Positions 1 to 48,514 of a stretch of 48,514 bases of DNA are shown one piece after another. The stretch spans positions 1 to 48,514 of the forward strand of contig JASEIG010000005.1 of NCBI GenBank assembly GCA_030017615.1, given 5' to 3'. Position 1 is the first letter of the stretch. Each line of letters begins with the position of its first letter. Both the position numbers and the translations under genes were made by a program. The stretch comes from Patescibacteria group bacterium. GTDB taxonomy: Bacteria > Patescibacteriota > Minisyncoccia > UBA6257 > UBA9933. A model generated the notes under the pieces. It ran no database searches and had not been told where the DNA came from. It saw only the letters and a program-made list of their open reading frames with translations.

Positions 1-6
1 CTTTAT

Positions 7-279
7 TTAAGCGGCTTTTTTGTTTGTATTTTCGGGATTATTTTTTCTGTATTTTTCAAGTATTTTAATGGAATTTTGTCTTGATTTCTCGGCTTGTTCT
101 TGCAAAATAATCCTATGTCTTTTCATTGTTTCATTATGTTCTTCCCATTCTTTGGGGGTAAGTTTTATTTTTCCTCCTTTTTCAGTCAGCTTGCAATAAT
201 TTCCTTCCGGGTCTTTTTTTCACTCGCCAAGGGGATATTTTTCTTTTTCCTGATTTTGAGGAAATGATTCAAATTTCAT
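7..279 (-). pseudogene. small ORF interrupted by an in-frame TGA
   Basis: Reading from the ATG at 279 gives 19 codons, then TGA at 222-220, then 70 more open codons to a TAA at 9-7. The two halves together would give a charged 91-codon product, with KEKYPLGE before the stop and KKDPEGNYCKLTEKGG after it. TGA would be a natural tryptophan here (TGG to TGA). TGA ends other genes in this window, such as the aminotransferase at 454, so recoding is unlikely and a nonsense mutation or sequencing error is the simplest reading. No family recognised. Its stop lies 6 nt from the window edge. Confidence 0.45.
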
Positions 280-410
280 ATTAATAATTATAAAATATTT
301 ATGCACAAAATCAATTTTTTTTCATTTATTAAAAGTAAAAAACAGTCGTCAATTACTTAAGTAAATTTGGAAACAGTAAAAATAAATAGATATTAATTAT
401 GTTGTTGAGT

Positions 411-439
411 TTGTTTAATTGGTTGAAGGGGATTATAAT
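411..439 (+). promoter_or_regulatory. sigma70-type promoter of the aminotransferase gene
   Basis: TTGTTT at 411-416, 17 bp spacer, TATAAT at 434-439. The ATG at 454 is only 14 nt after the -10 box, so the predicted transcript has a leader of a few nucleotides. No Shine-Dalgarno site is visible. Confidence 0.55.
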
Positions 440-453
440 TTTTAAACAAAACA

Positions 454-1653
454 ATGTTTTTCAGAACGCAAAAAATAAATCTTTCTTCTATAAAACAAAT
501 TGAATTATTAGCGTCAAAAATTCCCGACGTGGTTTCTTTGGCGCAGGGTATTCCGTCTTTTGACACTCCGGAAGTGGTAAAAAAAGCGGCGATAAAAGCT
601 TTAAATAACGGAAAAGTCGCGAAATATTCTCTGACGACGGGTATCCCGGAATTGCGGGAAACAATAGAACAAAAGTTGGCGGAGGAAAATATGTATTACG
701 ATTTTGAAACTGAAATTATAGTTACCGCAGGGTCTATAGAAGCGATAACCGCGACTCTTATAACAGTGATTAACGACAAAAAAAATGAAGTCATTTTATT
801 TTCTCCAAGCTACGCTTCTTACGCGGAAGCGGTGAAGGTTGCCGGAGGAAAACCGGTATTCGTGAATTTGACAGAAAAAGAATACTGGAGAATAAATTTT
901 GAATTATTGGAAAAGAAAATAACCAAATCAACCGCGGCGATTTTATTTTGCAATCCGAACAATCCCACGGGAACAATATTTCCGAAAGAAGATTTGATGA
1001 AAATAGGCAAATTAGCGCAAAAGAAAAAATTTTTTATAATAAGCGACGAGGTTTATAAGGATTTTATTTATATTGACCAACGACCAACCCCGCTTTCTTC
1101 GGGGCAAGCAACCAACGACCGGCAATTTTTTTCATTAGCGGAGGAGCCGGAATTCCGAAAATTTACTGTTAGGATTTTCAGTTTATCAAAAGCGTACGCG
1201 ATGACCGGCTGGAGAATCGGATTTTTGCACAGCGATGAAGAAATAACAAGGGAAATTTTAAAAACGCACGATTCTTTGGTAACTTGCGCGCCGGTTATTT
1301 CACAGTGCGCGGCTTTGGCCGCTTTGGATTACGCCGACAATGAAATTATAAATTTTAGAAATGAGTTTAATAAGAGAAGAAAGATTGTTTGCGATTATTT
1401 AGACGAATTGTCGTCGTTTTTTTCATATCAAAAGCCAAACAGTTCTTATTTTGTTTTTCCGAAATTACTGCCAAAGAGAGATTCTTGGAAATTTTCTTTG
1501 GAACTTTTGGAAAAGGCGCGCGTGGCGGTGGTGCCCGGGGCGGCTTTTGGCCCGAGCGGGGAAGGCTATATCAGAATATCGTTTGGAAGAAGCGAAAAGG
1601 ATATACACGAAGCATTTAGGCGAATTAAGTTGTATTTCAATCATCAATTATGA
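454..1653 (+). CDS. class I/II aminotransferase (aspartate aminotransferase family)
   Basis: A 399-residue fold-type I PLP aminotransferase, close to the usual family length. The NPNNPTG loop is at residues 167-173, the SDEVY motif follows, and the SLSKAYAMTGWRIGF block carries the PLP Schiff-base lysine at K246. The GEGYIRISFG motif near the end holds the conserved substrate-carboxylate arginine. The exact amino donor cannot be read from the sequence. Residues about 207-223 (QRPTPLSSGQATNDRQ) have no family counterpart and are encoded by a heptamer-repeat element with a small CCCCG/CGGGG hairpin. The stop TGA overlaps the ATG of the next gene (ATGA), so the two are translationally coupled. 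The promoter is at 411-439 and the start is the first ATG after it. Confidence 0.9.
   Translation: MFFRTQKINLSSIKQIELLASKIPDVVSLAQGIPSFDTPEVVKKAAIKALNNGKVAKYSLTTGIPELRETIEQKLAEENMYYDFETEIIVTAGSIEAITATLITVINDKKNEVILFSPSYASYAEAVKVAGGKPVFVNLTEKEYWRINFELLEKKITKSTAAILFCNPNNPTGTIFPKEDLMKIGKLAQKKKFFIISDEVYKDFIYIDQRPTPLSSGQATNDRQFFSLAEEPEFRKFTVRIFSLSKAYAMTGWRIGFLHSDEEITREILKTHDSLVTCAPVISQCAALAALDYADNEIINFRNEFNKRRKIVCDYLDELSSFFSYQKPNSSYFVFPKLLPKRDSWKFSLELLEKARVAVVPGAAFGPSGEGYIRISFGRSEKDIHEAFRRIKLYFNHQL
1074..1122 (+). repeat. heptamer-array element inside the aminotransferase gene
   Basis: Heptamers TGACCAA and CGACCAA (1074-1087), then a core with CCCCG...CGGGG pairing and GGCAAG, then CAACCAA and CGACCGG. 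The core CCCGCTTTCTTCGGGGCAAG closely matches CCCGATTTCTTTGAGGCAAG in the intergenic array at 7138-7250. It is in frame and adds a hydrophilic loop. Confidence 0.7.
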
Positions 1654-2465
1654 ATTTGGATAATTTTTATAAAAAAACAATTAAATTTTTTCTTAAATGG
1701 CTGGCAAAGTTTTATTTGGTTAAAAATAAGCCGTATATTATTGTTATAAGCGGAACAACAAACAGATATTGGGTGAGAGAAGAAATAGCGGGTATTTTAC
1801 GGGAGAGAAATTTTTTAGTTCGGACAAATAAGAAAAATTTTAACGCGGAAATTGGATTGCCGCTGTCTATTTTAGGGTTGTCTTCGGGCGAGAAAAAAAT
1901 TTCAAAATGGGCTGAAATTTTATGGCAGGCGGTAAAAATAAATACAAAAGAATATGCCGGAAAAGAATACCTTATTTTAGAAATGGCTATTGACCGTCCC
2001 GAAGATATGGATTATCTCACAGGCATAGTTAAGCCGCACACGGTGATATTGACGACAATCACAATGATTTATCGGGAGAATTTTGAGAATTTGGACGAGA
2101 TTGCGAATGAATACGCTAAATTAATAAAAACAATACCGTGGAACGGATTGCTTATTTTAAACGGGGACGACAAACGAATTAAAAAATTATCGGCTTTTTT
2201 TGACGGGAAAATTATTTATTGCGGGTTTGAGGAAGACGCGCATTTTAGAACCTTTGATATTAAAAAGGTTTTGGACGGACAGGAATTTAAAGTAGAAATA
2301 AAAAGAAAAGAAAAAGAAATTCGCGATTTTAAAATAAGAACTTTTGGAAAACACCACATTTATGCGGCGTTAGTTAGAGAAGCAATTGCGGATAATTTCA
2401 CAACTCCGGCCAAAGAATTTTTCGCAAAAATTTCAAAAGATCTTTTGGACGTGAGCGGGGAATAA
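1650..2465 (+). CDS. Mur ligase-like protein with degenerate P-loop, lacking the C-terminal domain
   Basis: 271 residues that follow the central ATPase domain of MurF-type ligases. GTTNRYWVREEI lies where GSNGKTTTKE is expected. NFNAEIGLPLSILGL matches the NFNNEIGLP block, LEMAIDRPEDM the EMGxxxxGDI block, LLILNGDD the VLNxDD block, and GKHHIYAALVREAIA the GxHNxxNALAA block. The Walker A lysine is absent, and so are the N-terminal UDP-binding and C-terminal ligase domains. Normal Mur ligases are about 450 residues. It is therefore unlikely to be a standard ligase; it may be a pseudoenzyme or a divergent enzyme with another substrate. It overlaps the aminotransferase stop by 4 nt. Confidence 0.65.
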   Translation: MNLDNFYKKTIKFFLKWLAKFYLVKNKPYIIVISGTTNRYWVREEIAGILRERNFLVRTNKKNFNAEIGLPLSILGLSSGEKKISKWAEILWQAVKINTKEYAGKEYLILEMAIDRPEDMDYLTGIVKPHTVILTTITMIYRENFENLDEIANEYAKLIKTIPWNGLLILNGDDKRIKKLSAFFDGKIIYCGFEEDAHFRTFDIKKVLDGQEFKVEIKRKEKEIRDFKIRTFGKHHIYAALVREAIADNFTTPAKEFFAKISKDLLDVSGE

Positions 2466-2542
2466 ATTAACTAATGAGACAAATAATCCGTAATCTAAAA
2501 TTGCCGGAATTACAGCGGTTTTTAAATAGGATATTATTAAAT

Positions 2543-2580
2543 TTTTTTAAGCGGCGCAATATATTACATCGCTTAAAAAA
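2543..2580. terminator. bidirectional terminator-like hairpin
   Basis: Arms TTTTTTAAGCG (2543-2553) and CGCTTAAAAAA (2570-2580) form an 11-bp stem with a 16-nt loop. The A/T tracts are inside the stem, so termination activity is plausible but not certain. It lies 78 nt after the Mur-like gene. Confidence 0.4.
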
Positions 2581-2637
2581 TAACACTAATTGTTAAAATA
2601 TAAAATATTAAATGTAAATTATTTATAATTTTTTGTT

Positions 2638-2657
2638 TGGCGCAATGCATCGCGCCA
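2638..2657. repeat. dispersed GGCGC palindrome
   Basis: TGGCGC and GCGCCA around an 8-nt centre. Related palindromes occur at 44677-44702 (TTTTGGCGCA...TGCGCCAAAA) and, imperfectly, near 33232. Confidence 0.45.
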
Positions 2658-2773
2658 TCAGGGCATAAAATTAATTTTAACAACCAACAACTGACAGCTA
2701 AAAACTAAAAATAAAAACTGCCAAATTATTTAAACTGGCGAATCGGCGGTTTTTGGGTTAATCTGTAAAAGTT

Positions 2774-4558
2774 ATGAAATTGGAAAATATAAGGAATTTT
2801 GCGATTATAGCGCATATAGATCATGGAAAATCCACCTTAGCTGACCGTTTTTTGGAAATCACAAAAACCGTTGACCCGCGCGAGATGAAGGCGCAATATC
2901 TTGACCAGCTTGAATTGGAAAGGGAAAGAGGAATTACAATTAAAATGGCGCCAGTCAGGATGAAATACAGTCTGACAACAAACGACCAACGACCAACGGC
3001 TGAAGAATATATTTTAAATCTTATTGATACTCCCGGACATCCCGATTTTGGGTATGAAGTTTCACGTGCTTTTAAAGCTGTTGAAGGAGCTATTTTATTA
3101 GTTGACGCGTCGCAAGGGATACAAGCTCAAACATTGGCAAATTATGAAATGGCGAAGAAAGCCGGTCTGAAAATTTTAGGAGCGGTAAATAAAATTGATT
3201 TGAATTCGCCGCAGATTGAAACTGTTTTGAAAGAAACGGCGGAATTATTGGAGTGTTCGCCGGATGAAATTTTTAAAATTTCCGGGAAAACCGGATTTGG
3301 AATTAAAGAGTTATTGGAAGCGGTTATAAAAAAATTGCCTTCGCCGGCATCAAAAGAAACTTATAATGAATTGTCGGCGCTTGTTTTTGATTCTTTATAT
3401 GACGACCATAAAGGCATAATCGCTTTTGTAAGAATTTTTGGCGGGGAATTTAAAGCGCATCAGGAAACGAAATTAATTGCCGTAAATGAAAGATTTAAAA
3501 TAAAAGAAGTGGGATTTTTTACTCCGCAAATGAAAGCAAACAGCAATATTCAAAAAGGAGAAATCGGATATATCGCGACGGGATTAAAAAATCCCGACCA
3601 ATTGCGGATAGGAGACACGATAGGAAACCGCGCTTTCGCGGGATATCAAGAACCGCAACCGAGAGTTTTTGTTTCGTTTTTCCCCGAAGACGGCGGTCAG
3701 TATGACGAGCTTAAAAAATCTTTTCAAAAATTGAAACTTAACGATGCGGCTTTAAAACTTGAGCCGGATTCAAACGAGGTTTTAGGCAGGGGATTTAAAG
3801 TCGGATTTTTAGGCAAACTTCATTTTGAAATTACCAGCCAGAGATTGGAAAAAGAGTTTGGAATTAAAACGGTGAACAGTTTCCCGTCCGTGTCATATAA
3901 AATCGGAACGAAACAGGGATATATTATTATAGAAAATCCAGCGGATTTGCCTGATGAATATATTGAAATTTGGGAGCTGATGATTGACCTTGAAATTTTA
4001 ACGCCCGCGGCGTATATGGGCAGTATTTTGAGCATAAAAGAATCTTTCAGAATGGGCGATATTGAAAGTCATAATTTAGGACAGAGAATTTTAATGAAAA
4101 CAAAAATGCCTTTAATGGAACTTATTTCTGATTTTGACGACCAATTGAAGTCGGCGACTCACGGTTTCGCCTCGTTTAGTTATTTTTTGACTGATTATAA
4201 AAAAGCCGACCTTGTGAAGATAGATGTTTATGTGGCGAAGGATTTGGTAATCGGGCTTTCGCGAATCGTGCCGAAAAATAAAATGGAATATGAAGCCAGA
4301 CAAATGGCGCAAAGATTGAAAGATTTGCTTCCTCAACAGCAATTTTCGCAAGCTATTCAGATTTCAGCGGGTTCGCGGATAATCGCGCGCGAGACCATTC
4401 CTGCTTTGCGCAAGGATGTTACGGGGTGTCTTTACGGAGGCGACAGGACCAGAAAAATGAAATTATGGAAAAAACAGAAAAAAGGAAAGAAAAAATTGTT
4501 AGAAATGGCAAAAGTAAACATTTCAGCGGATGTGTTTAAAGAATTACTTAAAAAATAG
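2774..4558 (+). CDS. lepA: elongation factor 4 (LepA), ribosomal back-translocase GTPase
   Basis: 594 residues, full length for LepA. It is a translational GTPase acting on stalled or mistranslocated ribosomes. The G1 motif AHIDHGKST is at residues 13-21, the G3 DTPGH at 85-89 and the G4 NKID at 139-142. The LepA-specific C-terminal domain is present, including GSRIIARETIPALRKDVTGC and YGGDRTRKMKLWKKQKKGKK. Residues about 67-76 (TTNDQRPTAE), just after the switch I region, are encoded by a heptamer array (2973-3000) and are an extra loop relative to the family as I know it. There is no Shine-Dalgarno site; the ATG is set by the canonical LepA N-terminus. Confidence 0.97.
   Translation: MKLENIRNFAIIAHIDHGKSTLADRFLEITKTVDPREMKAQYLDQLELERERGITIKMAPVRMKYSLTTNDQRPTAEEYILNLIDTPGHPDFGYEVSRAFKAVEGAILLVDASQGIQAQTLANYEMAKKAGLKILGAVNKIDLNSPQIETVLKETAELLECSPDEIFKISGKTGFGIKELLEAVIKKLPSPASKETYNELSALVFDSLYDDHKGIIAFVRIFGGEFKAHQETKLIAVNERFKIKEVGFFTPQMKANSNIQKGEIGYIATGLKNPDQLRIGDTIGNRAFAGYQEPQPRVFVSFFPEDGGQYDELKKSFQKLKLNDAALKLEPDSNEVLGRGFKVGFLGKLHFEITSQRLEKEFGIKTVNSFPSVSYKIGTKQGYIIIENPADLPDEYIEIWELMIDLEILTPAAYMGSILSIKESFRMGDIESHNLGQRILMKTKMPLMELISDFDDQLKSATHGFASFSYFLTDYKKADLVKIDVYVAKDLVIGLSRIVPKNKMEYEARQMAQRLKDLLPQQQFSQAIQISAGSRIIARETIPALRKDVTGCLYGGDRTRKMKLWKKQKKGKKKLLEMAKVNISADVFKELLKK
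2973..3000 (+). repeat. heptamer array inside lepA
   Basis: Four heptamers in a row: TGACAAC, AAACGAC, CAACGAC, CAACGGC. In frame, encoding TTNDQRPT. Confidence 0.65.
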
Positions 4559-4634
4559 AATTACGAATTACAAATTATGAGTAATAAAAATAAATTAACA
4601 GCGGAATTAAAAAACATCGCATAACTTAAAGAAA

Positions 4635-4663
4635 TTTTCAAATTCAAACAGAAAGGGTATAAT
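4635..4663 (+). promoter_or_regulatory. candidate promoter of the FtsB-like gene
   Basis: TATAAT at 4658-4663, with a weak -35 (TTTTCA, 4635-4640) at 17-bp spacing. The ATG at 4670 is 7 nt after the -10, implying a leaderless transcript. Confidence 0.4.
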
Positions 4664-4669
4664 GAAAAA

Positions 4670-4933
4670 ATGTGGAAACCGATAATCGCAGTATTGTTAG
4701 CTGTTTTTACAATAGCGCTTTTAACCAAGACCTATTTTTTATACAAAGAAAGCAGTGGACTGGAAAAAGAGCTTCTGGAATCGCAATCAAAAATAGAATC
4801 TTTAAATAAGGAAAATAACGATTTAAAATCCCAAGTGGATTATTTTTCAAAGCAGGAGAATGTTGAAAAAGAATTAAAAGCAAAATTTAATTACAAAAAT
4901 CCGGATGAAAAGATGATGATAATAGTGCCATAG
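4670..4933 (+). CDS. FtsB/DivIC-like septum formation initiator
   Basis: 87 residues: one transmembrane helix (about 4-22), a coiled coil (about 28-68, rich in Lys, Glu and Leu heptads), then the C-terminal NVEKELKAKFNYKNPDEKMMIIVP region that is characteristic of the DivIC/FtsB family. Such proteins bridge the division site membrane and the FtsQ/L complex. The size is typical. A TATAAT box ends 7 nt before the ATG. It is followed 28 nt later by a membrane-anchored SurA-like gene. Confidence 0.8.
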   Translation: MWKPIIAVLLAVFTIALLTKTYFLYKESSGLEKELLESQSKIESLNKENNDLKSQVDYFSKQENVEKELKAKFNYKNPDEKMMIIVP

Positions 4934-4961
4934 AATAAAATGGAATTATGAATTAAGAATT

Positions 4962-5543
4962 ATGAATATCAAAAAGATTATTTTTATTGTTGCCGCAGTT
5001 TTGATAATATCCGCAATCTTTATTTTGTATAAAGGATATTGGCCGGCGGCTTTCGTTGGTTTTCAGCCGATTACTTATGCGGAATTTCAGAAAGCTTACG
5101 GCGCGACAAGCCATTTTTATGAAAGCAGTTTAAAGCTTTATAACGAAGACCCTTTGCTTATACAGTCAGACGATGTGAAAAATGAGCTTAAGCGGGCGGT
5201 GCTAGATTCTTTAATTGAAAATAAAATTATTGACAAAGAATTGTCCAACAGATATAAGCCGGATGATTTGGAAAAAATAATCAGCGAAAAAATCGGAAAA
5301 ACAGACATGAATTTAAACGAAGTCCAGAAAGGTTCGGAAATTTTATACGGTCTTTCGCCCAAAGATTTTAAGGAAGTTGTTCTTATAACAAAAGCAAAGC
5401 AGGAGATTTTGGAAGGAAATCTTTTCGGCGAAAATAAAAATTACGATATATGGATTCATGAAGAAAAATTAAAATTAAAAGTGAAAATTTTTATTTCAAA
5501 TCTTTATTGGGATAAAGCGGAAGTAAAATTGAAAGCGGTATAA
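4962..5543 (+). CDS. membrane-anchored SurA N-terminal-like protein
   Basis: 193 residues: an N-terminal membrane anchor or signal (about 5-24) and a helical extracytoplasmic domain with ITYAEFQKAY near residue 36 and LKRAVLDSLIENKIIDKEL near 75-93. That pattern resembles the SurA/PpiC-chaperone N-terminal fold (SurA_N). No rotamase domain follows, so it would be chaperone-only if the assignment holds. It is likely co-transcribed with the FtsB-like gene, and a strong terminator follows. Moderate confidence; the fold is inferred from pattern. Confidence 0.55.
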   Translation: MNIKKIIFIVAAVLIISAIFILYKGYWPAAFVGFQPITYAEFQKAYGATSHFYESSLKLYNEDPLLIQSDDVKNELKRAVLDSLIENKIIDKELSNRYKPDDLEKIISEKIGKTDMNLNEVQKGSEILYGLSPKDFKEVVLITKAKQEILEGNLFGENKNYDIWIHEEKLKLKVKIFISNLYWDKAEVKLKAV

Positions 5544-5566
5544 AAATTTGATACTATATTAAGCAA

Positions 5567-5599
5567 GAAAAACACGATGCGTGAGGCTCGTGTTTTTTT
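5567..5599. terminator. bidirectional rho-independent terminator
   Basis: AAAAACACGA (5568-5577) pairs with TCGTGTTTTT (5588-5597), with a 10-nt loop. T-runs follow on both strands. It sits between the convergent SurA-like (+) and glycosyltransferase (-) genes. Confidence 0.8.
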
Positions 5600-5605
5600 G
5601 TCGCA

Positions 5606-5647
5606 ACCATTAATTACTATTTGCCAGTTACTAATTACTATTCACCG
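5606..5647. repeat. heptamer array at the 3' end of the glycosyltransferase gene
   Basis: Six heptamers, including ATTACTA, GTTACTA and ATTACTA. The reverse complement (TAGTAAT, TAGTAAC) matches the array at 7138-7250, so the two are inverted around the glycosyltransferase gene. It overlaps the gene's stop codon. Confidence 0.65.
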
Positions 5648-7135
5648 ATGTTTTGGCGTTACCCAAAATCCAAGCCTGAATTTTCCTCCGAGAGCCAAGC
5701 GTGTTTGAGCTTCAAGAGCGGGGAACGCGCCGAAAATTATCAAAGTGACGGGCATCAAAATCCATTGGATAAAATATAAAATATAATGTCTTTTTTTAAA
5801 CCATTCCGGTTTTGGCGGAAGAAATATGATACTTAATATGGCGGATGAAACCATCCCAATCATAGCGAAATTCATAATATAACCGGTTATTTTTGGAAGA
5901 CTGTATGAAAGAAGAGTAAATCTAAAATTGGCTCCGCCTAAAATAATAGAAAGCCATCCCAAACTAAAAATAATAAGAGTGTTGGTAGCCCAAGAATGAA
6001 ATCCTTCTATGTAATTAAAACTCCAGTACCATTTTTTAGCAAAAGGTATTTTCCTGTTTTTTCTAAATCCTTCCAAAAGATAAGGGATATTTTCACAGCC
6101 CCAGCCCCATCGGCGCTGTTGTTTGTATTGATTTATCATCGTTTGCCAAAATGTCGGAGCGACATTGGCGTCCATAGGAACCGGATAATTTATAGGAACA
6201 ACTCGCCAATCTCCGTTGTAATGAATATAACATTGCCAGAAAATTCGAGAATCTTCGGAAACGACATCGGTGTTCCAAAATCCGATTTCAACCAAAGCTT
6301 TAAACGGCATTGAGTGGGAAGAAAACGTGGTAAGACGATGCGGACGGGCTTGTTGAATCATATGCCAGAAAGTTGATGAAAAAGAAATAACGCGCGCCAG
6401 CGCGGGCGTTTCAAAAATATTATTTATAAAAAGCGGAACGGGCTGGTAGCTTGATCTTTGCGGGTGTTCGGCAGTTAAAAAATTATAAGTAAGTACCCCG
6501 AAATATTCCGGCAATACTTGCGTGTCTACATCAAAAACAGAAACTAAAATATTTTCGTAGGGGATGTTAAGCGGGTCTATAATTAATCTTTTAACTTCTT
6601 TGGCGGACCATGTTTCATTTGAACCTTTTCCGGGAATTTCATCGGGCAAGTTTTTGGGATGAATGGTAACGATAAGTTTGAAAAATTTGTCGGAAAATTC
6701 CCGCTCGATTTTTTTGGCGGTTTCGACGACTGAATCGGCTTGCTCTGAATTTTGTTGAAAAGCTCTTTCTTCAATCGCGAGCGCCACAATAAATTTGTCT
6801 TTTGGATAATTGGAATTTGCCAGAGCTGAAAAAGTTTCTTTTACAAGAGTATACGGCTCGTTATACATAGGAAAAATTATCAAATGATGTATGTCATGAA
6901 ATTTAAAACTTGAAATACGAAGCTTTTTCAGCCAATTTATTTCTAAATTTTTGCGGAGAGTTTTAAAAGTAATTCGCAAATGCAGAGAAAAATATATTGT
7001 TTTTAAGAACCAATAGATATCAAAAAGAATAATAAAAATAGCCGCTCCCGCGGGAATAAGCCAAGAAAAGAACACCATTGAAACTAATGTGCCCCACGAT
7101 AGAAAAGCGGGGAGCATTTCCCGATATCTGCTCAT
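5642..7135 (-). CDS. membrane-embedded family 2 glycosyltransferase
   Basis: 497 residues. N-terminal membrane helices (about 8-45), a cytosolic GT-A domain, and four C-terminal membrane helices (about 380-480). The catalytic signatures of processive GT2 enzymes are present: D202xD204 (DVDT) for the metal-nucleotide, E294-D295 (EDSR) as the likely catalytic base region, and QQRRW at 339-343. This resembles cellulose-synthase-like enzymes that polymerise and export a glycan. The sugar is unknown. Heptamer arrays in inverted orientation flank it, one starting at the stop codon and one only 2 nt from the start codon, so it may have arrived as cassette cargo. It is the only gene of its strand in this part of the window. 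Confidence 0.85.
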   Translation of the reverse strand: MSRYREMLPAFLSWGTLVSMVFFSWLIPAGAAIFIILFDIYWFLKTIYFSLHLRITFKTLRKNLEINWLKKLRISSFKFHDIHHLIIFPMYNEPYTLVKETFSALANSNYPKDKFIVALAIEERAFQQNSEQADSVVETAKKIEREFSDKFFKLIVTIHPKNLPDEIPGKGSNETWSAKEVKRLIIDPLNIPYENILVSVFDVDTQVLPEYFGVLTYNFLTAEHPQRSSYQPVPLFINNIFETPALARVISFSSTFWHMIQQARPHRLTTFSSHSMPFKALVEIGFWNTDVVSEDSRIFWQCYIHYNGDWRVVPINYPVPMDANVAPTFWQTMINQYKQQRRWGWGCENIPYLLEGFRKNRKIPFAKKWYWSFNYIEGFHSWATNTLIIFSLGWLSIILGGANFRFTLLSYSLPKITGYIMNFAMIGMVSSAILSIIFLPPKPEWFKKRHYILYFIQWILMPVTLIIFGAFPALEAQTRLALGGKFRLGFWVTPKHR

Positions 7136-7137
7136 AT

Positions 7138-7250
7138 TAGTAAATAGTAATTAGTAAATAAGAATTAGTAAATAGTAAATAATAATCAATAATAATAACT
7201 AATCCCGATTTCTTTGAGGCAAGCAACTAATAACTATAACCAATAATAGT
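7138..7250. repeat. long heptamer array with GGCAAG core
   Basis: About nine heptamers (TAGTAAA, TAGTAAT, TAGTAAA, TAAGAAT, ...), then a core CCCGATTTCTTTGAGGCAAG, then CAACTAA, TAACTAT, AACCAAT. The core is shared with the element inside the aminotransferase gene. Confidence 0.75.
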
Positions 7251-7302
7251 AGGCAAAATTATTGCAAAATGAAATTGTTTTGATAATATTAACTTGACTT
7301 AT

Positions 7303-7377
7303 GGCCCTATCGTCTAGCGGCCAGGACATCGCCCTTTCACGGCGAAAACAGGGGTTCGATTCCCCTTGGGGCTACCA
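7303..7377 (+). tRNA. tRNA-Glu (anticodon TTC)
   Basis: 75 nt with an encoded CCA end. The acceptor stem GGCCCTA pairs with TGGGGCT (including G-U pairs). The anticodon stem TCGCC/GGCGA encloses loop CTTTCAC with anticodon TTC. The T arm has GGGGTTCGATTCCCC. No neighbouring tRNA was found. Confidence 0.95.
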
Positions 7378-7460
7378 TAATGAGAATGTTTGAGGCGGAA
7401 TCTGTCATATTCATCAATATTTTTACAGTTCAATAAAATTTTGTATACTTAAATAAATAA

Positions 7461-7488
7461 TTGTTCAAAAATTTTTTTATGATATAAT
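7461..7488 (+). promoter_or_regulatory. promoter of the 7495 gene
   Basis: TTGTTC (7461-7466), 16-bp spacer, TATAAT (7483-7488). The ATG at 7495 is 7 nt after the -10, so transcription would begin at or beside the start codon. Confidence 0.6.
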
Positions 7489-7494
7489 TAAACA

Positions 7495-7902
7495 ATGGAT
7501 ATTCAAAACAACCAAAATCCGCAAAATACGGAAAATAAAATACCGGAACCTCCGCCGCTTGAAATAAATGTGAGAACAATGGAGTCTGATTTAAAAGCGT
7601 TTAAAGAAGGGGGCGGTGAATTGTCGGAAATAGGAACAAAAAAAGTTTTTACTCCGAGCCCAATGGAACAACAAAAACCGGAAAGCGGGATACCGGTATC
7701 CGGATATAGCGGGACGGAAAAGCCGATTTTTGAAACAACTAATTTGAGAAGTGTTTCGCAAGAGCAAAAAACTTCAATACAGGTTCAAAACGGTCTAAGC
7801 GCCGTAAAAATAACGTTATTTGTAATCGGGATTGTAATTGTCATAATTGGACTGGGTCTTTTAGGATATTATATTATATCTCCGATGATATTTAATAATT
7901 AA
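7495..7902 (+). CDS. tail-anchored hypothetical protein
   Basis: 135 residues. The N-terminal 95 residues are polar and proline-rich (PEPPPLEINVRTMESDLKAF near 18-37), probably disordered. A single hydrophobic helix (about 104-128) and a 6-residue tail follow, suggesting a C-terminal membrane anchor. The VRTMESDLKAF stretch resembles a motif I associate with CPR hypothetical proteins, but no function is known. It is followed 9 nt later by the DksA/TraR-type gene, so the two probably form one leaderless transcript. Confidence 0.7.
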   Translation: MDIQNNQNPQNTENKIPEPPPLEINVRTMESDLKAFKEGGGELSEIGTKKVFTPSPMEQQKPESGIPVSGYSGTEKPIFETTNLRSVSQEQKTSIQVQNGLSAVKITLFVIGIVIVIIGLGLLGYYIISPMIFNN

Positions 7903-7911
7903 AAATAAAAA

Positions 7912-8253
7912 ATGATTGAAAAAGAACAAATTGAAAAATTAAAAAACGCGTTGGAAGAACGAAAAAAGTTTTTAGAAAGCGAAATAAAAAGATTAAGCAG
8001 TGTGCCTGATTTTGGCGATGACATTGATTCCGGAGAAGAAGCGGATGAAAGCGCAGGATTTGGGAATCAACTGGCTTTGGCGCAAACTTTTAAAGAAGAA
8101 GTTGCCGATATAGAGACAGCTTTTAATAAGATAGATAGAGGAAAATACGGCATTTGCGAAATTTGTAAAAATGAAATTTCTTTCAGTCTTTTGGAAACAG
8201 ATCCGTCTTCAAAAATGTGTCGGGAATGCAAATTAAATTTGATTAAAGAATAG
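7912..8253 (+). CDS. DksA/TraR-family zinc-finger protein
   Basis: 113 residues. An N-terminal coiled coil (about 1-40) with the acidic DFGDDIDSGEEADES segment is followed by a C4 zinc finger: C82-x2-C85 (CEIC) and C103-x2-C106 (CREC). GKYGIC is the typical entry to the finger. Family members bind RNA polymerase through the secondary channel and adjust promoter use, often with ppGpp. The length fits the short DksA/TraR class. Probably co-transcribed with the upstream tail-anchored gene. Confidence 0.85.
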   Translation: MIEKEQIEKLKNALEERKKFLESEIKRLSSVPDFGDDIDSGEEADESAGFGNQLALAQTFKEEVADIETAFNKIDRGKYGICEICKNEISFSLLETDPSSKMCRECKLNLIKE

Positions 8254-8329
8254 GTTGAAATTATTACCCGCGAATTTTTAAATGCGGTTGATTTCGTAAC
8301 GGGTTTTGCGGTTTGTAAACAGCGCAGAA

Positions 8330-9862
8330 ATGTCAAAAAATTTTTCCAAAATTTATTCGGCGGAACTTGAAGGTATTGAAGCAAAATTGATTGAAGTGGA
8401 GACCGACATAAACGTCGGTCTTCATTCGTTTAACATTGTCGGGCTGGCGGATAAAGCGTTAAGCGAAGCGAAAGAAAGAGTTAACGCGGCACTGAAAAAT
8501 TCTAATATCAAACCGCCTAATCGCGAAAACAGGAGAATTACGGTTAATTTGGCGCCAGCCGATGTTAAAAAAACCGGTTCGCAGTATGATTTGGCGATTG
8601 CGGTCGGTTATTTGTTGGCGACAAAACAGATTAAAAATTTTGACACAAGAAATAAAATTTTTGCGGGAGAACTTTCGTTGGAAGGAAATTTGAGGCCAAT
8701 CAGCGGAGTTTTGGCTATCGCCAGACTGGCAAAAAAATCCGGATTTGAATTTTTATTTGCGCCGAAAGAAAACGCTTTGGAGGCGGCGATTATAAAAGGA
8801 ATAAAAGTAATCCCTGTTTTAAATTTAGCTGAACTTATAGACCATTTAGAAGAACGATTTATAATAAGCGCTCAATCTGCAACCGAACTTCCGGCTGATT
8901 TGGACGACCCAATTATGGATATTTCAGAAATAAAAGGACAGGAAAGCGCGAAAAGAGCCATGATGATCGCGGCGGCGGGCGGGCACAATATTTTAATGGT
9001 CGGGTCTCCGGGCGGAGGAAAAACTATGTTGGCGCAAGCGCTGGCTTCAATACTTCCGCCGCTTTCATTAGATGAAGCGATAGAAGTAACGCAGATTTAC
9101 AGCAGTTCGGGAGTTCTAAAGGAAAGTTTTCTTTCAAGACGACCGTTTAGGGCGCCGCATCATACGGCTTCTACAATTTCAGTGATTGGAGGAGGAGCCA
9201 ACCCTAAACCCGGCGAAATAAGTTTGGCTCACAGAGGAGTTTTATTTCTTGATGAAATTCCGGAATTCAGGCGTGATTTATTGGAGTCGTTAAGACAGCC
9301 GCTTGAAAACGGGAGCGTATGCGTTTCCCGCGCGAAGAGCATTTTGAATTTTCCGGCAAAATTTACGCTGGTTGCGGCTATGAACCCGTGTCCGTGCGGA
9401 TATTATGGAGATTCGGAAAAAGAGTGCAGGTGTAGCGCGCACGAGGTCTTCAGATATCAAAAAAAAATTTCAGGTCCGCTGTTGGACAGAATTGATATTC
9501 AATTGAATGTTCCGCGCGTGAAGGTTGAAGAGTTAACTAAAAAACGCGAAACGAAATCTTCACAGAAGTTGAAACAAAAAGTGATTAAAGCCAGAATGAT
9601 TCAATCGGAAAGGTTTAAAAAATTAGGAAAGAAGATTTATTTAAATTCAGAAATGTCGTCAAAGATGGCGGATGAAGCGATAAATTTTGATTTAGAGGGG
9701 CAAAATTTTTTGAAAAATATTTTAGAAAAATCTTTTATATCGGCAAGGGGATATTACAGAATTTTAAAAACCGCGAGAACGATTGCGGATTTGGAGGAAT
9801 CGGAAAACGTGAAATCGGAACATTTGGCGGAGGCGTTTCAATATAGAATTAGAGAATCGTAA
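8330..9862 (+). CDS. comM: YifB/ComM-family AAA+ ATPase (Mg-chelatase-like)
   Basis: 510 residues from the ATG at 8330; an upstream TTG at 8306 is open but less likely. The N-terminal ChlI-like domain (NVGLHSFNIVGLADKALSEAKERV) precedes the Mg-chelatase AAA+ domain. Walker A is GSPGGGKT (225-232), Walker B LFLDEIPE with D308-E309. The region CPCGYYGDSEKECRCS carries the conserved cysteines of the family, and the C-terminal helical lid ends in RTIADLEES. ComM is a hexameric helicase that drives branch migration during integration of imported DNA in natural transformation. Here it may support DNA uptake together with type IV-like systems. Confidence 0.92.
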   Translation: MSKNFSKIYSAELEGIEAKLIEVETDINVGLHSFNIVGLADKALSEAKERVNAALKNSNIKPPNRENRRITVNLAPADVKKTGSQYDLAIAVGYLLATKQIKNFDTRNKIFAGELSLEGNLRPISGVLAIARLAKKSGFEFLFAPKENALEAAIIKGIKVIPVLNLAELIDHLEERFIISAQSATELPADLDDPIMDISEIKGQESAKRAMMIAAAGGHNILMVGSPGGGKTMLAQALASILPPLSLDEAIEVTQIYSSSGVLKESFLSRRPFRAPHHTASTISVIGGGANPKPGEISLAHRGVLFLDEIPEFRRDLLESLRQPLENGSVCVSRAKSILNFPAKFTLVAAMNPCPCGYYGDSEKECRCSAHEVFRYQKKISGPLLDRIDIQLNVPRVKVEELTKKRETKSSQKLKQKVIKARMIQSERFKKLGKKIYLNSEMSSKMADEAINFDLEGQNFLKNILEKSFISARGYYRILKTARTIADLEESENVKSEHLAEAFQYRIRES

Positions 9863-9890
9863 TCGGGTAATTTAATAGTTAAGTAAAAAA

Positions 9891-9915
9891 ACAGAGCGGC
9901 AACATGCCGCTCTGT
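9891..9915 (-). terminator. terminator of the minus-strand hypothetical gene
   Basis: ACAGAGCGGCA / TGCCGCTCTGT, an 11-bp stem with a 3-nt loop. On the minus strand it is followed by a run of seven T and starts 4 nt after the stop of the gene ending at 9919. The plus strand lacks a T-run. Confidence 0.8.
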
Positions 9916-9918
9916 GTA

Positions 9919-10374
9919 TTATGTAGTCATAAAATTTATTTGACCCAAAATTCTTTTGAAATCCGAATAATCAGTTTGAAAATTCATAAATCTTGAATCT
10001 TTACCAAATTCTGTGACAGTTATCCAACATCCCTTTCCTGTTTGGAAATGAGGCATATCAATTATCACTCGGTTGCCTAAATTTCTCCTGATTTCCGAAA
10101 TAAATGTTCCTAAATATTCCGGAATTTTTCTGATTGTGCATGAATGGCAGTAGAAAATTGTTTTTGATATAAGAATGACCGGCGCAGGGAGTACTGAATA
10201 AGTTCTGGGATCGATACCAAGCACAACTCTGACGCACGGCTCGATTACAACACATGTGTTAGAAAATTTGTATGCCACCGTTTTATCACAGCACCTGGTT
10301 TTTAAAGCGGTATGAGGCTTGAAAATATCTTTCTTTATTATTTCCGGCAAATCCAATAGCGCATAATCTTTCAT
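9919..10374 (-). CDS. hypothetical protein with strong Shine-Dalgarno site
   Basis: 151 residues if started at the ATG at 10374, which has GGAGG at 10384-10380 five nt upstream. An ATG at 10386 is open but overlaps that site, so the downstream start is preferred. No known family. It contains several cysteines (TRCCDK near 28, CVVIEPCV, YCHSC near 96), which could bind metal or form disulfides. There is no signal peptide or membrane helix. It has its own terminator and runs against its neighbours. With the gene at 43899, it is one of only two genes in the window with a clear Shine-Dalgarno site, which may mean a different origin or high expression. Confidence 0.7.
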   Translation of the reverse strand: MKDYALLDLPEIIKKDIFKPHTALKTRCCDKTVAYKFSNTCVVIEPCVRVVLGIDPRTYSVLPAPVILISKTIFYCHSCTIRKIPEYLGTFISEIRRNLGNRVIIDMPHFQTGKGCWITVTEFGKDSRFMNFQTDYSDFKRILGQINFMTT

Positions 10375-10464
10375 AAATCCCTCCATTTTTAGTTTTAAAA
10401 GATTTATACATTTAAAGTATAATTGTTAAATTATTTAATAATCTATAAAATAAGTCAATAATTT

Positions 10465-12267
10465 ATGCTTGATTTAAATCCAAAACAAAAAGAAGCGGCG
10501 GAGCATATGAACGGACCGCTTTTAATAGTGGCCGGAGCGGGATCGGGAAAAACAAGAACTCTTACAAGCAGGGTCGGTTTTTTGCTGGAAAGAAAAATTT
10601 CTCCGGAAAATATTTTAGCCATAACGTTTACAAATAAAGCGGCGGAAGAAATGAAAAAAAGGGTTAATTTGTTAGTCAGTAAATTAGTTAATTTGGGCCA
10701 ATTAACTAATCAACTAATTAACGAAAAACTAACTATAGGGACGTTTCATTCGCTTGGCGCGAGAATTTTAAAAGCTGAAGCAAAATATTTAAAACGAACG
10801 TCCAATTTCACAATTTTTGACAGTGACGATTCCAAATCGCTCATAAAAAAAACAGTCAAAAATTTTAATTTAAGCGAAAAAGAAAAGAAAAGAACATCTT
10901 CGATTTTTTTACAGAAGGAATTTTCAAGAATCAAGGATGAATTAATTAATATGGACGATTACGACGACGAGCTTGTGGCGGAACTTTTTAAAGAATACGA
11001 AAAAGAACTTCAGAGAAATAATGCGTTTGATTTTGACGATTTAATTGAAAAACCTGTTAGAATTTTTTTGCGAAATCAGGATGTGTTAGAAAAATATCAG
11101 GAAAGATTCAAATTTATTTTAGTGGACGAATATCAGGACACAAATACTTCGCAATACTATCTGATTAAACTGCTTGCCAAAAAACACAAAAATTTAAGCG
11201 TAGTAGGAGACGACCAGCAATCCATTTTCAAGTTCAGAGGGTCGGATTTCAGAAATTTTTTGAATTTTGACAAAGATTGGCCGAACGCGAAAGTGATTTT
11301 ACTTGAGCAGAATTATCGGTCAACTTCCAATATTATAGAAGGGGCTTCGTCGGTTATTGTCAACAATACCTATCAAAAATCAAAAAAACTTTGGACTGAC
11401 AATCCGGAAGGAGAACTTATTAAAATTATTGAACATAACGATTCGGATGCGGAAGCTTTTTGGGTGGTGAATCAAATTAAAACCAATAAAATCTCCGATT
11501 TAGAAAAATCGTCGGCGATTTTATACAGAACGAACGCGCAATCGCGCGCGATTGAACAAGCTTTGATTGAAGAGAATGTTCCGTACCAGATTTTTGGCGG
11601 GATGCGTTTTTATGACAGAAAGGAAATTAAAGACGTGATTGCGGCGTTAAAATACGCTTTAAACCCGAGCGATACGGTAAATTTAGACAGATTGAATAAA
11701 AGTTTTGTAAAAAAAATTTATGAGGAATTAAAAAACGGGTTGTTAAAAAAATCAGATTATAAACCTATGGAACTGATAGGATATTTTTTACAAACTGCGG
11801 ACTATTTTGATTATTTGAACAAAAATCACACAAATGGAATTGAAAGAATTGAAAATGTGAAAGAATTAATTGAATTTGCCGCGACTTTTGAAAACCTTTC
11901 CGAATTTATTGAAAGAATTTCGCTTTTGCAGTCAACTGACAATGTAAAAAGAAAAGACGCGCATAAATTCGGAGGAAAATTTGTAAACCTTATGACGGTT
12001 CATTTGGCAAAAGGGATGGAATTTGATTCGGTATATATAATCGGGGCGAACGAAGGATTATTGCCGCACCAGATGTCTCTTTATAGCGATATGGAAGTGG
12101 AAGAGGAAAGACGGCTGATATATGTCGCGATGACAAGGGCAAAAAAAGAATTATTTGTTAATTTTTATCATACGCCGTCAAGATTTCTTTTTGAAATTAC
12201 TCCGCAATTCACGGAATTTATCGGTAGAAAAAATCTGAATGACGAAGAAAGATATATTGAATGGTAA
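10465..12267 (+). CDS. UvrD/PcrA-family superfamily 1 DNA helicase
   Basis: 600 residues, shorter than the usual 700-plus. Motif I is AGAGSGKT (23-30), Ia ITFTNKAAEEM, II VDEYQD (D221-E222), III GDDQQSIFKFRGS, IV EQNYRS, V VHLAKGMEFDSVYI (HLAKG instead of the usual HSAKG), VI RRLIYVAMTRAKKEL. The shortening is mainly in the 2B subdomain and the C-terminus. A 3'-5' helicase in repair and replication-fork clearance is expected. Between Ia and Ib, residues about 70-86 (SKLVNLGQLTNQLINE) are encoded by a hairpin-forming heptamer element. A weak TATAAA lies about 20 nt upstream of the ATG. Confidence 0.93.
   Translation: MLDLNPKQKEAAEHMNGPLLIVAGAGSGKTRTLTSRVGFLLERKISPENILAITFTNKAAEEMKKRVNLLVSKLVNLGQLTNQLINEKLTIGTFHSLGARILKAEAKYLKRTSNFTIFDSDDSKSLIKKTVKNFNLSEKEKKRTSSIFLQKEFSRIKDELINMDDYDDELVAELFKEYEKELQRNNAFDFDDLIEKPVRIFLRNQDVLEKYQERFKFILVDEYQDTNTSQYYLIKLLAKKHKNLSVVGDDQQSIFKFRGSDFRNFLNFDKDWPNAKVILLEQNYRSTSNIIEGASSVIVNNTYQKSKKLWTDNPEGELIKIIEHNDSDAEAFWVVNQIKTNKISDLEKSSAILYRTNAQSRAIEQALIEENVPYQIFGGMRFYDRKEIKDVIAALKYALNPSDTVNLDRLNKSFVKKIYEELKNGLLKKSDYKPMELIGYFLQTADYFDYLNKNHTNGIERIENVKELIEFAATFENLSEFIERISLLQSTDNVKRKDAHKFGGKFVNLMTVHLAKGMEFDSVYIIGANEGLLPHQMSLYSDMEVEEERRLIYVAMTRAKKELFVNFYHTPSRFLFEITPQFTEFIGRKNLNDEERYIEW
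10671..10722 (+). repeat. hairpin heptamer element inside the uvrD-like gene
   Basis: The left arm 10671-10693 and the right arm 10700-10722 are imperfect inverted repeats of 23 nt (GTTAGTCAGTAAATTAGTT against GTTAATTAGTTGATTAGTT) around TGGGCC. Heptamers such as TAATCAA and CTAATTA recur. In frame. Confidence 0.7.
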
Positions 12268-12333
12268 TTGCATGACTTTTCATAATATTATGTTTTCATA
12301 ATGTTATGATGGCAATAATGCAAAGATTTGAAG

Positions 12334-12371
12334 TTTAGCACTTGAGCGACGATAGTTTAGCAAGTGCTAAA
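12334..12371. repeat. hairpin in the uvrD-ksgA gap
   Basis: TTTAGCACTTG (12334-12344) pairs with CAAGTGCTAAA (12361-12371), an 11-bp stem with a 16-nt loop. No T-run, so not an obvious terminator. Confidence 0.5.
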
Positions 12372-12438
12372 GGAGCTAAATCACTAAGATATTAAAATAT
12401 TAAGGAATACTTAAAATATTAAGAATTTAACATTATTT

Positions 12439-13272
12439 ATGGGTGAAAGATTGGGACAACATTTTTTGAGAAATCAAATAAAGCTTGGGAAAATTGCGGA
12501 GGCAGTTGATTTGGAATCCTGCGATGTTGTTGTTGAAATCGGGCCGGGGCATGGGGAATTAACCGAGGCGGTTATTGCAAGATTGCAAGATTTAAAAATT
12601 AAAAATTATAAGATGATTTTGATTGAAAAAGATAAAAATCTTGCAGAATTTTTAAAAAATAAATTTAAAGAAGAAAAAAATATTGAGATTATAAAAGGGG
12701 ACGCGCTGGAGGAAATTAAAAGTCAGTCCGCCAGCTGGCGGATAAAAATAAAAAATAGAAATAAAAAATCAGATATAATCGGTAATTTGAAAATTGTCGG
12801 GAATATCCCGTATTACATAACGGGGTATCTCTTGAGAATTATCGGGAATTTGAAATATAAACCGAAATTAGTTGTTTTTACAATCCAAAAAGAAGTTGCC
12901 GAGAGAATTTGCGTTTCCGCTCCGAAGATGAATTTGCTCGCGGCGAGCGTGCAAGTATGGGCAAAACCGAAAATTGTATTAAAACTTCCAAAGGGAGATT
13001 TTAACCCGTCTCCTAAAGTTGATTCGGCAACCTTAAAACTAACAACCCATAACCTACAACCCACAACAGAAGAGCTAAGGCATTATTTTAAGTTTATTAA
13101 AATTTTATTCAAGCAACCAAGAAAAACAATCTTAAACAACTTACGACACATGACCGATAACCAACGAATTTTGGAAGATAAAATCAAATTAGTCGGAGTT
13201 GACCCGAATATGCGTCCTCAAGACCTTAAATTAGAGAAAATTATGAAGTTATCCCGGTTAATATCACTTTAA
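12439..13272 (+). CDS. rsmA: 16S rRNA (adenine-N6,N6) dimethyltransferase KsgA/RsmA
   Basis: 277 residues. GQHFL at 6-10, the SAM-binding EIGPGHGELT at 33-42, and NIPYYI at 122-127 (motif IV, catalytic) identify KsgA, which dimethylates two adjacent adenines in the 16S 3' hairpin during late 30S assembly. The family C-terminal helical domain is present (FKQPRKTILNNL). Two insertions look foreign: SASW at about 97-101 from a perfect CCGCCAGCTGGCGG palindrome, and LTTHNLQPTTEEL near 200-212 from a heptamer array. Both lie in probable surface loops. A hairpin of A/T-rich 8-mers fills the gap before the start. Confidence 0.95.
   Translation: MGERLGQHFLRNQIKLGKIAEAVDLESCDVVVEIGPGHGELTEAVIARLQDLKIKNYKMILIEKDKNLAEFLKNKFKEEKNIEIIKGDALEEIKSQSASWRIKIKNRNKKSDIIGNLKIVGNIPYYITGYLLRIIGNLKYKPKLVVFTIQKEVAERICVSAPKMNLLAASVQVWAKPKIVLKLPKGDFNPSPKVDSATLKLTTHNLQPTTEELRHYFKFIKILFKQPRKTILNNLRHMTDNQRILEDKIKLVGVDPNMRPQDLKLEKIMKLSRLISL
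12727..12742. repeat. CCGCCAGCTGGCGG palindrome inside ksgA
   Basis: A perfect 16-bp palindrome TCCGCCAGCTGGCGGA, far richer in GC than its surroundings. A related GC-rich hairpin (CGCCCGCC GACA GGCAGGCG) is in the GxxExxY cassette at 21175-21194. Confidence 0.6.
13040..13067 (+). repeat. heptamer array inside ksgA
   Basis: TAACAAC, CCATAAC, CTACAAC, CCACAAC. Near-identical to the array in valS at 40717-40744. Confidence 0.75.
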
Positions 13273-13638
13273 CTAAAGTGGAAATTAAAATTTCCAAAAA
13301 AGCTTATTAAGTATTTTTCAGTCACAAAATACTTAATAAGGGCTTAATAAAGTCATAGTTTTGATTTCTCAAAATTTTAATTCCTCAAAAAACACTGCCT
13401 TAATCCTCCTCCTATTTCTAAAGTTTTCTAAAATAATTTATAATTTTGTCGTCATTGGCAATTTTCGGCTATCGTCATTATCGATTTTTCGGCTTTTGCC
13501 GAAAAACTCTAAATAATATTACCGAATTATCGTTTTTTAAGTTTAACAGAATATAAGCGCAGAAGAACATACTTGGAGCAATATTGCTGGGTTATCAACA
13601 TTGTTTTGATATTGCGCGAATGGTATAATTTTATGTAA
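13273..13638. other. 366-bp intergenic region upstream of the T4SS-like block
   Basis: No gene seen. It contains a strong hairpin just after ksgA (13303-13317 CTTATTAAGTATTTT against 13327-13340), a second hairpin TTTTTCGGC/GCCGAAAAA at 13485-13506, and the promoter at 13601-13629. Confidence 0.6.
13601..13629 (+). promoter_or_regulatory. promoter of the T4SS-like block
   Basis: TTGTTT (13601-13606), 17-bp spacer, TATAAT (13624-13629). The ATG at 13639 is 10 nt after the -10 box, so the mRNA is predicted to be leaderless or nearly so. Confidence 0.65.
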
Positions 13639-14463
13639 ATGAACCGAATTAAAATTGCGGCGGTGTTTTTAATAATCGGGGCGGGTGTTATCGGCGCTTA
13701 TTTAATCGCGCAAAATCCTGCTGTCGGGAATAAATCAATCAGCGATAACCCCGACACAAAATCTTCGCTGGCAAACATCAATCCGATCAAATGGGTGGAA
13801 AGTTTAGTTGCTCCGGATTATAATTTAAAGAATGTAAACGAAAAAAGTAAAATTAAATCCGATAATTTGACCAATTTGGTTGCGTCTTCAATGTTTAACA
13901 AAATGAAAGAAGCGGACCAAAGCGGAAACAATCCTTTCGGGTCTGTTGATTATTTAAACGACAGCGGCGCGCAACAGTTGCTGGAAGAATACTTAAACTT
14001 TGACCAGTATTTTTCCGGTTTGGATAAAAAATATCTAAAAATATCAAATAATAATTCAAAAGAATCAAAAATCGCTTATCTTCAAAATATAGAAAGAATA
14101 TCAGACAACAGGTTGCGCGATTCCAATCTTCTTATTAAATCGGGTTCGCAGATTAAGAGCGACATAAACGACGACTGTTTTATAAAAAAGGGGATGTCTT
14201 TAAATTATCAAAGAGCTCAACTGAACCAGGAATTGTTCAATGATTACAGCAGTTTGGAAGTGCCTTCCGATTGGGCGGATTTTCAAAAGAAAATGCTGGT
14301 TCATTTTAAAATTGCCCAGCTGGTTTATTCGTCGCTGGCTAATTGCGCGAACGACCCGATGAAAGCTTCTTTGTTCGCGGAGAAACTGCCCGATTTATTT
14401 AGCAGTTCAATTGAAATTAATAAATTATTAACTCAACAATACGAAGAAGTTCAAAAATTATGA
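13639..14463 (+). CDS. membrane-anchored hypothetical protein, first gene of T4SS-like block
   Basis: 274 residues: an N-terminal membrane anchor (about 5-24, uncleaved or signal peptide) and a helical extracytoplasmic domain of about 240 residues. It has only two cysteines, in DDCFIKKG and LANCAND, which might pair. No recognised domain. Its stop overlaps the start of the next gene (ATGA), and the operon continues into VirB6/VirB4-type genes, so a role in the envelope-spanning machine is inferred from context only. Confidence 0.7.
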   Translation: MNRIKIAAVFLIIGAGVIGAYLIAQNPAVGNKSISDNPDTKSSLANINPIKWVESLVAPDYNLKNVNEKSKIKSDNLTNLVASSMFNKMKEADQSGNNPFGSVDYLNDSGAQQLLEEYLNFDQYFSGLDKKYLKISNNNSKESKIAYLQNIERISDNRLRDSNLLIKSGSQIKSDINDDCFIKKGMSLNYQRAQLNQELFNDYSSLEVPSDWADFQKKMLVHFKIAQLVYSSLANCANDPMKASLFAEKLPDLFSSSIEINKLLTQQYEEVQKL

Positions 14464-15944
14464 GTGTTTTTAAAAAAGCGGTTATTTTAGGAATTTTAAC
14501 GGTAGTTTTATCGGGTTGTTTTGGCGGTTATTTAAAGAAAACGGAGGCGGCTATGCCAGTTACAAGTACCGAGGTTGCAAGCGTGCCGACAACCGTTCAA
14601 ATAGTTAAAGACATCGGCCAGTGGCTGAAAGAAGATTTAGTGAAAGCTTTGCGCGACGTTATAGCAAAGCGGCTTATTGATTATATCGTTGATGAAACAG
14701 TTAAATGGGTTCAGGGCGGAGGCGAGCCGAAATTCGTGAGCGATTGGAAAGGGTTTGTAAAAGACGCGGGGGATATCGCTTTTGATTCCGTCGCGAAGGA
14801 AACCGGGCTGGCGCGGCTGTGCGAACCGCTGAAAATGCCGACTTTAAACATTGTTCTTTTGCCGACAAAAAGATTCTCGCAAAGAATTGACTGCACTCTG
14901 GATAAAATAGTCAGCAATATCAATAATTTTTATAAAGATTTTCAGAGCGGAGGATGGTTTGCTTACAGCGAGTCGTGGCAACCGAATAATAATTTATACG
15001 GCCAGTTGCTCATAATAGACGATGAAATCACTTTGCGAAAAGGAGTGGAAACAACCGCGGCCAAGAGCGAAGCGGCCGCGGGAAGCGGGTTTTTATCCGT
15101 TAAAAAGTGCGCCGAAATGGATTTTGCCGCGGCGGAAGTTGATATGGAAATAATGAGAACGGAAGCGGGTTACACCGAACAAGATATCGCGGACTATATG
15201 AGCCAAAATTATAATGAAAAAAATTATTGTAAAAAATGGGAAACCCAGACTCCCGGAGACGCTGTCGGAAAAACTGTCGCCAGCGCGCTAACTTCCGACA
15301 AAGAATGGGCAGGCAATATTCAATCGTGGATAGCGACTTTAATTAACGCCGCGATTAACCGTCTTACCACGGAAGGATTGTTGGCGATGAAATCCGCTAT
15401 CAGCGGACAGCCTCAAAGATATTATCCACCGGAATACAGCGGGCTTAGAAGCGGCGAAATTAGCGGACAACAGATTCAAAGCACGGACGATTTGGGGAAA
15501 TTTATGGAGGAGTGGCGGTATATTTCAGATAAGAAGAAACTTGCTTTAAACGCTGCGCAAAAAACAAAAGATATTTATTTGAATTACAGAAGCGGAGGAT
15601 GTTTGCCTGAAATTCCCGACGCTATGATTAATCTTAATTTTGATACGATAGCGAATTTAAACAACGATATTAAAACTTTGGAAAAACAAATTTCGGACGC
15701 GGAGGATATTAAAAATAAACTTATAAGCGCGGCCGATACGCCGGAAGCGCAATATGCGGCGCAACAGGCGTATTCCAAATTTAGCGACAGCAATACAAGT
15801 GTGAGAGAAAAAATTATCACGGGCGACAATAGAAAAGCGGCCGACGAAGAAGTTCAAACTCAAAATTTAGCTTTACAATACGCCCAGACAAAATATGTTT
15901 GCGTTATTAACCAAACAACATCAACGTCCACAACGCCGCAATGA
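14460..15944 (+). CDS. T4SS-associated lipoprotein-like protein
   Basis: 494 residues. The N-terminus has a signal helix (about 5-18) ending in a lipobox-like LSGC, so cysteine 20 may be lipidated. The body is helical, with cysteines in LCEPL, DCTLD, KKCAEMD, YCKKW, SGGCLPE and KYVCVI, and a coiled coil at about 398-425. The C-terminus is Thr/Ser-rich. No named domain recognised. It sits directly before the VirB6/TrbL-like gene with a 1-nt gap, so it is probably part of the same membrane machine. It starts inside the preceding gene's stop (ATGA). Confidence 0.7.
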   Translation: MSVFKKAVILGILTVVLSGCFGGYLKKTEAAMPVTSTEVASVPTTVQIVKDIGQWLKEDLVKALRDVIAKRLIDYIVDETVKWVQGGGEPKFVSDWKGFVKDAGDIAFDSVAKETGLARLCEPLKMPTLNIVLLPTKRFSQRIDCTLDKIVSNINNFYKDFQSGGWFAYSESWQPNNNLYGQLLIIDDEITLRKGVETTAAKSEAAAGSGFLSVKKCAEMDFAAAEVDMEIMRTEAGYTEQDIADYMSQNYNEKNYCKKWETQTPGDAVGKTVASALTSDKEWAGNIQSWIATLINAAINRLTTEGLLAMKSAISGQPQRYYPPEYSGLRSGEISGQQIQSTDDLGKFMEEWRYISDKKKLALNAAQKTKDIYLNYRSGGCLPEIPDAMINLNFDTIANLNNDIKTLEKQISDAEDIKNKLISAADTPEAQYAAQQAYSKFSDSNTSVREKIITGDNRKAADEEVQTQNLALQYAQTKYVCVINQTTSTSTTPQ

Positions 15945-15945
15945 A

Positions 15946-18087
15946 ATGAAATTTTTAAACCATAAAATTTTTAAAATCGGATTGCTGTTTTTGATTTTTA
16001 TCGCTTTGCCTTATTGTTCGGCGCGCGCCGCAGATGAAAGAGGCGTAGGAACCGCCGTGATAGCGAAAATCGCTTTTGTTATCAATTATCTTATCGGCGT
16101 TATCGCGGGAGTTTTATTCCAAATCGGCGGATTTTTAATAAATTTGGCTTTGAAACTCAACAGCAATATTTTAAATTCCGGCACAAATATCTTTTTGTAT
16201 ACAGGATGGAATATTATTTTGAATTTTGCCGATTTAGCGTTGATTTTGGCGCTTGTCGTGATAGCGTTTGCCACAATTCTTCATTTTGAATCGTACGGAA
16301 TGAAGAAAACTCTCTGGAAACTGATTGTCGTGGCGTTGCTGATAAACTTTAGTCTGGTGATACCGGGAATTTTTATTGACGCGGGGAATTATTTAACCCA
16401 ATTTTTATCTGATAAGATAACTCAAAATAACGCGCTTGATATGGGAGCGGTGATAGCCGGCAGTTTTCACGCGCAGGCGATGCTAAACGCCAGAGATTGT
16501 ATTTCAAAAGGTTCAGGCTGGGGAGACGCTTTCAGTGTTTTTAGCAACAATACTTTATCCGCGATAGCCAGCGTCGCTTTCACGGCGATTTTTACCGGCA
16601 CCGCGGCAATCGTTTTATTGGCCATATTCGCAATGCTTATAATAAGATACATATCTTTGTCTTTGATTTTGATGTTTTCGCCCCTGCTGATGGTTGCGTG
16701 GATTTTCCCGAGCACAAAAATACAGTTTGATAAATATGTGAAAGAATTTTTCAGATGGATATTTTTCGCTCCCGCATCTTTGTTTTTTATCTATCTGTCA
16801 ATACTCGCTTTACAGACGCAAAATAAGGGAAGAGGTTTCGCGGAAAATTTTTTCGGCATGGGCGTGGGAGCCGCGAACCAAACAGTTTGCAAGTCGCTTT
16901 CGTTTGGGATGGATACAATAGGGCAGATGATTATGGCAATCGGACTGCTATCAACTTCTTTGATGGTCGCGAACAGTTTTAGTTTAACGGGCGGGAAGGA
17001 GGTTTTTGGTTGGGCGCAGAAAACAAGCGGCGCGTTCAGAAATAAAATTGGCGGATTCGCGCAAAGGCAGGGAATTAAAATGGGCACCGCGTTTACCACC
17101 AGAGGCAAAATAGGCCAAAAGGCAATTAATTGGATGCAAAACGCGGGAATTAAAAGCGATTCTTGGTTGGGGCGAAAAGTCGGATACCCGGCCAGAAAAA
17201 TGGGACTTGGCATGCAAAAATTAGGGATGGGTCAGGCGAAAGCTCTTATAAAACAAGCCGCGGAGCGACAAAAAGGATTATCAACGGACGATTTGGCATT
17301 GCGTTACGTGGATATGTTTGCCGATGAAAAAGTGGCGGCTTTGGAAAAATTGGAAAAAGAAGGTAAACTTGGCGTTTTAGCGAAAAAACATCCGCAATTT
17401 GAAAAAGATGTTGCTAATGGAAACGTTGAAAAAATGTTGGCTAAATACGGAAAACATAGTCCGGAAAATACGGAATTTTTTAATAAAATTGAAAACGGAA
17501 TCGGCAAGAGCAAGGAAATGATGAGCCTAAACGAAAGTCTTAAAACAGCGCCGGATAGCCAACAACTTAAAATACTAACCCGATTAGAAGAGGAATCTAA
17601 AAAGTTTGCCAATAGAACGGACCTTAATAAACTTTCCCCCAAAGCTTTGATAGATTCTTCGTTTGGGAATTATTTAACCGAAGCCCTACTTTTAAAGAAT
17701 CCCGGCGCTCTTTCTAAAATTGCTCCCAAAGCAAAAGATTTAGGAGAATTAAAAGCCTTAAATAAAGTAATCAGAGAAGTCGGGGACAAAATAACAAAAG
17801 AGTTTTCAACAAAATTGATGCTTCTTATTAAGGGGAGCAAAAAACTAAACGATATTGAGAGAAAAGAATTAGAAACATTAAGCAATCAGGGGAAAAATAA
17901 AGAGATTGTAAATATTTTAAGACAAAAAGACACCGACATTTACGATGAAATAGCTTCTCAAAAATATATTGCCGATTTGGATAAAATTATAGACAAGAAT
18001 TTGGCGGGAAGATTATACGGAGCGCCGCACGAGGATAAAGAAGAAAAGGAATTTCCGAAAGAAGAAAAGAAAGAAGATAAAAAATAA
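15946..18087 (+). CDS. VirB6/TrbL-like T4SS inner-membrane channel protein
   Basis: 713 residues from the ATG at 15946, one nt after the preceding TGA; a longer frame from 15895 would overlap that gene by 50 nt and lacks the clean signal peptide. A signal peptide (about 1-29, ending SARAADE) is followed by about six membrane helices spread over residues 40-370, including a VVALLINFSLVIPGIFIDAG stretch near 125-145. A long cytoplasmic charged helical tail (about 380-713) follows. This layout fits VirB6/TrbL-family polytopic proteins that form the DNA or protein export pore. The tail is longer than in classical VirB6 and may contact ATPases. Confidence 0.7.
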   Translation: MKFLNHKIFKIGLLFLIFIALPYCSARAADERGVGTAVIAKIAFVINYLIGVIAGVLFQIGGFLINLALKLNSNILNSGTNIFLYTGWNIILNFADLALILALVVIAFATILHFESYGMKKTLWKLIVVALLINFSLVIPGIFIDAGNYLTQFLSDKITQNNALDMGAVIAGSFHAQAMLNARDCISKGSGWGDAFSVFSNNTLSAIASVAFTAIFTGTAAIVLLAIFAMLIIRYISLSLILMFSPLLMVAWIFPSTKIQFDKYVKEFFRWIFFAPASLFFIYLSILALQTQNKGRGFAENFFGMGVGAANQTVCKSLSFGMDTIGQMIMAIGLLSTSLMVANSFSLTGGKEVFGWAQKTSGAFRNKIGGFAQRQGIKMGTAFTTRGKIGQKAINWMQNAGIKSDSWLGRKVGYPARKMGLGMQKLGMGQAKALIKQAAERQKGLSTDDLALRYVDMFADEKVAALEKLEKEGKLGVLAKKHPQFEKDVANGNVEKMLAKYGKHSPENTEFFNKIENGIGKSKEMMSLNESLKTAPDSQQLKILTRLEEESKKFANRTDLNKLSPKALIDSSFGNYLTEALLLKNPGALSKIAPKAKDLGELKALNKVIREVGDKITKEFSTKLMLLIKGSKKLNDIERKELETLSNQGKNKEIVNILRQKDTDIYDEIASQKYIADLDKIIDKNLAGRLYGAPHEDKEEKEFPKEEKKEDKK

Positions 18088-18090
18088 AAA

Positions 18091-19422
18091 ATGAAACAAA
18101 TTTCAGAACAACAAATTCAAAAAAGATGGGACGTTTTACCTGAAAATTTAAAAGAAGCGTTGTTTTTCGAGCAAAACGCGGATATTGTCTGGACGGCTTG
18201 CGAAGCGCAACACATTCCCGATTATAAGATAGAAACAATCGCCATTATTGTCGGCGATGTGATTTTAGGATTTATTCATCCCGAAGAATTGGCCAAAGAA
18301 ATACAAAACAGTCTAAATTTGAATATTAATATTGCAAACGAAATTGCAAAGGAAGTAGACAGAAAAATTTTTTCACTGATTAAGGGAGACTTGGAACAAA
18401 TTTACGCCCCCCCCGCTTTGGAAGTGGAAAAGGAATCTACCATTGATTTGAGATATAAACAATTTGATATTTTGGGAAAAACAGACGAGCCGAAATTGAT
18501 AAATATAACCGAGGAGGCAGGATATATCGCTCCGAATGTGAAAATAGAAAAGCAAAAAATGGATTTTAATATAAGCAGAAATGAATCTCTTGAAGCTCCT
18601 GCGGAAATATCCGAAGCGGTAAAACAGGAGGGAGAAGTTGCGCCGATGATAATACATCAGCAATCCGAGTTTAAGCCGACAATCGCGCTGAAAAGTTCTT
18701 TGGGCGGATTGTTTGGGTTAAGAAGAAAAGGAGCTGAACCTGCCGCGCCCCAGCCTATTGTGGCGCAAGTGAGTTTAAGTCCGGAAGAGGATTTAAAAAA
18801 AGATGAACCCAAAACTGCTTCAACTGAAAAGCCAAAAGTGAAAATTGTGCATTATTCGGACTTTACTGTTCCTAAGGATGTTTTTGGAAAAGATGAAAGC
18901 GACGCTAATATACAAATGCGCACAAATGACGCAAATGAAATACGAATGGATATAAATAAACCATCTCAAGAGCAAGAAATTAAAAAGACAGATATTGAGG
19001 AGCCGAAAATAAACCCGATTCCCATAAAACCGGGGGAATTAATCGTTAACTTAAAAGATTTCGGCGGTTTAAATAATAATGAAGAAATAAAAGAAATTAA
19101 TTTGCGCGATACCAATCTGCAAGTACGCACGAATGATGCCAATGAGACGCGAATAAATCCGGAAAAGAAAGAATTAAACGGAAACGAAAAGGAAATTGTG
19201 AATGATTTTAAAATGCCAGAAACAAACGTTGAGATAAAAAAACCAGGGGGTAATAATAACCATAACAATAACTATGACCATAACAAAGGAGCGGGAGATA
19301 AAGGAAAAAACATTGGTGATATCGGCAACATTGAAAATAAACCAGAGCAAGAGAAAAAAGAAGAAATTAAATTAGAAGATATCCCGGTTGGAGGAGATGC
19401 GATAGACCTTAGGAGTCTTTGA
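18091..19422 (+). CDS. T4SS-block hypothetical protein with low-complexity C-terminus
   Basis: 443 residues. A conserved-looking helical N-terminal domain (residues 1-110: QKRWDVLPENLKEALF, VGDVILGFIHPEELAKEI, ANEIAKEVDRKIF) is followed by a charged, probably disordered region. Two related segments, NIQMRTNDANEIRMD near 275 and NLQVRTNDANETRIN near 344, are encoded by arrays of 9-mers (ACAAATGCG, CACAAATGA, CGCAAATGA). The gene starts 3 nt after the VirB6-like stop. No catalytic motif, membrane helix or signal peptide seen. A cytosolic regulator or adaptor of the secretion machine is possible but unproven. Confidence 0.65.
   Translation: MKQISEQQIQKRWDVLPENLKEALFFEQNADIVWTACEAQHIPDYKIETIAIIVGDVILGFIHPEELAKEIQNSLNLNINIANEIAKEVDRKIFSLIKGDLEQIYAPPALEVEKESTIDLRYKQFDILGKTDEPKLINITEEAGYIAPNVKIEKQKMDFNISRNESLEAPAEISEAVKQEGEVAPMIIHQQSEFKPTIALKSSLGGLFGLRRKGAEPAAPQPIVAQVSLSPEEDLKKDEPKTASTEKPKVKIVHYSDFTVPKDVFGKDESDANIQMRTNDANEIRMDINKPSQEQEIKKTDIEEPKINPIPIKPGELIVNLKDFGGLNNNEEIKEINLRDTNLQVRTNDANETRINPEKKELNGNEKEIVNDFKMPETNVEIKKPGGNNNHNNNYDHNKGAGDKGKNIGDIGNIENKPEQEKKEEIKLEDIPVGGDAIDLRSL
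18911..18957 (+). repeat. 9-mer array inside the 18091 gene, copy 1
   Basis: Units such as ACAAATGCG, CACAAATGA, CGCAAATGA and AATACGAAT. In frame, since 9 nt is 3 codons. Copy 2 at 19118-19157 encodes a very similar peptide. Confidence 0.55.
19118..19157 (+). repeat. 9-mer array inside the 18091 gene, copy 2
   Basis: GCAAGTACG, CACGAATGA, TGCCAATGA, GACGCGAAT. Encodes QVRTNDANETRIN, parallel to copy 1. Confidence 0.5.
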
Positions 19423-19423
19423 T

Positions 19424-19512
19424 AAATTGCTAAATTGTTAAAATTGCTGAATTGTTCAGAAATCAGTTTGCTTATAATATCCAACAATTAACAATGTAAC
19501 AATTTAACAATG
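19424..19512. repeat. cargo-free hairpin element (8-mer arms)
   Basis: The left arm (about 19424-19457, AAATTGCT/AAATTGTT units) and the right arm (about 19482-19512, AACAATTA/ACAATGTA units) are inverted. The element starts 1 nt after the stop of the 18091 gene and ends shortly before the prgI-like start. Confidence 0.65.
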
Positions 19513-19519
19513 AAGTAGC

Positions 19520-20047
19520 ATGCAATTTCAAATACCACAATTTATAGAAACGGAAGATAAAATCGCCGGACCTTTAACGCTGAAGCAATTACTTTATTTT
19601 ATCGGGGCCGGAGCGGTGAGTTTTTTGGCTTATGCGATTTTTAGTTTTTGGCTGTGGTTTTTAATAACCGTGATTTTAGCCGCTATCAGCGCGTCTTTCG
19701 CTTTTTTAAAATATAACGGCCAGCCGCTGATTAAAATCGCCTTTTCCGCTTTGGAGTTTTTTTGGAATCCGAGACTTTATGTCTGGCAGAGAGAAGCGAA
19801 AATGAAAACCTATGAAGTTCCCGGGATAGAAGAAAAAGAAGAAAAAATAATGCAAAAAAGAGAAAGTCTCGGCGAGTCGTTTGGAATGCCCTCAATTAAA
19901 AAACTTTGGGATGATCTTGTTACGACTAAAAATCCGATTCCTCAAAGAGAAAAAAGTATGCCGATTGCGAAGATTATGGAGAAGCTGGATGTTTTCAGAA
20001 AAATAACGGGAGAGAAAGAAAAGGTGAAGAGGGTGGATTTTAGATAG
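19520..20047 (+). CDS. PrgI family membrane protein
   Basis: 175 residues. The start FQIPQFIETEDKIAGPLTLKQLLYF is the hallmark of PrgI-family proteins, small inner-membrane components of Gram-positive and CPR T4SS. Two membrane helices follow (about 25-43 and 46-65) and then a cytoplasmic tail of about 110 residues. PrgI genes normally sit directly before the VirB4-type ATPase. Here a four-helix-bundle cassette has been inserted between them. The stop TAG coincides with the left end of that cassette. Confidence 0.85.
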   Translation: MQFQIPQFIETEDKIAGPLTLKQLLYFIGAGAVSFLAYAIFSFWLWFLITVILAAISASFAFLKYNGQPLIKIAFSALEFFWNPRLYVWQREAKMKTYEVPGIEEKEEKIMQKRESLGESFGMPSIKKLWDDLVTTKNPIPQREKSMPIAKIMEKLDVFRKITGEKEKVKRVDFR

Positions 20048-20515
20048 GTTGTAATTAAGTAATTGGTAATTAAGTAATTATGAAAAAAGTTTAAATTACG
20101 ATTATGGAATTAAAAGATTTAGAGATTTATAAATTAGCCAAAGAAATTAGCAATAAATCATGGAAAATTTATGAAAAACTAAATTGGCAAGATAAGAAAA
20201 TAATGGGTGATCAATTTATTTCAGCAACTGATTCTATAGGCGCTAATATAGCAGAAGGCTTTGGACGTTTTCATTTTTTAGACAAAAATAAATTTAATTA
20301 TAATTATAGAGGCTCTTTATTAGAAAGCATTTATTGGTTGGAAATTTTACAGAAAAGAAGTAAAATTAATAATAATTCCTTTCACGAAATAAATTCAAAG
20401 TTAAAAATATTACATCAAAAATTAAACAATTATATCAATTCAACTAAAAGGCAAACATATAAATAATTACTCAATTATTTAACCACTCATTTACCAAATT
20501 ACCAAGTTACAATAT
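20046..20515. mobile_element. cassette: four-helix-bundle gene between inverted heptamer arrays
   Basis: The left arm at about 20046-20082 read on the minus strand gives TAATTAC, TTAATTA, CCAATTA, CTTAATT. The right arm at about 20463-20515 reads TAATTAC, TCAATTA, TTTAACC, ACTCATT, TACCAAA, TTACCAA, GTTACAA. The arms are therefore inverted copies of a heptamer array around the 20104-20466 gene. The element fits exactly between the stop of the PrgI gene and the ATG at 20517. Confidence 0.65.
20104..20466 (+). CDS. four-helix-bundle protein (23S rRNA IVS / S23 type)
   Basis: 120 residues, the usual length of this family. Helix-rich, with the signatures ELKDLEIYKLAKEISNKSW at the N-terminus, DQFISATDSIGANIAEGFGR near 37-57, and FNYNYRGSLLESIYWL near 66-85. 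Family members were first described as proteins encoded by intervening sequences in 23S rRNA and share the pentameric four-helix fold of the DGR accessory protein Avd; a nucleic-acid-binding role is suspected. Here the gene sits in a cassette inside the T4SS block, not in rRNA. Codon use looks more AT-rich than its neighbours. Its function in this place is unknown. Confidence 0.85.
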   Translation: MELKDLEIYKLAKEISNKSWKIYEKLNWQDKKIMGDQFISATDSIGANIAEGFGRFHFLDKNKFNYNYRGSLLESIYWLEILQKRSKINNNSFHEINSKLKILHQKLNNYINSTKRQTYK

Positions 20516-20516
20516 T

Positions 20517-21161
20517 ATGCAAAATTCCAGCCCAACACAACAATTTGTAGATGTAAAAGAAGTGAGAAACGGAGTTGTTATTTTAAAAAACGGGGGAATT
20601 AGAAGAATTCTTCTGGTAACGGGAATAAATTTTGCTCTGAAGTCTGAAGAAGAGCAAAGCATGATTGCCGCGGCGTATCAAAATTTCATCAATTCGCTGG
20701 ATTTTTCTCTTCAAATGGTAATTCATTCCAGAAAACTCAATATTGAAAAATATCTGACTAATTTAGCGGAAGCGGGAGAAAAAAAGAATAACGAACTTTT
20801 GAAAGAGCAGATTTCCGAATACAGGGAATTTATAAAATCGTTTGTGGAAAACAATGAAATTATGTCAAAGACATTTTTTGTCGTAGTACCGTATGACCCG
20901 CTGGTTATTCCGGAAAGACCGGCCAAATTATTTGAAAATATTCCTTTTTTTGGAAGCAAGAAAAATAAAAAAGAACAAGAAAAATCTTTTGAAGAGCAGA
21001 TAATCCAATTGGATCAAAGAACCGATCAGGTAATAAGCGGATTGGCGGGTATCGGGCTAAGATCGGTGTCGTTAAATGACGAAGAGCTGGTGGAATTATT
21101 TTATAATTTATATAATCCGGCTTCGGTTGAGAAAAAAGAACTTAAAATAGCCAAGGAGTAA
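20517..21161 (+). CDS. VirB4/TraC N-terminal-like protein
   Basis: 214 residues. The opening TQQFVDVKEVRNGVVILKNGGIRRILLVTGINFALKSEEEQ and the FVVVPYD stretch (about 123-129) resemble the N-terminal, non-ATPase domain of TraC/VirB4-type proteins, which contacts the inner-membrane complex. In this block it is a separate gene ahead of the ATPase gene at 21584. A GxxExxY cassette now separates the two. No Walker motif is present. The start ATG directly follows the four-helix cassette. Confidence 0.7.
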   Translation: MQNSSPTQQFVDVKEVRNGVVILKNGGIRRILLVTGINFALKSEEEQSMIAAAYQNFINSLDFSLQMVIHSRKLNIEKYLTNLAEAGEKKNNELLKEQISEYREFIKSFVENNEIMSKTFFVVVPYDPLVIPERPAKLFENIPFFGSKKNKKEQEKSFEEQIIQLDQRTDQVISGLAGIGLRSVSLNDEELVELFYNLYNPASVEKKELKIAKE

Positions 21162-21578
21162 TCGCGAATATACCCGCCCGCCGACAGGCAGGCGAATCAA
21201 ACGCAAATATGCAAATGACTACCAAAACCACTTCTGATAAAGTTATCTATCCAGAATTAAGCTATCGAATTATCGAAACAGCTTTTGAAGTTTTTAATAA
21301 ATTAGGTTCTGGCTTCCAAGAAAAATATTATCAGCGCGCATTTGCAAGAAAATTGAAATTACTTGGGATAAAATACGAAAAAGAAAAGAGTGTAAATATA
21401 GTTTATGGTGAAAATTCTTTAGGTAAATACCTTTTAGATTTTATTATTGATCATAAAATAGCAGTTGAATTAAAGGCGTGTCCAAAATTAGGATATACTG
21501 ACGTGAAACAGATTTTAAATTATTTAAAGACTGGAAATTATAAATTAGCTGTTATTAATTAAATTTGTATATTCGCGA
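21162..21578. mobile_element. GxxExxY cassette, complete copy, with terminal inverted repeats
   Basis: The 417-bp unit begins with TCGCGAATATAC (21162-21173) and ends with GTATATTCGCGA (21567-21578), a perfect 12-bp inverted repeat. It begins right after the TAA of the preceding gene and ends 5 nt before the next ATG. A shorter copy with the same ends is at 23330-23502. A GC-rich hairpin (21175-21194) and 9-mer units lie between the left end and the gene. Confidence 0.8.
21209..21562 (+). CDS. GxxExxY family protein
   Basis: 117 residues. The family-naming motif is seen as GFQEKYY (residues 34-40), preceded by SYRIIETAFEVFNKLGSG. The later LLDFIIDHKIAVELKA resembles a PD-(D/E)xK nuclease core (D-x-n-E-x-K: D77 or D80, E87, K89), which is the fold proposed for this family. 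Biochemical function is unknown. The start may be the ATG at 21209 or the next one at 21215. It is cargo of the TCGCGAATATAC-ended cassette. Confidence 0.85.
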   Translation: MQMTTKTTSDKVIYPELSYRIIETAFEVFNKLGSGFQEKYYQRAFARKLKLLGIKYEKEKSVNIVYGENSLGKYLLDFIIDHKIAVELKACPKLGYTDVKQILNYLKTGNYKLAVIN

Positions 21579-21583
21579 ATACT

Positions 21584-23329
21584 ATGGAGAAAATAAAAAT
21601 ACCACAATCATATAAACCGGGAGAAGCCGATGTGGAGAATGTTATCGCGCCGGCGGCGATGGAAATAAACCCCAATTATTTAAGATTAGAAAACGCTTTT
21701 TCAAAAACTTTATTTTTATTCACTTACCCGAGATTTCTTTCCACAGGCTGGTTTGATTCAATTATTAATCTGCCCAATCTGATGGACATATCAATTTTTG
21801 TTCATCCCGTAGATACGTCCGCCGCTTTAAAAAAACTCAGAAAAAAAGTTACGCAAATACAGGCTCAACTTATGGAACGGGAAGAAAAAGGTTTGATCAG
21901 AGACCCGATTTTAGAAACAGCGTATCAAGATATTGAAGATTTAAGAGACCAGCTCCAGCAGGCGCAGGAAAAACTTTTTAATGTGGGAGTTTACATAACG
22001 ATTTACGCCGATTCCATTGAGAAACTTAATTCTTTGGAAGAAAAAATTATTTCCATACTTGACAGCCAATTAGTTTATGTTAAGCCGTCTATTTTCCAGC
22101 ACATAGACGGATTTGTTTCCACTTTGCCGATTGCTCAAGACAAACTTGGCGTTCACACGCCCTTAAACACCGGTCCGGTTTCTTCACTCTTTCCTTTTGT
22201 GGCGGTCGATTTAACTTCCGATTCGGGAGTTTTATGTGGCATAAACCAGCACAATAATTCATTGGTTATTTTTGATAGATTTTCTTTGGAAAATGCCAAT
22301 CAGGTGGTGTTTGCGAAAGCCGGCGCCGGAAAATCTTACGCGACCAAACTGGAAATTATAAGATCGTTGATGCTTGGAATAGATATAATGGTAATTGACC
22401 CGGAAAACGAATATCATCGTTTGGCGGAGTCAGTTGGAGGAAGCGTTTTAAAAATTTCTTTAACTTCTGAAACGTCAATCAATCCGTTCGACATTCCAAT
22501 AATTCCGGAAGGTGAAAACGCGTCAGATGTTTTTAAATCGCATATTTTAAATTTAGTCGGACTTTTAAAATTGATGCTGGGACAGGTAACACCCGAAGAA
22601 GACGCGGTATTGGATCGCGCGATAAACGAAACGTACGCTTCAAGGGGAATTACCGGGGACGTAAAAGATTTTTCAAAACTGGAAGCGCCTCTTTTGGAGG
22701 ATTTACAAACAGTTTTGGAAAATATGGAAGGCGGGCAGGGATTGGCTTCGCGACTGTATAAATACACAAAAGGGACTTATGCGGGATTTGTGAATAAACC
22801 GAGCAATATTGATGTGAAAAACAGATTAGTGGTGTTTTCAATCAGGGATTTGGAAGAGGAACTCAGGCCAATTGCCATATATATAACGCTTAACTATGTC
22901 TGGAATCTCGTGCGAGCGGAACTTAAAAAGAGAATACTTATAATAGATGAAGCTTGGTGGATGATGAAATATCCCGACAGCGCTTCTTTTCTTTTCGCTC
23001 TGGCAAAACGATGCAGAAAATATTATCTGGGGCTTACTACGATTACGCAAAATGTGGAAGATTTTTTAAATTCTCCGTATGGACACCCAATTATCACCAA
23101 CTCTTCTTTACAGCTTTTATTGAAACAAGCGCCGTCAACAATTGATTTGGTTGCCAAAACTTTTAATTTAAGCGAAACAGAAAAAAATTTAATTTTAAGC
23201 GCGGATGTGGGAGAAGGCATATTTTTCGCGGGGTTGAAACATGTTGCGATAAAAGTAATCGCTTCGTATTTTGAAGACCAGTTGATTACGACTAACCCGG
23301 AACAGTTGTTGGAAATGAAAAAAGAATAA
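21584..23329 (+). CDS. virB4: VirB4/TraC-type T4SS ATPase
   Basis: 581 residues. The N-terminal part IPQSYKPGEADVENVIAPAAMEINPNYLRLE leads into a coiled-coil region (about 84-140), then the ATPase domain. Walker A AKAGAGKS is at about 245-252, an adjacent IMVIDPENEY block follows, Walker B ILIIDEAWW is at about 450-458, and the TraG/VirB4-like LTTITQNVEDFL follows. VirB4 ATPases power pilus assembly and substrate transfer in T4SS. The protein lacks the N-terminal VirB4 domain, which is supplied by the separate gene at 20517. No VirD4, VirB11 or relaxase gene is seen nearby. The ATG follows the cassette end by 5 nt. Confidence 0.92.
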   Translation: MEKIKIPQSYKPGEADVENVIAPAAMEINPNYLRLENAFSKTLFLFTYPRFLSTGWFDSIINLPNLMDISIFVHPVDTSAALKKLRKKVTQIQAQLMEREEKGLIRDPILETAYQDIEDLRDQLQQAQEKLFNVGVYITIYADSIEKLNSLEEKIISILDSQLVYVKPSIFQHIDGFVSTLPIAQDKLGVHTPLNTGPVSSLFPFVAVDLTSDSGVLCGINQHNNSLVIFDRFSLENANQVVFAKAGAGKSYATKLEIIRSLMLGIDIMVIDPENEYHRLAESVGGSVLKISLTSETSINPFDIPIIPEGENASDVFKSHILNLVGLLKLMLGQVTPEEDAVLDRAINETYASRGITGDVKDFSKLEAPLLEDLQTVLENMEGGQGLASRLYKYTKGTYAGFVNKPSNIDVKNRLVVFSIRDLEEELRPIAIYITLNYVWNLVRAELKKRILIIDEAWWMMKYPDSASFLFALAKRCRKYYLGLTTITQNVEDFLNSPYGHPIITNSSLQLLLKQAPSTIDLVAKTFNLSETEKNLILSADVGEGIFFAGLKHVAIKVIASYFEDQLITTNPEQLLEMKKE

Positions 23330-23502
23330 TCGCGAATATACAAATCAAATGTAAATATGCAAATGACTACCAAAACCATTTCTGATAAAGTTATCTATCC
23401 AGAATTAAGCTATCGAATTAACTGACGTGAAACAGGTTTTAAATTATTTAAAGACTGGAAATTATAAATTAGCTGTTATTAATTAAATTTGTATATTCGC
23501 GA
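23330..23502. mobile_element. GxxExxY cassette, internally deleted copy
   Basis: 173 bp with the same TCGCGAATATAC / GTATATTCGCGA ends as the 21162-21578 copy. It again begins directly at a TAA stop and ends 5 nt before an ATG (23508). The cargo has lost about 224 bp (joining GAATTA to ACTGACG), and the remaining reading frame meets TGA early. Remaining sequence is nearly identical to the full copy, so the duplication is recent. Confidence 0.8.
23362..23485 (+). pseudogene. remnant GxxExxY gene
   Basis: The first codons (MTTKTISDKVIYPELSYRI) match the intact gene with one change, followed by a deletion and TGA. The 3' part (QVLNYLKTGNYKLAVIN in another frame) is preserved up to the same TAA. 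Confidence 0.8.
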
Positions 23503-23507
23503 ATACT

Positions 23508-23849
23508 ATGGAGAAAAAAATCTCGTTACCGGTATCAATAATTTTGGTTATGACGGTCGCAATTTGCGATGTTTTAGAATTTTTCGTTAGTATGACGGGA
23601 TTTGGTATAATGATTAGCGAAATTACCAATTTTTTGATAGGCGGCGCGATTGAATTTTACATATTTATAATTGGAGGAAGAGGATTTAAACAGTTGGGAA
23701 CTTTTATGATTGGAACCGCGGCGGACGGATTTACCGGAGGATTTTTACCCGTTAAAACATTAACTCTTTTACTAACTATTTATTTTATAAACCATCCGGA
23801 TAAGCTGGGCGGATTGGAAAATATAACAAAAGTTGCGACAAAAGCATGA
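23508..23849 (+). CDS. small polytopic membrane protein of T4SS-like block
   Basis: 113 residues with about three to four membrane helices (about 8-28, 30-52, 62-80, 82-95). No known family. Its first codons (ATGGAGAAA) match those of virB4, because both follow the same cassette end. The stop overlaps the next start (ATGA at 23846). Probably a component or assembly factor of the secretion machine by context. Confidence 0.65.
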   Translation: MEKKISLPVSIILVMTVAICDVLEFFVSMTGFGIMISEITNFLIGGAIEFYIFIIGGRGFKQLGTFMIGTAADGFTGGFLPVKTLTLLLTIYFINHPDKLGGLENITKVATKA

Positions 23850-24520
23850 AACTCAAAAATTTTATCCAAGTTTTAATTATTATTGTTTTTATTTCCGCAT
23901 TTTTTAAAAATGCGAACGCGGCTGTTGAATTTATGACCAGTTGGAGCGCTCAGTCTTACGCGCCGACGTGGTTTCAGGGGAAAATTTTTCCGACTTTCGG
24001 AAGCAGAGTTGATGTCAGTTTTGAATTGGTTGATAACGGCAAGATAACCGATCTTTCAAAAAATGCCGTGAGGTGGTATTTGAACGATGCGATGATGAAA
24101 AATGAAAACAGCGGACTGGGAATAAAAAATATTTTCTTTATTCCGAAGTACGGATATGATTCCGCTGAAATTAAAATTTCCGTTCCTGATTACAAGGGAC
24201 AGGCCTTGACGAAAATTTTTTCCATACCCGTTAAAAGCCCGGAAGTTTCCATTGAACAGTCTTTTTATGAAAATCCGAGCAGGGGATCCAACATATTCAC
24301 GATGCGGCCGTTTTATTTTAACATCAATAATTTAAACAATCTATCTTTTAAATGGCTTGTTAACGGAGAAGAAGCAAATTTGTCAAATAACGCGGTTTTT
24401 AATTTACAGATATCTTCAGATACTCAATCCGGCGTCGGTATAAATATTGAAGCGCGCGCGGAAAATCCAAAAAATACAATAGAATCGGCAAATAAATTAT
24501 TATATTTAAGAGTAAAATAA
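23846..24520 (+). CDS. secreted beta-rich hypothetical protein of T4SS-like block
   Basis: 224 residues. A signal peptide (about 1-25, ending NANA-AVEF) is followed by a beta-rich extracytoplasmic region that looks like two Ig-like modules (about 30-130 and 130-224): VRWYLNDAMMKNENSGLGIKN in the first, FKWLVNGEEANLSNNAVF in the second. These parallel W-x-N-G/D phrases suggest an internal duplication. No cysteine pairs. It is immediately upstream of the pilin-peptidase gene, so an outer-surface role in the same apparatus is plausible. Confidence 0.65.
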   Translation: MKLKNFIQVLIIIVFISAFFKNANAAVEFMTSWSAQSYAPTWFQGKIFPTFGSRVDVSFELVDNGKITDLSKNAVRWYLNDAMMKNENSGLGIKNIFFIPKYGYDSAEIKISVPDYKGQALTKIFSIPVKSPEVSIEQSFYENPSRGSNIFTMRPFYFNINNLNNLSFKWLVNGEEANLSNNAVFNLQISSDTQSGVGINIEARAENPKNTIESANKLLYLRVK

Positions 24521-24521
24521 A

Positions 24522-25538
24522 ATGCTCCAATTTTTTCTAAAAATAGCCGGCGCCGCTCAGGCTGAAATGATTTACACGCCTGTTTCTTTTATTAAGGGCG
24601 CGCAAAATCCCGGCGATTTGGTTCTTGGATTTTATAAATATGCCATTGGCATTGTGGGAATAGTGGCTTTGGGCGCGATAATTTATGGCGCTGTTTTAAG
24701 AATGATTTCTTCCGGAGACGCAGGTAAAATAAAAGACAGCAATAGCTGGATTATGGGAGCGGTTTGGGGGATGGCGCTTTTATTAGGAGCATCGCTGATA
24801 CTTTCAACAATCAATCCTCAGTTGGTTCAAATCGGCGAAATAAGCAAGTCAATTGAAACAGGTTTGAGTGAAAAACTTGAAAAGCCCACAAGCACCTCAT
24901 TCGGAAATTGCCAAGACAAATTTGGAGAAATTGTTTGCGAAAAAATAGCCTATGACCCGAAAACGGGAAAACGCACAAAATCTATTTGCGGCGAGGGATA
25001 TATGGAATATGATTTGCCGGAAGGAATGACAGGATGCAAACCTGTTAAAAACGCTTCTTTAAATCCTCTTGAAGAAGATACTGCCAGAGCTAATTTGAAG
25101 TCCGCGGGCGTTAATTTTAAAAGAGAATGCGCGGCTAATCAGAAAACGGATTGTGTGAGATTTCAGGATATTAATGAAAAAACTTTAGCCGAAGTAATGT
25201 CGTTTCCGGCGGACCTTAAGTGTAAAGATTCCGGTTCTGGAAAGTTATCCTGCCCGATATTTATTACGGGCGGAACAGAAAACGGGCATGCCGATGGTCA
25301 ATTTAGCCATGGGAATGGATATAAACTTGATGTAGCTCCAAATACCCAATTAGATACTTATATCAAGGGAAAATTTAATTTAAGCGGATATACAAAAGAC
25401 GTTGATGGGACTCAATTGCCAACTTATGTAAATCCCGCAACAGGCGCCCAATGGGTATTTGAACCGCAAAAAACATATACTGATAAAAACGGAATTCAAA
25501 AAACGAGAGGAGCTCACTGGGATATTTTGGTAAAATAA
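24522..25538 (+). CDS. VirB2-like pilin domain fused to an M15-like peptidase domain
   Basis: 338 residues. Two hydrophobic helices (about 35-58 and 75-97), joined by a short polar loop with SSGDAGKIKDSN, match the VirB2/TrbC two-helix pilin layout. After a linker with four cysteines (about 125-170), the C-terminal domain carries SHGNGYKLD (S262, H263, D270) with the H-x6-D spacing of M15 D-Ala-D-Ala carboxypeptidases, and AHWD (H332, W333, D334) near the C-terminus, like the third zinc ligand region of M15. A peptidoglycan-cutting domain tethered to a pilin-like anchor would let the machine cross the wall. The fusion is by inference from motifs. Confidence 0.65.
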   Translation: MLQFFLKIAGAAQAEMIYTPVSFIKGAQNPGDLVLGFYKYAIGIVGIVALGAIIYGAVLRMISSGDAGKIKDSNSWIMGAVWGMALLLGASLILSTINPQLVQIGEISKSIETGLSEKLEKPTSTSFGNCQDKFGEIVCEKIAYDPKTGKRTKSICGEGYMEYDLPEGMTGCKPVKNASLNPLEEDTARANLKSAGVNFKRECAANQKTDCVRFQDINEKTLAEVMSFPADLKCKDSGSGKLSCPIFITGGTENGHADGQFSHGNGYKLDVAPNTQLDTYIKGKFNLSGYTKDVDGTQLPTYVNPATGAQWVFEPQKTYTDKNGIQKTRGAHWDILVK

Positions 25539-25542
25539 AATT

Positions 25543-26661
25543 ATGAAAAAATGGCTTGTCATAACAATAATTATCTTAGCCGTGTCAGCGGTTTTAGCGG
25601 GTATTTATTTTGCGTGGAAAAATTCACAAAAATTGTCTTCTTTAATCCCAAGCTTTAATAATGAAAATCAGGGAATTCAAACTCCGCAAATTCTGTCCAA
25701 TTCTAAATTAAAAATTATTTCTCAAAACGAAGCAACGAGTTATTGGGTGTCAAACCAAAACACTTCATCTTCTATTTTTTACGCCGATCACGGCGGCAGG
25801 ATATTTAAAATTTCCAACGGGAAAGAAGAAATTTTAGATAATATAGCGGTTAACGATTTAATTTCCATAAATACTTCTTCCAATGGAGAATTTCTTGCGA
25901 TTAAATCGGGAAAGATAAATAACGCCATAACGGAAATTTTAAATTTCAACAAAAATATATGGTATCCGCCTATGATAGGCGTTGTGTCTCTGGATTTTTC
26001 TCCGGATGGAAAAAAAGCGGCTTATTTAGAGATGAATTCGGCGAAATCAGTTGATTTAATAATTAAAAATTTAGACGATTCAAAACAAAAAACTCAAAAA
26101 ATAACAACTATAAACGTAAAAGATTTTAATTTAAAATGGGTTGAAAATGACAGATTATTGCTTGTTCCAAAACCGTCTTTTGACACTGAATCCGATATGT
26201 GGGAATTTAATCTTAAAGCAAAAACTTTTTCAAAGTTGCTTTCCAACAGAGGGTTGATGGCAAGCTGGTCAAAATTCGGAGACATAGGGTTAAAATTTTC
26301 CGCGAATGAAAATCACAGTTATAATTTCGGATTAATAGACAATAAAGGTCAGACAAAAGCGAATTTCCAATTTAAAACGTTTCCGGATAAATGTTTTATA
26401 AGCAGTCCGTCGCAAATATACTGCGCTATCTCAAGAAACCAAGATGTGTTTTTCGGGACAGCAATTTTCCCGGACGATTATTTAAAGAGAAGCATATTAT
26501 TTAAAGACGGAATTTATCAAATTGATTTAACGAGCAATAAACTTCAAGCTTTATACGAAGAAGAAGAGCCGGTGATAGACGCAGTTAATCTTTCTATTTT
26601 GGGGAATAAACTGCTGTTTATGAACAGGTATGACGGAAAGCTTTACAGTTTAGATCTTTAA
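25543..26661 (+). CDS. membrane-anchored beta-propeller-like protein
   Basis: 372 residues: an N-terminal membrane helix (about 4-25) and a beta-rich extracytoplasmic domain with repeats of the TolB/WD type, for example VSLDFSPDGKKAAYLEM near 147-163, FNLKWVENDRLLLVP and FADHG-type turns. SPDGKKAAYL is characteristic of TolB-like blades. Function unknown; it ends the T4SS-like run, starting 4 nt after the pilin-peptidase stop. A 9-mer hairpin begins right after its stop codon. Confidence 0.7.
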   Translation: MKKWLVITIIILAVSAVLAGIYFAWKNSQKLSSLIPSFNNENQGIQTPQILSNSKLKIISQNEATSYWVSNQNTSSSIFYADHGGRIFKISNGKEEILDNIAVNDLISINTSSNGEFLAIKSGKINNAITEILNFNKNIWYPPMIGVVSLDFSPDGKKAAYLEMNSAKSVDLIIKNLDDSKQKTQKITTINVKDFNLKWVENDRLLLVPKPSFDTESDMWEFNLKAKTFSKLLSNRGLMASWSKFGDIGLKFSANENHSYNFGLIDNKGQTKANFQFKTFPDKCFISSPSQIYCAISRNQDVFFGTAIFPDDYLKRSILFKDGIYQIDLTSNKLQALYEEEEPVIDAVNLSILGNKLLFMNRYDGKLYSLDL

Positions 26662-26766
26662 AGCGACACTAACACGCCAATACACGCGGATTTGCGAATT
26701 TTATTAGTGTTATCAGTAATTTTCAATTCCCAATTATCAATTTTCAATCAATTAACACAATTAATA
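26662..26766. repeat. 9-mer hairpin followed by heptamer array
   Basis: At 26662-26710, ACACTAACACGCC... pairs with ...TTATTAGTGTT. It is followed by heptamers ATTTTCA, ATTCCCA, ATTATCA, ATTTTCA (about 26720-26747) that lead into a decayed four-helix-bundle gene. Confidence 0.55.
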
Positions 26767-26781
26767 AATGCCTGAATTTTC

Positions 26782-26841
26782 AAAATATATGATTTAGAAG
26801 AAGGAACGGCTAAATTTGCGAAAATGAAAAGAAACTCATAA
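26782..26841 (+). pseudogene. remnant of a four-helix-bundle gene
   Basis: The frame KIYDLEEGTAKFAKMKRNS then TAA. YDLEExTxKF is the common N-terminal motif of one subgroup of four-helix-bundle (S23-type) proteins; compare YDLEERCVKFGEDAIRF at 45840. It lies directly after a heptamer array, as expected for cassette cargo. Short and decayed, so the call is tentative. Confidence 0.45.
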
Positions 26842-26915
26842 ACTTTTACCGATTTTTTAAAAACTATAAAATTTATTAACTCAAATGAATAATTATGTTT
26901 GGTATTGTAAATTAA

Positions 26916-28241
26916 ATGATTAGCAGTTTAAAACAACTTAAGGTTTTATTAAATTTGCCGGAGATGCGGCTTTTTTGGTATTTTTTGCCTTTAGCTTTCG
27001 CGCTTTTCGGCATCAGTTTTTTTTATCTTCCGTTTGCGTGGTTTTTGGCGACCTGCGGCGTTTTAATTCTTTTGGCTTTGATAATTTTTATGAATAATTT
27101 ACGGTTGGCCAAACTGAATTTGGAAATGAAAGTTGAAAGAAATGAACTAAACAGCATAATTTCCGGTCTTTTTGACGGGATAATCGCTTACGACAGCGAT
27201 TTTAAAATTGTAATTTTTAATAAATCGGCTGAACAAATTTTTAATATCGCCGCGGATAGGATAATCGGCCGCTATCTTTCTCCTGAAAAAGCTAAAGAGC
27301 CGGAATTGTTTTTTTTAGGACAAGTGCTTTTTCCGTCTTTGGCGCCGATGGTAATCAGAAGATCGGAAGCGGGAGTTTATCCGCAAATTATGGATTTTTC
27401 TTTTACTCAGCCTAAAGCCGAGCTGAGAGTTGTTACTGAAAAAATAATAGACCCGAACGGAGCGTTGCTTGGATTTGTGAAAATTATTCGGGACAGGACG
27501 CGGGAAATCGGAATTGTCCAGTCAAAAAGCGAATTTATTGAAGTGGCGGCGCACCAATTAAGAACGCCTCTTACTTCAATAAATTGGGTTTTTGAATCGT
27601 TTATGAGCGAGCAATTAAATGAAGAGCAAAAAAAATTAGTTGATATGGGGAAGACGGCTGTTTCAAATGTTCTTAAAACCGTGAATGATTTACTGGATGT
27701 TTCACAGATGGAAGAAGGGAAATATGGTTACAAATTTGAAAATATCAATTTAAATTCTTTTATTGAAGAAGTTTTATCCAATATGCTTATTTTATCAAAA
27801 GAATATAATGTAAAAATTTATTTTAAAAAACCAAAAGAAGACATTACGATTTTTGCGGATTATCAAAAATTATCAATTGCTCTTTCTAATTTAGTGGCGA
27901 ATGCCGTTAAATATAATGTGGCTAACGGAGAAGTTTTAGTGGAGATGAAAAAAATGGAAGACAAGCCGTATATTCAGATAAGCGTTAAAGACACGGGAAT
28001 TGGAATTTCTCCGGAAGACATTAAGAAACTGTTCACTAAATTTTTCAGATCGGATAATGTGCAAAAAGCGATTGCGGATGGCACAGGACTGGGGCTTTAC
28101 ATAACAAAAAATATAATTAAACGTCACGGCGGAGAAATTTGGGCGGAATCTCAACTTAACAGGGGGAGTATCTTTTACTTTACGTTGCCGACGGATCCGA
28201 AACTTATTCCTTCTAAGGAATTTGCGGGAGGGGAAGAATAA
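26916..28241 (+). CDS. PAS-domain sensor histidine kinase
   Basis: 441 residues. Two N-terminal membrane helices (about 18-60), a PAS domain (about 75-195, with GIIAYDSDFKIVIFNKSAEQIF), then HisKA with AAHQLRTPLTSINW (phospho-acceptor H213) and an HATPase domain: N box NLVANAVKYN, G1 DTGIGIS, F box FTKFFRS, G2 GTGLGLYI. All catalytic motifs are intact. No response regulator gene is adjacent, so it is an orphan within this window. No clear Shine-Dalgarno site. Confidence 0.92.
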   Translation: MISSLKQLKVLLNLPEMRLFWYFLPLAFALFGISFFYLPFAWFLATCGVLILLALIIFMNNLRLAKLNLEMKVERNELNSIISGLFDGIIAYDSDFKIVIFNKSAEQIFNIAADRIIGRYLSPEKAKEPELFFLGQVLFPSLAPMVIRRSEAGVYPQIMDFSFTQPKAELRVVTEKIIDPNGALLGFVKIIRDRTREIGIVQSKSEFIEVAAHQLRTPLTSINWVFESFMSEQLNEEQKKLVDMGKTAVSNVLKTVNDLLDVSQMEEGKYGYKFENINLNSFIEEVLSNMLILSKEYNVKIYFKKPKEDITIFADYQKLSIALSNLVANAVKYNVANGEVLVEMKKMEDKPYIQISVKDTGIGISPEDIKKLFTKFFRSDNVQKAIADGTGLGLYITKNIIKRHGGEIWAESQLNRGSIFYFTLPTDPKLIPSKEFAGGEE

Positions 28242-28367
28242 AAATTAAAAACCTAAATATTTCCGAATGACGGAGAAGTCGCGCGTGGCGGTTAAAATAC
28301 AGAACTGACGTTTTTAATTTTACGCCGTCAATTTGCATTTTAATATTTACATTTTACACTTTATTAC

Positions 28368-29306
28368 ATGCCTGAACTTCCGGAAGTGCAAACAATTGTT
28401 GACGACTTAAATAAGAGAATAATAAATAGAATAATAACCGGCGTTTGGTTTGACGCGCCTAAACTGATTAAAACGCCGAAAGCGAAAGATTTGGATATGC
28501 GCATAAAAGGACTGAGAATAACAAAAGCTGAAAGAAAAGGAAAAAATATTCTTATATATTTGACCGATGACCGACAACTACGACGCAAGGTCAGAGTTCT
28601 GACAGAGTCGTCGGAGCCAACGACTAACGATTATTTATTGTTAATACATCAGAAAATGACCGGTCATCTTTTAATCGGGAAATGGGCAATTAAGAAAGTA
28701 TCAGGCAATAAGTATAAAGTATTAAGCTTAAAGAAGGGAGAGATGGAAGAAAAAGTGAATAATTACATACACATAATTTTTTATTTAAATAATGGTACGC
28801 AATTGGCGCTTTCCGATTTAAGAAAATTCGCAAAAGTGGTTTTTGGAGAAAAGGAAAAAATTGAGAATCTTCTGGAACTAAAAAAATTGGGTTTCGATTC
28901 GCTTAGTGTGGAATTTTCGGAATTTAAAAAAATAATTTCTAACGGGAAAGGGCGCATAAAAGAATTTTTGATGGACCAGAAAAAAATTTCGGGGGTGGGC
29001 AATATCTATGCAGATGAGATTTTATGGAAAGCGCAAATTCATCCATTGAGACCGGCAAATCAATTAAGGAATAATGAGTTAAACGATTTGCACAAGTCAA
29101 TGCGGGAGGTTTTAAAGAAAGCGATTAAATTAAGAGGAACATCCGTGAGCGATTATCGGGATACTTTCGGGAAGCGAGGAACTTACGGAGATGAAAGATA
29201 CGCATACAGAAGAGAAGCGAAACTTTGTTATAAATGCAAAACGTTGATAAAAAGAATAAAAATAGGAAGCAGGTCGGCGTATTTTTGTCCCAGTTGCCAA
29301 AAGTAA
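28368..29306 (+). CDS. mutM: formamidopyrimidine-DNA glycosylase (Fpg/MutM)
   Basis: 312 residues, slightly longer than the usual 270. The N-terminal PELPEVQT with catalytic P2 and E3, the MTGHLLIG block, GVGNIYADE and the C-terminal zinc finger CYKC...CPSC are all present. It removes oxidised purines (8-oxoG) and nicks the AP site. The extra length is mainly a stretch after IYLTDD (about 66-87: RQLRRKVRVLTESSEPTTND), encoded by a hairpin-forming heptamer element at 28561-28631. The stop is followed immediately by a 9-mer hairpin element. Confidence 0.95.
   Translation: MPELPEVQTIVDDLNKRIINRIITGVWFDAPKLIKTPKAKDLDMRIKGLRITKAERKGKNILIYLTDDRQLRRKVRVLTESSEPTTNDYLLLIHQKMTGHLLIGKWAIKKVSGNKYKVLSLKKGEMEEKVNNYIHIIFYLNNGTQLALSDLRKFAKVVFGEKEKIENLLELKKLGFDSLSVEFSEFKKIISNGKGRIKEFLMDQKKISGVGNIYADEILWKAQIHPLRPANQLRNNELNDLHKSMREVLKKAIKLRGTSVSDYRDTFGKRGTYGDERYAYRREAKLCYKCKTLIKRIKIGSRSAYFCPSCQK
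28561..28631 (+). repeat. heptamer hairpin element inside mutM
   Basis: TGACCGA, TGACCGA, CAACTAC, GACGCAA on the left, then AGAGTCGTCGGAGCCAAC and GACTAACGA on the right. Partial inverted pairing around GGTCAGAGTTCTGAC. In frame. Confidence 0.6.
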
Positions 29307-29307
29307 C

Positions 29308-29411
29308 GCGATGCCAATATACGAACACATACTAATAATACAAATGGCAACGAATTAAATAATATTTGTATTTATTAGTATAATTCGCATGTATTTGTAG
29401 ATTAGTATTGC
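29308..29411. repeat. cargo-free 9-mer hairpin element
   Basis: The left half has units such as CCAATATAC, GAACACATA, CTAATAATA and CAAATGGCA. The right half read on the minus strand gives GCAATACTAATCTACAAATA and related units. The element fills the gap between mutM and the PBP2 gene. Confidence 0.6.
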
Positions 29412-29424
29412 AGTGATTAATTTT

Positions 29425-31338
29425 ATGAAAACCGATTTTTTATTAGAAGAAGCGGTAATGGACGATTTTTCCAAAAGTTTGGATTCAATTGAGATCCCCG
29501 TAGCAAAAAAAGCCTTTAATATAGTGATTTTTTTTACTTTCACGGCGGTGGCGGTTGTTTTTGCAAGGGTGGCTTATTTGGCGATAAAAGAAGGAAAATT
29601 TTATCAAAACAGGGCTATTGCCAACATAAGCGACATTACAACGATTCCAGCGGAACGGGGAATATTTTTTGACCGCTTTAATAAACCACTTGTCAAAAAT
29701 ATTCCCTCTTTCAAGGCGACGTTAAAACTTTCCGATTTTTTAAGAAAAAGCTCCGAAGAACAAAATAATAAAGCGATTAAAATGGCGGAAATTTTAAACT
29801 TAAATATCAACGATTTTAACGGTTGGTTGAAAGAAATTGATTATGAAAAACAAAATTCGGTTGTTTTGGCGAGAGATTTATCCATTGAACAGGTTGCGCA
29901 AATTAAAAATTTAAATTTAAGCGGCGTAAGTATTGAAAATGATTTCACGCGCCAATATGACGAACCGGGAGTTTTCAGCCACGCGCTTGGCTATGTTGGC
30001 GTAGCTTCTTCGGATGATTTTAAGGAGAACCCTAAATTAATTTTAAATGATATAGTGGGCAAGTCCGGTTTGGAGTTGGTTTATAATGAAAATTTAAAAG
30101 GGGAAAACGGAGAAATTATAGAATATCGCAACGCTAAAAATGAAAATCTGAAACAAAATTCAGTTATTGCGCCGCGACAGGGAAATAATCTTTATTTGAC
30201 CATAGACGGAGATTTGCAGACATTTTTTTACGCAACATTAAAAAATCAGCTGGAAACAATAGGGCGGGATTCAGGAGCGGGGATTGTGATAAATCCTCAA
30301 ACGGGAGAAATTCTTTCGTTGGTAAGTTTGCCGAGTTTTGATAATAATAAAATTGATAAAAATGTTTTAATTAATCCATCACATCCGCTTTTTAACAGAG
30401 TGGTTTCGGGAGTATATAACCCCGGTTCCACCATTAAACCTTTAGTCGCCATTGCGGCGCTAAAAGAAAATGTAATTTCACCGCTGAAAGAAATTCTCTC
30501 AATCGGTTATATTGAAATTCCCAATCCTTATTATCCGGAAAGTTCGTCAAGATTTGTAGACTGGAAACCGCAAGGATGGGTGAATGTGTATTCGGCTTTG
30601 GCGCGATCCAGCAATGTTTACTTTTATGAAGTGGGCGGGGGATATGGAGATATTAAAGGACTTGGTATTGAAAAATTAAGAGAATATTGGCAAAAATTCG
30701 GGTTGGACCAAAAAACGGGGATTGATTTGCCGGGGGAAAAAACGGGATTTTTGCCGGATATTGAAGAAAAATGGAAAAGAACGGGAACGTTTTGGCGATT
30801 GGGGGACACTTATAATGTAAGTATCGGACAAGGTGATTTAATGGTAACTCCGCTGGAACTTATCAATTATATTTCTTCCGTCGCTGGAAGAGGAAAATTT
30901 TACCAGCCTTTTTTGGTTAAAAGCATTGTTAATGAAAAAAGAAATGTCATAAAAAATTTTGATTTTAAAATTATCAGAGATAATTCTTATTTGGCGGATG
31001 AAATAAAAGAAGTTGAAAAAGGTATGATTGATTGTTCGCAAAAAGATTACGGGACGGCTTATATGTTACATGACCTGCCGTTTGTTGTCGCGGCAAAAAC
31101 CGGCAGCGCGCAGATTGAAAACAATAAAAAAACCAATGCGTTTTTTGCGGGCTACAACACACTGCCAATAGAAACGGATAAAACACAAACAGAAACAGGC
31201 AAAGCGCCGCAACAAATTGCCGTATTAGTGCTGATTGAAAATGCGAGAGAAGGAAGTTTAAACGCAATTCCTGTGGCAAAAAAGGTTTTTCAATGGTATT
31301 ATAACAACAGATTAAATCATTTAAAGATTGCTAATTGA
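29425..31338 (+). CDS. mrdA: penicillin-binding protein 2 (class B transpeptidase)
   Basis: 637 residues from the ATG at 29425; a GTG at 29413 is open but less likely. One N-terminal membrane helix (about 28-48), the PBP dimer domain starting IPAERGIFFDRFNKPL, and a transpeptidase domain with S335-x2-K338 (STIK), S395-S396-N397 and K558-T559-G560. RGIFFDR and the layout fit PBP2/MrdA, which builds lateral wall during elongation. The segment near the end (ETDKTQTETGK) looks repeat-derived. The last codons (IAN-stop) lie inside the next hairpin element. No RodA gene is next to it here. Confidence 0.92.
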   Translation: MKTDFLLEEAVMDDFSKSLDSIEIPVAKKAFNIVIFFTFTAVAVVFARVAYLAIKEGKFYQNRAIANISDITTIPAERGIFFDRFNKPLVKNIPSFKATLKLSDFLRKSSEEQNNKAIKMAEILNLNINDFNGWLKEIDYEKQNSVVLARDLSIEQVAQIKNLNLSGVSIENDFTRQYDEPGVFSHALGYVGVASSDDFKENPKLILNDIVGKSGLELVYNENLKGENGEIIEYRNAKNENLKQNSVIAPRQGNNLYLTIDGDLQTFFYATLKNQLETIGRDSGAGIVINPQTGEILSLVSLPSFDNNKIDKNVLINPSHPLFNRVVSGVYNPGSTIKPLVAIAALKENVISPLKEILSIGYIEIPNPYYPESSSRFVDWKPQGWVNVYSALARSSNVYFYEVGGGYGDIKGLGIEKLREYWQKFGLDQKTGIDLPGEKTGFLPDIEEKWKRTGTFWRLGDTYNVSIGQGDLMVTPLELINYISSVAGRGKFYQPFLVKSIVNEKRNVIKNFDFKIIRDNSYLADEIKEVEKGMIDCSQKDYGTAYMLHDLPFVVAAKTGSAQIENNKKTNAFFAGYNTLPIETDKTQTETGKAPQQIAVLVLIENAREGSLNAIPVAKKVFQWYYNNRLNHLKIAN

Positions 31339-31386
31339 AAGATTAAATATTAATTTTTCAATTTTTCAATTTTTCAATATAGCAAT
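31326..31386. repeat. cargo-free 8-mer hairpin element
   Basis: ATTGCTAATTGAAAGATTA pairs with units TTTTTCAA repeated three times plus ATAGCAAT. It overlaps the PBP2 stop codon and ends right at the ATG of the GalT-like gene. Confidence 0.65.
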
Positions 31387-32376
31387 ATGAATTCAGAGTT
31401 CAGGCAAGATATTATTTCGGGTGATTGGGTTGTAATCGCTCCCAAACGGCTTAAAAGGCCGGAGCCGTTTTTAAGGAAAGAAAAGAGAAAAATTATTCCG
31501 AAAAAAGATTGTCCTTTTGATAATCTAAAAAATAGCGGAAATGATAAAACTATTCTAACCGTTCCAAATTCTCAAGATTGGAAAGTAAAAATAATACCGA
31601 ATAAATTTCCCATATTGGCCCATAAAAATCTTTGCGCGCGCGAATCGCGCAAAGGGCCTTATAAAATCAATGAGGGAATCGGGTATCACGATGTGCTTAT
31701 CACGAGAAATCATTTTAAAAATTTTCCAAATTTAGCCAAAGAAGACGCTTTGCTGGTTTTTAAAACACTTCAGGAAAGATACAAAAAACTTATTGAGGAT
31801 AAGTGCGTAAAATACGTTTCTATATTTCATAACTGGGGACCCAAAGCGGGGGCCTCCATATTTCATCCTCATTTCCAAATCCTTTCGTTGCCGATTATTC
31901 CTCCGGATATTAAGCGTTCACTTGAAGGATCGCGGGAATATTTTCAGGAACGCAATAAGTGCGCGCATTGCGTAATGATTGAATATGAAAAATCGGATAA
32001 AAAACGCGTTGTTTACGAAAACAAAGAAGTAATTTCATTCACGCCGTTTGTGGCCAGAGAACCGTTTGAATTAAGAGTGTTCCCTAAAAAACATTTGCCT
32101 TATTTTGAAGACACATCGGAAGAAATAATAAAATATATTATTGAGGCGTTGCAGGTCTCATTGATTAAAATTGAGAAAAAATTAGGCGATCCCGATTATA
32201 ATTTATTCATTCACACAGCTCCATCGTTCGGAAAAGACGCATATGATCATTATCATTGGCATATTGAGGTTTTGCCGAAATTCAGCATTTCAGCAGGCTT
32301 TGAATTAGGCACTGGAATTGAGGTAACGATTATTGACCCGGAAGCGGCCGCCAAGATATTGAAACATGGAATATGA
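31387..32376 (+). CDS. galactose-1-phosphate uridylyltransferase-like protein (GalT/HIT fold)
   Basis: 329 residues, near GalT length. The active site HPHFQ (H160-P-H162-F-Q164) matches the GalT HPHxQ motif in GASIFHPHFQILSLP. The second HIT half has HYHWHIEVLP near 296-305. A cysteine pair, CAHC, occurs at about 197-200 and CPFD at about 43. The expected reaction is UMP transfer between a sugar-1-phosphate and UDP-sugar; the true substrate could also be another NDP-sugar. The last codons (HGI-stop) lie within the following heptamer array. Confidence 0.85.
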   Translation: MNSEFRQDIISGDWVVIAPKRLKRPEPFLRKEKRKIIPKKDCPFDNLKNSGNDKTILTVPNSQDWKVKIIPNKFPILAHKNLCARESRKGPYKINEGIGYHDVLITRNHFKNFPNLAKEDALLVFKTLQERYKKLIEDKCVKYVSIFHNWGPKAGASIFHPHFQILSLPIIPPDIKRSLEGSREYFQERNKCAHCVMIEYEKSDKKRVVYENKEVISFTPFVAREPFELRVFPKKHLPYFEDTSEEIIKYIIEALQVSLIKIEKKLGDPDYNLFIHTAPSFGKDAYDHYHWHIEVLPKFSISAGFELGTGIEVTIIDPEAAAKILKHGI

Positions 32377-32469
32377 AATATGGAACATAGAATATGTAAT
32401 ATGTAATATAAAACATAGAGCGGAGAACAGAGAGTAGATAGCAGAGAACAGAAAACATAGAATATGAAG
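32365..32469. repeat. heptamer array of about 15 units
   Basis: CATGGAA, TATGAAA, TATGGAA, CATAGAA, TATGTAA, TATGTAA, TATAAAA, CATAGAG, then CGGAGAA, CAGAGAG, TAGATAG, CAGAGAA, CAGAAAA, CATAGAA, TATGAAG. The 7-nt period is kept throughout. No clear inverted partner is seen. Confidence 0.85.
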
Positions 32470-32539
32470 ACCCGCGCTTTTAATTGATTTCAAACAGCAG
32501 TATGTTGCATATTTTACGCCATATATTTTACAACTGAAG

Positions 32540-33157
32540 ATGGTTTCCTCAATTTTATCCATAATTTCAAATTTAATTCTTTTAATAATCGGAAAAATCG
32601 GTTATCTCGGCATTTTTTTTCTGATGACTTTACAGAGTTATAATATCCCGATTCCATCGGAAGTAACAATGCCTTTTTCGGGTTTTTTGGCGTCGCGGGG
32701 AGATTTTAATTTTTGGCTTGTTGTTTTAACGGGCACATTCGGAAATTTATTTGGGGCGTATTTGTCGTATATTACGGCGCGGTATCTTTTAAAAAACGGG
32801 TTTAGGGGAAAATTTTCTTTTTTACAATCCATAATAAGCGAAAATAATATCGCGCTTGCGAGAAACTGGTTTCAAAAATACGGAGCAATTTCTGTTTTTT
32901 TTAGTCGTATGATTCCTGTGGCTGGAACATTTATTTCTTTTCCGGCGGGTTTGCTAAAAATGGACGTGATAAAATTTTTGCTTCTTACTTTTTTCGGTTC
33001 GTTTATATGGTGCTATGTTTTGACGGAAATAGGTTTTCAATTAGGGGAAAACTGGGCTTCTTTGGAAGTTTATTTCAGGGAATTTGATTATGTTATTTTA
33101 TTTCTGATAGCGACAATAATTTTTTGGAAAATTTACGCGCATTTTAGAAAAAAATAA
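32540..33157 (+). CDS. DedA family membrane protein
   Basis: 205 residues with about five hydrophobic segments. The DedA signatures are present: IPIPSEVTMPFSGFLA (E41 in a re-entrant loop), the G-x3-G-x3-Y segment FGNLFGAYLSY, and FFSRMIPVAGTFISFPAG with the conserved arginine and prolines. DedA proteins move lipid carriers such as undecaprenyl phosphate across the membrane, which would support wall or glycan export. The ATG is set by the family start; a heptamer array lies upstream. Confidence 0.92.
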   Translation: MVSSILSIISNLILLIIGKIGYLGIFFLMTLQSYNIPIPSEVTMPFSGFLASRGDFNFWLVVLTGTFGNLFGAYLSYITARYLLKNGFRGKFSFLQSIISENNIALARNWFQKYGAISVFFSRMIPVAGTFISFPAGLLKMDVIKFLLLTFFGSFIWCYVLTEIGFQLGENWASLEVYFREFDYVILFLIATIIFWKIYAHFRKK

Positions 33158-33371
33158 TTTAAAATTTATACCGGTATAACGCATTATGCCGAATGGTAAA
33201 TTGTAATTTGCCAAATAAATTAAGTTAAACTGGCGCATTACAATGCACCGTAGCCTTACTTAAAGGATAATATTAATTTATTTGCCAAACAACATATTTT
33301 GACGGCAAGATTTCTTCGAGCCTGTCATTTTTCTTAATATTAAGACAGGTGTATAGTGTTGATAAATAATG

Positions 33372-33399
33372 TTGACAAATAATTTTGGGGGCGTATACT
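33372..33399 (+). promoter_or_regulatory. promoter of the 23S-5S rRNA operon
   Basis: Perfect -35 TTGACA (33372-33377), 16-bp spacer with a G-rich stretch, and -10 TATACT (33394-33399). It is the strongest promoter match in the window and lies about 310 nt before the 23S start. Confidence 0.75.
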
Positions 33400-33474
33400 T
33401 TATTTTGTAATGATGAAGATTTTAAAGAAACGGAAAAGCGGATAATTCGGCCACTTTTGTGCGTTTCGAATGTG

Positions 33475-33496
33475 TCCGCTGAAAGGCGGATTTTTT
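33475..33496 (+). promoter_or_regulatory. terminator-like attenuator in the rRNA leader
   Basis: TCCGC (33475-33479), loop TGAAAG, GCGGA (33486-33490), then six T. An upstream GCGGATA at 33438-33444 could pair with the same TCCGC and open the terminator. Suggests attenuation/antitermination, or a short RNA of about 90 nt. Confidence 0.4.
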
Positions 33497-33894
33497 GTTT
33501 CTAATTTTTAGATATTTCGTCATATTGGCGAAAATAAAATCCGAAGTTATGATAAGAAATTCTGAAATTGAAAGAACATTGAAAATTTAATAACTGATAA
33601 ATCAAGTAAATAAGTAAATATTCAGTAAGTTCAGTATTTGAATTTACTGAATGCAAAAATTTCAATTAATGGGTGTAATTTTCTCCCATCTTCGATTTTA
33701 ATGTCGGAGAAGAGGAATAAAAATAAGGGCGTATGGCGGATGCCTTGACTAATAAAGGCGATGAAGGACGCGGCGTAACTGCGATAAGCTTCGGGGAGGT
33801 GTGTAGCAACTTTTGATCCGGAGATTTCCGAATGGGACAACCTATCGTGATAAACTCACGATGCCGTGGTTCACTTTCGTTTATCACTCCATAA

Positions 33895-33980
33895 TTCAGA
33901 TAATCCAAATATATCCGAAATATTCCAAATATTATAAATTAGCAGTGTTTGGTATTTGGATGTAATTTGTAAATTAGGAT
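33895..33980 (+). repeat. 9-mer hairpin insertion in 23S rRNA (first)
   Basis: The left arm has ATAATCCAA, ATATCCGAA and ATATTCCAA-like units; the right arm read backwards gives CAAATTACATCCAAATACC. The same CAAATTACATCCRAAT string recurs in the 23S insertion at about 35941. Confidence 0.6.
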
Positions 33981-34077
33981 TACAGAGTGGCGAGCGGAGG
34001 CGAGCCACGGAGCGTACCCGCTGAAGTGAAACATCTCAGTAAGCGGTGGAACAGAAAAAAATGCGAAATATTTTTTT

Positions 34078-34148
34078 CTGACTCACGACTTATAACCAAC
34101 AACTTACGACTTTTTGTCGTTGGTTGTCAGTTGTTTGTCGTTAGTCAG
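34078..34148 (+). repeat. heptamer hairpin insertion in 23S rRNA
   Basis: A 33-nt left arm (34078-34110, starting CTGACTCACGACTTATAACC) and a 33-nt right arm (34116-34148, ending GTCGTTAGTCAG) are imperfect inverted repeats around TTTTT. Units are RACNNAC-type heptamers. It replaces a short loop of the standard 23S. Confidence 0.85.
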
Positions 34149-34257
34149 AAATGTGCTTCGCGCATTCCCTTAGTAGCGGCGAGCGAAACGGGAAGAGCCC
34201 AAACTGAATTTTTTTCGTAAGAAAAAATTTCAGGGTTGTAAGGTAAGTGCGCTCTTC

Positions 34258-34326
34258 TAACTGATAATTAGCGACTTAATAATTAATAACTTTTGTTGTT
34301 AGCTGTAAGTTGCTGGTTATTGGTTA
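34258..34326 (+). repeat. second heptamer hairpin insertion in 23S rRNA
   Basis: Left arm 34258-34290 (TAACTGATAATTAGCGACTT...), right arm 34295-34326 (...GTTGCTGGTTATTGGTTA). The arms are inverted and made of heptamers. Confidence 0.8.
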
Positions 34327-34512
34327 CGAAGGTGAAAGAGTTACAAATTTTTTAACTAGCTGAATTGGCTGGAAAGCCAAACTAAAAAAGGTGAAAGTCC
34401 TGTAAGCGAAAGTTAAAAAACTCTTCAGCATTTATTCTTGAGTATCTCGAGGAACGAACGCTTCGGGAGAATCTGCCGGCACTATTCGGCAAGGCTAAAT
34501 ACTTTATTAGAT

Positions 34513-34543
<31 letters not shown>

Positions 34544-35908
34544 TAAAAGTAGCCCGGTAAGGGCGGTGAAATAGAACCTGAAACCATATGCCTACAAGGA
34601 CTCGGAGTCCCAACCACATAATTTATTATGTGGGGGATGACGTGGTGCCTATTGAAGAATGATCCAACGAGTTATCCTATATCCTTTGTCTAAGTTCTAC
34701 GGAACGGAGGCGGAGCGAAAGCGAGTGTTAATAGCGCGCATTTGAGGGTGTGGGATAGACCCGAAGCCAGGTGAGCTTACCCTGATCAGGGTGAATCCGC
34801 TGTAATTGGCGGAGGAGGCCCGAACCGGTTGGTTGTGCAAAACCTTCGGATGAATTGGGGTAAGGAGTGAAAAGCTAATCGAACCTGGTAATAGCTGGTT
34901 CTCTCCGAAATAGCTTTAGGGCTAGCGGTTATCATAAATTTTTCAGGGGTAGAGCTACTGGTTCGGGAGTAATGGGAGCAATCTCGGCTCTCGAGTCAAA
35001 CTCCGAATACTGGAAAATATGGGTAATTAGTCAGACTGTGGGGGCTAAGCTCCATGGTCGAAAGGGGAACAGCCCAGACCATCAATTAAGGTCCCTAAAT
35101 ATTTGCTAAGTGTTAAAGGTGGTAATTTGCCATTGACAGATAGTAGGTTGGCTTAGAGGTAGCCATCCTTTAAAGAGTGTGTAACAACTCACTATTCGAT
35201 GGCGAGTTGCGCCGAAAATATACCGGGGCTAAGCAAATTACCGAAATTATGGATGCGCGCGCTTCGCACACAATTCATAAAGTGAAAAGTTTTAAAGTTT
35301 AAAAAGTGGGAATTCCAACTTTATAATTTTACAAACCTTACAACTTGTGGCTTGCGTGCGCAGCGCGCGTGTGGTAGGAGAGCATTCCAATTGCGCTGAA
35401 GGTTGATCCGTGAGGACAACTGGAGCGATTGGAAGAGAGAATGTTGGAATGAGTAATCTCAAGGCCGATGAGAAATCGGCCCCCCGTAAGTCTAAGGTTT
35501 CCTCCGCAATGGCAATCATCGGAGGGTTAGGCGATCCTAAGGCAATGGCGAAAGCCGCAGCTGAAGGGTAAGCGGTTAATATTCCGCGCCATCTATTTGA
35601 TTCGATGGAGTGACGAAGGAAAAAAGGTTGAGCGCCTCATTGGTTTGGCGTTGCTTACTCTAAGATTAGTTTCAAGAGAAAATCTGTTGAAGCTGTCTTT
35701 AATGACAATAATCGAGAGTCGACGAAATCTATCTACGGATGGAAATTTAACCGAAGAGCCTTCCAAGAAAAACTTCTAAGGTTAGTCAAGTAGATATCGT
35801 ACCGGAAACCGACACAGGTGGACGAGGCGAGTAGCCTCAGGGGAACGAGTGAGGCTTCCTTAAGGAACTCGGCAAAAAAGCGGCCGTAAGTTAGCGATAA
35901 GGCCTGAC

Positions 35909-36040
35909 GTTCGCTTTGCTCACTAAGCAATTCAAATCTACAAATTACATCCGAATCTACAAATACTACAAATTTATTTTGTAATATTCGGGGCATTCGG
36001 ATATGTTCGGATTATTTGGATTATTTAGCGAGCGAAGTGA
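35909..36040 (+). repeat. 9-mer hairpin insertion in 23S rRNA (second)
   Basis: The left arm has CAAATTACATCCGAATCTAC and related units; the right arm has TTCGGGGCATTCGGATATG. A GC-rich outer stem (CGCTTTGCTCACT / GCGAAGTGAGCG) encloses it. Confidence 0.6.
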
Positions 36041-36175
36041 GCGTCCGCAGCGAAAGTATCTCTAGCGACTGTTTAACAAAAACACAGCTCCCTGCGAACT
36101 CGTAAGAGGATGTATAGGGGGTGACGCCTGACCGATGCGAGAAGGTCAAGAGCGCCGGTGTGTGCTGCACACAGA

Positions 36176-36233
36176 AAATGAGAAATTAGAAATGAGAGAA
36201 CAGGAATTAAAAATTCACATCTCTCACATCTCA
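36176..36233 (+). repeat. third heptamer insertion in 23S rRNA
   Basis: AAATGAG, AAATTAG, AAATGAG, AGAACAG, GAATTAA, AAATTCA, CATCTCT, CACATCT. The left and right parts are inverted. A TGTGTGCTGCACACA hairpin is just upstream. Confidence 0.75.
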
Positions 36234-36654
36234 GGGCGAAAGCCGTTCTCGTTTCTTGCGCGCAGCGCATGCTGAGTGCTTCAAGCCCTCGTCAATGTCA
36301 GCAGTAACTATAACTGTTCTAAGGTAGCGCAATTCCTTTCCGGGTAAGTTCCGGAGCGCACGAATGGCGGAACGACTGGAGAACTGTCTCAAGGAAGTGC
36401 TCGATGAAAATGCGAGTGCCGTGAAGACGCGGTGTATCTCTAACGGGACGAAAAGACCCCAGAAGCTTTACTATAGCTTGGTATTGGCTTTAGAATTTTG
36501 ATGCGTAGCGTAGTGGCGAGGATTTGAAGTCCGTCTTTTGGGGCGGATGGATCCGACAATGAAACAGCCATCTTTAAAGTTCTAAAATCTAACCCCAGCG
36601 GCAAAAACGCTGAGGAACAGTGCCTGGCGGGTAGTTTTAATGGGGCGTTATCCT

Positions 36655-37089
<435 letters not shown>

Positions 37090-37328
37090 CCTAAAAAGTA
37101 ACGGAGGAGTTTATTAAGGTCAGCTAAGGTCGGATGGAAATCGACCTCATTGTGTAAAGGCATAAGCTGGCTTGACTGCAAGGCCGACAAGCCGCGCAGG
37201 CGCGAAAGCGGAACTTAATGACCCGACGGTTCTTTATAGAAAGGCCGGAGACAACGGATAAAAGCTACTCTGGGGATAACAGGCTGGTGAGATCCGAGAG
37301 TCCTTATCGACGATCTCGCTCGGCACCT

Positions 37329-37669
37329 TAATACATTGGGGTGCCATGACAGTAATGTCATAGCAAAAAATTCTGAACCCAAAAACAAAATCTGACTTAT
37401 AACGGTGAACTCCATATGATAAAATTGTTATATGGACAATACCGTGGGAAGTTTGACTCAATGCCAAAATTGAAAGAGTTATTAAGCGACAAAATAATTC
37501 TTTCAATGAAATATAAAATTGAGTTATAACCCCGTAGAGACTTGCTCTGTAAAAAGAGCGGGTAGAAGTTTTAAAATTTCTACAAGACGTCAGCCCCTAT
37601 TAGATGCGCATAAGCGCTATCCAATAGGGTGAAGATATAGTCCATACTATTAGTAATAATAGAAAAATG
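37329..37669 (+). ncRNA. group I intron 2 in 23S rRNA (insertion site about L2500)
   Basis: 341 nt. The exon junction GGCACCT / CGATGTCGGCTC lies at the peptidyl-transferase centre (after U2500 in E. coli numbering). Core motifs are CGGTGAACTCC...ACCGTGGGAAGTT, GTAGAGACTTG and GAAGATATAGTCC. Sequence similarity to intron 3 (CTGACTYATA..CGGTGAA) suggests common descent. No ORF. Confidence 0.88.
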
Positions 37670-37762
37670 CGATGTCGGCTCACCCTAGCGCGGGGCTGAA
37701 AAAGGTCCCAAGCGTTTGGCTGTTCGCCAATTAAAAGGGTACGCGAGCTGGGTTCAAACCGT

Positions 37763-38297
37763 CAAATGGCGGCCTCTGATGGTAACATCAGAGTGTCCAA
37801 AACTGACTCATATCGGTGAAATCCTAATATTGCAATATTAACCTGTCGCATATTAGGATAATACCGAGGGAAGTTGTAAATTCTTATTAAGGCAATATAA
37901 TTTAGGTTATATACGCGAGCGAAATGACGGAATTATTGAATGGATAATCGGGAAAGAAGATAAAATAAAATTCATTCTCGCAAAAACCATTCCCCATCTG
38001 TATTTAAAAGAAAATCAAGCCAAATTAATGATGAAAATTTTGGAAATGAAATCACAAATCCTAGATAAAAAAGATTTTGTGATATTAGCAAAAGAAATTG
38101 AAAAATTTGAAAAGCTAAACTATTCCAAAAAACATAAAAAAAGAATTTATTAACCCCCTAGAGACTATTCGATTTAATCGAATGAATCGTTTTTTTGAAA
38201 GCGATTAAAACGTCAGTACTCCTTTAAAAAAAGGAGTATGGTATAGTCCATACACTTAGTAATAAGTGAGAAATCTAAATGTTTTTAGATAAATATG
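37763..38297 (+). ncRNA. group I intron 3 in 23S rRNA (insertion site about L2593)
   Basis: 535 nt. The exon junction AACCGT / CGTGAGACAGG corresponds to E. coli U2593, a known group I site. Core: CATATCGGTGAAATCC, ATACCGAGGGAAGTTG, CTAGAGACTATTCG and GGTATAGTCC. It contains the decayed homing endonuclease at 37871-38153. Confidence 0.88.
37871..38153 (+). pseudogene. remnant LAGLIDADG-type homing endonuclease in intron 3
   Basis: An open frame without a start codon encodes LGYIRERNDGIIEWIIG, then KIKFILAKTIPHLYLKENQAKLMMKILEMKSQ and a Lys-rich end. This resembles the C-terminal half of single-chain or half-LAGLIDADG proteins found in group I introns (DG..EW followed by L..I.PYL..K..Q). The N-terminal half with the LAGLIDADG helices is missing, so the enzyme is dead and the intron can no longer spread by homing alone. 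About 90 codons remain. Confidence 0.65.
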
Positions 38298-38438
38298 CGT
38301 GAGACAGGTTGGTCTCTATCTGTTAGAGACGTTGACACTTGAGGGAAGCTGTTCTTTGTACGAGAGGATCAGAATGGACGAACCTCTGGTCTACCGGCTT
38401 TGGTACCAACTGAAGCGCCGGGTAGCTATGTTCGGAAT

Positions 38439-38471
<33 letters not shown>

Positions 38472-38561
38472 AATCCCAAGATTAGGTGTCGTTATAGGAT
38501 CCTAGAAGACTACTAGGTTGATAGGTTTCAGGTGTAAGCGCCGTAAGGCGTGATAATTATT

Positions 38562-38648
38562 TAACTGATAACTAAACGACAAACGACAAACGACAATCGG
38601 CTTCGGCCGAAAGTTGCAGGTTGTGAGTTGCAGGTTATAGGTTGTTTA
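38562..38648 (+). repeat. heptamer hairpin insertion near the 23S 3' end
   Basis: Left arm TAACTGA, TAACTAA, ACGACAA (three times), TCGG; loop CTTCGG; right arm is its imperfect inverse (CCGAAAGTTGCAGGTTGTG...). It lies in the terminal helices of domain VI. Confidence 0.85.
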
Positions 38649-38789
38649 ATCAGCCGAGAAATACTAATAATCCGATTTACCCTCTTCTCTGAAATTAAAT
38701 TTAGATAGCCGATTAAATTTGGCAGTGGGAGAATTACGCCTATTAATTGAAATTTTTGCGGTGAAAATATATTAAAATTGCAGATAATG

Positions 38790-38911
38790 ATTTCCTGGTG
38801 ATTAAACAGTGAGGGACCCACCTCTTCCCATTCCGAACAGAGTCGTGAAATTTCACTGTTCTGATGATACTTGTTGCTTCGGCGACCGGGAAAGTAAGAT
38901 TCGCCGGGAAT
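38790..38911 (+). rRNA. 5S ribosomal RNA
   Basis: TTTCCTGGTG pairs with CGCCGGGAA to close helix I. The internal CCCACCTCTTCCCATTCCGAACAGAG block is the standard 5S loop B-helix III segment. About 100 nt separate it from the 23S end. Ends are approximate. Confidence 0.92.
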
Positions 38912-38923
38912 TCATTATTTACA

Positions 38924-38965
38924 ATTATTACAAAAAGCTCCTTTATTGGAGCTTTTTGTAATAAT
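38924..38965. terminator. rRNA operon terminator
   Basis: A perfect 18-bp stem, ATTATTACAAAAAGCTCC with its complement, loop TTTATT. The right arm includes TTTTT, and the -35 box of the next gene lies inside it. Confidence 0.85.
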
Positions 38966-38984
38966 CGGCGTTTATTTATATAAT
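38956..38984 (+). promoter_or_regulatory. promoter of the 38994 gene
   Basis: TTGTAA (38956-38961), 17-bp spacer, TATAAT (38979-38984). The ATG at 38994 is 10 nt after the -10. The -35 lies in the right arm of the rRNA terminator. Confidence 0.6.
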
Positions 38985-38993
38985 GTTTTTTAT

Positions 38994-40031
38994 ATGGACC
39001 GAAAAAGCGCAAAGCAAATTATTTACGGAATCGGTTTTTTGCTGGTATTTTTTGCTATTTTAACGGGAGTGTATTTTATTTTTTTAAAGCCTGCGCCAAG
39101 TTGTTTTGATAACAAACAAAACGGAAATGAAACCGGTATTGATTGCGGAGGACAGTGCATGACTTGCGGGATTAAAAACACTTTGTCATTAGAAATTTCT
39201 TGGACAAAAAGTTTTTCAAACGGCGCGGGGAAAATGATTTTGGCGTCAGAAATAAAAAATCCGAATTTGAATTACGGCGCAAAAGATTTTTCTTATAGTT
39301 TTGATGTTTACGGAAAGGGCGGAGAAAAATCCGGTTATATCGGTCATTCGTTTATTTATGCGGGAGAAGTGAAATATTTATTGGCGCCGATAGATTTTGA
39401 TTCCAATAATTTTTTCAGAGCGGAACTGAATTTTTCCGATGCAAATTGGATTTTAAAAGACGATTTCGTCAAACCGCAGATAACTTTAAAAGAATTTAAA
39501 ATACAGCTTTTAAACACCGCGCAAGCTTCAATGTCTGCGTTTAATTTTACGCGAGATTTGTTTTCAGGGCTGAAAGGGGAAGATGTGAAAATGTTGGAAG
39601 AATTTTTAAAATCACAGGGATATTTTAAAGGAATTCCCAATACACTTTTTGATTCAACCACTAAAGTCGCGTTAGTTAAATATCAGAAAGTTCAAAAGCT
39701 GCCGGCAACGGGATATTTTGGCGGAAAAACGAGGGAAAGCATAAATTCCGCGGTTGAAACAATAAAACAATCCGTTCCGGAAACCGGATTGGTATATCCG
39801 GCGATAATAAGCGGATTAATAAAAAATGATGACATTGTTTCTGCGTCAAAAGTAATTATAAACGGATTTATTTTTGACAAATTGGGAATGTTGACCGGCG
39901 TTTCAAAAACCGAACTGGAAAATATAAATCCGACAGAGGAAAAAAATTTCAGGATTATTTTTCCGCAAAACATAAACACGCAAAATATTAACCAAAATTT
40001 GACTAAAGTTTATGTGGATGCAATAAAATAA
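38994..40031 (+). CDS. membrane-anchored protein with Cys cluster and peptidoglycan-binding domain
   Basis: 345 residues from the ATG at 38994; an upstream TTG frame would start inside the terminator. An N-terminal membrane helix (about 9-32) is followed by a Cys-rich segment, CFDNKQNGNETGIDCGGQCMTC (C37, C50, C54, C57), that may form disulfides. Then comes a beta domain, and a peptidoglycan-binding-1 module (about 187-250: GEDVKMLEEFLKSQGYFKG...LPATGYFGGKTRESI). The C-terminus is Asn-rich. A wall-attached surface protein is likely. It starts a new transcription unit after the rRNA operon. Confidence 0.75.
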   Translation: MDRKSAKQIIYGIGFLLVFFAILTGVYFIFLKPAPSCFDNKQNGNETGIDCGGQCMTCGIKNTLSLEISWTKSFSNGAGKMILASEIKNPNLNYGAKDFSYSFDVYGKGGEKSGYIGHSFIYAGEVKYLLAPIDFDSNNFFRAELNFSDANWILKDDFVKPQITLKEFKIQLLNTAQASMSAFNFTRDLFSGLKGEDVKMLEEFLKSQGYFKGIPNTLFDSTTKVALVKYQKVQKLPATGYFGGKTRESINSAVETIKQSVPETGLVYPAIISGLIKNDDIVSASKVIINGFIFDKLGMLTGVSKTELENINPTEEKNFRIIFPQNINTQNINQNLTKVYVDAIK

Positions 40032-40081
40032 CTGCAGGATTGCAGATTATAAAATTAAAAAATTAAAGCTAATAATACAGT

Positions 40082-42208
40082 ATGAATGAGGAATTTAATA
40101 AGCCTTACGACCCCAAAGCTGTTGAGGAAAAAATTTATAATGAATGGGAAAAATCGGGATATTTTAATCCCGATAATCTTCCGCATGCCGATAAGGGGCC
40201 ATTTACTATTGCGCTTCCGCCACCGAATATTACAGGCACGCTACATATGGGACATGCGCTGAATGCGACAATCCAAGATATTTTAATCCGTAAAAAAAGA
40301 ATGGAGGGTTATAAGGCGCTTTGGATTCCGGGCACTGACCATGCGGGCATTGCCACGCAGAATATCGTGGAAAAACAGCTGAAAAAGGAAAATATCAGTC
40401 GTCATCAATTGGGAAAAGAAAAATTTTTAGAGAAGATTTGGGAATGGAAGGAGAAGTATGGCGATATGATTTTGGGCCAGCTTAAAAAAATGGGTTCGTC
40501 CTGTGATTGGTCGCGTGCCGCTTTTACAATGAACCCGCAATACAGCAAAGCGGTTCAAAGCGCTTTCAGGCAATATTACGATAAAGGATGGATTTACCGG
40601 GGCGAAAGAATCGTGAACTGGTGCCCGCGTTGCGGAACCAGCTTATCCGATTTGGAACTTGAATATATTGAAGAAAAATCAAAATTGTGGCGCATTAAAT
40701 ATTCGATTAAAAAAACTAACAACTTACAACCCATAACCAACGACTTTATTGTTGTTGCGACTGCGCGTCCGGAAACAATATTGGGAGATTCCGCTGTTGC
40801 CGTGAATCCGAAAGATGAACGGTATAAGGATTTAATCGGCAAGATAATAATTCTGCCCATTCAAAACAGGGAAATTCCCGTTGTGGCGGATATTGCGGTG
40901 GAAAAAGAATTTGGCACTGGTGTTGTCAAGGTTACTCCGGCTCATGATTTTACAGATGCGGAAATCGGCGAGAGACATAAATTACCGGCGTATAAAATAA
41001 TAGATGAGCGGGGGAGAATGACCGTTGAATCCGGCGAGTTTTGTAATGGCTTAAAAATTGCCGAGTGTCGCGAAAAGGTGATTAAAAAATTAAAAGAATT
41101 AAATCTAATTGAGAAAGAAGAGGACCACACCCATAGCGTCGCCAAATGCTACCGATGTGAAGGCACGGTTGAGCCACTTCCATCCTTACAATGGTTTTTA
41201 AAAATGTCCGAACTTGCCAAATTGGCGATTGAAGCCGTTGAAAGCGGCAAAGTTAGATTTCATCCCCAAAGGTGGGAAAAAGTTTATTTGGATTGGCTTA
41301 AAAATATTAAAGACTGGTGTATTTCCCGTCAGATTTGGTGGGGGCATAAAATTCCAATTGAAGGAAGTGAAGATGTTTTAGATACATGGTTTTCTTCCGC
41401 CTTGTGGCCGTTTGCGACTTTGGGCTGGCCCGCGCAATGTGAACCGACAACTGACGACAAACGACAAACAACCCGTTGTAAATCAAAAGAAGGGGGTGAT
41501 TTGGCGCAATTCTATCCTACGCAAGTTTTGTCCACTGCGCGAGATATTATTAATCTTTGGGTGGCGAGAATGGTTTATTCCGGCATTGAATTTATGGATA
41601 AGGAGCCGTTTAACAATGTTATAATTCACGCTACAATCCTGACTAAAGACGGAAAAAGAATGTCCAAGTCGTTAGGAACGGGGATTGACCCCATGATTCT
41701 AATTGATAAATACGGCGCCGATGCCACCCGTTTCGGGCTTATTTGGCAATCAATGGGCGGACAAGATATTCATTGGGCGGAAGAACACGTAATGGCCGGA
41801 AAAAAGTTTGCCAATAAACTTTGGAATATCAGCCGATTTGTTTTGACTAAAACAGGGGATAGCTTTGTTTCTAAAATTGACGCCGGGGATATTAAAGACG
41901 AAGCAAGTAGAGAGTTGCTTAAAAAACTTGAAAGTACCAAAGAATCAGTCAATAAAGATATTGATAATTATGATTTTGGCCAAGCTCTTCACACGCTTTA
42001 TAATTTTGTCTGGAAAGAATTTGCGGATAAGTATATTGAATATTCAAAAGACAAAAATTCAGAAGAAGTTTTTTCCGTCTTGTCTTTTTCGCTTTTAACT
42101 GTTCTTAAAACTCTCCACCCATTTATGCCTTTTATTACGGAAGAAATTTACCAGAATTTACCTAATAAAAATGCGGAATTTTTGATGGTTGAAGAAATAA
42201 GTAACTAG
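40082..42208 (+). CDS. valS: valyl-tRNA synthetase, compact form
   Basis: 708 residues against 850-950 usually. HMGH (H55-H58, the HIGH motif) is in PPPNITGTLHMGHAL, and RMSKS (526-530, the KMSKS motif) in DGKRMSKSLGTG. GTDHAGIATQ and the editing-domain TARPETILGDSAVAV confirm ValS. The zinc-knuckle segment usually found between IWWGHKIP and DVLDTWFSS is missing, and the C-terminal coiled coil is absent. Two heptamer arrays add LxTNNLQPITNDF in the editing-domain border and CEPTTDDKRQTTRC after the DTWFSS block. It charges tRNA-Val with proofreading of threonine. Confidence 0.95.
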   Translation: MNEEFNKPYDPKAVEEKIYNEWEKSGYFNPDNLPHADKGPFTIALPPPNITGTLHMGHALNATIQDILIRKKRMEGYKALWIPGTDHAGIATQNIVEKQLKKENISRHQLGKEKFLEKIWEWKEKYGDMILGQLKKMGSSCDWSRAAFTMNPQYSKAVQSAFRQYYDKGWIYRGERIVNWCPRCGTSLSDLELEYIEEKSKLWRIKYSIKKTNNLQPITNDFIVVATARPETILGDSAVAVNPKDERYKDLIGKIIILPIQNREIPVVADIAVEKEFGTGVVKVTPAHDFTDAEIGERHKLPAYKIIDERGRMTVESGEFCNGLKIAECREKVIKKLKELNLIEKEEDHTHSVAKCYRCEGTVEPLPSLQWFLKMSELAKLAIEAVESGKVRFHPQRWEKVYLDWLKNIKDWCISRQIWWGHKIPIEGSEDVLDTWFSSALWPFATLGWPAQCEPTTDDKRQTTRCKSKEGGDLAQFYPTQVLSTARDIINLWVARMVYSGIEFMDKEPFNNVIIHATILTKDGKRMSKSLGTGIDPMILIDKYGADATRFGLIWQSMGGQDIHWAEEHVMAGKKFANKLWNISRFVLTKTGDSFVSKIDAGDIKDEASRELLKKLESTKESVNKDIDNYDFGQALHTLYNFVWKEFADKYIEYSKDKNSEEVFSVLSFSLLTVLKTLHPFMPFITEEIYQNLPNKNAEFLMVEEISN
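40717..40744 (+). repeat. heptamer array inside valS, first
   Basis: TAACAAC, TTACAAC, CCATAAC, CAACGAC. Nearly the same as the array in ksgA. Confidence 0.75.
41445..41472 (+). repeat. heptamer array inside valS, second
   Basis: CGACAAC, TGACGAC, AAACGAC, AAACAAC, followed by CCGTTGT, which could pair back. Confidence 0.75.
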
Positions 42209-42270
42209 TCGCTGGCGGCTAGTCACCAACCATTAAAAAACATCTGCCTTCGGGCAAAGACCTTTTCTTT

Positions 42271-42298
42271 TTGTAAAAAGCTTTATATTTTATATAAT
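42271..42298 (+). promoter_or_regulatory. promoter of tpiA
   Basis: TTGTAA (42271-42276), 16-bp spacer, TATAAT (42293-42298). The ATG at 42306 is 8 nt after the -10. A small TGCCTTCGGGCA hairpin with a T-rich tail lies just upstream (about 42245-42272) and may end valS transcription. Confidence 0.6.
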
Positions 42299-42305
42299 TG
42301 TCGTA

Positions 42306-43118
42306 ATGGATAAAAAATTGATTGTGGCGAATTGGAAAATGAATCCGCTTACAATTGAAGAAGCAAAAGAGCTTTTTGAAAAGGCGCGAGTTTATGCGGA
42401 GCAGATACAGAGAAATGACAATCTTTCGGAGCAAGCGTATAATATTAAAATAGTAATTTGTCCGCCCTTTGTTTGTTTGTCAAATATTGCCGGTCTTATT
42501 AATAAGACCAAAATAAAACTTGGGGCGCAGGATGTTTTTTTTCAGGAAGAGGGGGGTTATACCGGAGAAATTTCTCCGGAAATGCTTAAAAATCTTGGCG
42601 TGGAATATGTGATAATCGGCCATTCGGAAAGACGCGCGTTAGGGGAAACTGACGAAATTATAAGCAAAAAAGTTTCAGAATCGTTAAAAGAAGGTTTAAA
42701 AGTGATTTTATGCGCAGGGGAATCGGAACGGGAATTTAGAATGGAAGATGAAGGGTTGAGCAAAGCTGAAGAATTTGTTTTGCGGCAATTAGAGGCGGAT
42801 TTAATAAATCTTAATTTTCAACCCTCAATACTCAATACTAATTTAATAGTCGCTTACGAACCCGTTTGGGCTATCGGGACAAACCATCCGGACACGCCGG
42901 AGGATGCCGTTGAAATGATAAAATTTATAAAACAATTTTTGAACAGCCATTATTTTATTTCCGACCCAAAGGTTTTATACGGCGGTTCCGTGGACAGCCG
43001 AAATATAAAAGATTTCATTGTTAAAAAAGAAATCGACGGCGCGCTGGTCGGACACGCAAGTATTGAAAAAGGAGAATTTGAAAAAATATTAAGGAGCATT
43101 CACGAATATACCAATTAA
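42306..43118 (+). CDS. tpiA: triosephosphate isomerase
   Basis: 270 residues. VANWKMN holds the substrate lysine (K11), GHSERR has the catalytic H106, and AYEPVWAIGT has the catalytic base E185. The C-terminal YGGSVDSRNIKDFI and GALVGHAS phosphate-binding loops are intact. It interconverts dihydroxyacetone phosphate and glyceraldehyde-3-phosphate in glycolysis. A heptamer array (42815-42842: TTTTCAA, CCCTCAA, TACTCAA, TACTAAT) adds NFQPSILNTN before the AYEPVW strand, making the protein about 15-20 residues longer than usual. It has its own promoter with a near-leaderless start. Confidence 0.96.
   Translation: MDKKLIVANWKMNPLTIEEAKELFEKARVYAEQIQRNDNLSEQAYNIKIVICPPFVCLSNIAGLINKTKIKLGAQDVFFQEEGGYTGEISPEMLKNLGVEYVIIGHSERRALGETDEIISKKVSESLKEGLKVILCAGESEREFRMEDEGLSKAEEFVLRQLEADLINLNFQPSILNTNLIVAYEPVWAIGTNHPDTPEDAVEMIKFIKQFLNSHYFISDPKVLYGGSVDSRNIKDFIVKKEIDGALVGHASIEKGEFEKILRSIHEYTN
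42815..42842 (+). repeat. heptamer array inside tpiA
   Basis: TTTTCAA, CCCTCAA, TACTCAA, TACTAAT. In frame, encodes NFQPSILNTN. Confidence 0.65.
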
Positions 43119-43199
43119 ATTAAATCAAAATATATAAATGATAAATTAATGAAAAATTATATTATCCCGGTTAAAAATAATTCAGCCGATATTAGTTAG

Positions 43200-43223
43200 G
43201 GTGATATATATAGATATATCACC
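43200..43223. repeat. hairpin downstream of tpiA
   Basis: GGTGATATAT / ATATATCACC, a 10-bp stem with loop ATAG. No T-run. Function unknown. Confidence 0.5.
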
Positions 43224-43329
43224 GCATCTTAATAATCTTGATATTAATCTTATTTTTAAAACAAATTATATTGTATATAACACATAATTAATAGCGCAAT
43301 ATGGCGCGTTAAAAATGTGAAATCAAAAT

Positions 43330-43854
43330 GTGAATTACTTCGATCATTTAGTTTTTCAATTTTTTTATAATATTGGGCAGAATGTAAAAATATTTGACTG
43401 GCTTTTTGTATTTTTAGCCGGTTATGTTCAGTATTTTTTAGCATTGGCTTTGATTATTTTATTTTTTAAAGAGAAAAATTGGAAAAAGAGATTTTATTTC
43501 GCGTCATTTTTAATTCTTTCGGCGCTTTTATCGCGCGGAATAATAACGGAAACAATCAGATTTTTTTATCATAAAGCCAGACCTTTTGCGGTTTTGGGGT
43601 TTGAGCCGATGATTTCACACAGTGCGACATATTCTTTTCCTTCGGGACATACGGCGTTTTTTTTCGCGATGATTTTATCGGTATTCTTTTTGAGAAAAAA
43701 ATGGGGCCTATGGTTTTTAGCGGTTTCAATTTTAATGGGGATTTCAAGAATTATTGTCGGTGTGCATTGGCCAGTTGATATTTTAGGAGGAATAGCAATA
43801 GGTTTAATAAGCTCTTTTTTAATTAAATTGATTTTACCGAAAATAGAAAAATAA
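43330..43854 (+). CDS. PAP2-family membrane phosphatase
   Basis: 174 residues with a GTG start; an upstream ATG meets TGA at once. Five to six membrane helices. The PAP2 triad is present: KARPF (C1), PSGHTAFF (C2, with catalytic H), and SRIIVGVHWPVDILGG (C3, with nucleophile H and D). Such enzymes remove phosphate from lipid carriers such as undecaprenyl pyrophosphate or from phosphatidic acid. Undecaprenyl-PP recycling would fit the wall genes elsewhere in the window. A bidirectional terminator follows directly. Confidence 0.9.
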   Translation: MNYFDHLVFQFFYNIGQNVKIFDWLFVFLAGYVQYFLALALIILFFKEKNWKKRFYFASFLILSALLSRGIITETIRFFYHKARPFAVLGFEPMISHSATYSFPSGHTAFFFAMILSVFFLRKKWGLWFLAVSILMGISRIIVGVHWPVDILGGIAIGLISSFLIKLILPKIEK

Positions 43855-43886
43855 ATAGCCCGTTTTTTAAAACAGGGCTATTTTTT
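43854..43886. terminator. bidirectional terminator
   Basis: AATAGCCCGTTTT / AAAACAGGGCTATT stem with one mismatch, followed by T-runs on both strands. Between the convergent PAP2 (+) and the 43899 gene (-). Confidence 0.85.
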
Positions 43887-43898
43887 GCGGCAGGATGA

Positions 43899-44183
43899 TT
43901 AAGATTGTCTAATGGCATTGTATCTCCCTTTCTTTTTTTGTTGATGCGTTTTTAAAAGTTCCAGTAATTCCATCTCAATTTCTTCTAAATTGTATTGATA
44001 TCGTTTTTGATAACGATAAGCAGGATTAAATTGAAGCGTTTTTTTAATTATCTTGATAGCTTCATTTTTAAGTATACTTGGAAATCCATGGGGTTGCTGG
44101 ATTAAATTAAACGCATTTTCGGGAGTTTTAATTATTTTTTGCCGCAGATTGGACAGAATTATCTGTATTTTTGACTGCGCCAT
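43899..44183 (-). CDS. small hypothetical protein with perfect Shine-Dalgarno
   Basis: 94 residues from the ATG at 44183, which is preceded by AAGGAGGTGA (44198-44189), a full match to the anti-SD. A GTG 9 nt upstream overlaps this site and is not preferred. The product is basic and helical (QSKIQIILSNLRQKIIKT, then EEIEMELLELLKTHQQKKKGR at the C-terminus), with no known family, signal or membrane helix. The strong ribosome site is unusual here and suggests high expression or foreign origin. Confidence 0.65.
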   Translation of the reverse strand: MAQSKIQIILSNLRQKIIKTPENAFNLIQQPHGFPSILKNEAIKIIKKTLQFNPAYRYQKRYQYNLEEIEMELLELLKTHQQKKKGRYNAIRQS

Positions 44184-44420
44184 TTTACTCACCTCCTTTT
44201 TATGTTCTGTATTAATTATATGGATTTCAATTTTCTTTACAAGTTTGTTTAAGACGAGTTAAAATTAAAAAGTATAAAATAAAATTTATTATTTACTGTT
44301 ATAGATGACAGCATCGGATTTTCATTTTTTATTATTTAAATACTTGTCAAATACTCATTGATTATTTTATGTGTTAAATATGGCGGACTGACGCGTTAAA
44401 CCGCGCATTTTAAAGAAATT

Positions 44421-44645
44421 ATGAAAATTTTTGTTAAAGCGAAAACCAGTTCCAAAAAAGAAAAGATTGAAAAAATAAACGAAAATACTTTTATTGTAAA
44501 AGTGAAAGAATTGCCGATTGACGACAAGGCGAATAAGGCAATAATTAAAAAATTGTCGGGACATTTTAAAATACCAATTAATCAGATAAAAATAATTTCG
44601 GGGCATATTACTAAAACAAAGATTATTGAAATTATTAACAATTGA
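44421..44645 (+). CDS. DUF167 / YggU family protein
   Basis: 74 residues. The typical VKAKTSSKKEKIEK opening, then VKVKELPIDDKANKAIIKKLSGHFKIP and IKIISGHITKTKIIEI match the DUF167 fold (V-x-P-x-x-G-K-A-N-x-x-L-x-x-x-L with IxxGxxSRxKxxxI). Molecular role unknown. Length is a little short of the usual 90-100 residues. Confidence 0.85.
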   Translation: MKIFVKAKTSSKKEKIEKINENTFIVKVKELPIDDKANKAIIKKLSGHFKIPINQIKIISGHITKTKIIEIINN

Positions 44646-44676
44646 AATAAAATTACGGTTTAAAAAGACATTAAAC

Positions 44677-44702
44677 TTTTGGCGCATTGTATTGCGCCAA
44701 AA
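44677..44702. repeat. GGCGCA palindrome between convergent genes
   Basis: TTTTGGCGCA / TGCGCCAAAA around TTGTAT, a 10-bp perfect stem. It lies between the convergent DUF167 and 44722 genes and may serve as a weak bidirectional terminator. Related to the palindrome at 2638. Confidence 0.5.
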
Positions 44703-44721
44703 ATTAAAATAAAAATACAGT

Positions 44722-45192
44722 TTAGGAGATATTAAATCCTTTTTCTTTGTAAAAATTAAATAGATGGTTTTTTAAATCTTCCCGTTCGGGCGCGTTTTCC
44801 AAAAGATAATAAGCAATGTTAATTTTTTCCGTTGAATTTTTTAAGATATCCAATATACGGGAATCGGAGAGAAATTTTTTAATCAGGTCGTTTTTGATAT
44901 TTTCCGATTCGTCAACATAAAATGGATTTTTCCCTTTAAGCAAGACATACACACCCTTTTTGTTTTCAAAATTAAGGAGATTTTTAAGATTAAGCTCCAC
45001 TATGCCATTAGGCTCATTTTCAATTTTAAAGAAGCCTTTTTTCTTAAGCTGGTTGATGTGGTAGGAAACTGTGTTAAGCGAGGATACTTTTAATATACCG
45101 CTTAATTCCCGGAAGGTGGGAAGACGACCATTGTTGTCTTTATATATCTTATAAATTTTTTCCTGAAGAGGATGAAGTTCCGTGTTTTCCAT
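44722..45192 (-). CDS. LexA-type winged helix fused to a GIY-YIG-like domain
   Basis: 156 residues from the ATG at 45192; an upstream TTG is open. Residues 1-65 follow the LexA DNA-binding domain: LHPLQEKIYKIYKDNNGRLPTFRELSGILKVSSLNTVSYHINQLKKKGFF. Residues about 78-156 resemble a GIY-YIG nuclease core, GVYVLLKGKNPFYVDESENIKNDLIKKF, but YIG is YVD and the catalytic arginine region is altered, so it may be catalytically weak or dead. IAYYLLENAPEREDLKNHL matches the later part of that family. It lacks the LexA Ser-Lys protease. Probably an autoregulated DNA-binding protein; direct repeats lie over its promoter. Confidence 0.6.
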   Translation of the reverse strand: MENTELHPLQEKIYKIYKDNNGRLPTFRELSGILKVSSLNTVSYHINQLKKKGFFKIENEPNGIVELNLKNLLNFENKKGVYVLLKGKNPFYVDESENIKNDLIKKFLSDSRILDILKNSTEKINIAYYLLENAPEREDLKNHLFNFYKEKGFNIS

Positions 45193-45839
45193 CAATTTAT
45201 TATAGAACAATAATAGAACTAATGCAATAATTCAATTTTTCATTAATATTATATGTTGAACAAGAGCAGAAAAGAAGATAGTAAACAATATTTTTTAAGA
45301 TAATTGACGCAAAATAATTTTATTACAATAAATTATTTTGCCAACTGTAGCATTGTATATTATATACACTTGTTCTAAATATTAAGAAAAGCGATGCAAT
45401 ATTTTCAAAATTTTAGTTTTAAGAAAACGTTTTTCAGACGTTAAAACAATTTTTTATAAGTTATTTTAGCAACATTACTTTAATGTCTAAAAATTAAAAT
45501 TTACGAGCTAAAATCCGAAAACCACACTTTTAAAGCAATTTATGAGTTATACACATTTTTTAATAAACACTGTTATGATATAATTTTTATAATAATTTTA
45601 ACTTAATTTAATTACAATTTTAATTTGAAAAGTAAATTTAGAAATAATAATTAGAAGGTGATAAATAAAAATTAGATAAAAATAAACGGAATAAAAAAAT
45701 TAAAACTGAATAGTTATCTGAATTGGCGAGTTAAAATTCGGGCGCTATCAGGTCTGATAGCAGACGGGAATAAATTAAGGACAAAGGTTGAGATAATTTT
45801 ATAATTTTTGAATTTTTAAATAAATTTACAAATTAAATC
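45193..45839. other. 647-bp AT-rich region between divergent genes
   Basis: No gene seen. It has AGAAC direct repeats (45205-45220), TTGTTCTAA at 45370, a weak TATAAT at 45579-45584, and a GCTATCAGGTCTGATAGC hairpin at 45744-45761. Could be the long leader of the surface-protein gene. Confidence 0.5.
45205..45220. promoter_or_regulatory. candidate operator of the LexA-HTH gene
   Basis: AGAACAATAATAGAAC, two AGAAC half-sites 11 bp apart, just upstream of the gene at 44722-45192. A similar TTGTTCTAA lies at 45370-45378. Confidence 0.35.
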
Positions 45840-45995
45840 ATGCAGTATGATTTGGAAGAACGATGCGTGAAATTTGGCGAAGACGCGATCAGGTTTTGTA
45901 AGATAATTAAGATTAATGAATTTACAAAACCGCTAATAAATCAGCTCATTAGATCCGCAACAAGTATGGAGTTAATAGAAAAAAAATTAAGATGA
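45840..45995 (+). pseudogene. truncated four-helix-bundle gene
   Basis: A 51-codon frame, MQYDLEERCVKFGEDAIRFCK...KPLINQLIRSATSMELIEKKLR, then TGA. YDLEER-VKFGEDAIRF and PLINQLIRSATS are characteristic of a four-helix-bundle (S23-type) subgroup; the remaining helices (usually starting GANY.EA) are lost. The stop overlaps the next ATG (ATGA), so it might still be translated as a leader peptide. Confidence 0.7.
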
Positions 45996-48514
45996 AAATT
46001 TCACTACGGGGGAAAAAATTTAAAAAATCATTTCAGAAAAATTCAAAACATATATTGAGCTGGTTTATTGTCATTGCTACCGTTATTTCTTTAATTACTT
46101 TTAATTTCGGGACTCAAAAAGAAAAAGCGCAGGCCGCGACTTATTCTTTTGCTCAAAATTCATGGACGGGAGGAGCGACTTCTTCAACGGCGGCTGACCC
46201 CACAAACAGGACAGGATGGAATGAATATTCCGCAAAAGACGCAAATCTGACAGCGGGGTCAACTCTCCAATTATCGCAGACCACATCAACCGCGAACATA
46301 AATTTCACAACCGAAGCTGATTACATTCAAGAAGACGCCACAAACGGAACGGATTTTTCGGGAGGAGTGGTAAAATTGCATGATGTGAGTGTTGCTCCGG
46401 CTTTAAACCCAAATGATAAAAATGCGAATATTGCTTTGAGTAATGGAAATCTGACCGCTTCATCTACGGATGGAGGGGCCAGCTGGAAATGTGTAAGGGC
46501 AAATGTCGGAAAATCTTCTGGAAAATGGTATTGGGAAGCAACACAGAACGCTCCCGGAGGAAATAATAATTATGTAATGGGGATTGGCGTGGCAAACAGT
46601 TCCGCTTCTTTAAATAATTATTGTGGGGCAGACGCAAATGGATGGATGTACAGCGGATTCAACGGCAATAAGTTTAACAATGCAAGTGGTACATCTGGAT
46701 TGGTTTATGGAAGCGTTTATTATAACGTTGGCGATGTAATTGGAGTCTCTTTGGATATGGATGCGGGAACTATTACCATGTATAAGAATGGAGTTTCGCA
46801 GGGAGTAATGTATAGCGGATTAAGCGGGACTTTTTATCCTGCATTCAATTTGGAAAATGTGAATCTAACCGTTAATTTTGGAGCAACTGCTTTTACATAT
46901 ACGGTACCTGATGGATATTCAGCTATAACAGCTTCAGCTTCTTATCCTGTTGCTACGGATTCTGATACAAAATTATTATTTCATGCAGATGGAACAAATG
47001 GATCAACAAGTTTTACTGACAGTTCTTCGGGGGCGAAAACAGTAACTGCTAATGGTAACGCGCAAGTTTCAACAGTTCAAAGTAAATTTGGAGGAGCGAG
47101 CGTGTATTTTGACAATAATCTCAGTTATTTGACAGTTGCAGACAGCGATGATTGGGATTTCGGAAGCGGAAATTTTACAGTTGAAACTTGGGCTGATTTC
47201 CGCGATACGGCGAATCATTATTTGGCGGCGCAATGGTATACCTCAGGACAAGGAAACAATTCATGGGCGCTTTATTATTACAACAGCGCTTTGCATTTCG
47301 TGTGGAGTTATGACGGAAACACAGCAGCGAACGAAATTTCCTACGCCTGGACTCCGACTCTCAGCACTCTATACCATATCGCGGTAGTTAAAAATGGAAC
47401 CGCAGTCAATTTATACATCAGCGGAACTTCTGTGGTCAGCGGCTCAATAACTTCTGCGTTGTATAATTCAAACCAGTCTCTTTATATAGGGGCAAGTAGC
47501 GTGAACACTTCCTCATGGACTTTTTACGGTTATATAGATGAATTCCGTGTTTCAAAAGGAATCGCTCGCTGGACTTCAAATTTCACTCCGCCGACAACGG
47601 CTTATGCCAATGGACAGTCTTACTACATCACCACCGCCAATGCTTCCCAAATAGATACTTCCACGTGGAGTCATATTTCCGGTGTAACTTTAACCCAAAC
47701 AACTTCGGCCAGCACATCAATAAAATATTTAGTGTCTTTTGACGGAAGAACCACTTGGAAATATTGGAATGGATCAAGTTGGATAGCTTCATCTTTGGAT
47801 AATCTCCAAACGAATGGGATGACCAGTTCCACTTTGCAGGCAATCACGCAATCGCAATGGGAAGCGAGCGGGGGATTTGTGGCTTGGAGAGAATCACTTA
47901 ACTTTGCGGCCGATTTTGCCACGACGGATTCAACGGTTACGCCGAGTTTGGATAATATTGCCGTAAGTTACTCCAACTATTCTGCGTCCCAGACACTTAC
48001 TTTATCCGCGTATAACACAGGAAATTCCGCCAATCTTCTTTCCAAAATTCAATGGACAGCCACAACCACATCCGCCACTTCAGTCAAATTCCAAATAAGA
48101 ACTTCTCCCGACAACATCACTTGGACAGATTGGCTGGGACCAAATAACACATCAAGCACATATTTCACAAGTTCCACGGGAACAGACGCAATGCCGTCAA
48201 CCTTCACTTCGGGAAGCAACGATCAATATTTTCAATATAAAGCATTTCTCACTTCGGACGGAACAGCCACTCCGACTTTATCAAGCACAACAATAACTTA
48301 TGTGGTCAACGCTCCTCCCAATTTTGATTCCACTTACGGAACGAACGGAGTAACAGTGGTCCAGAACGCGACATCTTCAGACGCCAATTATGGAAAAGTC
48401 CAAATAACTTACAAAGTGAGAGACGCGGACACGTTATCGGGTTCTCCGGCGAATCAGGGATACATAACTCCTTCATTTCAATACAATATCGGAGGAGGAT
48501 GGATTAATATAACC
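45992..48514 (+). CDS. large secreted surface protein with SPRY and LamG-like domains (runs off the window)
   Basis: 841 residues are visible with no stop before the window end. A long basic N-region and signal helix (about 20-37) end at AQAA-TY near 49. A beta-rich region follows, then a SPRY-like domain (about 145-312: SGKWYWEA at 176-183, VMGIGVAN, DVIGVSLDMDAGTITMYKNG, FYPAFNL). A LamG/concanavalin-like domain is at about 325-540 (LLFHADGTNGSTSFTDSS, GSGNFTVETW, YGYIDEFRVSKGIARW). Further Thr/Ser-rich beta repeats follow (TWTDWLG, TYVVNAPPNF). The content suggests a giant adhesin that binds glycans or proteins on a host or neighbour cell. The start overlaps the four-helix remnant. Confidence 0.8.
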   Translation, partial: MKISLRGKKFKKSFQKNSKHILSWFIVIATVISLITFNFGTQKEKAQAATYSFAQNSWTGGATSSTAADPTNRTGWNEYSAKDANLTAGSTLQLSQTTSTANINFTTEADYIQEDATNGTDFSGGVVKLHDVSVAPALNPNDKNANIALSNGNLTASSTDGGASWKCVRANVGKSSGKWYWEATQNAPGGNNNYVMGIGVANSSASLNNYCGADANGWMYSGFNGNKFNNASGTSGLVYGSVYYNVGDVIGVSLDMDAGTITMYKNGVSQGVMYSGLSGTFYPAFNLENVNLTVNFGATAFTYTVPDGYSAITASASYPVATDSDTKLLFHADGTNGSTSFTDSSSGAKTVTANGNAQVSTVQSKFGGASVYFDNNLSYLTVADSDDWDFGSGNFTVETWADFRDTANHYLAAQWYTSGQGNNSWALYYYNSALHFVWSYDGNTAANEISYAWTPTLSTLYHIAVVKNGTAVNLYISGTSVVSGSITSALYNSNQSLYIGASSVNTSSWTFYGYIDEFRVSKGIARWTSNFTPPTTAYANGQSYYITTANASQIDTSTWSHISGVTLTQTTSASTSIKYLVSFDGRTTWKYWNGSSWIASSLDNLQTNGMTSSTLQAITQSQWEASGGFVAWRESLNFAADFATTDSTVTPSLDNIAVSYSNYSASQTLTLSAYNTGNSANLLSKIQWTATTTSATSVKFQIRTSPDNITWTDWLGPNNTSSTYFTSSTGTDAMPSTFTSGSNDQYFQYKAFLTSDGTATPTLSSTTITYVVNAPPNFDSTYGTNGVTVVQNATSSDANYGKVQITYKVRDADTLSGSPANQGYITPSFQYNIGGGWINIT

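Follow-up and report, generated by a model that had tools for sequence, protein, structure and literature searches.

Four-helix-bundle S23 genes between inverted period-7 arrays: a probable mobile, IVS-like cassette at operon junctions

The window, a stretch of 48,514 nucleotides (contig JASEIG010000005.1 of assembly GCA_030017615.1), belongs to a 566 kb CPR genome and carries T4SS genes in which a four-helix-bundle protein of the S23/IVP family is encoded between the PrgI-family gene and the gene for VirB4N (Table 1). Its profile matches lie above the curated cut-offs (PF05635, 73.5 bits versus 33.8; TIGR02436, 73.9 versus 24). The S23 cassette possesses terminal inverted repeats, built from a unit GTAATTA(A)/(T)AATTAC that recurs every 7–8 nt, and the term heptamer is therefore slightly idealised for these arms. 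An earlier sequence-only reading of this DNA had described a four-helix gene with inverted arms between PrgI and a VirB4-type gene, and this description is borne out by the profile matches and the arms. The matched arms reach a score of 20, which lies at z = 3.7 relative to dinucleotide-shuffled sequences, and rank second among the 111 possible right flanks, and the energy fold of the complete 470-nt element is not unusual (z = -1.2). Taken alone, the window copy hence provides moderate evidence, and the weight of the argument rests on the set of loci. The remaining S23 genes of the same genome also have inverted arrays on both sides, each with its own unit; one lies in a pilin operon, one is frameshifted (L003) and one is located between GAPDH-like and RpiB-like genes.

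Table 1. Features of the window discussed in the text, with profile E-values or fold z-scores where available
Feature	Position	Strand	Remarks
Cargo-free inverted array AACAATT/AATTGTT, between an unnamed gene and PrgI	19423..19519	+	fold z -1.4
PrgI-family gene, host gene 5' of the cassette	19520..20047	+	PF12666 6.4e-10
Left arm, array GTAATTA(A)/GTAATTG	20049..20081	+	7-8 nt spacing; begins right behind the PrgI stop
Inverted arm pair	20049-20064/20497-20512		81%
Inverted arm pair	20063-20077/20491-20505		87%
Inverted arm pair	20067-20081/20463-20477		15 nt, 93%
Cargo, S23/IVP four-helix-bundle protein	20104..20466	+	120 aa; PF05635 1.9e-20, TIGR02436 1.1e-20
Right arm, inverted AATTAC-type array	20463..20512	+	ends 4 nt 5' of the VirB4N start codon
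VirB4 N-terminal gene (VirB4N), host gene 3' of the cassette	20517..21161	+	NF045975 3.1e-11
Left terminal repeat of second cassette	21157..21173	+	AGTAATCGCGAATATAC
Second cassette cargo, GxxExxY PD-(D/E)XK nuclease-like protein	21209..21562	+	PF13366 9.2e-29, TIGR04256 1.3e-26
Right terminal repeat of second cassette	21567..21583	+	GTATATTCGCGAATACT; directly 5' of the VirB4C start
VirB4 C-terminal gene (VirB4C)	21584..23329	+	NF045971 9.2e-111
Cargo-free hairpin in 23S rRNA, period 7	34055..34165	+	z -9.3; short helices split by 2-nt loops
Rfam group I intron in 23S rRNA	36663-36986		
Interruption of 23S rRNA	about 37370-37670		
Interruption of 23S rRNA	about 37795-38280		
Cargo-free period-7 hairpin in 23S rRNA	38555..38660	+	z -4.2; CGACAAA units

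Inverted period-7 arrays flank most S23 genes, both across the order and in other bacterial phyla. An order-wide sample comprised 111 full-length S23 genes picked from the best family matches, with E-values and heptamer calls being approximate. In this sample, flank identity is 0.43/0.44 at lag 7 and 0.40/0.39 at lag 14, compared with 0.26–0.31 at other lags and 0.25–0.27 farther from the genes; the autocorrelation peaks solely at lags 7 and 14 in the 60 nt adjoining the gene and is gone 110 nt away. The left flank scores 18.1 against the reverse complement of its own right flank and 9.4 against those of other loci, with 70 of the 111 loci over the 95th percentile of mismatched flank scores and 80 at z > 3, while arms are weak or absent in about one fifth to one quarter of the genes. 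Four-helix genes of relatives thus do carry the flanking inverted arrays expected under the cassette model. A second sample consisted of 80 named S23 loci from GTDB species, 61 of them outside the CPR and isolates included. In the non-CPR loci, identity at lag 7 (0.436 on both sides) equals the CPR signal in strength and matched flanks score 17.3 versus 8.7 for mismatched ones, 40/61 loci being over the 95th percentile of the latter. For instance, the S23 gene of a Phormidium isolate is flanked by (GGGAGTC)n and (GACTCCC)n, and period-7 flanks are also found on cyanobacterial plasmids, such as (TAGGGAG)n in Nostoc. The same signal in non-CPR loci, isolates and plasmids rules out an artefact of a single assembly or clade. 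The paired arms form stems of short helices with small loops between them, and mismatches within arm pairs recur at multiples of 7 (175 versus 108 expected at distance 7), which could reflect either structure or the copying of a mutated unit. In two cyanobacterial genera, cas6 and cas4 of a CRISPR locus on a plasmid have an S23 gene between them; one of these loci has long direct, not inverted, AAAAGCT/AAAAGCC arrays on both sides of the gene.

The heptamer follows the protein, also at unrelated insertion sites. Both arms could be called in 97 loci; in 26 of these the left and right heptamers are identical and in another 40 they differ by one step, as opposed to 0.3% and 3.4%, respectively, of mismatched locus pairs. 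Non-syntenic S23 pairs with at least 70% identity share a heptamer (distance of at most 1) in a proportion of 0.71 (n = 7), those with 60–70% identity in 0.27 (n = 66) and those below 50% in 0.035–0.06. At 60% identity or above, the observed sharing of 0.315 exceeds the maximum of 1000 permutations (0.178), in a comparison that uses related sequences and in which similarity falls off fast under 60% identity. Since close S23 proteins at non-homologous sites share heptamers, either arms and cargo travel jointly or the protein selects its arms. The S23 protein is under purifying selection, with a dN/dS of 0.05–0.12 for pairs with usable dS. Among consensus units TAG is enriched (57 versus 27 expected) and TG is scarce; repeated at period 7, TAG places a stop codon in all frames while few start codons arise, a composition that, speculatively, may insulate translation.

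The cassette occupies junctions that stand empty in congeners. Within one genus, the genes for CorA and a sugar transferase meet as TGA-T-ATG with no insert in two genomes (G226 and G227), whereas in two others (G228 and G229) a 459-nt S23 cassette with arms sits exactly between stop and start, leaving both genes unaltered. The ends of the filled junction, TGATAATG and CCCATG, are compatible with a 3-bp ATG duplication and do not prove one. In the same genus, the synthetase–dnaG junction holds an S23 cassette, a long cargo-free heptamer array or neither, in one genome each. The PrgI–VirB4 gap behaves similarly and the gene there is not constant: the gap measures 15–115 nt in most relatives compared and is otherwise filled by an S23 cassette (L008, L015 and L034), by a GxxExxY gene (L016, with a remnant in L011) or by another hairpin. 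By coordinates, S23 also lies in this gap in three further genomes (G060, G063 and G052), being antisense in G052. The S23 proteins and heptamers of these relatives differ from those of the window. At the junction common to the window and L008, the S23 proteins are 30% identical and the PrgI proteins 64%; the two insertions are therefore independent, and vertical inheritance at this junction is ruled out. Presence and absence at orthologous sites with intact neighbours, as found at the CorA junction and in the PrgI–VirB4 gap, is the pattern of a mobile element, and we consider it probable that the S23 gene moves together with its two arms as a single IVS-like cassette of about 470 nt, which resides at an operon junction instead of in rRNA. 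The cassette model of the sequence-only reading withstands both refuting conditions that were set for it, namely four-helix genes of relatives without flanking arrays and a gene always present between PrgI and VirB4. It is supported and can be generalised: a mobile IVS-like element carries S23 genes as cargo and has heptamer arms specific to the protein. S23 could instead be a domesticated operon regulator that tunes the neighbouring genes through binding to arrays in the S23 mRNA and spreads by ordinary recombination, as purifying selection and the junction positions conserved in places (cas6–cas4 in two cyanobacterial genera) would allow; given that the host genes are unrelated, that empty sites exist inside one genus, that one junction has gained S23 genes independently and that copies such as L003 are broken, this explanation appears very unlikely.

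Some S23 cassettes also lie within coding sequences. In eight loci, among them the pilin-operon copy of the window genome, S23 is found in-frame in the leader peptide of type IV prepilins. These cassettes end just before the peptidase cleavage site and their right arm is translated, for instance as NSKFQIPNSTKG-FTVIELI in L051. As the cassette sits ahead of the peptidase site, the mature pilin would stay unaffected. Pilin leaders are also encoded by cargo-free arrays in the window genome.

A second type of cassette lies in the same operon of the window, at the junction between the two virB4 genes, and encodes a GxxExxY (PDDEXK_3) protein. In a relative (L010), a GxxExxY protein 61% identical to that of the window is encoded at the same junction. 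The possibility that the cassette splits virB4 was ruled out, as the relatives compared encode VirB4 in two genes, with the cassette placed where these meet. Similar to S23 cassettes, GxxExxY cassettes consist of an ORF of about 120 aa between inverted short-period arms and are located at the same kinds of junction. In contrast to S23, the cargo has a nuclease-like fold, the arms have a period of about 10 and the terminal AGTAATCGCGAAT is common to several families. A single repeat class for both cargoes is ruled out by these arm periods, with S23 confined to the period-7 class. Hence, the suggestion that the four-helix protein is the natural cargo of such elements holds for period-7 arms and has to be restricted to them, the period-10 arms having GxxExxY as their cargo. 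Members of a separate GxxExxY lineage are found in-frame in RecG, where DEQH and SATPIPRT are the motifs on either side (seven loci), and in LepA, where GITIKMAPVRM precedes and the DTPGH motif follows or the reverse (five loci), at the same position in several families and with translated arms of an approximately 10-nt period. Further in-frame copies occur in P-type ATPase, transketolase, NADH dehydrogenase-like and O-antigen-ligase-like proteins. These in-frame sites are intein-like, and no splicing domain was noticed in them. At the same T4SS junctions, four relatives (L010, L014, L018 and L020) have REP/MITE-like GTCATTCC(C/G)..GGAATGACA hairpins. No prior link between GxxExxY proteins and repeats was found in the open-access literature searched.

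Period-7 arrays are also found away from S23 genes. Ten S23-rich genomes contain 14 noncoding period-7 arrays in 200 kb, of which 13 do not adjoin an S23 gene and one does, compared with a single array in 200 kb of ten S23-free genomes; at lags 5, 6, 9 and 10 there is no comparable excess between the same two 200-kb sets. Cargo-free arrays match S23 heptamers of their own genome within one mismatch in 31% versus 15% of cases, a modest tendency, and by eye some repeat the same-genome S23 heptamer, such as GGCTAGT in G210 and GTATACG in G183. It has to be considered whether the arrays lie outside the element, arising and being homogenised by slippage and hairpin template switching, with S23 genes inserting or surviving where such arrays exist. 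Heptamers that vary by locus while the arms within a locus are homogenised, and the recurrence of mismatches every seven positions as if units had been copied within arms, are in line with this proposal; that the heptamer tracks the protein across unrelated sites already weakens it strongly, arrays are scarce in S23-free genomes, GxxExxY cassettes have a period of 10 and the exact period of 7 is left without explanation, making it quite unlikely as an account of the arms.

The closest relative of the S23 cassette is the 23S rRNA intervening sequence (IVS) with S23p. As described in PMC4990558, the 23S IVS of Coxiella burnetii contains an S23 ORF, terminal inverted repeats and a tandem heptamer, GACAGAT, that is present upstream of the ORF in 2–3 copies depending on the strain, and the IVS is removed by RNase III. 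The IVSs of Coxiella and Leptospira share with the S23 cassettes an S23/IVP ORF between terminal inverted repeats and a length of about 430–470 nt and, as in Coxiella, a heptamer array in the 5' arm (PMC4990558). They differ in that IVSs reside in rRNA and are excised by RNase III, whereas the S23 cassettes described here occupy stop–start operon junctions or prepilin leaders. The available part of PMC4990558 does not extend the Coxiella heptamers beyond rRNA. Since the window cassette lies between prgI and virB4 and not in an rRNA helix, we refer to it as IVS-like and not as an IVS. IVP ORFs have been reported in rRNA insertion sequences of the CPR, that is for the same protein family and radiation, in a survey that covered rRNA genes only and whose text contains neither 'inverted repeat' nor 'tandem' (PMC11270868). 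The 23S rRNA of the window itself contains cargo-free hairpin inserts with z-scores of -4.2 to -9.3, some of them clearly of period 7. It also holds a group I intron and two more interruptions toward its 3' end (Table 1). The sequence-only reading had noted a hairpin of the same type without cargo in the 23S rRNA and had joined 23S IVSs and protein-operon insertions into one element family. Period-7 hairpins are indeed present, with heptamers that differ from those of the window S23 arms, and blastn detected no S23 gene within 23S rRNA among the S23 loci fetched; the link to IVSs consequently rests on the shared architecture, the Coxiella IVS (PMC4990558) and the CPR IVP ORFs (PMC11270868).

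The AF2 model of the window S23 protein (pLDDT 95.9) is closest to the solved structures 2gsc (TM 0.89) and 2rld (TM 0.81), followed by Avd of diversity-generating retroelements (4dwl and 8ub7; TM 0.75–0.80), which shares the four-helix fold at 10–12% identity. The Xanthomonas S23p is cited as a homopentameric toroid by Warrier et al. (PMC4990558). No match to a reverse transcriptase (RT; PF00078) was found in the window genome, and hence not the RT with template and variable repeats that characterizes a diversity-generating retroelement. Likewise, PF01797 gave no match there to the TnpA_REP-type Y1 transposase that marks REP/RAYT systems (REPtrons). Like MITE/REP elements with their RAYT (Y1), S23 cassettes are short, intergenic, multicopy hairpins; they differ in having a conserved gene and period-7 arms that are set by this gene. 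S23 was not found in phage records in one query. Transposition in trans, in which an unlinked DNA transposase moves any hairpin with fitting ends and S23 is a passenger, seems unlikely: the ends are inverted, S23 has no catalytic domain and these T4SS junctions hold REP/MITE-like GTCATTCCCGC hairpins in relatives, but S23 evolves under purifying selection and determines the sequence of the arms, 95 of 97 S23 genes with codirectional neighbours are in sense, and Y1, the transposase surveyed, is found in just 70 of the order's 244 genomes compared with 163 containing PF05635. Retromobility with an RT in trans and S23 in an Avd-like role would suit the Avd fold and the sense orientation, and RTs do co-occur with PF05635 (90/163 versus 17/81 genomes, p 3e-7). 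However, 66 of 133 strong-S23 genomes have no RT, including one with 8 S23 matches (G219), and 23 of 30 genomes with weak PF05635 matches (E above about 1e-15) bear an RT. Part of the RT association is therefore probably true Avd; these weak matches, which would inflate S23 counts, are probably Avd and not S23, and we regard retromobility of this kind as rather improbable. An RT or Y1 transposase as obligatory partner is rejected given the lack of PF00078 and PF01797 matches in the window genome and the partly Avd-like nature of the RT link.

For the S23 cassette we hypothesize that each heptamer is read by a ring of its cognate S23 protein, the most likely target being single-stranded or hairpin RNA in the cassette transcript, and that such recognition would let the cassette and cargo-free arrays spread. 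RNA as the target of S23 is favoured by the sense orientation, residence in rRNA and kinship to Avd, although the sense bias can equally stem from selection for expression. The cassette has no visible promoter and would be transcribed from the host operon, and by analogy with 23S IVSs its arms may pair in the transcript, so that the insert would be folded away or cut out and the neighbouring genes left intact. With neither an RT nor a Y1 transposase match in the window genome, any assignment of the enzyme that makes the copy is speculative.

Heptameric intergenic repeats are over-represented in bacteria and have been reported without explanation (PMC4692102 and PMC4990558). Described heptamers include GGGAATC in Xanthomonas, with 70–75 inverted pairs, and GGGGA(T/C)T in Nostoc (PMC4692102), as well as TAACTGA in Beggiatoaceae (PMC4679880); 'S23' does not appear in the texts of PMC4692102 and PMC4679880. 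These repeats resemble the S23 arms in being intergenic and of period 7, often as inverted pairs in Xanthomonas, and differ in that they are often direct arrays with one heptamer per genome. As 2gsc is XCC0516 of Xanthomonas campestris, the model predicts that GGGAATC arrays flank XCC0516. We found no prior link between S23 and heptameric repeats in the open-access literature searched, preprints lying outside this scope, and priority is uncertain.

We know of no function assigned to the S23/IVS protein, of which a structure has been available since 2006. The evidence is about evenly balanced on whether there is a cross-phylum mobile element whose sole gene encodes a small, ring-forming nucleic-acid-binding protein lacking a catalytic domain and whose ends are heptamer arrays specified by this protein, with 23S IVSs, cassettes at operon junctions, fusions to prepilin leaders and a large part of the so far unexplained heptameric repeats of bacterial genomes as its forms. 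The data join two puzzles, in that the heptameric repeats constitute the termini of S23 cassettes and are predictable from the protein, and S23 cassettes account for many 'four helix bundle protein' annotations. A minimal element can thus inhabit operon junctions, rRNA and prepilin leaders while leaving its hosts unbroken, and both the function of S23 and the heptameric repeats become testable by a simple binding experiment.
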